NCBI GenBank assembly: GCA_012799725.1 | Contig: JAAZKR010000212.1 | Span: 1-38,158, forward strand | DNA length: 38,158 nucleotides | Direction: 5' to 3' | From: Oligosphaeraceae bacterium | Lineage (GTDB): Bacteria; Verrucomicrobiota; Lentisphaeria; Oligosphaerales; Oligosphaeraceae | In this document: positions 1 to 38,158 of the stretch, piece by piece | Numbering within the stretch: position 1 is the first letter of the stretch | Layout of the letters: every line of letters starts with the position of its first letter | Notes under the pieces: generated by a model | What the model was told of the DNA's origin: nothing | Seen by the model: the letters and a program-made list of their open reading frames with translations, nothing else | Databases searched by the model: none | Made by a program: the position numbers and the translations under genes

Positions 1-180
1 AGGAAAAACGGTTTTGTTAAACATGAAATTGAACCAATTATGCCGTTTTTTACCGCTTATGGGATGACTGTGAAACTTTTTATAAGGTTGTTGCTTCGAC
101 GGATGGAGTTACACGCAGATTCACAGTTTGTCCCGTTGGTTTCTCTGGCAGATCAGTCAAATCCGTACGGTAGACCTTGT

Positions 181-540
181 CTACGGTTGAATACAATGAT
201 TAGTCCAGGTGCCGTTGCTATGATTCAGGCTCTGCCCTTTGATATAGTCCATCGCGATGCGATAGTCGTTGCACTGCTGCGGCTGCTGTGTAATTGCTTT
301 CAGCATTTCACTTAGCAGTTTATGTGCCAGCATGGTGTTGTTACGCATGATCGAATCCAACTGCATGAAACTGCCGTCCATGAATTTGACCATATCTACC
401 GTAAGCACCTTATAGTCTCGCCCCGGCAGGAAACCCTCATCGAACATTTTGCCGATAAGCCGGCTGGAAAGCTCATAGAGGCATGTTTTTCGAAGAAACA
501 TAACCAGGCTGCGAGTGCAGCCGGTTGAAAAAATCGTCAT
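181..540 (-). CDS. Hypothetical protein, 119 aa, unrecognised
   Basis: This is an open frame with a normal start and stop and a mixed composition. I do not recognise a family. The central part (roughly residues 25-75) reads as alternating charged and hydrophobic stretches compatible with a small alpha/beta domain, and there is no signal peptide or clear membrane segment. There is no strong ribosome binding site; the nearest candidate is a weak GGAACTC about 15 bases upstream. A perfect 12-bp inverted repeat lies just upstream. A plus-strand frame (40-315) overlaps it and is no more convincing. It could be a real accessory gene, a decayed one, or a chance frame, so confidence is low. Confidence 0.3.
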   Translation of the reverse strand: MTIFSTGCTRSLVMFLRKTCLYELSSRLIGKMFDEGFLPGRDYKVLTVDMVKFMDGSFMQLDSIMRNNTMLAHKLLSEMLKAITQQPQQCNDYRIAMDYIKGQSLNHSNGTWTNHCIQP

Positions 541-556
541 TTTTTCAAAATCAGAG

Positions 557-608
557 TTCCTGAATCCGTAAAAATGGCGATGCGTTTTTTACTTCGCGGA
601 TTCAGGAA
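557..608. repeat. 12-bp perfect inverted repeat (hairpin) upstream of the hypothetical ORF
   Basis: The arms TTCCTGAATCCG (557-568) and CGGATTCAGGAA (597-608) are exact reverse complements separated by 28 bases. The inner sequence also has TAAAAA against TTTTTTA, which can lengthen the stem with a bulge. It could be a transcription terminator, an RNA leader hairpin or the footprint of a small mobile repeat. The string GAATCCGTAAAAA recurs next to the transposase start near 35440. Confidence 0.55.
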
Positions 609-724
609 ATAATTACAATTAGGGCATCTTTCCTCTATTGCCACCTTTACATGCTTCTAAGTTTCTTATGTCCGTTTTTCACAAGCCGGGAGCATTTCAG
701 ATCTGATTGCGCCTATCGCACACC

Positions 725-764
725 CAAAAAAAGCCGCTTTATCTCGAGGAAATAAAGCGGCTTT
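725..764 (-). terminator. Rho-independent terminator of the small basic protein gene
   Basis: On the minus strand, a perfect 13-bp stem (AAAGCCGCTTTAT with ATAAAGCGGCTTT, plus-strand positions 730-742 and 752-764) has a 9-base loop and is followed by a run of Ts. It lies 20 bases past the stop of the 786-992 gene, so that gene has a dedicated strong terminator. Confidence 0.9.
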
Positions 765-785
765 CAAATCATCTTTTGTTCAAGC

Positions 786-992
786 TTATGCTTCGCTTTG
801 GCAACTCTCTTGCACTTTCTTAGGAGTTTTCAGCAGCGCACGCAATTCATTGCTCTGCAACTTCGCTACCGCCTCTTCGCACATGCCTAGAGCGACCAAG
901 CGACGACGTTGCACCAAGACGCGACGGCGTTTTACTGCACCGCGTTTCCTGGGACGAACTTTATTCTTATTACGATATGTACTGGTTGCCAT
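786..992 (-). CDS. Small, highly basic conserved-looking protein (68 aa), possibly nucleic-acid or ribosome associated
   Basis: The start was set at 992, not at the longer frame from 1073, because GGAG sits 8 bases before this ATG and the extra upstream residues are hydrophobic and unrelated. The protein begins MATSTYRNKNKVRPRKRGAV and has a dense Arg/Lys block through about residue 32 (KRRR, QRRR), followed by a short helix-like tail (about 36-60: EEAVAKLQSNELRALL). Length and charge are typical of ribosomal proteins or small RNA-binding proteins such as bS21, but I cannot place it in a named family. It is monocistronic, has a good ribosome binding site and a strong terminator, all consistent with high expression. 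That it binds RNA is inference from composition only. Confidence 0.7.
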   Translation of the reverse strand: MATSTYRNKNKVRPRKRGAVKRRRVLVQRRRLVALGMCEEAVAKLQSNELRALLKTPKKVQESCQSEA

Positions 993-1430
993 GTTCTTTA
1001 CTCCAAAACTAAAAGGCAATATTTCTAAAACAAACGTAAACATCAAATATATTACTTCCAGATGATATTTCAACCTGCAAGAGGCAATTAACGCGCATTA
1101 CACGCATTAACGCGAACGTAAAATGCGATAATCTGTGGAATCTGCGGGAAAAACAAGAAGTTGAAATCATCAAGAAGTTTTTATGTGTGCCAAGCCATTG
1201 GCCAGATGTGGTCGTATGCCTTTGTTTGATTTTGTTTCATTGCAATGTCCTCAAAATTGCACTACAGTAGATGGCGTGCTTTCCAATGCACACTGAAAAT
1301 GCACCTCTCCACCATAAAGGTGTGCATTTAATTCTGTAAATTGCGAAGCCTGAGTTTAGTCTTTCAAATTACCGTTTATTTATTATCGTCCATAAAAAGC
1401 TGATAGCGTCTGACAGAAGGAATGCTGTTC
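993..1430. other. Intergenic region between divergent genes, repeat-rich
   Basis: This gap of about 440 bases must contain the promoters of the minus-strand small basic protein and of the plus-strand hydrolase. It holds the short repeats at 1086-1150 and, at 1285-1293 and 1320-1328, a 9-bp inverted repeat (AATGCACAC and GTGTGCATT) about 100 bases before the hydrolase start. TGTGCATTTAATTCTGTAAA (1321-1340) is a partial copy of the 50-bp repeat found at 8726 and 35668. I see no other gene here. Confidence 0.5.
1086..1150. repeat. Short tandem and dispersed intergenic repeats
   Basis: The spacer upstream of the small basic protein gene carries near-tandem 9-10 bp units (ACGCGCATT, ACACGCATT, AACGCG at 1090-1113). 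They are followed at 1129-1150 by ATAATCTGTGGAATCTGCGG, a member of the 'atctgtg/atctgcgg' dispersed repeat also seen near 18880, 21390, 33755 and 33841. Confidence 0.5.
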
Positions 1431-2381
1431 ATGCCCAGTCTTGAAAAAATCACCTATCCTTGCAGTATTGACAGCAGTTTTCAGCCGGCGTTCCAGCTAC
1501 TGGCTGCCGGATCATCCCCGAGCCCTCTGCTGGTTGCCCTGCATACTTGGAGCTGCACTTTTGAAACGGGCGCTGAGCGATATGCGCAACTCTGCCACGA
1601 AAAAAACTGGCATTTGATTTATCCGAATTTCCGTGGGGCGAATAATACACCGGCAGGGTGTGGCTCGGATTTGGCCGTCGCTGATATCGCAGATGCAGCA
1701 ATTTTTATGCAGAAAAATTTTGCGGTTGACAGCTCCCGAATTTATCTCAGTGGCGGTTCGGGTGGTGGCCATGCGACTTTGCTGGTTGCTGGACGGCGTC
1801 CGGAGATTTGGGCCGCTGCATCTGCCTGGTGTCCGATTTCGGATGTAGTTGCCTGGCATCGGGAGTGTCTGAACACCCGTTATCATATTTATGCTGAACA
1901 CATCGAGCTGGCCTGTGGGGGCGATCCAATGGATACGGCATCGGCCTTCAAAGAAGCTCAGAAGCGCTCTCCGCTGACGTACATACAGAATGCATCAGGC
2001 TTTCCTTTGGATATAAGCGCCGGGATTCATGATGGTCATACAGGCAGCGTACCGGTCAGTCAGGCGATCAATGCCTATAACTTGCTGGCAGCTCCGGAGG
2101 ATAAAATCAGCCGGGGGGACATTGATCACATCGTTCTTCACGAGCAGGTTCCAGAGCATCTGCTATGGCAAGATCAGGATCCCGCCTTTGGCAAATATAA
2201 AGTCTATTTACGCAAACAATCCAGAATGGTACGGCTGTCCCTGTTTGAAGGCGGGCATGACATGCTCAGCTGGCCTGCTTTTGACTGGCTTGAACGACAA
2301 CAGAAAGGTCAGGCGCCAGACTGGACTAGCGGAAAACCTTGGTTGCAAGAGCCTTCTGGCACAAACGAATTGGGCAGGTAA
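1431..2381 (+). CDS. Alpha/beta hydrolase, prolyl oligopeptidase/esterase-like
   Basis: This is probably a cytoplasmic serine esterase or peptidase of the alpha/beta-hydrolase fold; no signal peptide is visible. The nucleophile elbow is GGSGGGH (about residues 107-113), followed by a helix. A candidate acid lies in ISAGIHDGHTGSVP and the catalytic His in EGGHDML (about residue 280). An aromatic-rich oxyanion region (ALHTWSC) lies near residue 40. The annotated start is 1431, because AGAAGG at 1415-1420 is 10 bases from it and only 1 base from the alternative ATG at 1422. The substrate is unknown; acetyl or feruloyl ester removal from polysaccharides is one possibility for this family but unsupported here. 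No co-directional neighbour suggests a pathway. Confidence 0.85.
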   Translation: MPSLEKITYPCSIDSSFQPAFQLLAAGSSPSPLLVALHTWSCTFETGAERYAQLCHEKNWHLIYPNFRGANNTPAGCGSDLAVADIADAAIFMQKNFAVDSSRIYLSGGSGGGHATLLVAGRRPEIWAAASAWCPISDVVAWHRECLNTRYHIYAEHIELACGGDPMDTASAFKEAQKRSPLTYIQNASGFPLDISAGIHDGHTGSVPVSQAINAYNLLAAPEDKISRGDIDHIVLHEQVPEHLLWQDQDPAFGKYKVYLRKQSRMVRLSLFEGGHDMLSWPAFDWLERQQKGQAPDWTSGKPWLQEPSGTNELGR

Positions 2382-2574
2382 TATCGGAGCGCACTAATGG
2401 ATCATTCTAAAGCAAACATTGTGCTCATTAAAATGCCTGGCTGCGTAAAGTCTATTGGGGCAATTGCCGACACAGCAAAAATCAACAAGATATGTTCGTA
2501 TGTAAACGGGAAAGTGATTGCAATCGGGCAACGGCATGATCCTTCTTGGAACAGAGGCGTCTTTGAACGACTCC

Positions 2575-3651
2575 TTAGCGATAAAGCTTACCGGGTTTAT
2601 CCAGGAAGTCATCTTCTCCGAAAATCTGTTCCAAGGGCACGGGCAGTTCTTTGCCGTAAGTTGGGACTATATATTTATTGATGAAATCCATATCAGAGGC
2701 CACCAGGCACTTTGTTTCATGACAGCCAAAGGGCTTGAGACGCAGACCACGCTCAATGATGTCCTTTAGGGGTTCTTGAAAAAAATTGCCTAAAGAAACA
2801 TGTATGTAGGGACAGGGCATAACGTCGCCATATTGTGTGATAGAGATCATGCGTTTAACTGCTATGCACCCCAAGTCCATGCCATAGGACGGTGTCAAAT
2901 GCGTAAATACGTCATATTTCTTTTCCAGCTGTCGCATATAATCCATATCATCCGCATTCACCAGGACTTCGAAGTTGCCTTCCCAGGCACCCACCGGTTT
3001 GGCATACGTAACAAAGGTGCCCACTGCTTTGCTCTTGGCAAACTCTAGAAAATCAATGAATTCTTGTGAATGCAGGCGTTGATGCGTAACTACGGTGGAA
3101 AGAATCAAGTTTAGGCCGGCCTGTAAACAGGCGTCTATAGCTCCGAGCGCACGTTTATGCGATCCCGGCGCTCTCCGAAAACCGTCATGTTCTTGTGCGT
3201 TAAGACTATCCAGACTTAGCTGCACTTTATCAAAGCCTATGTCATAAAGCCATTGGGCCTTGGCTTGGTCTAAAAACCAGCCATTGCTGTCGGTAACCAA
3301 ATAGAACTTCTGTGGATCAATGGCCTGCACCACTTCAGCCAAATCAGGAAAAACCAGTGGTTCACCGCCGGTAAGTACGAAATTAGCCAGGCCGAGTTCG
3401 TCCGCTTGACGAGAAAGCTCGCGTATGTCTTCCAAGTCGAAGGCTCTGGCATCCTTGCGACCTTGAAAGCGCCGAATAGAGCAGTGTTGACAGCGGAAGT
3501 TGCAACGGTAGTCGTATTGGAACTGGACTATAGCTATACTTTGCCCAGCTTTAATTTTTGCGCTGAAACGTTGAACCTTGGCAAATACTTGCGGTTTGCG
3601 CTGCTTCAGCTGCGCACGCCGGGATACTTCTACAGGAGTTAATGATGACAT
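2575..3651 (-). CDS. Radical SAM protein with SPASM-like C-terminal cysteines
   Basis: The cluster motif CNFRCQHC (about residues 50-57) is the CxxxCxxC that binds the SAM-cleaving 4Fe-4S cluster. It is followed by the GGEP motif (about 95-98) in VLTGGEPLVFPDL, typical of MoaA/NirJ/SkfB-like enzymes. The C-terminal part has further cysteines (DLGC, PCPY, GCHETKC), as expected for a SPASM or twitch auxiliary cluster domain. At 358 aa it has the size of peptide- or cofactor-modifying members. It starts 65 bases after dnaB on the same strand with no terminator between, so it may be cotranscribed with dnaB. No short precursor peptide or obvious partner is seen next to it. There is no ribosome binding site at the chosen ATG. 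The substrate cannot be assigned. Confidence 0.88.
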   Translation of the reverse strand: MSSLTPVEVSRRAQLKQRKPQVFAKVQRFSAKIKAGQSIAIVQFQYDYRCNFRCQHCSIRRFQGRKDARAFDLEDIRELSRQADELGLANFVLTGGEPLVFPDLAEVVQAIDPQKFYLVTDSNGWFLDQAKAQWLYDIGFDKVQLSLDSLNAQEHDGFRRAPGSHKRALGAIDACLQAGLNLILSTVVTHQRLHSQEFIDFLEFAKSKAVGTFVTYAKPVGAWEGNFEVLVNADDMDYMRQLEKKYDVFTHLTPSYGMDLGCIAVKRMISITQYGDVMPCPYIHVSLGNFFQEPLKDIIERGLRLKPFGCHETKCLVASDMDFINKYIVPTYGKELPVPLEQIFGEDDFLDKPGKLYR

Positions 3652-3716
3652 GACTTTTATAGAGCTTGAATCGGCTGCGCAATCTAAAAATCACACAACC
3701 TGCTTTCGTGGACAAT

Positions 3717-5132
3717 TCAGATTCTTTGTACTTCCTCGACCTCCTCCTCACTGATGGCGGCCTTGTTTTCAAAGCGAGTATATTGCGGAAAAAACAACAG
3801 TTCTTGGCGACCGGTAGCACCGTTACGGTTTTTTGCGATGATGAGCTCAGCATCCAAACCGCCTTCCTCACCGATTTCCTGAGCATATTGTTTTTCACGC
3901 TCGCGATGCAGAAGCGCGACCACATCAGCATCTTGCTCGATGGCACCCGATTCACGCAGGTTGCTCAGCTTAGGTCTTTCGCCCTGCTCTGCCTGTCGGT
4001 TCAACTGTGCCAACACTACAATGGGTATATTGAGCTCTTTGGCCAACGCCTTTAGGCTGCCGGAGATCATGGCTACCGCATTTTCGCGATTGGCATTTCT
4101 ACCGGCGTCAACTTGTATGAGCTGCAGATAATCGATGAAGATGACCCCGACATCTTCACGTCTCTTCATGCGGCGGGCCTTGGCTCGCAGCTCCAAGATA
4201 TCGATGGCGCCGGTATCATCAATAATCATCCTTGAGTTTCGCAATCTGCTAGCTGCTTCTTTGATATTGTTAAGTACAAAGCGTGGCGGCACCCGATTGA
4301 TGAAGCGAGCAATGCCGGTTTTGGCCTCGCTGCTGATAAGACGCAAGACCAATTGCTGCGCCGGCATTTCCAGGCTGAAAAAGCCCACAGGCACGGGCGG
4401 ATTGCTCAGAGCTATATTGGCGGCCATATTCAGTGCCAGGGCGGTCTTTCCTATAGATGGCCTGGCTGCCAGAACAAAAAGCTCACCCGGCCTTAACCCG
4501 GTGATAGCCTGATCCAGCTGATGGAAACCGGTCTTCAGACCCATGACATCGGATTGTCCGCTGAAAATCTTATTGAGATGCTCGATGGCCTCCACCACTA
4601 GAGGCTGAATGAGCTGCAAATCCTTGCTCTCATTCATTCGCGTAACCTCAAAGATATTGCTCTCAATCTGATCAAGAAGCGCCTTGACATCATCTTCGGC
4701 ATCGTAGCACTTTATGATAGCTTGTGAGCAACTACTGATAATGCGGCGCAAAATTGCGTTTTGCTTGACTATTTCGGCGTAGTGTTCAATATTGGCGGCG
4801 GTTGGCACCGCATTGCTAAGCATGGCCAGGTAACTGGGGCCACCTACCTCCTCGAGCCTGCCACTCTTGCTCAAATGATCAGTAAGCAAGACCACATCCA
4901 TGCCGGCCTCGCCCTTTTCAGAGCTGAGTTCGAGCATAGCATTGAAAATGGTCTGATGGGCGGGGCGATAGAACGCGTTTTCAAAACGCAGGGTTGAAAT
5001 GGCGGTGGCAACTGCATTGCCCTCTAAAAGCATGGCACCAAGCACAGCCTTTTCGGCTGACTCGTTATGCGGCTTGGGTCTGTCTAAATTCAACAAGGCA
5101 ACCGGTTCCTTGGTGACTGATTGCGTTTGCAT
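3717..5132 (-). CDS. dnaB: Replicative DNA helicase DnaB
   Basis: This is the hexameric helicase that unwinds DNA at the replication fork. It has the N-terminal DnaB domain (about 20-125: ESAEKAVLGAML) and the RecA-type motor domain. The Walker A motif is ARPSIGKT (about 223-230), the Walker B motif VIFIDYLQL (about 330-338), and the H4 DNA-binding loop lies in NLRESGAIEQDADVV. The length (471 aa) is normal and there is no intein. GAGGAA lies 6 bases before the ATG. It follows the rplI terminator, so it likely has its own promoter in 5133-5260, though read-through from the ribosomal block is possible. The order rpsF-ssb-rpsR-rplI-dnaB is a widely conserved bacterial arrangement. Confidence 0.97.
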   Translation of the reverse strand: MQTQSVTKEPVALLNLDRPKPHNESAEKAVLGAMLLEGNAVATAISTLRFENAFYRPAHQTIFNAMLELSSEKGEAGMDVVLLTDHLSKSGRLEEVGGPSYLAMLSNAVPTAANIEHYAEIVKQNAILRRIISSCSQAIIKCYDAEDDVKALLDQIESNIFEVTRMNESKDLQLIQPLVVEAIEHLNKIFSGQSDVMGLKTGFHQLDQAITGLRPGELFVLAARPSIGKTALALNMAANIALSNPPVPVGFFSLEMPAQQLVLRLISSEAKTGIARFINRVPPRFVLNNIKEAASRLRNSRMIIDDTGAIDILELRAKARRMKRREDVGVIFIDYLQLIQVDAGRNANRENAVAMISGSLKALAKELNIPIVVLAQLNRQAEQGERPKLSNLRESGAIEQDADVVALLHREREKQYAQEIGEEGGLDAELIIAKNRNGATGRQELLFFPQYTRFENKAAISEEEVEEVQRI

Positions 5133-5260
5133 AAATAATTCCTCAACAAAAGCAAATAGGTTATATGGAAATCTTTGCCGAAACAGGGCATTGCGTCTAT
5201 GATGCGCGAAGTAGTCAATTTCGGACTCTGCTCATCGGCACTATCCTACAATGTAAGGCA

Positions 5261-5297
5261 AAAAAAAAGTCTCGCAACATCTGCGAGACTTTTTTTG
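5261..5297 (-). terminator. Terminator after rplI
   Basis: A 9-bp perfect GC-containing stem (AGTCTCGCA with TGCGAGACT) has a 5-base loop and is flanked by A and T runs on both sides, so it can act in either direction. It lies about 100 bases beyond the rplI stop and upstream of dnaB, and so ends the ribosomal-protein transcript. Confidence 0.88.
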
Positions 5298-5400
5298 GGG
5301 GTTTATTTGCTAACGACTGTAATGTGCCGGCCTTTGGAATATGATAATAGGTTCTTGCCCTAAGTTATCTTATTGCCAAAAAGCCAGGGTACAGCAGGAC

Positions 5401-5859
5401 TCAAGCCCCTGTTTTAACGACATTAACTCGTAAGCTGGCCTTGATTTCGGCGTGTAGTTTCACAGCTACATGATGTTCGCCAAGCTCGCGCAGGCCGCCA
5501 TCCGGCAAGCTGATAATAGAGCGTTCCACTTCCAGACCTTTTTCCAGAAGCGCATCTGCAATCATTTGGCTATTGACTGAACCGTAGAGCTTGTCATTTT
5601 CACCGACAGCCACGGGGATTTCCAAGACAGTGCCTGCGATCTTGTCAGCCATGCTGCGTGCCACTTCCAAGCGCTCAGCGTGCTCTTTTTGCAGACGCAT
5701 CTTCTTGGCTTCAATCTGACGCATGAGCCCAGGACTCAGCTTTTGACCCAGATTGCGCGGAAGCAGATAATTGCGCGCATAACCATCGGACACGCGCACT
5801 TGGTCGCCAATCTTACCCAGTCCGGCAACATCTTCCAGGAGAATAATTTCTACTGCCAT
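5401..5859 (-). CDS. rplI: 50S ribosomal protein bL9
   Basis: bL9 is a large-subunit protein at the base of the L1 stalk. The N-terminal globular domain shows MAVEIILLEDVAGLGKIGD and the YARNYLLPR motif (about 28-36). A long connecting helix (about 45-75, rich in K, E and R) and a C-terminal domain follow. The length of 152 aa is standard. AAGGAG lies 7 bases before the start. It begins 24 bases after rpsR and ends the rplY-pth-rpsF-ssb-rpsR-rplI transcript. Confidence 0.97.
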   Translation of the reverse strand: MAVEIILLEDVAGLGKIGDQVRVSDGYARNYLLPRNLGQKLSPGLMRQIEAKKMRLQKEHAERLEVARSMADKIAGTVLEIPVAVGENDKLYGSVNSQMIADALLEKGLEVERSIISLPDGGLRELGEHHVAVKLHAEIKASLRVNVVKTGA

Positions 5860-5883
5860 TGTGCTACTCCTTTTCTTACGTTG

Positions 5884-6117
5884 TCACAGAACCAAGGCCA
5901 GAACACGAGCGCGTTTCACCGCTGCCGACAGTAGCTGCTGGTGCTTATAGCAGTTTCCGGTGACACGCCGCGGCAGGATACGCCCACCTTCCGTCTGATA
6001 GCGCTGAATCAGGTCAACATCTTTGAAATCAATGACGTGAATTTTATTTTCGCAAAGCCGGCAGGTCTTTGTACGCAATACTCTGCGGCGTTTTCTTCTT
6101 GGTCTTGAACTCTTCAT
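5884..6117 (-). CDS. rpsR: 30S ribosomal protein bS18
   Basis: bS18 is a small-subunit protein that pairs with bS6 on the platform. The start was set at 6117 (77 aa), because AGGAG lies 8 bases upstream and family members start with a basic block like KSSRPRRKRRR; the longer frame to 6141 adds MIALGVFI. The protein keeps CRLC (about 19-22) and NCYKHQ, a Cys pattern consistent with a zinc-binding 'C+' type of S18. It sits between ssb and rplI as in most bacteria. Confidence 0.95.
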   Translation of the reverse strand: MKSSRPRRKRRRVLRTKTCRLCENKIHVIDFKDVDLIQRYQTEGGRILPRRVTGNCYKHQQLLSAAVKRARVLALVL

Positions 6118-6160
6118 GATAAAAACTCCTAAGGCAATCAAAAATTATGTGTGATTTTCA

Positions 6161-6820
6161 TTAAAACGGGAGGTCATCCACCACATTATCAGCGTCTTCT
6201 GCCTCGATCTCAGCGGAGGTGTCGGACTGCTCCGGCAATGGTTTGAAAGCCGGCATATTAGCCCCGGCGGGTGGGTTGTAGACCGGAGGTCTTCCGGCGG
6301 CGGGTGGAGGAGCCTGACCATAGGACGGCGCCGGCTGTCCATAACCTGGCGCAGCCTGACCGCCGTAGTTTGGTGCGACTTGTCCATAACCTGGCGCAGC
6401 CTGACCGTAAGGCGGTGCTTGATATGGCACCGCACTCGTCCCCTGATAGCCAGCCGGTTGTTGAGCAGGATAGCCGCCTTGCTGTGCCAGGCCACCGAGC
6501 AACTGTTGACGCTCAACGGTCACTGACAAACGGCTGCGTTTCTTGCCGGTCTCACGGTCGTCCCATTGTTCATATTGCAGACGCCCTTCAACGAAAAGCG
6601 GACTGCCTTTACGACAGTACTGCTGGATGACCTCGGCGCTGCGTCCGAAAGCAGACAAGTCCACATAGCAGACGTCCTCACGCTGCTCACCACTGGCCAA
6701 AGTGACAGTACGGTTGATAGCCATGCCGAAATTGCACACTGTACCACCGCGGGGCAATTGACGGCTCTCCGGATCACGGGTTAAATTACCGATAAGAAAA
6801 ACCTTGTTCAAATTAGCCAT
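6161..6820 (-). CDS. ssb: Single-stranded DNA-binding protein
   Basis: SSB coats single-stranded DNA during replication and repair. The start was set at 6820 (219 aa; MANLNKVFLIGNLTRDPE), with a strong AGGAGG 7 bases upstream; the frame open to 6946 is only read-through into the rpsF end. The OB fold spans about residues 1-110. The linker is long, rich in Gly, Gln, Pro and Tyr, and built of GYGQ-type repeats. The tail ends in an acidic stretch and DDLPF, the tip that recruits partner proteins. It starts 25 bases after rpsF. Confidence 0.97.
   Translation of the reverse strand: MANLNKVFLIGNLTRDPESRQLPRGGTVCNFGMAINRTVTLASGEQREDVCYVDLSAFGRSAEVIQQYCRKGSPLFVEGRLQYEQWDDRETGKKRSRLSVTVERQQLLGGLAQQGGYPAQQPAGYQGTSAVPYQAPPYGQAAPGYGQVAPNYGGQAAPGYGQPAPSYGQAPPPAAGRPPVYNPPAGANMPAFKPLPEQSDTSAEIEAEDADNVVDDLPF
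6336..6407 (-). repeat. 27-bp direct repeat inside the ssb linker
   Basis: Identical 27-base copies at 6336-6362 and 6381-6407 encode repeated Gln-Ala-Ala-Pro-Gly-Tyr-Gly-Gln units of the SSB linker. Diverged partial copies lie around them. The repeat can expand or contract by slippage without changing the frame, since the copies are 45 bases apart. Confidence 0.85.
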
Positions 6821-6845
6821 GTCACAGCCTCCTGGAACCCGACTC

Positions 6846-7241
6846 TCAACGGGAACGGTAATTACGGTAAGAGCGCTCCTCGAAAATGTCGTCCTGGAAA
6901 TTCTCTTCCTTAAACAAGCGTTCTTCGCGCGGCTTGAAGACCTCATCGTCCTGGCCTTCGATAAATTTGAATACAGCCAGGCGCAGCACAGTCTTGTTCA
7001 GCCTGTATTTGTCTTGCAATTTTTCAACACAGTCCGGAGCCATTTCAGCCACATAGTCCCAGTAGATACCAGCCTTGTGTTTGCCGATAGGACGCGCGAA
7101 CACCTTCTTGTCCAGACATTTTACTCTGAGTACATTACCGCCCAGCTCCTGGATTTGCTCCACGATGCTGGTACTGAAGTCCTCTCCATTGCCCTCCACC
7201 CTACGCGGATCGAGGATAAATACCGCCTCATACTTGATCAC
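6846..7241 (-). CDS. rpsF: 30S ribosomal protein bS6 (GTG start)
   Basis: bS6 is a small-subunit platform protein that binds with bS18. The sequence IKYEAVFILDPRR matches the usual N-terminus (M-x-x-YE-x-VF). I chose the GTG at 7241: AAGGAG lies 9 bases upstream, the protein then begins exactly where bS6 proteins do, and it overlaps the end of pth by 14 bases, as expected for translational coupling. The alternative ATG at 7268 would add nine residues (MPKQKEKLK) and has only a weak site. The C-terminus after about residue 95 is extended and charged. Confidence 0.93.
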   Translation of the reverse strand: MIKYEAVFILDPRRVEGNGEDFSTSIVEQIQELGGNVLRVKCLDKKVFARPIGKHKAGIYWDYVAEMAPDCVEKLQDKYRLNKTVLRLAVFKFIEGQDDEVFKPREERLFKEENFQDDIFEERSYRNYRSR

Positions 7242-7890
7242 CTTCAACTTCTCCTTTTGCTTCGGCATTGACTTTGTCCACAGAATGCATGGAAATGCGT
7301 TCCAAGGCTGCCTGCCATCCCTCTTGCAAGAGACATTGCAGCACCTCAGCGGCGCGCGAAAACGTTTCGTCCATCTTCTCTATTTCTGTGGAAGCCCAGG
7401 GTGCCAGCACGTATTCCACGTTGCTTGCCGTTCCGGGCTCTGGTCTCCCAATACCTATTCTGAGTCTGGGCAGATCATCCCTTCTCAGAACTTGAATAAT
7501 GGATTGTAATCCTTTTTGTCCTGCACTGGAACCCTTGCTGCGCAAGCGCAGCGCGCCCAAGGGCAGATCCATGCAGTCGCAGACTACGGTCATGCGTCGG
7601 GGGGAGATTCCCAACGCCTCCATCATCTCCCTGACTGCCTTGCCGCTGTCGTTCATATAAGTCATGGGCAAAAGCAGATATTGTGCTTTTGAGTCACTGT
7701 GACATTCCCATAACTGTGCCAACTGCGGCTGCCACTTTGCCTTGTTCCAGACCATGATTTGCCTTAGCTTGTCTGCCACTTTCCACGCTGCATTATGCCT
7801 GCTTTGAGCATATTCAGCGCCGGGGTTCCCCAGGCAGACCAGCAGGTCAACCAAGTCCGTATCGTTGACAATAGCGGGCGGATTATCCAT
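7228..7890 (-). CDS. pth: Peptidyl-tRNA hydrolase
   Basis: Pth releases peptides from peptidyl-tRNAs that dropped off ribosomes. The motifs are clear: CLGNPGAEY (Asn22), RHN (His32, the catalytic base), MTYMN (Asn80) and CDCMDLPLG (Asp105). In the last motif, where most bacterial enzymes have GGHNG, this one reads GSSAGQKGL, so the positions equivalent to E. coli His113 and Asn114 are Gln125 and Lys126. The length of 220 aa is slightly long because of an N-terminal extension and a charged tail. The site before the ATG is weak (GTGGA). It lies between rplY and rpsF in one transcript. Confidence 0.95.
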   Translation of the reverse strand: MDNPPAIVNDTDLVDLLVCLGNPGAEYAQSRHNAAWKVADKLRQIMVWNKAKWQPQLAQLWECHSDSKAQYLLLPMTYMNDSGKAVREMMEALGISPRRMTVVCDCMDLPLGALRLRSKGSSAGQKGLQSIIQVLRRDDLPRLRIGIGRPEPGTASNVEYVLAPWASTEIEKMDETFSRAAEVLQCLLQEGWQAALERISMHSVDKVNAEAKGEVEGDQV

Positions 7891-7968
7891 TATCCACGTA
7901 TTGCCGGTTCTATGCGCTTAGTTCAGCATATGACCGGCAAGTTTTTATCGCCCAATTCCGGGGCGTTT

Positions 7969-8604
7969 TCATGCTTCGTCGCCAGCCTCACTTGCAGCTT
8001 GGCTCTCTTCCTCGCCGCCTTCTGCTTCCTCTTCACTTTCTTCGTCCACATCAGCCACTCTGGACATTCTCACTTGGAAGACAGTCTGTTCCGGATCGCC
8101 CACAGCAGTCACCCCTTCGCCAAGCTGCAAGTCAGCGATAAGCAGCGACTCATCCAATTCCAAAGCGCTCACGTCCACCCTTATTGCATCGGGCACATTT
8201 GCAGGCAAGCATTCGACTTCAATTTCGCGCAGGATTTGCTCCAGCTGTCCGCCGCTCTTTTCGCCCACCGCTGTTCCTTCGCTGATAACCGGCACCGGCA
8301 ATATGACGGGTTCATCGGCCTTGACCGCCAAAAAGTCCACATGCAGAATTTTACCGCTTATGGGATGATTTGCGATTTCCTTAGTGATAGCGCTACGCTT
8401 GCCTTGGCCATCTATCTTCAACTCTACTACGCCTGAGTGACCAAAAAGCTTTTCGGCACTGTCATAGTCCATACTTAAGTTCAGGTTGGGCTCACCGGCG
8501 CCGTAAAGGACGGCCGGCACCGAACCGCCGCGACGCAAACGCCGAGAGTTGGCGGAGCCAAAAGCCTGACGCGGTTGAACGGAAATAGTAAATGCGTTGC
8601 TCAT
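7969..8604 (-). CDS. rplY: 50S ribosomal protein bL25 (CTC/long form)
   Basis: bL25 binds 5S rRNA. The N-terminal L25 domain (about 1-92) contains RRGGSVPAVLYG and a conserved HPISGKILHVDF segment. A second beta domain (about 95-185, typical of the CTC/general stress form) follows, then a very acidic Glu/Ser/Ala tail of about 30 residues. The length is 211 aa. AAGGA lies 11 bases upstream of the ATG. It is the first gene of the rplY-pth-rpsF-ssb-rpsR-rplI set, and a candidate promoter lies about 65 bases upstream. Confidence 0.95.
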   Translation of the reverse strand: MSNAFTISVQPRQAFGSANSRRLRRGGSVPAVLYGAGEPNLNLSMDYDSAEKLFGHSGVVELKIDGQGKRSAITKEIANHPISGKILHVDFLAVKADEPVILPVPVISEGTAVGEKSGGQLEQILREIEVECLPANVPDAIRVDVSALELDESLLIADLQLGEGVTAVGDPEQTVFQVRMSRVADVDEESEEEAEGGEEESQAASEAGDEA

Positions 8605-8670
8605 CTTGGTAATCGTCCTTATCTAGTTATAGCATCAGTCTTGCGACAAAAAACATAACAGGAAACGCAT

Positions 8671-8679
8671 AATATAGCA
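8671..8679 (-). promoter_or_regulatory. Candidate extended -10 element for the rplY transcript
   Basis: On the minus strand the spacer reads TGCTATATT followed by ATG CG, matching an extended -10 (TGnTATAAT-like). It lies about 67 bases before the rplY ATG. No good -35 is seen at the usual distance, which an extended -10 promoter can tolerate. Assigned by eye only. Confidence 0.35.
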
Positions 8680-8725
8680 TGGCAAATTGTTATAATCAAT
8701 CAAAATTGATCAAAATTGCATTAGG

Positions 8726-8775
8726 TGTAACTGGAAAAGTTAAACGCACGCTTTTTGTGCATTTAATTCTGCAAA
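8726..8775 (+). repeat. 50-bp dispersed repeat, copy 1
   Basis: These 50 bases recur exactly, inverted, at 35668-35717. The block starts TGTAACTGGAAAAGTT and ends GCATTTAATTCTGCAAA. It has TGCA on both sides of an AT-rich core (TGCATTTAATTCTGCA). A 20-base related piece is at 1321-1340. All three lie between genes. Confidence 0.85.
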
Positions 8776-8882
8776 CATATCATAAGCGTTCATCATATAC
8801 GAGGGCACGGACTATTTACGCATATTTTTCTCTTATGAACGAGTGGGAACTGCGTTTGATTCGTGCGCCTTGTAAGCGCATG

Positions 8883-8920
8883 AAAAAGGCAGTCAGTTGG
8901 TTTCAGGCCAACCGACTGCC
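8883..8920 (-). terminator. Rho-independent terminator of the deacetylase operon
   Basis: On the minus strand, GGCAGTCGGTTGG pairs with CCAACTGACTGCC (one mismatch in 13), with a 7-base loop, and is followed by TTTTT. It lies 22 bases past the stop of the polysaccharide deacetylase. Confidence 0.85.
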
Positions 8921-8942
8921 GGATTGGTGAATGCAGCGGGTT

Positions 8943-9836
8943 TTAATATTCTTCGGCAAGCTTTTCAGCTGTTTTAAAGACGCCTCCACGCTGCTTGAGC
9001 CCCTGCAATATCAAGGCAAATTGCTGCAAGGCGAAGTCTCCGCAATTCTTGGTGATAAAGGGCTTTGGCGTCACGTACGCTTCGCCAAAATCCAGGGCAC
9101 CCTGCGGCATCTCTTGAAACTCCCATGGATGGAAGTAGAAACAAAGCACCGGGCGGACATTGCGCGCTTCGACATAACGCAAAAAGCCGTCTATCTTATC
9201 CAGCAAAAAATGGGCGCCTTCGGTACGAAACAGCGGCCACTGATCGCGATCACGGTTCCAAGGGTCTTGACTTTCCATTTCCAGATCGCAGAAATTAGGG
9301 ATTTCGACCAATTTCATGCTGCCTTTGCGGGTCCAGTCATTAGGGTCGGGATGATAGGGGGTGATCATCGTACGATAGAAAAACAACGGCAGGGAGGCAT
9401 CGGCCTTATATCCGAGCTTCTCCAGCACCTGCACCACCGTATTGCTGCCCCAAAGACGCGGGCAACGGAAGCTTCGTGGGGCTTGCCCACTCAGTGCGGT
9501 GACGATCCGGGTCGCTTCCCGAATGCGCCCTTCGACTTCAAAAGTGCAGACCGGCCAGTTGTTGGGCAGCGGGAACAGAGGATCTCCCAACGTTTCATGA
9601 AAAAGTCCATGACAGCCGATTTCATGCCCGGCCGCCTGAACCATTTTCAGGATAGATGCATTGTTTTCTGCCGCATGCCCTGTCCAGAAATACGTCGCCA
9701 CCGCCCCATGATCTGACATCACTTCAAGCAGTTTCGGGGTACCCAGCTGCACGCCGTCATAATGGTCGGTGTAACTGCCAATATCCGTTTCCATATCAAT
9801 GCCGAGAACAATATCAAAACGCGCATTCTGATTCAT
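8943..9836 (-). CDS. Polysaccharide deacetylase (NodB/CE4-like)
   Basis: This is a metal-dependent deacetylase fold acting on sugars or related amides. Motif 1 is GIDMETD (Asp14 and Asp18 candidates), motif 2 is GCHGLFH (His76, His80), motif 3 is SFRCPRLWG (Arg-x-Pro), and the last His motif is FYFHPWEF. There is no signal peptide, so the enzyme is likely cytoplasmic, as in allantoinase-like or PuuE-like members, which deacetylate small molecules rather than wall polymers. GGGGGAGG lies 6 bases before the start. It begins only 16 bases after the M24-fold gene, so the two are one transcript, preceded by a LacI-family regulator. Shared work on a sugar amide or amino-sugar derivative is plausible inference. 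Confidence 0.9.
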   Translation of the reverse strand: MNQNARFDIVLGIDMETDIGSYTDHYDGVQLGTPKLLEVMSDHGAVATYFWTGHAAENNASILKMVQAAGHEIGCHGLFHETLGDPLFPLPNNWPVCTFEVEGRIREATRIVTALSGQAPRSFRCPRLWGSNTVVQVLEKLGYKADASLPLFFYRTMITPYHPDPNDWTRKGSMKLVEIPNFCDLEMESQDPWNRDRDQWPLFRTEGAHFLLDKIDGFLRYVEARNVRPVLCFYFHPWEFQEMPQGALDFGEAYVTPKPFITKNCGDFALQQFALILQGLKQRGGVFKTAEKLAEEY

Positions 9837-9852
9837 TTCAGGCCTCCCCCGA

Positions 9853-11028
9853 TCAGAATTTCAGATTTGTGTGCAGAGCATCCATCTTGGTGCTGAACGG
9901 GACTGCGCCTTTTTCGGTGATTCGGTAGCCGGTCTCGATGCGGGCGCCGTGGAATTGCGGATGGCCGAAGAAACTGATATCTACACAAATCGCCATGCCG
10001 GGACGCAGGATATCATCGCTGTTCGGCCCGAAGAAAGGCGCTTCAGCCTCAAGCAGGCCGATCGTGTGCACAAATGGACAGACCAGATATTTAGCAAAAC
10101 CGAGTTTGTCAAAATAGGCACGGGCAGGAGCGTCAATTTCACGACCGGATTTGCCCGGAACCAGCATCGCCTTGGTTAGCACAAAGGCCTCGCGTAAATA
10201 TTTCAGGCATTCCTTCTGAGCAGCAGTATATTCCCCGCTGACCGGCAGCTGGTCGCCTATGACGCCGGCGTATCCATTTACCTTCGGAGCAAGGCCTATC
10301 ATCACAGTCTCGCCAGATACCAGCTTTTTGCTGCTGGCAGTCGGCACTACCGCATTGGCACGGGAGCCACTGCCTACAATCGCCGAAAAACCAAAACCGG
10401 TGGCACCCCGGCTGCGTGCAGCATACTCCCCAGCTGCAGCGACCTCAATCTCACTAACGCCCGGAGCTATCACCGACTTCATCGCATCATAACAATAATC
10501 CGCCAACTTGAAAGCGGCAGCAATCTGTTCAAGTTCCCAATCGGATTTTTGATAGCGCAAACGTAAAAAATCATCGGTGATGTCAACAATTTCCACACCG
10601 GTAAAACCATCCACAATTCCTTTGTAACAGCCATAGGGCATACGGTCGGCTCCAACCAGACCAATGCGCCTGACCGTCCCCAGACTTACTTTTAATTCCT
10701 CAAACAAATGCGGAAAATCAATAATTGTCGCAGCAGGATATTCCTCATCAGGAACCATGAATACCGGAAAATTCCGAGTCTCCTTGATCGCACTGTCCTG
10801 CTTTGCAAAGGGTTCACTTTCAGGACCGCCCAACAACAAGGGCGCCCCCACACGCGGCACTAAAACCGCACCAGACTCAAACTGAGGACACCAACCAGTC
10901 AGATACCACCCATTCCCAATATTAAATTCATCATAGTACACTAGAGCCAGATCAAGAGATTTCTTAGCCAAAATCCCGCGCACAGACTCTAAACGCAATT
11001 TACACTCAGATTCCGGAAGATAACCCAT
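9853..11028 (-). CDS. M24 (aminopeptidase P/creatinase-like) protein with degenerate metal site
   Basis: The order is a creatinase N-terminal domain (about 10-150) and a pita-bread M24 domain (about 160-391). Aligned by eye to E. coli PepP, the five metal ligands Asp, Asp, His, Glu, Glu become Gly245, Val256, His321, Asp350 and Glu365. Both aspartates are missing, while the fold landmarks (GYAG, HTIGL, PGMAICVD, GARIE) remain. This resembles creatinase, a hydrolase of the same fold that uses no metal, more than a true prolidase; creatinase's catalytic His region is not evident. AAGGAG lies 8 bases before the ATG. It is in an operon with the deacetylase and downstream of a LacI-type gene. The function may be C-N hydrolysis on a small molecule, or binding only. 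Confidence 0.85.
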   Translation of the reverse strand: MGYLPESECKLRLESVRGILAKKSLDLALVYYDEFNIGNGWYLTGWCPQFESGAVLVPRVGAPLLLGGPESEPFAKQDSAIKETRNFPVFMVPDEEYPAATIIDFPHLFEELKVSLGTVRRIGLVGADRMPYGCYKGIVDGFTGVEIVDITDDFLRLRYQKSDWELEQIAAAFKLADYCYDAMKSVIAPGVSEIEVAAAGEYAARSRGATGFGFSAIVGSGSRANAVVPTASSKKLVSGETVMIGLAPKVNGYAGVIGDQLPVSGEYTAAQKECLKYLREAFVLTKAMLVPGKSGREIDAPARAYFDKLGFAKYLVCPFVHTIGLLEAEAPFFGPNSDDILRPGMAICVDISFFGHPQFHGARIETGYRITEKGAVPFSTKMDALHTNLKF

Positions 11029-11079
11029 CGCATCGTCTCCTTAATCAACCAAGCACAAAAAACATGTTTAAACGCCCGA

Positions 11080-11093
11080 TGTTACATTTAACA
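11080..11093. promoter_or_regulatory. Candidate operator TGTTA-N4-TAACA
   Basis: TGTTACATTTAACA is a 5+5 bp inverted repeat about 52 bases upstream of the M24-fold gene start, where a repressor could block transcription. The adjacent AACATGTT and GTTTAAAC (11061-11074) are also palindromic. It is a candidate for the neighbouring LacI-family regulator, though it lacks the central CG often seen in their operators. Confidence 0.3.
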
Positions 11094-11269
11094 CCGCCTC
11101 TGATAACAATAACCTTCTTTTCAAAAAAAGCAACTTTTGTTTTGGCAGACATGAACAAGAAGAGGCAAAATAGCCACGGGGGGCAAGAATGGAATGGCTC
11201 TGGAATCTTCCTTCCTACCGTCCGTGCATGTTGAGAGCGTCAGTCTAGCCCACGCCTTTTGCTGTGGTT

Positions 11270-11283
11270 TGTCTTATAAGACA
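11270..11283. promoter_or_regulatory. Perfect 14-bp palindrome TGTCTTATAAGACA
   Basis: This exact palindrome lies just past the lacI-type stop codon and about 240 bases upstream of the M24-fold gene. Length and symmetry suit a dimeric regulator's site. It could also be part of a terminator, but no T run follows. Confidence 0.35.
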
Positions 11284-11292
11284 TCTTGCATC

Positions 11293-12330
11293 TCAGACAT
11301 GAGGAGCAGGCCTGGTTGATTCGCGTACGATTAGTTCCGGAGGCAGGCGCAGCTTGATCGGCAATCGGCTGCTATTTTTCTCGTGTATCAGGGCTACGGC
11401 TTCTTCTGCCAAGGCATCATAATCCAAGCTAACGGTAGTAAGGCTCGGGTAAAGGAGTCTCCCGAGCGGGAGATTGTCGCAGCCACATATTTGCACCTGT
11501 GAAGGGATGCCGATACCCCGCGACAGCAGAGTCCGACAGATGCCGGCAGCCATCTCGTCATTGCTGAACACGGCGTCAAAGGTGCGTCCGCTATCCAGCA
11601 ATGCGGAAATGGCGGCGGCGGCGCCGTCTGACGTGAAATCCGTGTAGAGAATATTTTCCTGGCGGATATCCAGCCTGCGGGCTTGCAGGGTCTTACGGTA
11701 GCCGGCTAATAGCTCGCGTGAAAAAAAATGGTCTGCATGCCCCAGGCAGAGTATGATATCACTGCATCCGCACTCGAGCAGGTGTTCAACGCCGAGACAA
11801 GCCGCTGCGGTATTGTCGAAAGCCAGAGAAGTGAACGCGGCTATGCTTGATTCGCCAGGGTTATCGAGCAGAATGGCGCCGGGGAAAGCGGCAACGATTG
11901 CATTCAGTTGCGGAAGTGGGAAGTCTCCGATAATAAAGGTGATCTCGGCGGCACGCCGCTTGGCGGCCTCGAGCATCCGCAGGAAACCGCGATAGTCGCC
12001 ATTTCCACACAGCAGCAAACATTCGCAATTGCGGGCGGTCAGGCGCTGTTCCAGCGCGGTGATCAGTCCGGCATGGTACAAAGCCTGGCTATGGCCGCTG
12101 CTCCAGCAGATCAATAATACTCTTTTAGCTTTCTGCTGTTCTCTGTCGGCAGGGCGTCCCATGCGCGCACCACGCAGATAGCCTAATTTTTCAGCCACCT
12201 GCAATACCCGTTCTGAAGTCGTTGCCTTGACCAGAGGACTCTGCCGCAAAACACGGCTCACGGTCATTGCGCTGACTCCACATCGGGAAGCAATGTCAGC
12301 TATTGAAACATGTTGGGGCGATTTTTTCAT
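11293..12330 (-). CDS. LacI-family transcriptional regulator
   Basis: This is a DNA-binding repressor or activator that responds to a small, usually sugar-like, ligand. The N-terminal helix-turn-helix is VSIADIASRCGVSAMTVSRVLRQ (about 8-30), followed by the hinge (VAEKLGYLRGARMGRP) and a periplasmic-binding-protein-like ligand domain (about 68-340) ending in LIVRESTRP. The length of 345 aa is typical. It is upstream of, and on the same strand as, the M24-fold and deacetylase genes, separated by about 260 bases that hold two palindromes, so local control of that pair is likely. The site before the ATG is weak (AGGTTG). Confidence 0.95.
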   Translation of the reverse strand: MKKSPQHVSIADIASRCGVSAMTVSRVLRQSPLVKATTSERVLQVAEKLGYLRGARMGRPADREQQKAKRVLLICWSSGHSQALYHAGLITALEQRLTARNCECLLLCGNGDYRGFLRMLEAAKRRAAEITFIIGDFPLPQLNAIVAAFPGAILLDNPGESSIAAFTSLAFDNTAAACLGVEHLLECGCSDIILCLGHADHFFSRELLAGYRKTLQARRLDIRQENILYTDFTSDGAAAAISALLDSGRTFDAVFSNDEMAAGICRTLLSRGIGIPSQVQICGCDNLPLGRLLYPSLTTVSLDYDALAEEAVALIHEKNSSRLPIKLRLPPELIVRESTRPAPHV

Positions 12331-12736
12331 CTATGACAACCTGATGGAAATCAAATTTTACAACCAGAACCCGATAAATCCACCGAGTTCGCACCCATCC
12401 TCAGCACCCTGTGCCTATTCCCTATACGCTGCCTTCAGCAGTGTTTCTTAGACGATGCAACCCTGCATTACGTCATGCGAATTAGGGACTCCTCCACATA
12501 TCACATGCCTGCGATACACGAACCATCCTACATAATATGATGGAATACTGTATAAAACCAATCGCTGTTCTTAACTTTTTTCAGCTCTATTATTCACTGG
12601 ACGAGGCTCCCTGGTGGGGGCAGTCTTAGCTTGCATTATTATGGTAAAGATGTCTTTACCTTTCCGGTGCCCCGGTGCCTGTCGTCCATCCCCGGAGGAT
12701 ATGCTTCGACAGCAAGCGCCAGAAAACCTCTTGTTA
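12331..12736. other. Spacer between uppP and the LacI-type gene
   Basis: This gap of about 400 bases has no frame I would call a gene. It should contain the promoter of the LacI-type gene and the end of the uppP transcript. I saw no clear hairpin terminator and no copy of the dispersed repeats. Confidence 0.4.
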
Positions 12737-13534
12737 TCAAAGCAATTTCAGCATGATTGCCGCGCTTGCCAACACACCGATGACCATGCAGTAAATTCCG
12801 AATTTCCAAAAGCTATTCTTTTCTAAGATTTTATATAGTATTTTCAGGGACAGAAACCCAATTGTAGCTGCAATGATGCAAGCAAGCAGCATCACTATGG
12901 CCTCCTGGGGTTCATTGATCAAACACCAGAGTTCTTTATGCTTGAAAAACAACGCGCCGAGAAGCAGCGGGACATTCATCAGGAAAGAAAATTCTACTGC
13001 CAACGGCAAAGGATAGCCCAAGGCATACGCAGCAATGATGGTGCTGCCACTACGGCTAATGCCAGGTATCAATGCAAGACATTGAGCCAGACCCACCAGC
13101 AAGGCTTGTAGCCAACTGAGACGGGTGATAGCAGCTCGGCGCGGCGGTACTCGACTGTATAAAAGAATCAAGCCTGTAAATATCAACATAGCTGCCGCAA
13201 GCAGGGCCGAATCACTCAGAGCCTCGAGTCGACGACGGCAGGCTAGATACAGCATGCCTGCAGGCAGGCAGCCCAACAACAAGGTAAAAGCATAATGCCA
13301 AGAGTCTTTGCAACCCGACAAAAGACCAAGACCTAAAGCAAGAATCTTTCTGCGGAAAAAAATCAAAATAGTGAACAAGGTGCCCAGATGTAAAAAGAGT
13401 TCCAAGTTTGAACCGGAACCGGCGTCAACTTTCAATACCTGTTGCGCCAAAAGCATGTGCCCCGAGCTGCTTATCGGCAGAAATTCACAAATGCCCTGTA
13501 TAAGGGCTAAAATAAAAATTCCTGCAAAGCCCAT
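12737..13534 (-). CDS. uppP: Undecaprenyl-diphosphatase UppP (BacA)
   Basis: UppP is an inner-membrane enzyme that recycles the undecaprenyl lipid carrier for peptidoglycan and other surface polymers by dephosphorylating undecaprenyl diphosphate. The first motif is EFLPISSSGH (Glu17, residues 17-26) and the second PGISRSGST (157-165), both conserved in the active site. About seven to eight hydrophobic helices are visible across 265 aa, the normal length. It lies 125 bases after the NFACT-R gene on the same strand and in the same stretch as mreB, consistent with a cell-wall group. No good ribosome binding site is seen. Confidence 0.96.
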   Translation of the reverse strand: MGFAGIFILALIQGICEFLPISSSGHMLLAQQVLKVDAGSGSNLELFLHLGTLFTILIFFRRKILALGLGLLSGCKDSWHYAFTLLLGCLPAGMLYLACRRRLEALSDSALLAAAMLIFTGLILLYSRVPPRRAAITRLSWLQALLVGLAQCLALIPGISRSGSTIIAAYALGYPLPLAVEFSFLMNVPLLLGALFFKHKELWCLINEPQEAIVMLLACIIAATIGFLSLKILYKILEKNSFWKFGIYCMVIGVLASAAIMLKLL

Positions 13535-13659
13535 AAATATAAATTCGCAAAAAAGTCAATGCCTTGACAAGCAAAAATTTCGCCACCCATAAAGTTGAGA
13601 GTGCAACACGGGGCGGATCGGTCGGATCAATTCATTTGATTTTAGCTGTTGTTTGCCGC

Positions 13660-14040
13660 CTATTCTTCTGGCAATGCGGGGCGCACCTTTAGTCGGCGTG
13701 GTTTGCCAATGCTAACCGTACCGAGAGGGCTGCCCTTGATTTTGCTCACTAGTCGCGCCGGTACATAGTCCACCTTGCAAAGGCCTTCATGCCTGCCCTT
13801 GCTATGCCAGGCTGCGATCGCTGCCGCACGCAGCAACAAGGCCTGATCTGGTTGCACCTCAGGCGATGGAGCACGCAAAATAACATGGCTGCCGGCATGA
13901 TTGCCGGCATGAAACCAATGGTCATCCGGACGAGCGAAATGCAAGGAAAGCTGCTCATTGTCCCAAGAGCTTTTACCGGCAAAAACCTGCCAGCCGGAAC
14001 CAAGATCATAATGCCAGTAACGAAAATCTTGCGCAGACAT
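13660..14040 (-). CDS. Stand-alone NFACT-R (DUF814) domain protein
   Basis: The protein is a single NFACT-R domain of 126 aa, the RNA-binding domain found at the C-terminus of RqcH/Tae2/FbpA-type proteins. The pattern is W-x-VFAGKSSWDNEQLSLHFA, then DDHWFHAGNHAGSHVIL (about 38-54) and a later KIKGSPLGTVSIG. The NFACT-N and helical arms of full RqcH are absent. It follows mreB by 50 bases. Family knowledge suggests tRNA or ribosome binding in rescue or elongation, but the role of stand-alone versions is not established from sequence. Confidence 0.82.
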   Translation of the reverse strand: MSAQDFRYWHYDLGSGWQVFAGKSSWDNEQLSLHFARPDDHWFHAGNHAGSHVILRAPSPEVQPDQALLLRAAAIAAWHSKGRHEGLCKVDYVPARLVSKIKGSPLGTVSIGKPRRLKVRPALPEE

Positions 14041-14090
14041 GGCAATGAATCATCTACTCAGAGCACAAAAAGCGGGATCGACCAAGCTAT

Positions 14091-15152
14091 TTAAGCTCGG
14101 GTGCCTCTGCCTATCAACGAGTTTTGGGGTTGGCTGAAGAGCTTGTTAGCGTGTTCCAGCATCAGGCCAGTACCATTGACTACCGCCTTAAGTGAGTCTT
14201 TGCCTATGGTCACGGCCAACCCTGTCTCTTCGGAGATAAGTCGGTCTAGCCCGCGCAACAGCGAGCCGCCGCCGGCCATAGTGATGCCATTATCAATCAG
14301 GCGCGCAGCTAATTCCGGCATACAGGAGTCTATGTTCTTGCGTATAACTTGCACGATGGCGGTCACTGGTTTTTCCAGGGCACGGCGTATTTCCTCACTG
14401 GTAATAGTCACCGCCCGAGGCAAACGATTACCATGCTGCGCCATATCATGACCTTTGACCTCCATGGTCATAGGTTCAGCCAGCTCATAGGCGCTGCCGA
14501 TTTTAAGCTTGATGTTTTCAGCGGTAGGATCGCCGATTTGCAAACGATGCGCATTCTGCATATGACTGACAATAGCGGCGTCCATAGCATCGCCACCGCA
14601 CTGCACGCTGCCGCTGGTTACAATATTGCCCAGGGAAATGATTGCGACCTCTGTAGTGCCGCCGCCAATATCAATGATCATATTGGCATCAGGCTCATTT
14701 ACCGGCAGCCCCACCCCTACGGCAGCGGCCAATGGCTCCTCTACCAGCTGTACGCTGCGTGCTCCGGCGCTGAAAGCGCTTTCGCGCACTGCCCTAATAC
14801 CCACCTCGGTAATGCCGGTAGGTACAGCTATAAGCACTCGAGGGCGCATGATTTTGAACTTGCCGGTGGCCTTGCGGATGAAGATGCGCAGCATCTCGTC
14901 TGTGACCTCAGCGTCAGCAATAACACCATCTCGCATGGGGCGCACCACGCGTATATTTTCCGGGGTCAAGCCTATCATACCCTTGGCTTCTGCGCCCACG
15001 GCGCGTACTTTATGCGTATCGGCATTGATAGCGACCACAGAAGGCTCGTCCAGAACGATGCCGCGGTCGCGCACATAAACCAAGGTATTCATCGTACCCA
15101 GGTCTATGCCGATATCGTTGACGAAAAAGCTTTTCACAGTGTCAAGAAACAT
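14091..15152 (-). CDS. mreB: Rod-shape determining protein MreB
   Basis: MreB is an actin-like filament protein that guides side-wall synthesis. It has phosphate-1 GIDLGTMNT (about 14-22), phosphate-2 MIIDIGGGTTEVA (about 160-172) and the adenosine motif TMAGGGSLLRG (about 290-300). The N-terminus MFLDTVKSFFVND may form a membrane-binding helix. The length of 353 aa is slightly long. The usual mreC/mreD partners do not follow; the next co-directional gene is the NFACT-R protein. It lies 114 bases after the AsmA-like gene. Confidence 0.96.
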   Translation of the reverse strand: MFLDTVKSFFVNDIGIDLGTMNTLVYVRDRGIVLDEPSVVAINADTHKVRAVGAEAKGMIGLTPENIRVVRPMRDGVIADAEVTDEMLRIFIRKATGKFKIMRPRVLIAVPTGITEVGIRAVRESAFSAGARSVQLVEEPLAAAVGVGLPVNEPDANMIIDIGGGTTEVAIISLGNIVTSGSVQCGGDAMDAAIVSHMQNAHRLQIGDPTAENIKLKIGSAYELAEPMTMEVKGHDMAQHGNRLPRAVTITSEEIRRALEKPVTAIVQVIRKNIDSCMPELAARLIDNGITMAGGGSLLRGLDRLISEETGLAVTIGKDSLKAVVNGTGLMLEHANKLFSQPQNSLIGRGTRA

Positions 15153-15266
15153 AGTGACGATCCATTTAGGCTAGAAGGCTGAGAATGACAGGTAATTACC
15201 CATAATATACGTTACAGCTTTGCAAAAGAACAATCCCGAACGCAAGATATTTGCAAAAACCAGCTT

Positions 15267-18200
15267 TTAATCGGTATCAAAGACCTTGTTTAGTGCGGAG
15301 CGTATTTTCCATTCTGGCTTCTTGATGCTGCCGCGCAGCTCTGCATCAAATGCCCATGACAGCGGTTTGAGCACAAACGAAAGCAGATTGATGTTTTTGA
15401 GCGCCTTGCCTTTGACTGTAAATTTAAGCTTATCTTTGTCCCAGGCATACTCTCCTTCGCCATGCAATGCGATAATGGTGCCATCAGTCGTGAAGCGATT
15501 TACCAACAATCTGCTTCCTTGCAGTGTGTAGTCGGCCTCAAGTTCGGTAATACTGCCCAAGTTACCGCCTTTATCCTTGCTAAAAAAGCCCAGCGATAGC
15601 AGCGAGCCCAGATTATGCAGTAACGGCACCTGCCAAAGGTCAGCCTCTTGCAGCTTAAAATGGCCGTCACCCTCAAGATAGAGTGGTGAATCGGCCCAAC
15701 CCTGTAGAAAAGCCACTTTGCCATCCAGGTCAATGCGACCTGTCAGAGAATTTTTACGTTCCTCTCCATTCTCCCCATTCTGCCCGAAAAAGGCTTGTTC
15801 GGTCTTTTCCAAGGAGAGTCCTTTGATTTTCAGCAAACTTTCGCCGGAACGGCTCAAGAAGTCAAAATAGCCGCTATTTTGTACTTCGCCATCATAAAAA
15901 CTAGCTTGCTTGATATGCCAAAACAGCTTATCCTTATCGTAGTTCCAAGCGCAATCGACGTCTTGCAACTGTTTACCTTTGAAGCCCATCTGTTTGGCCA
16001 TAATATTGCCGTTTATCTGCAACTGCATAGGGCTTGTGAAATCAAAACGGCCTTGACAGTGGACCTTGGACTCCGGATGTATATCGATCAGTTCCAGGAA
16101 GCCCAACCAACTATCATCAATAGACTTCAGCAGCGCCAGGCTATCCAAAGGCGCATCGCTCTCAAACAACTCGAAGCTGCAGTGCGGACTTCCTCTGAAA
16201 GAAAATTCCATTCTGGCATTAATATCGCCGTGTTCGGTTTTCAGGACTATTGGCTCTATAAGCAAAGATTCAGGCAGATCCAAAAGCAAGGAAACCTCCG
16301 CCTCGGGAACCGGAAAATCTTTATAGTAGGCATTGGCAATTTTCAGTTTAGTATCGATTTTCAGCTGCCAATTTTTATCATGGCGCGGATCCTCCCAGTA
16401 AAGCAGTTCTGCGATACTGATCTGCGGCGGACTATTCTGCTCCCAGCGCACATTTTGCCAAATCTGGTTATAGACATGGCTAGCTTCCTCGTTGAAAATA
16501 AAGGCATCAAAAAGCTCCGGGCGGGCTTTGACAACAACGTTTTCCAACCTTAAACTGGGCACCTTGAAATCGATGACCAAGTCTAACTCCATTTCTTCAT
16601 CTTGGTTGACTAAAGCCTCGATACTGCGAAAATGGGCGCTTTGAGAACTGATTTGCGCTTCAGCCTGTAAGCGATGTATTTGCAAATTGCGAAACCGGCT
16701 GTCTTGCGCTTGCATTTGCAATAACAGCAGCCAGGTTTCAGGCTGGTGCAGATTGAATTCGGGGACTCTACATCGCAGATTTATTTCTCGAGAACCGGCA
16801 ATCATCTTGTCAATGGAAGCATAGAGATTGTCGAATTGCTTTTGAAAGGCCTGCAATAGTAACTCAGGCATCACAACAGCCCGGCCAGCAGTCAGTTCAA
16901 AGCTGGGCTTTTGTAAATTGAGCCGACAATCAGCATGAGCGCTGAATATCTGTCCGTCTTCTATGCCTGCTTGGTTTTCATTGCGCAATTCCAGCTTTAT
17001 TTCCACTGGCAATTCCTTGGCTGCCAATAATTCTTGCAGATCAATTCTGGCTTGCAAATATAGGTTCTGTATGTCATCTTGTTTGAGCTTGGCGCTGGCT
17101 TGGTTTATGTATATACTTTCATCCTCTAAGCTAAGCGGTATAATCAGGTCTTCGAGTTTCAGACCAAAAACCTGCGCCTCCGATTCGCAAAGCTCCGCAT
17201 TCATACGCCATTTGCACCATTCCGGTTCGGAGGGCTGCAAGCTCGCCTTAAATTGCAAGTCATCAAAATGCCGCAATTCCTGTAATTGCTTGCCCCAGCC
17301 CTGCTCTTCAAGAAGTTCATAGAGATTGATCCTGCCCTGCATCTCACCGGAAAGCAAGTGTTGCGCAAAGTCCCATTTGAGCGTGCCGCTGACAGTTTGA
17401 TTGCGTCTATAATCTTTTGACAGTAGCAGATCATTGAGTTCCAAGGTCTGCTTGTGCAGTCTCAAGTTGGCTTTTGCAAATTGGAAGCGACTATCATATA
17501 TGGACAGCGATCGTAGAGAGCAATCCAACTGCAAATCAAGGCTTTGCAAATCAAATCTCTGAATATTCAGCCGCCCGGTGAAGCTCATAGGCACAGGGCA
17601 ATGTATAAAGGCAGGCCAAGTTTTTTGCTGATCGACATCAGACAAACGCAACAGGGTTTCAGGCGCGAGGCGTCCCTGGAAATCGGCATTTACAGTCTGG
17701 CTTTTAAAATCGATACTACCGGAAGCTTGCAACTGTTCATTACTTTCAAAAATCCAGACCAGGTCGTATAATTCAAAGACCTGTTCTTTTAGTCTGAAGC
17801 GGCCTCGTTGTTTTTGCACCAAGACCGGACCGAGCTGACCGTAGTTAAGATCAAAGTCGCCATTGATTTCCAAGCTTTGCCAGCTACGCAAATCAGCTCT
17901 GCAAGTAAAAGCCAGCCTGGTATCATTTTCACCAAACTCGCATTTATGAAAATAGGTCTGGAATTTTTCCAATAGCGTTAATACTCTTTGATAGTCGTAT
18001 TCCTTGTCTGTCGGCTTCCGCGTCAACAGGCTTGGTAGCTCGGCAGCATTATCCAATAGAGCTTCACCGCTGAATTGGACACCATTTTGGCTGAAGCTCA
18101 ATAACAACGCAAGCTGATGCGAATTTTGCAATTTGGCCGAAAAGGCCAGCTGGCGGCAATGCAGTATGTGCTTGCCTTCGGCATTCAATAAGCCAAGCTC

Positions 18201-18542
18201 GGCGTTGCGCAGACGCAAATTCTTCAAAGACATATCTTTGGAAAATAGCTTATGCAGCCGGAATCGGCACATGGCCTCCCTGCCCCGGAACTCTACTCGC
18301 CCCAATGGACTATTCAAGTCCAAGCGCAATCCTTCGGCTTGTACACCGCTGAACAAGCTAGCACGCAACCAGTCTATCTGGCACTGCATTTGATCCGAAG
18401 ATAAACGACGCGCCACAAGTTTGCGAAAAATCGCGCCGGAGCTACAAACGCGCAACAAGACCTCCAGAATAAGAATGGCGATCAGCGGCGACAATAGGTA
18501 GAAACGCAGATTCTTCCACTGCTTTTTTATAAATTTGAGCAT
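15267..18542 (-). CDS. Very large AsmA-like (TamB/YhdP superfamily) envelope protein, 1091 aa
   Basis: A single N-terminal membrane anchor (about 14-33, FYLLSPLIAILILEVLL) is followed by more than 1000 residues of beta-rich sequence with alternating hydrophobic residues. The AsmA-type C-terminal signature (FFSKDKGGNLGSITELEADY, then LQGSRLLVNRF and LHGEGEYAW) is present. Related proteins (AsmA, YhdP, TamB) span the periplasm and move phospholipids to the outer membrane; that role is inference here. The start is the ATG at 18542; a TTG lies one codon upstream. It stands alone upstream of mreB. This supports a two-membrane envelope. Confidence 0.8.
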   Translation of the reverse strand: MLKFIKKQWKNLRFYLLSPLIAILILEVLLRVCSSGAIFRKLVARRLSSDQMQCQIDWLRASLFSGVQAEGLRLDLNSPLGRVEFRGREAMCRFRLHKLFSKDMSLKNLRLRNAELGLLNAEGKHILHCRQLAFSAKLQNSHQLALLLSFSQNGVQFSGEALLDNAAELPSLLTRKPTDKEYDYQRVLTLLEKFQTYFHKCEFGENDTRLAFTCRADLRSWQSLEINGDFDLNYGQLGPVLVQKQRGRFRLKEQVFELYDLVWIFESNEQLQASGSIDFKSQTVNADFQGRLAPETLLRLSDVDQQKTWPAFIHCPVPMSFTGRLNIQRFDLQSLDLQLDCSLRSLSIYDSRFQFAKANLRLHKQTLELNDLLLSKDYRRNQTVSGTLKWDFAQHLLSGEMQGRINLYELLEEQGWGKQLQELRHFDDLQFKASLQPSEPEWCKWRMNAELCESEAQVFGLKLEDLIIPLSLEDESIYINQASAKLKQDDIQNLYLQARIDLQELLAAKELPVEIKLELRNENQAGIEDGQIFSAHADCRLNLQKPSFELTAGRAVVMPELLLQAFQKQFDNLYASIDKMIAGSREINLRCRVPEFNLHQPETWLLLLQMQAQDSRFRNLQIHRLQAEAQISSQSAHFRSIEALVNQDEEMELDLVIDFKVPSLRLENVVVKARPELFDAFIFNEEASHVYNQIWQNVRWEQNSPPQISIAELLYWEDPRHDKNWQLKIDTKLKIANAYYKDFPVPEAEVSLLLDLPESLLIEPIVLKTEHGDINARMEFSFRGSPHCSFELFESDAPLDSLALLKSIDDSWLGFLELIDIHPESKVHCQGRFDFTSPMQLQINGNIMAKQMGFKGKQLQDVDCAWNYDKDKLFWHIKQASFYDGEVQNSGYFDFLSRSGESLLKIKGLSLEKTEQAFFGQNGENGEERKNSLTGRIDLDGKVAFLQGWADSPLYLEGDGHFKLQEADLWQVPLLHNLGSLLSLGFFSKDKGGNLGSITELEADYTLQGSRLLVNRFTTDGTIIALHGEGEYAWDKDKLKFTVKGKALKNINLLSFVLKPLSWAFDAELRGSIKKPEWKIRSALNKVFDTD

Positions 18543-18913
18543 CAAGCTTAAGCGTCAATGAAAGTTAATTAACAACACACTACTATAATATGAATGGTCG
18601 GCTTTAGCAAATAAGCACCGCCCTAATCCAAACTCGACAAGGTAGACCTTGCGACATTATGAACGCGACACCTTCCAAGCGCTGATTTTAGGGATGTTCT
18701 TGCCTCGGGTGACCGAAGGCGAAGAGTGAGGCCGCCCGAGGCTATGCATGGTGCAGCCCTTGCCGGAGCTCCACCGACTTGTCCGATTTGTCCGTCAGAG
18801 CTACAACCCTATAAAATTTCCGCGTCTCCTGTATCTTCGTGGAAAACATATAGGTTATATGCATAGCCCACACTAAGAAAATCTGTGTGATCTGCGGATA
18901 AAATAAATGTAGC
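18543..18913. other. Spacer with GC-rich inverted repeat and 'atctgtg' repeat
   Basis: This gap of about 370 bases carries an 8-bp perfect inverted repeat (GCCTCGGG at 18702-18709, CCCGAGGC at 18735-18742), a segment (about 18800-18835) resembling 37620-37650 (both have CTATAAA and TTTCCG), and a copy of the dispersed ATCTGTG/ATCTGCGG repeat at 18880-18905. No gene is seen. The AsmA-like gene promoter should lie near 18550-18620. Confidence 0.5.
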
Positions 18914-20647
18914 TTATCCTTTTAAAAAAGAAAATATTTTGCGTCGATAGTAGGTGCTGCCCGGCTTGCGGCCTTGTTTTGTGGTCAGCTGCGACTCAAA
19001 ATCCGGCTTAAGTTCATCTTGGTTTTTTATCGTGCTTTCATCTTGTTCAGAAAGCTCTATCAGGCTGCTTTTTTCCACCGGCAGATACTCGGTCCAGTAA
19101 ATCGGGATTTTATGCCATTTGCCGTCACCCCCCAGCACTGTATGGTATTCGACGCGTTTTTCACCCTTATAACCCAGGGCACGCAACTCCCAGACAGACA
19201 CCGTCCCCTTACGCTTGATAAAGCGGCTTTTCAGAATGCTGTTAGTGATACAAAAGGGATGCTCGAATTTGTCCTCACCCATATAATTTGCCAGCGATTC
19301 GCACTCCCATGAAGAAGCGTATCGGTACGGTTCCTCGGCATAGATGCCGGCTCCCCCTTCATTTTGCTGATAAACAGGTATAGCCAGCAAAGGCGCTAAT
19401 GCAAAATAAACCGCCTTGAAATATTCGGCGTTATGTCGCAGAAAAAATTGCCGTGCTCTACTCAGATTATAGTCGTGGAACTTGCGTGGATTGCTGTCCA
19501 GCGAAAACTCTTGCAGATGCCTGGGATAAAGTGTGTTGATCTTATTGTTCTTAAAAAAGTGAAAATTATCACCATATCCTACCGTACGGTCTTGCAACAA
19601 CTTGAGCATCTGCCTTTGCGCCAGGGGTGTGAACAGCAACCTGAATTCGATCTCATGATCGCGATCCTTGGCATTGAAAAGCAACTCGAAGTCCTCGTTA
19701 GCCATCATGGTATATTGTGAAGCATCATCGAGGTTGCGGGAAAATGCTCTCAACTTTGCGAGCTGATAGCGTTTTTGCAAGTTGTTAAAAACTCCCTTTT
19801 CCTTTCCTGAAAGCCTAGAAGGCGAGCGTGAAAAGCTCAGATTCGGCGCGGCATCGTTACCATAGATCAGAAAATGGCGGCGTTCATATACCGGCGCGGG
19901 TTTATTGCAGCTGGCAGTCAGGGTCTGGTTTCTAGTAACATAAAAATACTTGCCATCATTGCCACGCACTCTTTCACGCCAAGAAATATTGAGCTGCCCT
20001 ACATAAGTTTTGCTGCCCCACTGCATCTCCTGCAATTCTGCGAACACAAAGGGGTTGCCATTAATCTGACCGCTTTGAGCAAACAGGACGGAACGATCAT
20101 CGGCAAGCCGACAATCAAGGCGAAAACGTTCTGAGAGCTCCTGCAGCCTGGCCTGGTTGAAATATGGGTCAAATTGCAGGCGTGGCACTGTCCCCTCGAT
20201 AATTTTCAAGCTCAAGTCCCAGTCGTATAGCCGGTTCAAGGGTGACATCTGCTTCCAGGCCAAATCTATGTTCTGACGTATCTGCGTCTCGATACTGGCA
20301 ATCTGGTCGGCAGTCTTGCGATATCCGGAATAAGCGTATTTTATCAGAGCGGCAGCACCGATCAGCAGGAGCAGCCAAGCCAAATGGTGCATAAAACCAA
20401 GCAGCAAGGAAAGCAGCGAGATACTGATCAGTATCATCAAAAATAACTGCCAGAAAAACAGATTGCTTTTAACCTGTTTTTTCTGGCGTTCAAAACCTTG
20501 AATCTGGCGCATAAGCTGCCGATTAAGCTCTGCGTCAACTCCGGACTCGGCCAGCAAAGCGGCAAAAGCCGCTTCGCTTTGTCTGGCAAACTCAGCCTTA
20601 AAGTGCTCTTCGTAAAGGTCTAAAGGTTCATAGACATCCGGAATCAA
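18914..20647 (-). CDS. LemA-partner membrane protein of unknown function (TTG start)
   Basis: The gene is read from TTG at 20647, whose T-T-G overlaps the LemA stop (TTGA), with GGGAG 8 bases upstream; this is a tight translational coupling. An N-terminal charged helical part (1-60) is followed by two membrane segments (about 63-105, FFWQLFLMILISISLLSLLL and LAWLLLLIGAAALI). A long soluble region with beta-rich sequence follows, and a hydrophobic stretch lies near 410 (YFALAPLLAIPVY). I recall LemA paired with a similarly sized membrane protein in other bacteria, including Mollicutes, but cannot name the family. A membrane-anchored partner acting with LemA is the best inference. Confidence 0.75.
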   Translation of the reverse strand: MIPDVYEPLDLYEEHFKAEFARQSEAAFAALLAESGVDAELNRQLMRQIQGFERQKKQVKSNLFFWQLFLMILISISLLSLLLGFMHHLAWLLLLIGAAALIKYAYSGYRKTADQIASIETQIRQNIDLAWKQMSPLNRLYDWDLSLKIIEGTVPRLQFDPYFNQARLQELSERFRLDCRLADDRSVLFAQSGQINGNPFVFAELQEMQWGSKTYVGQLNISWRERVRGNDGKYFYVTRNQTLTASCNKPAPVYERRHFLIYGNDAAPNLSFSRSPSRLSGKEKGVFNNLQKRYQLAKLRAFSRNLDDASQYTMMANEDFELLFNAKDRDHEIEFRLLFTPLAQRQMLKLLQDRTVGYGDNFHFFKNNKINTLYPRHLQEFSLDSNPRKFHDYNLSRARQFFLRHNAEYFKAVYFALAPLLAIPVYQQNEGGAGIYAEEPYRYASSWECESLANYMGEDKFEHPFCITNSILKSRFIKRKGTVSVWELRALGYKGEKRVEYHTVLGGDGKWHKIPIYWTEYLPVEKSSLIELSEQDESTIKNQDELKPDFESQLTTKQGRKPGSTYYRRKIFSFLKG

Positions 20648-21306
20648 AAGAAGGTCTCCCGCGCTCTTTGCTTGGTTTCGGCAGAAGCGGCAAACGGAAT
20701 GCGGCTAGTATAACCGGCACGGGCAGCCACGATCATCTTGGTAGGCCAGGCAAATATATCGCTGTTCCATTGGTTGACGGTGTCGTTGTACAGACTGCGC
20801 GCCGCTGTGATTTCTTTTTGCAGATAGCTGTTTTGCCGCATGGCGTCTGCAATCGCTGAATGTGCCTTAAGCTCAGGGTAAGCTTCAATCTGCGGAAAAA
20901 GCCGCGCAAAAGAGGCGTCTATACGTTGTGAGACCTCGTTGCGCTCGGCCTCCGGCAAACGTCCTCCCCTGAAAGCAGCCACCGACTTCATCACGTCCTT
21001 GTCCAGGTCTATAGCTTTAGCTACCAGCGGAGCGACATTCTGCAATATCTGCACGCGTTGCTCCAAGTAGTTATCAATTTGTGAAGCATCAGCCTGGATT
21101 TTCTGCTGCAGCTTGCGAAAATAATTAGCGGCATTGACTTTCATCAGCAAAAAAATCAAGCCGGGCAGGATGCCGCAAACCCATAGCATCACTTCAAAAA
21201 CTACTGAACCGGCTCCGATTTTCACCGGCAACTGCTTCTCGATAACATTAACATCACGGCCCTCCGCATTAACATAGCCGCTTAGTTCATCCAGTTCATT
21301 TGCCAT
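20644..21306 (-). CDS. lemA: LemA family protein
   Basis: The protein has one membrane segment near residues 37-55 (VMLWVCGILPGLIFLLM), followed by a long helical domain. It has the family pattern of a helical bundle ending YPELKA, then ITAARSLYNDTVNQWN (about 165-180) and a short proline-containing tail. The length is 220 aa. AAGGAG lies 8 bases before the ATG. The usual LemA has its anchor at the very N-terminus; here about 35 residues precede it, possibly cytoplasmic. It is the first gene of a two-gene operon with the overlapping membrane protein. LemA function is poorly known. Confidence 0.9.
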   Translation of the reverse strand: MANELDELSGYVNAEGRDVNVIEKQLPVKIGAGSVVFEVMLWVCGILPGLIFLLMKVNAANYFRKLQQKIQADASQIDNYLEQRVQILQNVAPLVAKAIDLDKDVMKSVAAFRGGRLPEAERNEVSQRIDASFARLFPQIEAYPELKAHSAIADAMRQNSYLQKEITAARSLYNDTVNQWNSDIFAWPTKMIVAARAGYTSRIPFAASAETKQRARETFF

Positions 21307-21389
21307 CTTGCTCTCTCCTTAGATACCATAACAAACGGGCAGTTCTGAATCTATTACGCAAATAATCCTTTTTCAAGTAGAATATTCTT

Positions 21390-21420
21390 AATCTGCCGAT
21401 TATCTGCGCAATCTGCAAAA
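21390..21420. repeat. 'atctgc' dispersed repeat copy
   Basis: ATCTGCCGATTATCTGCGCA followed by ATCTGC repeats a 9-11 base unit three times in the spacer between lemA and the PII-like gene. It belongs to the same loose family as the copies near 1129, 18880, 33755 and 33841. Confidence 0.5.
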
Positions 21421-21459
21421 AAAACTGGGAGGCGGAGCCTGCCGAACCAGGCGGCGTCT

Positions 21460-21762
21460 TCAGATTTCGCCGGTCATTTTCTCCACCGCCAGCTGAAATG
21501 CCTTGATACCCTCATACATGCCGACTTCGTCCCGCAGCCTTTGAATTTCCGCCATGGCTTTTTCGGCCATTTCCGCGTCAGTTACTACCATCATAGCGCT
21601 GTTGGCTCCCGGCCAGACATTGTCATCCATCTTCGGCCCGGTACTCATTCCTCTGCCGATGAGTCTAGGCCACTGCGTAAAGCAAGATACGCCCAGACGG
21701 TCTATCAATCCATACAGTTCTTCTTGCAGTGATATGTTATAAACTATCAGTAACATTTTCAT
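21460..21762 (-). CDS. PII-like protein associated with RND transporter (PG0541-type)
   Basis: This is a 100-aa ferredoxin-fold PII-like protein. It starts MKMLLIVYN and contains LGVSCFTQWPRLIGRG, GPKMDDNVWPGANSAMMVV and a terminal IKAFQLAVEKM, the pattern I associate with the transporter-associated PG0541-type family in Bacteroidetes. GAGG lies 7 bases before the ATG. It follows the RND pump by 25 bases on the same strand, so it is the last gene of the efflux operon. By analogy with PII proteins it may form trimers that sense a ligand and act on the pump; no ligand can be named. Confidence 0.82.
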   Translation of the reverse strand: MKMLLIVYNISLQEELYGLIDRLGVSCFTQWPRLIGRGMSTGPKMDDNVWPGANSAMMVVTDAEMAEKAMAEIQRLRDEVGMYEGIKAFQLAVEKMTGEI

Positions 21763-21787
21763 GTATCTGCCTCGTTAAACTATTTTT

Positions 21788-24700
21788 TCAAGCTTTCAGC
21801 ACCTGTTTGCTATTGTTTTTCTCTTTGATCAGCATGCTGTACAAGATGGGAATAAGGACCAGGGTCACCAGAGTGGAAATGCTCAACCCTCCAATGATAG
21901 TGATGCTCAATGGCGACCATAGTTCCGAGCCGGTGGTCGTTGACAGAGCCATAGGCAGCATGCCAAAAATGGTGGTGAGTGTGGTCATCAGCACCGGCCT
22001 TAGGCGTCGACGGCCGGCTGTTGCTATGGCCATCTGCATAGGCATCTTACGGGCTACCAGGATGTTGATATAGTCTATCAGCACAATGGCGTTGTTCACC
22101 ACCGTGCCCACCAGCATGATGAGACCTATAAAAGACATAATGTTCAAGGTCTTGCCACTAAAGGCAAGCGCGAAGATGGCACCGGCAAAGGCAAAGGGAA
22201 TGGAAAACATAACGATGAAAGGAGCCATGTAGGACTCAAACTGAGCCGCCATGATCATATACACGAGCAACACACCAAACACCAACATTAAAGTCAGCTC
22301 GCTGAAGGCCTTGCCCTGCTCTTTTATTTGACCGTCATATTCTATACTTATGCCAGGCGGCAGAATAATGTTCTCAGCGATGGCACGTTTCAAATCTGCG
22401 CCCACCTCGCCTAGCGAACGCCCGTAGACATCCAGCTGCAAGTTGACTACACGCTCTTGACCGACGCGATTGATGGTCACCGGGCCGAGCTCCTCGCTCA
22501 CGCTTGCAAATGAGTCCAAGCGGATACGGCTGCCGTTAACCGTGATCTGGCTATTGAGTATATCGTTGACGCTGCGACGTTCCACTTCATCAAGCTGCAC
22601 AAAAATCTCATATTCGTCCTCGCCCTCTCGAAATTGGCTGGCTTCGTTACCGTAGAACAGAGTGCGTACGGAAGAAACTATGTTTTCCACATCTACTCCC
22701 AATACTGCTGCTGCCTCTCTATCTATGTTTATAACCAGCTCACGGTTGCCGCCGTCAAAGGTAATCACCGGGTCTTTACAGCCGGGTATATCCAGAGCCA
22801 GCTGCCGGATTTTCTGTGCGATAGCAAAAGTCTGTTCCAGATCATAGCCAAGCACTTCGACTACTATGGGTTTTTCGTTGCCGCCGCCCATGATCATGCT
22901 CATCAAACGATTTGCAGTTCCAAGAAAGACACGGTCTAACTCAGGCCAGCCACGCAATTCGGAAAGCACCGCTTCGCCTAACTCCGCAACGCCATAGGGG
23001 CGTTCCTCCAGTGGTAACAAGCGTATATTGACCTGTCCTATATGCGAGCCGCGCCCGCCCCAGCCCGCAGAAGCACGCCCTGCCCGCCAGTTGGTGAAAC
23101 GTATCGCACTGGTACGCTGCTTGCCATCCTCATCATCGGGTATACCGCGCTCATAACCGGCTAACAGCTCCTGCTCCTTGCGGTAAACCGTATCTACGAT
23201 ACGCCTGCTGGTTTGTGCAGTGAGCTCCGCCCTGGTAGAAACCGGCAACTGAAAGCGGAAGGTCATTTCGCCGGCATCCAGATCCGGCGTAAATTCAGTA
23301 CCGATAAATGGGATAATGAGTACCGCTGCACATATCACCATAGTAGCAAAAATCAGCACGGCATATCGGTGCTTCAGGGCGAAAGCCAGAAATGAGCCGT
23401 ATCCTCTTTCAAAGGCCAGCATCCATTCTTCACTGCGCTGATAAAAGCGCTGCCAGCAACCGCTCTTTTGTTTGGCCGCTTCAATTGCCGCTTTGCCGCG
23501 TGGCGCATCATCAAGCAGCTTGGAACTAAGCATAGGGGTCAAAGTCAAGGCACAGCCCAAACTGGCCAGCAAAGTAGCTGTGACCAGCCCACCAAGCTGC
23601 CTGAACATGATGCCAGAAGCACCCTCCACAAAAACCAGAGGCAGAAAAACACAAATCGTGGTAGCCGTGGAGGCGGCCAATGAAAGCATAACTTCGGAAG
23701 CCGCAAACATAGATGCCTCTTTTATTTTCACCCCTTGACGCACCAAATTGCTGATATTTTCGAGCACCACAATGGCATTGTCAACCACCATGCCAATGGC
23801 AATGGCCAAGGCCGAAAGGCTGATCATATTGATAGTCCATCCCATAAAATACATGTAGCAAAAAGCAATTATAAGCGAAAAAGGAATAGTGAGAACTATC
23901 ACCAAAGAACTGCGTATATTACGCAAAAAGAAAAAAGAGACCAGCACAACGAAAATGCCCCCCCAGTAAACCGTGCCCTTAACGTTGTCGATCGACTGCG
24001 TTATAAAAGTACTCGAGTCGTTAACAATGAAAAACTCTATGTCACGCGGTATGATTTCCTGTAGCCGCTTAAGCTCTTGGCGGATGTCAGCACATACTGA
24101 GACAGTGTTAGCCCCGCTGCGCTTCTGCACTATCATCATCATGCCGTCACGACCCATGGTCTCGACATATTGAGTGATTTCCTGAAAAGAATCACTGATC
24201 TCAGCGACATCCTTGAGGCGCACAATAGCCCCATTTTCCTGCAACAGCGGTATCTCCTTGATCTGATCCGGGTCCACATAGTCTCCCAGGATGCGTAGAG
24301 TAAATTCGACTATGCCGATTTTGAGGTTGCCGGCCGGCAAAGTTTTGTTCTGATTGGCTATAGCCTTCTCTATATCCTTGAGCGTGAGTCCATAGCCGGC
24401 CAGACGCTCGCGCGACAAAGCGACATTGATCTGCCGCTGCAACCCGCCAAAGGCGTCAACCGCGCCTACGCCTTCTATACGCTGCAAAGGCTGAAAAACC
24501 TCATCGTCAATAATCTCGTATAATTTCTCTATGTTTTCACGGGCAGTAACGCCGATCACCATGATGGGCATGGAGGCCGAATCAAACTTGAAAATAGCCG
24601 GGTCTTCGACATCGTCGGGCAACTGGCTTCGAGATGCATCTATTTTGGCGCGCACGTCGTTACTGGCCTCGTCAATATTGGTGCCCCAGGCAAATTCGCA

Positions 24701-24976
24701 GGATATGGAAGAGCGCCCTTCTGAAGTGACCGAACGGATTTGCTCCAAGTTAGCCACTGAACCCAGGCGTTTTTCCAACACTCGAGTAACTTTCTGCTCC
24801 ACATCCTCACAGGATGCACCTTGCCAGAGCGTGAATACTGTCACACGGGTAGGCTCGATCTCAGGCACCAAGTCCACACCAAGCTTTAAAAGACAGACCC
24901 AACCCAATGCCAGGACAGATAAAAACAACATGGCCGTCGCAACCGGGCGTTGCACACCGAATTCAGGAAGACGCAT
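21788..24976 (-). CDS. RND (HAE1-type) efflux pump, inner-membrane subunit
   Basis: This is a proton-driven efflux transporter of 1062 aa, normal for AcrB-type pumps. The first membrane helix is at 10-32 (RPVATAMLFLSVLALGWVCLL), a large periplasmic loop follows, then a helix bundle (about 335-480). TM4 carries LAIAIGMVVDNAIVVLENI with the conserved acidic residue of the proton relay. A second loop and bundle (from about 855, LMLVFGVLLVYMIMAAQFES) complete the duplicated fold. The polar loop WRAGRASAGWGGRGSH near 635 is unusually Gly/Arg rich. It is the third gene of the TolC, adaptor, pump, PII-like operon. The substrate is unknown; a divergent HAE1 could export drugs, metals or lipids. Confidence 0.96.
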   Translation of the reverse strand: MRLPEFGVQRPVATAMLFLSVLALGWVCLLKLGVDLVPEIEPTRVTVFTLWQGASCEDVEQKVTRVLEKRLGSVANLEQIRSVTSEGRSSISCEFAWGTNIDEASNDVRAKIDASRSQLPDDVEDPAIFKFDSASMPIMVIGVTARENIEKLYEIIDDEVFQPLQRIEGVGAVDAFGGLQRQINVALSRERLAGYGLTLKDIEKAIANQNKTLPAGNLKIGIVEFTLRILGDYVDPDQIKEIPLLQENGAIVRLKDVAEISDSFQEITQYVETMGRDGMMMIVQKRSGANTVSVCADIRQELKRLQEIIPRDIEFFIVNDSSTFITQSIDNVKGTVYWGGIFVVLVSFFFLRNIRSSLVIVLTIPFSLIIAFCYMYFMGWTINMISLSALAIAIGMVVDNAIVVLENISNLVRQGVKIKEASMFAASEVMLSLAASTATTICVFLPLVFVEGASGIMFRQLGGLVTATLLASLGCALTLTPMLSSKLLDDAPRGKAAIEAAKQKSGCWQRFYQRSEEWMLAFERGYGSFLAFALKHRYAVLIFATMVICAAVLIIPFIGTEFTPDLDAGEMTFRFQLPVSTRAELTAQTSRRIVDTVYRKEQELLAGYERGIPDDEDGKQRTSAIRFTNWRAGRASAGWGGRGSHIGQVNIRLLPLEERPYGVAELGEAVLSELRGWPELDRVFLGTANRLMSMIMGGGNEKPIVVEVLGYDLEQTFAIAQKIRQLALDIPGCKDPVITFDGGNRELVINIDREAAAVLGVDVENIVSSVRTLFYGNEASQFREGEDEYEIFVQLDEVERRSVNDILNSQITVNGSRIRLDSFASVSEELGPVTINRVGQERVVNLQLDVYGRSLGEVGADLKRAIAENIILPPGISIEYDGQIKEQGKAFSELTLMLVFGVLLVYMIMAAQFESYMAPFIVMFSIPFAFAGAIFALAFSGKTLNIMSFIGLIMLVGTVVNNAIVLIDYINILVARKMPMQMAIATAGRRRLRPVLMTTLTTIFGMLPMALSTTTGSELWSPLSITIIGGLSISTLVTLVLIPILYSMLIKEKNNSKQVLKA

Positions 24977-25074
24977 ATGATATCAGGCCTTGTAAAAATT
25001 ATAAGACATATGGGAAAAATTAAGCGGCGGTGTTAAGCGCAAACGCCGCCAATCTCGAAAGCTTAGTAATTTTC

Positions 25075-26508
25075 TCAGAGTTTCTCTGCTGACAGCTGCA
25101 AGTTATTTCCTTCCACTCTGCGAATGGCTGCTCCATCAGTCAGGCGATGCTGTCCAACCACGACAATTTCATCTTTTTCCTGCAAGCCGGCAAGCACCTC
25201 TACTTGGTCGGCGAAACGTATGCCAAGCTTGGCATCAACAGCACGTACCTTATCGCCATCAGCCACATAGACGATGTGCTTGCCCAAATTGCGTATGGGC
25301 AGTGCAGCGGCAATAGCCAAGACATCTTGACGTGATTCCATGAGCAGCTCAACGGCAGCATACATACCTGGCTTCAGAATGCAATCGCCATATCCGTCAG
25401 ACACATTGTCAAGCACTATTTCAACTTGAGCAGTGCGCGTATTCAGCTCTATGACTGGGTACACCTTGTTGACTAAACATTCGATATGCTCTCCTGGACG
25501 CGAAACCGTTTTCACGCGAGCTCGGGTCTCGCCAGGTCGTACTTTGCCAAGATGGTTCACCGGCACGGAAAGCAGCACTTTGACTTGCTCCATGGCTACA
25601 ATGGTCATAATGGGCGTAGTCGGCGAGACCATGGCGCCGGGGTCCACATTCTTCTGGCTTACTACTCCGTCCATTGGAGCATAAAGCCTTGTTTCAGAAA
25701 GATTTATTTGTGCTTCTTGCAGTTTTGCCTTAGCTTGTAAGAGACCAGCTTGAGCCTGTTGCACGGCAGCTTTATTGCGCTCCAGCGCCGCTTCAGCTTG
25801 CTTGATAGCAGCTCGGGCTGAGCGCACTTGTGCTTCCCCTGCTTTCACGGCTGCTTCGGCGCTGGCATATTCGGCGTTAGCCTGTTCGGCAGCAGTCTGT
25901 GCCCGATCATAATTTTGCTGTGTGGTAGCCTGCTGTGCGAGCAATCCATGCTGTCGGGTCTGTTCACGCTCTCTATCAATCTTGGCTGCCAAGGCTGAGG
26001 CTTGGGCTGCCTGGGCACTCATCAAAGCAGCATTTTGCTGCTCATAGTTAGCTTGGGCATGCAAAAGACCGGCCTCGCTACTAAAAATATCGGCTTCGGC
26101 CACCGCCAAGCTGGCTTCAGCAGCACTCTTGGCGGCTTCAGCATTGGCAAGTTGTGCCTTCCATTCACGGTCGTCAATCAAGGCTATCTGCTGCCCTTTC
26201 TTCACCCGGCTGCCTTCGGAAAGCAGAAATTGTCCATCCTGTCCTAAATCGGCTAGACGCCCAGAAATCTTGGGCATGATTTCAACGCTTCGCATGGCCT
26301 GTATGTCGCCATTGAAAGTAAGTACCTCGTCGATGCATGAACGCCCCACTCTAGCGGTTTGTACCGGTATAGCCAAGTCGCGCTGAGCTCCCCTGCTCTG
26401 ATTAGCCGCACGAATTTTCTCCTGCATGCGCAGCATGGCAAAAACACTGCCGACAAGCAGTACCACAATAATAATCAAGCTGATACCGGGAATGAGAATT
26501 TTCTTCAT
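25075..26508 (-). CDS. HlyD/MFP-family periplasmic adaptor of the efflux pump
   Basis: This is the membrane fusion protein joining the RND pump to the outer-membrane channel. An N-terminal membrane anchor (about 4-25) is followed by lipoyl half-domain 1 (about 75-115), a long alanine-rich coiled-coil hairpin (about 117-275, repeats of AAxA/EAQ), lipoyl half-domain 2 (LYAPMDGVVSQKNVDPGAMV) and a beta barrel. The hairpin is longer than in AcrA-type adaptors and contains many Ala/Gln/Glu heptads. The length is 477 aa. It lies between tolC-like and pump genes with gaps of about 90-100 bases. AGGAA is 10 bases before the start. Confidence 0.94.
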   Translation of the reverse strand: MKKILIPGISLIIIVVLLVGSVFAMLRMQEKIRAANQSRGAQRDLAIPVQTARVGRSCIDEVLTFNGDIQAMRSVEIMPKISGRLADLGQDGQFLLSEGSRVKKGQQIALIDDREWKAQLANAEAAKSAAEASLAVAEADIFSSEAGLLHAQANYEQQNAALMSAQAAQASALAAKIDREREQTRQHGLLAQQATTQQNYDRAQTAAEQANAEYASAEAAVKAGEAQVRSARAAIKQAEAALERNKAAVQQAQAGLLQAKAKLQEAQINLSETRLYAPMDGVVSQKNVDPGAMVSPTTPIMTIVAMEQVKVLLSVPVNHLGKVRPGETRARVKTVSRPGEHIECLVNKVYPVIELNTRTAQVEIVLDNVSDGYGDCILKPGMYAAVELLMESRQDVLAIAAALPIRNLGKHIVYVADGDKVRAVDAKLGIRFADQVEVLAGLQEKDEIVVVGQHRLTDGAAIRRVEGNNLQLSAEKL

Positions 26509-26599
26509 GACAATACGGTTCCTATAAAAAACAAAACTTAATCAAATTACAGCCATCCCATAGCAGCAAACAGGGGGAAAGCAGATGCGTCCTACCTCA

Positions 26600-27988
26600 T
26601 TAGTCATTGCTTATCTTTTCACCCAGCTCCTGTAAGTAATCGTCCTTCAAGATCAAGCCACTGCTAGCAGCCAGCTGTTCCAGGTTGTTAAGCACCTGCA
26701 CATATGAACTGGAGCGCGCCACAGCACTCTTGGTCACATCACTTTGCGCCTCGTTCAAGCGAGTAATCGTGGTTGTGCCACCCAGATACTCTTGGTGAAC
26801 CAAGTCCCGTATCCGGGTAGCAGTGGAGAATATCTCTTCCTGTAAAACCTGTTGATGCCGGCTGGAATCCCAAGCCAGCAATTTGCGACGCAGCTCGGAC
26901 TCAATTTCGAGAAGCAGGCTTTGCTTGCTTTGCACGGCAGCCTGAAGCTCAGCCTCGGCAGCCGCTATCGCAGCACTGGTTCTGTGACCCTCAAATAAAT
27001 TCCAGTTGAGTGCCACACCAAAGCTGACATTCCTGTCCAAATGCCGGTTGAAGCGCAAAGAGCCTTCCCTTTCGTAGGAGTAGTCGCTGAATAGACTGAT
27101 GCGTGGATACCAGGAGGCGCGTTGAGCCTGTACGGCAGCCTGACAACGCAAAATAGCATTGTCAGCCATCAGTAAATCAGGCCGCTGACGCAAGGCATAA
27201 TCCAAAAGCTTGGGCAGAGAAATCTCATATTGCAGAAGCTCCGCCGAGGGCGGAACCAACTCCACTTTCCGCCAAATCTGTTCTTCGCTGACAGCTAGTA
27301 GTGCCGCCAATATCACCATAGCGCTCTGCCAACCACGTTCAGAAGCGATGTAATCGACCCTGGCCAAGCTTACCTGCAACTCGAAATTGAGCACCTCACT
27401 AGGTGGCGCAACACCACCGGCATGGCGTTTTTTAGCATCCTCAAGCAAAATGGCGTTAAAATCGGCATCTTGCTTGGCAATTTCCATACTATCCTGAGCC
27501 AGGAGAGCAGCATAAAAGGCGCTGGAGACGGCTTGCAGCAAGAGTCTCTGAACATCGTAGTGAGCTTGAGTGCTGCTTTCCAAGCCATACTTCGCCGCCA
27601 AGCTTTCAAATTTACGTTGGAAGCCATCAAAGAGGAGCCATTGTGCCTCCAGCCCCAAACCATAACGTGTATTATTGTCATAGTCGTTGAGCGGTCGGGT
27701 AGCACGGTCACGCATGCGTGTGACCGATGCGTTCATATCCAAGGTAGGCCAATAGGCCGCTTCAGCCTGCCGCAGCAAGGCCGTAGCTCGCTCGATGCCG
27801 GCCTTGGCTTGGGCAATGCCGGGGTTGCGCTGCAAGGCCAAAGCCTTTGCCTCAGCCAAAGTCCAACGATATTGTATATCGCTAATATTATGACCAGCCT
27901 GAAAAGATGGCGAAAGCTGCGTTCCAGCCAAACATGAAAAGCTGAAAATAACAGCTGCAATCAAGGTCAAGTAGAGCTTTTTTAACAT
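26600..27988 (-). CDS. TolC-family outer membrane efflux channel
   Basis: This is the outer-membrane channel protein of the efflux system. A signal peptide (about 1-21, LTLIAAVIFSFSCLAG) is followed by two repeats of the OEP domain. Each begins with an LAEAKALALQRNPGIAQAKA-like helix (about 44-64 and about 255-275, LDYALRQRPDLLMADNA) and contains beta strands in WLLFDGFQRK and WNLFEGHR. The length of 462 aa is normal. It is the first gene of the efflux operon; its promoter should lie in 27989-28110. The site before the ATG is poor. Confidence 0.94.
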   Translation of the reverse strand: MLKKLYLTLIAAVIFSFSCLAGTQLSPSFQAGHNISDIQYRWTLAEAKALALQRNPGIAQAKAGIERATALLRQAEAAYWPTLDMNASVTRMRDRATRPLNDYDNNTRYGLGLEAQWLLFDGFQRKFESLAAKYGLESSTQAHYDVQRLLLQAVSSAFYAALLAQDSMEIAKQDADFNAILLEDAKKRHAGGVAPPSEVLNFELQVSLARVDYIASERGWQSAMVILAALLAVSEEQIWRKVELVPPSAELLQYEISLPKLLDYALRQRPDLLMADNAILRCQAAVQAQRASWYPRISLFSDYSYEREGSLRFNRHLDRNVSFGVALNWNLFEGHRTSAAIAAAEAELQAAVQSKQSLLLEIESELRRKLLAWDSSRHQQVLQEEIFSTATRIRDLVHQEYLGGTTTITRLNEAQSDVTKSAVARSSSYVQVLNNLEQLAASSGLILKDDYLQELGEKISND

Positions 27989-28438
27989 GAGATACTGTAC
28001 TAAGGGGACTTAGATTTTTATTCGGATTGCCCAGAGATTTTATGTAGATAAAAAGAAAATTTTCACTATTATCGAATATTTTCCATCTTGTCGTCGTAAA
28101 TAAGCCTTCTCGGCATCTCGATAGGAGCTTTAATGGGAGAGAATCCCAAGTTGATTGAAAAAGCGCACGTACATGAAAACGTATAAAACTAAATTTTATT
28201 TCGTTGTTTTCCCATAATTTAATAGAAAAACGTCATGTTTTGTCTGATTTCAAGCTTAATTGGCCTCCAACAGTTCTGAAAATCAGACTGTCCATCAGAT
28301 CTGCAACCCTTGAACTCTTCCGTACTACTTATTAGCCAGAATTGTTTTCCGTAGAAAAATATGGATTGCGGGGGGCAGCCCACCTCGAGGACTCCGGTTT
28401 TTAGAACGCACTGTGACAATCTGTATCATTGCTTATAT
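27989..28438. other. Spacer upstream of the efflux operon
   Basis: This gap of 450 bases contains the probable promoter region of the TolC-like gene (AT-rich, 28020-28085) and a possible 17-codon plus-strand ORF at 28133-28186. A minus-strand 66-residue frame (28219-28419) has no ribosome binding site or recognisable content and is not called. No repeat or terminator of note. Confidence 0.4.
28133..28186 (+). CDS. Possible micro-ORF, 17 aa
   Basis: ATAGGAGCTTTA precedes ATG with GGAG 5 bases away, and the frame reads MGENPKLIEKAHVHENV then stops at TAA. The start also overlaps a small hairpin (TGGGA with TCCCA). It could be a leader peptide, the stub of a decayed gene, or chance. No gene follows on this strand within several kilobases, which argues against a leader peptide. 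Confidence 0.2.
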   Translation: MGENPKLIEKAHVHENV

Positions 28439-28915
28439 TTACGTATTTGACAGCAGCAAACTTACAGCGATTTCATCACAGCATTCTAATTTTGGACACT
28501 TGCTGCAATCAGCCCAGACCTTTTGCGGGAACTCTTCCTTTTCGACCACAACAAAGCCCAGACGCTGAAAAAGCCTGGGCCGTAGTGTGAGCGCGAAAAC
28601 TCGGCTCGCATTGCGTTTTTTTGCCAAATCAATAGCAGCAAGCAAGAGCTTGCTGCCCAAACCCCGCCCGGAAAAATTTACAGATACTGCCAAAGAGCGT
28701 ATCTCTTGCAGGCCTGCGCCGAAATCACGCAAGGCCACTACCCCGACGAGTTCATCGTCACGACGGGCAACTAAAAAATTGCCCAGATGCTGCAAAATAT
28801 CCTCAGGAGTGCGTGGCAACACTATTTGGCGCTCTACATAGGGTGCCAAAAGTTTGGGAATCTCATACGCGTCTGTTGGAACAGCAGCAGATATTTTTAT
28901 CGAATCTGAATTCAT
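28439..28915 (-). CDS. GNAT N-acetyltransferase, N-acetylglutamate-synthase-like
   Basis: This is an acetyl-CoA-dependent acetyltransferase. The acetyl-CoA site is SVNFSGRGLGSKLLLAAID (about 78-96). The end, KVWADCSKCPKLECCDEIA, is characteristic of the short ArgA-like N-acetylglutamate synthases, with four cysteines that may bind metal. The start was set at 28915 (158 aa; MNSDSIKIS), which fits the family length; an ATG at 28954 would give 171 aa. Neither has a good ribosome binding site. It lies downstream of accA. An arginine biosynthesis role is inference from the family. Confidence 0.82.
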   Translation of the reverse strand: MNSDSIKISAAVPTDAYEIPKLLAPYVERQIVLPRTPEDILQHLGNFLVARRDDELVGVVALRDFGAGLQEIRSLAVSVNFSGRGLGSKLLLAAIDLAKKRNASRVFALTLRPRLFQRLGFVVVEKEEFPQKVWADCSKCPKLECCDEIAVSLLLSNT

Positions 28916-28981
28916 AATTTGATGCACCATAGTGATTGGGAGAGACGAAAACATTTCTGTACTACACTTGCCTGACAGCAG

Positions 28982-29935
28982 CTATTCCAGAAAAAGACCG
29001 AGATTACGGAACTTCTCGTATCGGTCTTGTCGTAATTGCTCTGCCGACATTTTGCGTAAATCCTGCAAATGTCGAAGCAGAGCCTCTCCCAATAATTCAG
29101 CAGCCTTTTGGTAATCTCTGTGCGCACCATCAGCCGGTTCGCGCACTATTTCGTCAGCCACTTTCAGATTCTTCAGGTCGTCACTAGTAAGCTTAAGAGC
29201 TTCGGCGGCCTTAGGCACAGCCTCGTTGTTGCGCCAGAGTATGGCGGCGCAGCCCTCCGGCGTAATCACTGAATAATAAGCATTGGCCATGATCAGCAAG
29301 CGATTAGCCACGCTGATCCCCAAAGCGCCACCGCTGCCGCCCTCTCCGGTAATCACACTGATTACCGGAACAGACAAGCGAAACATATCACGCAGGTTGC
29401 AGGCAATGGCCTCACCTATATGGCGTTCCTCCGCACCTATGCCGGGATATGCGCCGGGAGTATCTACCAACGTGATAATAGGAGCACCTACCTTGTCGGC
29501 CAGCCGCATCAGGCGCCAAGCCTTGCGGTAACCTTCCGGATGAGCACAGCCAAAATTACAGGCCATATTACTCGCCAAATCACGCCCCTTACGCGTGGCA
29601 ATCAACATTACCGGCTGTTGGTCAAATAACGCAAAACCACCAAAAACAGCCCTGTCATCAGCATAACGACGATCACCGTGCAGCTCAAGAAAATCACTGA
29701 AAAGCAGCGAAATATAATCAGCAGGATAAGGGCGCTGCGGATGACGAGCCATCTGTACTTTCTCAATCGGGCTGAGATTGAGAAAAAAATGCTCTTTCAG
29801 CAAATCAAGCTTTTCGCGTAAAAGCAGAATGCCGGATGTCAAATCAGCGTCACGGTCGAGACTCGAAGAAATGAGCTCGCCAACCTTATCCTCTAATTCC
29901 AGAATCGGCTTCTCTATTTCAAGACATGAAATCAT
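28982..29935 (-). CDS. accA: Acetyl-CoA carboxylase carboxyltransferase subunit alpha
   Basis: AccA, with AccD, transfers carboxyl from biotin to acetyl-CoA, the first step of fatty acid synthesis. The protein has the N-terminal EKPILELEDKV helix, then LHGDRRYADD, GRDLASNMACNFGCAHPEGYRKA and DTPGAYPGIGAEER. The oxyanion region is GEGGSGGALGI. The length of 317 aa is typical. accD is not in the window. There is no clear ribosome binding site. The GNAT gene follows 27-66 bases later, so they may be cotranscribed. Confidence 0.96.
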   Translation of the reverse strand: MISCLEIEKPILELEDKVGELISSSLDRDADLTSGILLLREKLDLLKEHFFLNLSPIEKVQMARHPQRPYPADYISLLFSDFLELHGDRRYADDRAVFGGFALFDQQPVMLIATRKGRDLASNMACNFGCAHPEGYRKAWRLMRLADKVGAPIITLVDTPGAYPGIGAEERHIGEAIACNLRDMFRLSVPVISVITGEGGSGGALGISVANRLLIMANAYYSVITPEGCAAILWRNNEAVPKAAEALKLTSDDLKNLKVADEIVREPADGAHRDYQKAAELLGEALLRHLQDLRKMSAEQLRQDRYEKFRNLGLFLE

Positions 29936-30071
29936 GTTGGTCGTTTGTCAATGGTCATTTGTGGACATCGTGGACGAGGCACTGCACTTTGGCGTTCAGT
30001 TGCGGTGCCAGTTCTGTGGCCGATCATACTTGACCGACAAATGAGCTGTGGCACCTGCCCACTCCATGCTT

Positions 30072-31064
30072 TTATTCGACGATTTTTACCCTGACCGGCG
30101 GTGCCACGCCGCCGGGTTCAGGCACAAAGTCAAACAGTTCCTCTATGTCCTCGTTTCTTAATCTGACACAGCCGGAACTGGAAGCGGTGCCTATGCTATC
30201 CGGCTCCCAAGTGCCATGAATACCATAGCCGCGCAGAGTCGGGTCAGTTCCTTCCACCGGTACCAGCCCCAGCCAATGTGTGCCAAGTACGTTTTCCGGC
30301 GAACCATAGGGTATGTTCTTGCCCGGCGGAGTCCACGCCGGATGACGAATGCGACTGCTGATCAGGAAATCTCCGACCGGAGTACGATCCTCCTTGCCTA
30401 TGCCCACACGGTAGTATCTATACAATTCGCCGTCATTGTACAAGCAAAGAATGTATTCACTTTTGGAGACCTTGATACTCCAGGCACCCTGTATATAGGA
30501 AAGCACCTGGCCGGGTTGAATAAGAGGATTATCGCCACGCAGACCGTTTAAACGCTTTAGAGCCGAGACGCTGGTTAAAAGATTGGAGGCTATCTTGCTG
30601 AGATTGTCGCCATGACGTACATTGTAGCGTTTCTTTTCGGAACTTGGCGCGCCATCATTCATAAAACGACGATTCGCCTCGTTGATAATATCCGCTGCTC
30701 GCAACCAATAGCGGTCATATTCTATCAGACCGGGCAGTTTCATGGCATTGTGCGCCAAGGTACGGGCAGCCTCAAGCTTACCATACTGCAATTGCTGTCC
30801 AGCGCTGTCAAGCAGTTTTTCAATGCGGGAATAATCGTGTTGATATTGCGGCACCGGCACAGTATAGGCAGATGTCACAGTGTCGGGCGTAGCAGGCTCA
30901 GAGGTACCTGGCTTTGCTGTAACGACAACTTCAGACTGTGGCTCGCCGCCCGGCATGTCAAGCTTGGAGACATCCTTTATGCAAGAACGCCAAACCAAAC
31001 CGGCAAGGCCTAAAAAAGCCAGAGTCAAAATAATGATCAAAGGATATTTGATATACCAGAACAT
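30072..31064 (-). CDS. L,D-transpeptidase (YkuD) with LysM domain
   Basis: This is a cell-wall enzyme that makes 3-3 crosslinks or attaches proteins to peptidoglycan. An N-terminal membrane segment (about 6-24) is followed by a low-complexity linker and a helical part. LysM lies at about 150-195 (YNVRHGDNLSKIASN). The YkuD domain (about 200-330) has HGTWEPDSIGTASSSGCVRL, with catalytic Cys near residue 299. The start was set at 31064 (MFWYIKYP), with GGAG 6 bases upstream, rather than the longer frame to 31115. Likely periplasmic and membrane-anchored. LysM suggests peptidoglycan binding. Confidence 0.93.
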   Translation of the reverse strand: MFWYIKYPLIIILTLAFLGLAGLVWRSCIKDVSKLDMPGGEPQSEVVVTAKPGTSEPATPDTVTSAYTVPVPQYQHDYSRIEKLLDSAGQQLQYGKLEAARTLAHNAMKLPGLIEYDRYWLRAADIINEANRRFMNDGAPSSEKKRYNVRHGDNLSKIASNLLTSVSALKRLNGLRGDNPLIQPGQVLSYIQGAWSIKVSKSEYILCLYNDGELYRYYRVGIGKEDRTPVGDFLISSRIRHPAWTPPGKNIPYGSPENVLGTHWLGLVPVEGTDPTLRGYGIHGTWEPDSIGTASSSGCVRLRNEDIEELFDFVPEPGGVAPPVRVKIVE

Positions 31065-31156
31065 TGTTTTCTCCGTCTTTTCACATTTAGAATTACAAGC
31101 ATTGGAATCAGGCACTTAGGAGACGTTTAAAATTAAGGCCGCAGTAGCAGCAGACC

Positions 31157-32647
31157 TTATTCGGCCAGCATCTTATTTATGGCGGCAGCCGCCTTGCGTC
31201 CCTGCCCCATGGCTAAAATCACCGTTGCTGCTCCCAAGACTATGTCACCGCCAGCAAAAACCTTGGGCAACGAAGTGCGTCCATCCTCGTCGCAAACCAG
31301 ATTGCCCCATTTGTTGAACTCCAGCCCCTCAGTTGTTTGGCGAATCAGAGGATTGGAGCTGTTGCCAATCGCTACGATGACTGCGTCAACCGGCAAAACA
31401 TATTCGCTGCCGGGTATAGCAACCGGGGAACGGCGCCCGGATGCGTCCGGCTCTCCCAACTCGTAGCACAAGCATTCCAGCGCCGTAACACGTCCTTCAG
31501 CATTGCCCAACACGCGTTTGGCATTGCGTAAAAGATGAAATTGCACGCCTTCTGCACGGGCATGATGTATTTCTTCTGCACGGGCCGGCATTTCTTTTGC
31601 GCTGCGTCGATAGACCAAGTAGACCTCCTCGGCACCCAGGCGCAATGCTGTCCTGGCCGCATCCATGGCCACGTTGCCGCCCCCAAGCACAGCAACGCGT
31701 TTGGCTTCGATTATGGGAGTAGCCGCTTTACCGCGCTCATAGGCGCGCATTAAATTGGCTCTGGTGAGATATTCATTAGCAGAGGAGACCCCAATCAGAT
31801 GCTCCCCTTCAATGCCCATGAAGTTAGGCAGGCCGGCTCCTATGCCGATAAACACGGCATCAAAGCCGTCTTTGTCTAACAGGTCTTGCAGCTTGCGAGT
31901 ACGCCCAACAAGGAAATTGGGCAGCAGCTGCACACCCATGCGCTGCAGTAACTCTACTTCGGCTTCTACGATAGCTTTAGGCAGACGGAACTCCGGAATG
32001 CCGTACATCATGACGCCGCCAAACTTATGAAAGGCCTCGAACACGGTGACTGCGTGCCCGGCTCGGCGACAATCTGCCGCCACTGTGATTCCCGCCGGAC
32101 CGCTACCGATCACAGCTACTCTTTTTCCGCTGTCGGGCCGGCAAAGAGGCGGCTCTATCTTACCTTGACTGCGTTCCCAGTCAGCTACAAAACGCTCCAG
32201 TCGGCCTATGGAAACCGCTTGTTCCGGATCCTTGAGCATCTTGCCCAGGGTACATTTGACCTGGCACTGCGTCTCTTGCGGACAAACCCTGCCGCAAACC
32301 GCCGGCAACAGGCTATCCACCTTAATCAGGCGTATGGCTTCGGCGAAATCACCGATCGCTATACTCTTGATGAAATCACGTATGGGCAGGCGCACCGGAC
32401 AGCCTTCCACGCAGGGCTGGCTCTTGCATTGCAAGCAGCGATTCGCCTCTACTACGGCCTGCATTGGAGTATAACCTAACGCGACCTCATTGGTATTTTT
32501 GCAACGCAGCCTAGCTTCTTGCACCGGCATATCCTGCAAAGGAATCTTGGCGCGTTGTGCCGGCTTCAATTGAAAATCCAGTTTTTTCAGCTCTTCGTAA
32601 TGCGGCTTAGCTAGTTTCTGCAAGGCCTCGATGTTATTTTCAGACAT
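31157..32647 (-). CDS. NfnB/GltD-like NADPH oxidoreductase, FeS-flavoprotein subunit
   Basis: This is a member of the glutamate-synthase small subunit/NfnB family. The N-terminal 4Fe-4S ligands are CLQCKSQPCVEGCP and CGRVCPQETQCQVKC. The FAD site is VIGSGPAGITVA and the NAD(P)H site VLGGGNVAMDAA. The C-terminal GGDIVLGAATVILAMGQG closes the FAD site. The start was set at 32647 (496 aa; MSENNIEAL), with TTGGAG 7 bases upstream; the longer frame to 32755 runs through the upstream gene. It overlaps the end of the next gene by 8 bases. Together they match NfnAB/SudAB, an NADH-dependent ferredoxin:NADP oxidoreductase that bifurcates electrons. GltD alone is less likely because its partner is not a GltB. 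Confidence 0.9.
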   Translation of the reverse strand: MSENNIEALQKLAKPHYEELKKLDFQLKPAQRAKIPLQDMPVQEARLRCKNTNEVALGYTPMQAVVEANRCLQCKSQPCVEGCPVRLPIRDFIKSIAIGDFAEAIRLIKVDSLLPAVCGRVCPQETQCQVKCTLGKMLKDPEQAVSIGRLERFVADWERSQGKIEPPLCRPDSGKRVAVIGSGPAGITVAADCRRAGHAVTVFEAFHKFGGVMMYGIPEFRLPKAIVEAEVELLQRMGVQLLPNFLVGRTRKLQDLLDKDGFDAVFIGIGAGLPNFMGIEGEHLIGVSSANEYLTRANLMRAYERGKAATPIIEAKRVAVLGGGNVAMDAARTALRLGAEEVYLVYRRSAKEMPARAEEIHHARAEGVQFHLLRNAKRVLGNAEGRVTALECLCYELGEPDASGRRSPVAIPGSEYVLPVDAVIVAIGNSSNPLIRQTTEGLEFNKWGNLVCDEDGRTSLPKVFAGGDIVLGAATVILAMGQGRKAAAAINKMLAE

Positions 32648-33518
32648 TCTTTTTCTCCAACACGGCGGCCTGTTGCTGCATGCGGCAGGCATGTTGTTCT
32701 TCCTGTCTACGTTCCTGTGAACGATAAGCCTGCAAGCGTTGGATGAGACCATCAAAATCCACTTTCAAGCCGTCAAACTCCGGCCCGTCCACACAGACGA
32801 ATTTAGTTTCGCCACCTACTGTTACGCGGCAGCCGCCACACATTCCGGTTCCGTCAACCATGATGGTGTTTAACGAGACCACCACCGGCACGTTGTAGGG
32901 GCGCACGGTCTCCACGCAGAATTTCATCATGATAGGCGGGCCTATGGCCACCACCAGCTGAGGCTTTTCATCCATCTGGCAAAGTTCTTTTAGAGGTGCA
33001 GTCACTAAGTCCTTGCGACCAGCACTGCCATCGTCAGTACAGACGATAACCTCGTCGGCAAAGGCAGCAAAATTATCCTCCATGAAGAGCAACTCCTTGT
33101 TGCGTGCTCCCAGGACGCAGATGACTTGGTTGCCGGCGGCTTTCATGCTCTTGGCTATAGGATGCAAGGGAGCGATTCCTACACCGCCACCTACGCAAAC
33201 CACGCGACCCAGTTTCTCTATCTTGGTAGGTTGTCCTAGCGGGCCAAGCAGGACTGCCAACTCATCGCCCACCTCCAAGGTAGCAAGCTGTTTAGTGGTA
33301 TATCCCACAGTTTGGAAAATAATAGTGATGCTGCCCTCTTCAAGGTTTGCATCTGCAATGGTCAAAGGTATACGCTCACCGTAGTCGTGATCGATAGAAA
33401 GAAGGATGAACTGTCCAGGTTGACGCTCTCGAGCAATATGAGGTGCCTTTACACGCATCAGATATACATGCGCAGAAAGTTGCTCCTTGTAAAGAATAGT
33501 GTAAGGCTCGATGATCAT
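32640..33518 (-). CDS. NfnA/SudB-like FAD/NAD-binding 2Fe-2S subunit
   Basis: The protein has a ferredoxin-reductase-like FAD domain (about 1-100, with GERIPLTIAD) and a nucleotide-binding domain (VCVGGGVGIAPLHPIAKSM, about 108-126). The 2Fe-2S cluster site is MCGGCRVTVGGETKFVCVDGPEFD (about 222-246), followed by a charged helical tail. The length of 292 aa and the overlapping downstream NfnB-like gene identify the NfnA role. The start at 33518 has GGAG 5 bases upstream. It is the first gene of the pair; its promoter should lie between 33520 and 33650. Confidence 0.91.
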   Translation of the reverse strand: MIIEPYTILYKEQLSAHVYLMRVKAPHIARERQPGQFILLSIDHDYGERIPLTIADANLEEGSITIIFQTVGYTTKQLATLEVGDELAVLLGPLGQPTKIEKLGRVVCVGGGVGIAPLHPIAKSMKAAGNQVICVLGARNKELLFMEDNFAAFADEVIVCTDDGSAGRKDLVTAPLKELCQMDEKPQLVVAIGPPIMMKFCVETVRPYNVPVVVSLNTIMVDGTGMCGGCRVTVGGETKFVCVDGPEFDGLKVDFDGLIQRLQAYRSQERRQEEQHACRMQQQAAVLEKKNV

Positions 33519-33920
33519 AAACGCTCCGACAAACGAAAAAACAAAGCAACTGGAAAATATAATGCCTTAGACAAAAAAATCACTTGGGAAAGAAGATAAA
33601 TGCCTAAACCGAGCTACAAAACGCGGAACATTTCAGTTTTAACATGAAACTCGGTCGTTCGAGTTCGTCTAAAAAGCACCTGAAATAGCTGTATTGTTCC
33701 AAAGTAATAGCTTATTCTACTGTAAGTGCTGGTTTATAAAAAGATTTTTATTTTATCCGCAGATTTACTCAGATTAGCACAGATTTTTTAGGGCGCAGAT
33801 TTCCTATCTCAGGAGCGCATTTTCAAAGCAAGCCCTAAAAGATCTGCGGCATCTGTATAATCCGTGTAATCTGTGGATTGAGTCTTTCAACTGGGTTGCG
33901 GACGATCAGTCCGCGCCAAT
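33519..33920. other. Intergenic region with promoter, repeats and long hairpin
   Basis: This gap of about 400 bases holds the NfnA promoter region, an AACATTTCAGTTT string (33628-33640) that recurs at 35718, and a long imperfect hairpin at 33755-33882. No gene is seen. Confidence 0.5.
33755..33882. repeat. Long imperfect inverted repeat made of 'atctgtg/atctgcgg' units
   Basis: The left arm runs from ATCCGCAGATT (33755) to TTTTAGGGC (about 33784-33792). The right arm runs from GCCCTAAAA (33832-33840) to AATCTGTGGAT (33868-33878). Both arms carry copies of the ATCTG(T/C)G dispersed repeat in opposite orientation, with a GGGC/GCCC clamp at the inside. The loop is about 40 bases. It is a candidate for a strong RNA hairpin or a small palindromic repeat element. 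Confidence 0.65.
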
Positions 33921-34601
33921 TCACGGAGGTTCGGTTATCTGAACTTCAGGAATCAGACCTTTTCGTTCACAACACCACTTGCCTTTTTCATAACAGGCGG
34001 CGCCTTCCGCCATCACTATCCCGTTGCCAGTTTCCAATTGCTCCACAAAGCATTCCGGGAAGACTGCGGAAGGCGCAATCGCCGTCGTGGTCGCCACTTC
34101 AGATGACTGGCTGAGAGCCGGGGCGCAGCTGGTACGGGGCGTTGTCAGAAATGCACCGGCGTTTCCGGGAGACAGGGTAGTATAGACGATTTTCAGCGCC
34201 GAGTCATCCTGGCGGAGACGGAACTGGAAGATCACGCCTTCCGGCTGCTTTTCCATGAGTTTTTTGACATTGACCCAGACTGGGAAGAAATCCAACAGGT
34301 CACGAAGGCCACTCACTTTGTTGTCACCATGATTCGGGCTGCTGCTCCACGGTACATTGCTGCTGTCCTGTTTTTTACCTTCAGTAAAATTACCCTCATC
34401 TTCATCATCATTGATCCAGAATCGGAACGACCCTTTGGTGATCAACAGGCTTTGGTCTTCGTCATTGATTTTGCGGTCGCGGTTGAAGTCCGGGAGCAAG
34501 CCGATTTTGACTACATGGAGTGTTATTTCGTCAAAAACCGGGAAGACGCCAAAAACTGTGCTCTTTGCAAAATCCCGGAAATCATCGTCTACTACTACTT
34601 C
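33921..34601 (-). pseudogene. 5'-truncated remnant of a large acidic protein gene with EF-hand-like segment
   Basis: The frame is open from 34601 to the stop at 33921, but its first 102 bases have no start codon; the only start-like codon (TTG at 34499) is inside the recognisable sequence. The frame reads GVFPVFDEITLHVVKIGLL, then DFNRDRKINDED, which has the DxNxDxxIxxxD pattern of dockerin and EF-hand calcium loops. FRFWINDDEDEGNF and LLDFFPVWVNVKKLME follow. I associate this style with large uncharacterised lentisphaeral proteins. The sequence keeps codon-like structure but lost its N-terminal part and overlaps the end of the 34582-35052 gene by 20 bases. Confidence 0.6.
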
Positions 34602-35052
34602 CTATATCTTCAAAAAAGGGAGTATTTTCCCCAACTACGCGTTCCACTTTTCCATCAAGATCAAAACAAACCGCTATAGACTGTTGGTTAACCTCGTTCC
34701 GACTGCCGTTTTTTTTGTCTTGTCGTAGCAAATAAAAATAAAATGATCCTGTTGTAATTCTCTTCTTTACCGTGTTGTAGATAGGAGATATAAGATCAGG
34801 TTGCCCCAACAGCTTGACAACCTCTTCTTGATCCATGCCTAATTTTACTTTGGCAGAATTCCACTTAATACGTTCTGATCGTTGTTCGTTCGCTTCATAT
34901 GGATAAACAATTTTATCAAACTCAGAACGCTTATCCTCAATTTCGTCCGCAAAACTCATAGCTTCAACACCTAAAACAATTCCGCATACTATAATTAACC
35001 ATCCACAGCATGTACCAACAAGTTTTAGATCAGTCTTCAGCGTTTTACTCAT
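34582..35052 (-). CDS. BamE/SmpA-like small envelope protein (156 aa)
   Basis: An N-terminal membrane segment (about 9-33, LVGTCCGWLIIVCGIVLGVEAMSFA) is followed by a charged linker. The small domain (about 65-150: KVKLGMDQEEVVKLLGQPD, GSFYFYLL, then AVCFDLDGKVERVVG) shows the helix-then-three-strands layout of the SmpA/OmlA/BamE fold. AAGGAGG lies 10 bases before the ATG. The C-terminal GSSSRR overlaps the remnant frame. It may have been the first gene of a pair whose second gene is now truncated. A role in the envelope is inference from the fold. Confidence 0.7.
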   Translation of the reverse strand: MSKTLKTDLKLVGTCCGWLIIVCGIVLGVEAMSFADEIEDKRSEFDKIVYPYEANEQRSERIKWNSAKVKLGMDQEEVVKLLGQPDLISPIYNTVKKRITTGSFYFYLLRQDKKNGSRNEVNQQSIAVCFDLDGKVERVVGENTPFFEDIGSSSRR

Positions 35053-35160
35053 GGCAACTCATCCTCCTTAGATGGTTCTGTCAAATAACATCGGTTAAAA
35101 TGGAATTTAACCCCTTGTTATTGTTTATGTTAGGTTGATTATTGATGGTCTCCCCAAAAT

Positions 35161-35184
35161 GGCGCATCGACAAATTTAGTGGCT
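35161..35184. repeat. Left terminal inverted repeat of the ISL3 element
   Basis: It reads GGCGCATCGACAAATTTAGT then GGCT and is the inverted partner of 35608-35631. The stop codon of the truncated transposase (TAA on the minus strand) lies within it, so the deletion fused the reading frame to the element end. Confidence 0.75.
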
Positions 35185-35436
35185 TCTCAGTGGCCTTGGC
35201 ATCATGTCCAGATGGATGTAAGTCTGGAACTCGCAGGTGTCCAAGTGCCGCCAGACTCGTTCAGGCGCATGGTCGTGCACAGGGCATTCCGCCATGCAGT
35301 CCGGACAGCGAAACATCGACGGCGCATGCTCAAGCCACACATCGACACGAAGTGCGTCGCCAAAGCATTCCACAAGAACCACCTTCCATGGCTTTGGAGG
35401 CGCAATGACACTTTGATAAAAAGCAACTAAATCCAT
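35176..35436 (-). pseudogene. Truncated ISL3-family transposase, N-terminal zinc-finger part
   Basis: The fragment of about 80 native residues reads MDLVAFYQSVIAPPKPWKVV, then FRCPDCMAECPVHDHAPERV and WRHLDTCEFQTYIHLDMMPR. That is the zf-ISL3 cysteine/histidine domain ahead of the helix-turn-helix. The next expected segment (CPEHG-like, then the DDE catalytic domain) is absent, and the frame ends in six residues (PLRSH region) encoded by the left inverted repeat. The start at 35436 is set by family resemblance; a longer frame from 35490 has no support. It cannot be catalytically active. Confidence 0.8.
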
Positions 35437-35554
35437 GTTTTCTCGAATCCGTAAAAAATCGTTTGATTGGCTACGTCGAGAATATACCATTGCCGGCAGG
35501 AATTGTTGCGTTGTTGCTTATTAATCTTGAGGGGGGATTTTTAAGGGTTGCGGT

Positions 35555-35617
35555 CAAACTTAGTGGCTGCTTTTACGACGACTTTCACTCAAAAACCACG
35601 TAAAATCAGCCACTAAA
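35555..35617. repeat. Strong hairpin inside the ISL3 derivative
   Basis: TTAGTGGCTGCTTTTACG (35555-35572) pairs with CGTAAAATCAGCCACTAA (35600-35617), 17 of 18 positions. The inner arm is an extra inverted copy of the terminal repeat sequence. Transcribed from either strand it would fold well, as in hairpins that shield IS genes from outside transcription. Confidence 0.7.
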
Positions 35618-35631
35618 TCTGTCGAAGACCC
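35608..35631. repeat. Right terminal inverted repeat of the ISL3 element
   Basis: Read on the minus strand it begins GGGTCTTCGACAGATTTAGT, a form typical of ISL3-family ends. It is adjacent to copy 2 of the 50-bp repeat, 36 bases outward. Confidence 0.75.
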
Positions 35632-35667
35632 ATTTCAATTTACGTCACTTGAAAAAGCAAACGCACC

Positions 35668-35717
35668 TTTGCAGAATTAAATGCACAAAAAGCGTGCGTT
35701 TAACTTTTCCAGTTACA
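35668..35717 (-). repeat. 50-bp dispersed repeat, copy 2
   Basis: This is an exact inverted copy of 8726-8775, located between the ISL3 remnant and the rhomboid gene. It is followed on the plus strand by AACATTTCAGTTT, a string also present at 33628, which may extend the repeat family. Confidence 0.85.
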
Positions 35718-35816
35718 ACATTTCAGTTTACACGGCAGTCATTGTTTTGTTCATCTCAAATGCGAGTATATTATAGATTTGTCCTCGATATTTTTCCAGC
35801 TTAAAGGTTATTCATT

Positions 35817-36668
35817 ATGTTAAGCGATCGTGACTACATGCGCAATCCACACCAATACGGTCGGCGTCCTGCTATGACACCGCGCATGTCCATCATCAAG
35901 CGCATCATTATAATCAACTGCGTCGTTCATCTGCTCTGCCTTCTTACCGGTGGCAGTCAAAGCCGGATAGCGTTTGCGCTGTCATTAAGTCCAGCTCTAG
36001 TGATGCAAGGTCAAATTTGGCGTCTGCTTACTTACATGTTTGTGCACGGCGGCATCTGGCATCTGTTTTTCAACATGTATGGTGTTTATCTTTTTGGCAG
36101 CTTGCTTGAACGTCCCTTGGGTGAAAAGCGTTTTTTGACGCTATACTTAACCAGCGGGCTTATAGGCGGGTTGTTTTGGACACTGGCCAACTGGGGTTCC
36201 TATGTGCTCTGCGTTGGTGCCAGTGGCGCACTGTTCGGGCTCATGGTAGCTGCCGCCATGGCTTTTCCGCATGCTACGTTCATACTGCTCATACCACCAA
36301 TCCCGATAAAACTCTGGGTCTTGGTTTGGATCTATGTCCTCATAGAATTGCTCTCTTTGTCGGGAGACAGCAATATTGCACATCTGGCACACTTGGGCGG
36401 AGCTCTGGGAGGATTCCTTTATATGCGCCGTCTAGGCAGCAAAGTATCGCTGCCAAAATTTGAATTTCTACGTAAACTCTTCCGAAAGACACCCAAAAGC
36501 CCTTGGGGCAATGCCCAAAAACCGGCTTATTCCGGTGACAAAGCCCCCTTAGACTCAGAGGAACTGGATCGGGTACTGGATCGTATCTCAATAGTTGGCT
36601 ATGAAAATCTCAGCGAAGCAGAAAAAGAAGTTCTGCGTAGAGCCAGCGAAAGACTTAGACAAAGATAA
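35817..36668 (+). CDS. Rhomboid-family intramembrane serine protease
   Basis: This is a six-helix membrane protease that cuts within or near membrane helices. The first membrane segment is at about 27-43, then HGGIWHLFFNMYGVYLFG (about 77-94) and the catalytic GASGALFG (Ser136), with the catalytic His in IAHLAHLGGALGG (about His192). The C-terminal cytoplasmic tail (from about 240, EELDRVLDRISIVGYENLSE) matches the small helical tail domain seen on many bacterial rhomboids. The length is 283 aa. AAAGG lies 9 bases before the ATG. A possible -10 (TATATTAT) lies at about 35768. The substrate is unknown. Confidence 0.95.
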   Translation: MLSDRDYMRNPHQYGRRPAMTPRMSIIKRIIIINCVVHLLCLLTGGSQSRIAFALSLSPALVMQGQIWRLLTYMFVHGGIWHLFFNMYGVYLFGSLLERPLGEKRFLTLYLTSGLIGGLFWTLANWGSYVLCVGASGALFGLMVAAAMAFPHATFILLIPPIPIKLWVLVWIYVLIELLSLSGDSNIAHLAHLGGALGGFLYMRRLGSKVSLPKFEFLRKLFRKTPKSPWGNAQKPAYSGDKAPLDSEELDRVLDRISIVGYENLSEAEKEVLRRASERLRQR

Positions 36669-36791
36669 AGCCAGACAGCGGCTCTGATGCACCGATCCGA
36701 CTGATCCGACTGATCTGTCGTCCGTATGAGTTGTGAACACCAGGATATTTTAAGTTCTCTGTGTTCCAGTATTTTAGCTATAGGTTGCCTT

Positions 36792-37604
36792 ATGTCTTAC
36801 AAGTTCTTAGGTCAGATATTGTCTTTAGTGCGTGCTCGCCGTCCCCTGGTACATCAGATTACCAACTATGTCACGGTCAACGCCTGCGCTAATGCGACTT
36901 TGGCCATAGGCGCCTCACCAATCATGGCACACGCACCCGAAGAAATGGAAGAAATGGTCTCTTTAGCTCAGGCACTGCTTCTTAACATAGGCACGCCGGA
37001 TGAAAACAGCTATAAGGCCATGCTGCTGGCTGGACGCGCCGCCAATACTAGAAATATACCCGTGCTTCTGGATCCAGTCGGTGCCGGTGCCACAGCATAC
37101 AGGACGAAAATCTCAGAAAATCTTCTGCATGAACTACGCATAGCCGTCGTTCGCGGCAATCAATCTGAAATACGCGCCCTACTGCGTCTGTCATCAGAAA
37201 CTCGCGGTGTAGACAGCGTTACAGACCAAGCTGACTTCAGCGCCGTAGCTGCCACAGCAGCCCGGAAATTTAACTGCGTAGTAGCTGCTACTGGTGAAGT
37301 CGACTACATCAGCGACGGCAAAAAATGCCTGGCCATCTACAATCAGCATGCCTTATTGCAGAAAGTCACTGGCACCGGCTGCATGTGCACCGCCTTGGCA
37401 GCTTGTTGCGTTGCTGCTGCTCCGCAACAACCGCTTGAGGCTGCCTGTACCGGCGTAGCCATATCCGGACTGGCCGGTGAAATCGCCGCTGCTAAAATCG
37501 CCCCCGCACTAGGCACTGGCAGCTTTCATACTGAACTCATGAATGCATTCGCCGAAATGAACCCCGGAACCTTGCAAGAAAAAACAAGGCTTAAGTGGGT
37601 CTAA
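36792..37604 (+). CDS. thiM: Hydroxyethylthiazole kinase
   Basis: ThiM phosphorylates 5-(2-hydroxyethyl)-4-methylthiazole to salvage thiamine. It has PLVHQITNYVTVNACANATLAIGASPIM, LLDPVGAGAT, VVRGNQSEI, VVAATGEVDYISDG and VTGTGCMCTALAACC, where the GTGC cysteine is the conserved catalytic one. The start was set at 36792 (270 aa, MSYKFLG), the usual family length; a frame from 36726 adds 22 residues with no ribosome binding site. thiE and thiD are absent here and no TPP riboswitch was recognised upstream. It follows the rhomboid gene by 123 bases, so cotranscription is possible. Confidence 0.95.
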   Translation: MSYKFLGQILSLVRARRPLVHQITNYVTVNACANATLAIGASPIMAHAPEEMEEMVSLAQALLLNIGTPDENSYKAMLLAGRAANTRNIPVLLDPVGAGATAYRTKISENLLHELRIAVVRGNQSEIRALLRLSSETRGVDSVTDQADFSAVAATAARKFNCVVAATGEVDYISDGKKCLAIYNQHALLQKVTGTGCMCTALAACCVAAAPQQPLEAACTGVAISGLAGEIAAAKIAPALGTGSFHTELMNAFAEMNPGTLQEKTRLKWV

Positions 37605-37619
37605 GGCACCGTTCCGAGC

Positions 37620-37645
37620 TAGAGCTGCAAGCTCTATAAATTTTC
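37620..37645 (+). terminator. Weak terminator after thiM
   Basis: TAGAGCT pairs with AGCTCTA across a 3-base loop, followed by TAAATTTT. The stem is short, so it may only pause transcription. Confidence 0.4.
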
Positions 37646-37954
37646 CGTGAACATAGTGGACAGGGTGGACGGGACGGATGGAGCAAAGACGTTTCAGCGT
37701 CCTATGGCGGCTCCGTTCCCATGGCGGCTCCACTACTGTGGCGACCCCATTCCTGTGGCGATGCTGGCTCTATATGGCAGCGTATACTTGCGCCACACCT
37801 CTTGCAGCCTGTTTATGGTCTGGCTTTATTTCAGACAACTGAACCTCAGGTTCAAAAAAGCGAGCATTATTTTTTCTTTATCTGATTATTGACCAATAAT
37901 TTAAGTATGGCAAAAAATTACGTTGTTGAAATTTGACTTGTGAAAATACAGTGG

Positions 37955-38105
37955 CACCTTTTAGCCCGAAAGGCTGCATAATAATAATCCCCGGTGACCG
38001 AACCCGGAGGGCAGGGGAACCGGGGGTGGGCGGCACTCCGAAACCAGCGCCCGGATGGCGATACAAACGAGCTCCTGCCAGAAGCATTTTTTGCAGGATC
38101 ACCTA
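37955..38105 (+). ncRNA. Candidate structured leader RNA (unassigned)
   Basis: Possible stems on the plus strand are AGCC/GGCT around CGAAA (about 37965-37977), GGCAGG (38010-38015) with CCTGCC (38074-38079), and an inner GGGCG (38028-38032) with CGCCC (38048-38052). A possible ribosome binding site and ATG follow (AGGA, ATG at 38107). Conserved-looking pieces are GGTGACCGAACCCGGAG and AGGGGAACC. I compared it by eye with cobalamin, TPP, Moco and ydaO riboswitches and found no full match, so it may be just a GC-rich repeat. Confidence 0.25.
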
Positions 38106-38158
38106 TATGGCAAATCCACTGCTCCCTCTGTGGCGCCCTTGCGGGCGCTGTCTCTTGG

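Follow-up and report, generated by a model that had tools for sequence, protein, structure and literature searches.

Several described systems bear on the repeat analyzed here. Canonical IS30 duplicates 2 bp of its target (PMC9333248). TnGBS, ISLre2, and ISKra4 encode Mutator-type transposases and insert upstream of sigma-A promoters at a constant spacing, which for TnGBS is 15–17 bp upstream of the -35; TnGBS-type elements with unequal ends take one orientation (PMC3942029). CRP, as a class I activator, also depends on distance from the promoter: activation from -61.5 is strong and from -71.5/-72.5 it is clear, with weaker activation from -81.5/-82.5 and none from -66.5 (PMC6301791).

Here, we describe an intergenic 50-bp repeat from the window (the whole stretch of 38,158 nt that was analyzed). 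The repeat is very likely the left (L) terminus of an IS30-type transposable element that is targeted upstream of sigma70 promoters and whose relatives encode an IS30-family DDE transposase. The relatives' transposase resembles the IS30 family (IS30, IS1655, ISApl1) in its match to the IS30 model, its HTH_38 domain, and its DDE core. Canonical members of that family, however, duplicate 2–3 bp, whereas the duplication is 13 bp for the element in G000, the window's own genome, and 13–14 bp in relatives. Their ends are simple, with one short terminal inverted repeat, whereas arrays of several sites occupy both ends here, and they insert into palindromic hot spots or beside inverted repeats rather than upstream of promoters. 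We have not filed the G000 element as an IS30 member, as its duplication is not 2 bp, its ends are not simple, and its own transposase is unseen.

Fixed distance and single orientation are shared with TnGBS, ISLre2, and ISKra4 (p-MULT 3 and 4). In contrast to the 15–17 bp of that group, the predicted -35 lies 26 bp from the L tip in G000 and 36–38 or 47 bp from it in relatives, with a single case of 15 bp (L158), and the relatives' IS30-type transposase is unrelated to the Mutator type. TnGBS, ISLre2, and ISKra4 duplicate 8–9 bp of target. Unlike them, the element here uses several discrete distances and makes a longer duplication (13–14 bp). Our search of the open-licence literature found no IS30-type element with 13–14-bp repeats or promoter targeting, and thus no earlier description of an IS30-type transposase combined with a long duplication and promoter targeting.

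Comparison of the window with itself showed that positions 8726–8775 (plus strand) and 35668–35717 (minus strand) match in inverted orientation at 50/50 bp, as the original prediction had stated. Its partial copy at 1321–1340 also stood (19/20 identical to the repeat), as did its placement of all three copies in gene spacers, before rplY (bL25), a rhomboid gene, and a Peptidase_S9-like hydrolase gene. The claim that the repeat is beyond chance was borne out by the core TGCATTTAATTCTGCA, which at ≤2 mismatches occurs three times in the window against 0.08 expected, and 45 times in G000 against once for a reversed control pattern. The extent of 50 bp is exact for the match, but the feature at 35.6 kb extends over 75 bp (35643–35717), with a 25-bp right (R) end following the L end. 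The features are as follows.

1321–1340, plus strand: decayed internal L-end site, TGTGCATTTAATTCTGTAAA, continuing as TTGCGAAG, like the G009 L end
7969–8604, minus strand: rplY (bL25 / TL5), downstream of the predicted promoter at 8671–8699
8671–8699, minus strand: predicted rplY promoter, TTGATT at 8699–8694, 17 bp, TATATT at 8676–8671
8726–8775, plus strand: solo L end, from the exact 50-bp match and alignment with other copies
35630–35642, minus strand: target duplication, distal copy, TAAATTGAAATGG on the minus strand, adjoining an ISL3 remnant
35643–35717, minus strand: complete mini-element of 75 bp, running from the R tip (35643) to the L tip (35717)
35718–35730, minus strand: target duplication, promoter-side copy, TAAACTGAAATGT on the minus strand
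35742–35772, plus strand: predicted rhomboid-gene promoter, weak -35 at 35742–35749, -10 TATATT at 35767–35772
35817–36668, plus strand: rhomboid protease gene, downstream of the predicted promoter at 35742–35772

The solo L end begins with the tip TGTAACTGG at 8726, an inverted terminal site, followed by one direct site, GTGCATTTAATTCTGCAAA; no R end follows 8726–8775. The mini-element consists of an L end (35668–35717) and an R end (35643–35667, with the R tip match at 35643–35666), and its two target copies agree at 11/13 bases, an eroded pair. At both loci, the -10 of the predicted promoter starts 49 bp from the L tip (at 8726 for rplY and at 35717 for the rhomboid gene). The site at 1321–1340 is without a tip and without a clear promoter register. 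The original remark on a nearby ISL3 end was fair: a truncated ISL3-family remnant at 35163–35630, with an open reading frame (ORF) at 35176–35490 (minus strand) that carries a Zn_ribbon_ISL3 domain, adjoins the distal target repeat of the mini-element.

G000 is a draft genome from a UBA1407-like family of the Lentisphaeria (3,254,403 bases in 314 contigs). The repeat could have been confined to two copies produced by one recent duplication, but G000 contains 19 L tips (TGTAACTGGAAAAGTTAAACGCAC, ≤3 mismatches) and 11 R tips (GTGCGTTTACTTTTTCAAGTGACG), with none for either reversed pattern. Six contigs break off ~125 bp inside an identical L end and six others terminate within an identical R end, which indicates that multi-copy, full-length elements broke the assembly and that their body is missing. 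When searched from both ends, the body was absent from the G000 assembly, and transposase P0001 found no relative in G000 at E ≤ 0.001. We infer that the missing copy encodes the same kind of transposase as the relatives.

The ends are long and asymmetric, with arrays of several GTGCRTTTA-type sites at both and a 28-bp period in L. The long L end holds three direct sites at this spacing (TGCATTTAATTCTGCA, TGCATTTAATCTTGCA, and TGCTTTTAATCCTGCA), and the outermost sites of the L and R ends form imperfect inverted repeats (TGTAACTGGAAAAGTTAAACGCAC / CGTCACTTGAAAAAGTAAACGCAC). The ~75-bp mini-elements join the first 50 bp of L to the last 25 bp of R within a site common to both ends. This shared site has the L-type base in some copies and the R-type base in others, as expected from deletions between the two repeats. 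Like bacterial MITEs, the 75-bp copies are short and non-coding, with both termini and flanking target repeats (exact 13 bp at L050 and L112, eroded in the window copy). Their form suggests internal deletion between sites repeated at the two ends; a 75-bp copy made in place by deletion from an L to an R repeat would have the same structure as one that had moved as a short element. Copies in G003, G008, G009, G010, and G017 are decayed or incomplete. At one further G000 locus (L111, G000:C260:23788-23837), the L tip is present as three tandem 13-bp copies (TGTAACTGGAAAA) ahead of a truncated L end, and the target duplication has this length too.

Comparison of the flanks, which the original prediction had suggested for finding boundaries and target duplications, revealed 13-bp repeats. 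L and R junctions from separate G000 contigs pair through GCGAACGCTGGAA, TGGAGGCAAAAAA, TTTTCTTGAATTT, and AATAATATTTTTT, the first of these being 12–13 bp, as one base may belong to the R tip. Two mini-elements (L050 and L112) have exact 13-bp flanking repeats (AAGCGGCATTCCT and TATTTCATAAATT). Among 208 L × R pairings, no other scored near these 13-bp pairs, and the next best was the window mini-element (11/13). Direct repeats of 13–14 bp also abut the matched tips of complete relatives (G141 AAAAAGTTTCCAA, G247 CCCAATTTTACTTT, and G239 AACGCGCGGCGACG) and of plasmid copies in Butyrivibrio (TAGCTTATTTAACT) and Collinsella (CCCAGAGAGTCCC(C)). Contigs L154, L156, L158, L159, L160, and L167 from a viral collection have 13–14-bp duplications too, with a length ambiguous by 1–3 bp in some. 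Several Lentisphaeria copies showed no clear target duplication.

Two IS30 plasmid elements served as controls. The element from L. plantarum has a 2-bp repeat and no long repeat, as expected of canonical IS30. The more distant element from L. helveticus (L169, NZ_CP094501.1) is flanked by a 13-bp repeat, ATTTGCATACAAG, with a -10-like box close to the tip; the group with long duplications may therefore be wider than traced, and long duplications are perhaps common in part of the IS30 family. At two promoters, the element is followed by the target repeat and then by an older L end, which indicates that the same place was hit twice. A contig considered as a circle junction (G016:C99, R end then L end) was rejected as such because a 13-bp target repeat lies between the ends, making it a tandem insertion. 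In G054:C1, the flank of an L tip at 1428595 and that of an R tip at 1910919, 480 kb apart, carry almost the same 13-bp target repeat (AAATTTTCGGTGC / AGATTTTCGGTGC), which looks like recombination between two elements.

The link between these ends and a transposase comes from relatives. The 3.4-kb element in G012:C51 comprises an L-type array with the 28-bp period, a Cys-rich ORF, a small helix-turn-helix ORF, a 440-amino-acid transposase, and an R array. Its transposase scored 97.3 bits against the NCBIfam IS30 model (NF033563; cut-off 80). Homologues occur in G010, G003, G157, G143, G054, G265, and G239, with more distant ones in the Butyrivibrio and Collinsella plasmids, and they adjoin like sites or inverted ends. 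One complete relative is the element of Butyrivibrio fibrisolvens pNP243 (NZ_CP146964.1, about 125,248–126,999). An IS30-type transposase lies between such ends in G012, G157, and G143, and beside one such end in other relatives. All ten aligned transposases fit the IS30 model and retain D261, D322, and E361 (P0001 numbering), and the relatives' protein combines an N-terminal helix-turn-helix (HTH_38) with a DDE core. No Mutator-type model was among the Pfam and NCBIfam matches of the ten; weak IS481/IS21 matches were seen. For a relative on a contig of a viral collection, the predicted structure (pLDDT 74.6, pTM 0.50) was of good quality just for the catalytic core and the helix-turn-helix. 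The folds it matched were those of IS21 IstA and of retroviral integrase cores; these matches reflect the general DDE fold and carry no information on targeting.

The original prediction had placed the copies near promoters and had proposed looking for a position bias relative to transcription starts; the nearness to promoters proved to be the key fact, as both distance and orientation are fixed. Sigma70-like promoters were predicted by consensus in flanks read outward from the L tip and compared with shuffles made by Markov resampling of the same flanks; sites within one genome are not fully independent. In UBA1407-type genomes, 21/29 L ends face a predicted -35/-10 pair whose -10 starts 47–51 bp from the tip, against a mean of 1.0 there and ≤6 anywhere in shuffles. 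For G000 alone, a -10-like box falls at 46–52 bp in 14/20 tips (shuffles 3.8, maximum 9), and the predicted -35 is 26 bp from the L tip.

A separate sample covered all tips fitting one pattern in eight Lentisphaeria genomes outside the UBA1407-type family (51 L tips and 11 R tips). There, the -10 lies at 57–61 bp in 28 of the 51 L tips (shuffles 2.7, maximum 10) and in none of the 11 R tips, and a second group of L tips has it at 69–72 bp. Predicted promoters also face the L tip with the -35 at 36–37 bp in G141, G247, G239, Collinsella, and weakly in G203, at 47 bp in G157 and one G054 copy, at 26 bp in L156, and at 15 bp in L158, the single such case. Overall, the -10 distances cluster at about 38, 49, 60, and 71 bp, in steps of ~11 bp or about one helix turn; the estimate of the period is rough, as a few peaks dominate it. 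Taking the -10 box as -12 to -7 puts the L tip near -51, -62, -73, or -84. About a quarter of UBA1407-type L ends and more of the other tips (L102, L115, L116, and G353 tips) have no promoter in register.

The genes behind the register promoters look ordinary and have no common function. They include rplY and the rhomboid gene, both confirmed, and others assigned only from the appearance of their products, which are pilin-like and S1-type proteins, a LacI-type regulator, and an HPr-like protein. At rplY of the sister species G001, the leader and -10 are conserved and there is no L end, which indicates that the promoter was there first. The repeat structure, duplications, distance, orientation, and phasing, together with the linkage of ends and transposase in relatives, are demonstrated at the level of sequence and predicted promoters.

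Such a distribution might also arise if insertion were random or broad and copies survived where harmless, the space upstream of promoters being a safe place. The intergenic position of all window copies and the decay of many copies would fit. Harmlessness, however, would not fix the distance within a few base pairs, the orientation, or the ~11-bp steps, nor does it account for repeated insertion at the very same site, and we regard selection after broad insertion as very unlikely. An operator spread through a regulon, rather than a transposon end, would likewise sit at a fixed position upstream of many promoters, and a position near -62 fits class I activators such as CRP (PMC6301791). Yet a pure regulator site leaves unexplained the target duplications and the transposase genes linked to such ends in relatives; R ends, tandem insertions, full-length copies that break contigs, and downstream genes without a common function also count against it, making an operator highly improbable. 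The original prediction had offered a mobile repeat end, a regulator site, and a small RNA motif as options; the first is borne out by the target duplications and R ends, and Rfam models gave no match to the window at gathering thresholds for the third.

The target habit itself, insertion in a single orientation and at a set spacing on the upstream side of sigma-A promoters, is that of the Mutator-type group of TnGBS, ISLre2, and ISKra4 (PMC3942029), and no transposase is seen inside any G000 copy. The G000 element could then belong to that group, with the IS30-type transposase of relatives a coincidence. The G000 element nevertheless agrees with IS30-type elements such as that in G012:C51 in its terminal sites and their sequence, in the 28-bp period, in the length of the duplication, and in its placement relative to promoters, and the ten of ten transposases matching the IS30 model, with no Mutator-type model among the matches, make membership in the Mutator-type group quite improbable.

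For an IS30-type element targeted upstream of promoters, the GTGCRTTTA-type arrays in the ends would presumably be bound by the transposase. Insertion duplicates ~13 bp of target just upstream of a sigma70 promoter, with the L end set toward the promoter and the -10 box about 38, 49, 60, or 71 bp from the tip. On this reading, the window contains a solo L end before rplY and, before the rhomboid gene, a 75-bp copy with an internal deletion. Unequal ends would give orientation, as proposed for TnGBS-type elements (PMC3942029). From the geometry, we favor, though with fairly low confidence, a mechanism in which the L-end-bound transposase docks on promoter-bound RNA polymerase, perhaps on the alpha C-terminal domain, much like a class I activator. 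Docking in one rotational register, on the face of the helix from which class I activators work, could lead to insertion upstream in that register and would explain the helical phasing. L tips near -62, -73, and -83/-84 fall at positions like those of class I activator sites (CRP, lac promoter), which favors docking on promoter-bound RNA polymerase, although here the feature is a transposon terminus, not a regulator, and a tip differs from a site center.

Among the sources found, promoter-directed insertion in bacteria has so far been documented for Mutator-type elements. If our reading is correct, a second, unrelated transposase lineage, with a 13–14-bp duplication and distances in helical steps, has the same habit, which would point to convergence on promoters as safe places to land. 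Such a lineage would also offer a means of testing how a transposase locates a promoter, since several discrete distances need explaining. If docking occurs, an IS30-type lineage would read the transcription machinery itself, and single copies might serve as portable regulatory sites of the class I type. Where a genome has no transcription map, its L tips may point to promoters, and in annotation such repeats should not be taken for operators.

Other repeats were seen beside these copies. Flanks of L050, L115, and L116 share a further interspersed string (GGGTCAGTCTTCTGTAGT / CATTCTTCTGTAGTGC) that accompanies several G000 copies, and two ATTACCTGG-type variants (L115 and L116) sit in this string without a promoter. 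The window holds a 27-bp exact direct repeat (6336–6362 / 6381–6407, 45 bp apart) inside an open reading frame region, and an exact 18-bp inverted pair, ATCTGCGGATAAAATAAA, at 18890–18907 and 33747–33764. Strings resembling the latter (ATCTGCGGATAAAAAT) lie near other G000 loci (L012 and L023) and are perhaps another interspersed repeat. A 28-bp repeat, ATGCCGTTTTTTACCGCTTATGGGATGA, occurs at 40–67 and 8341–8368 (89% alike), and a similar string flanks the C27 copy (L014); this may be a further repeat family.
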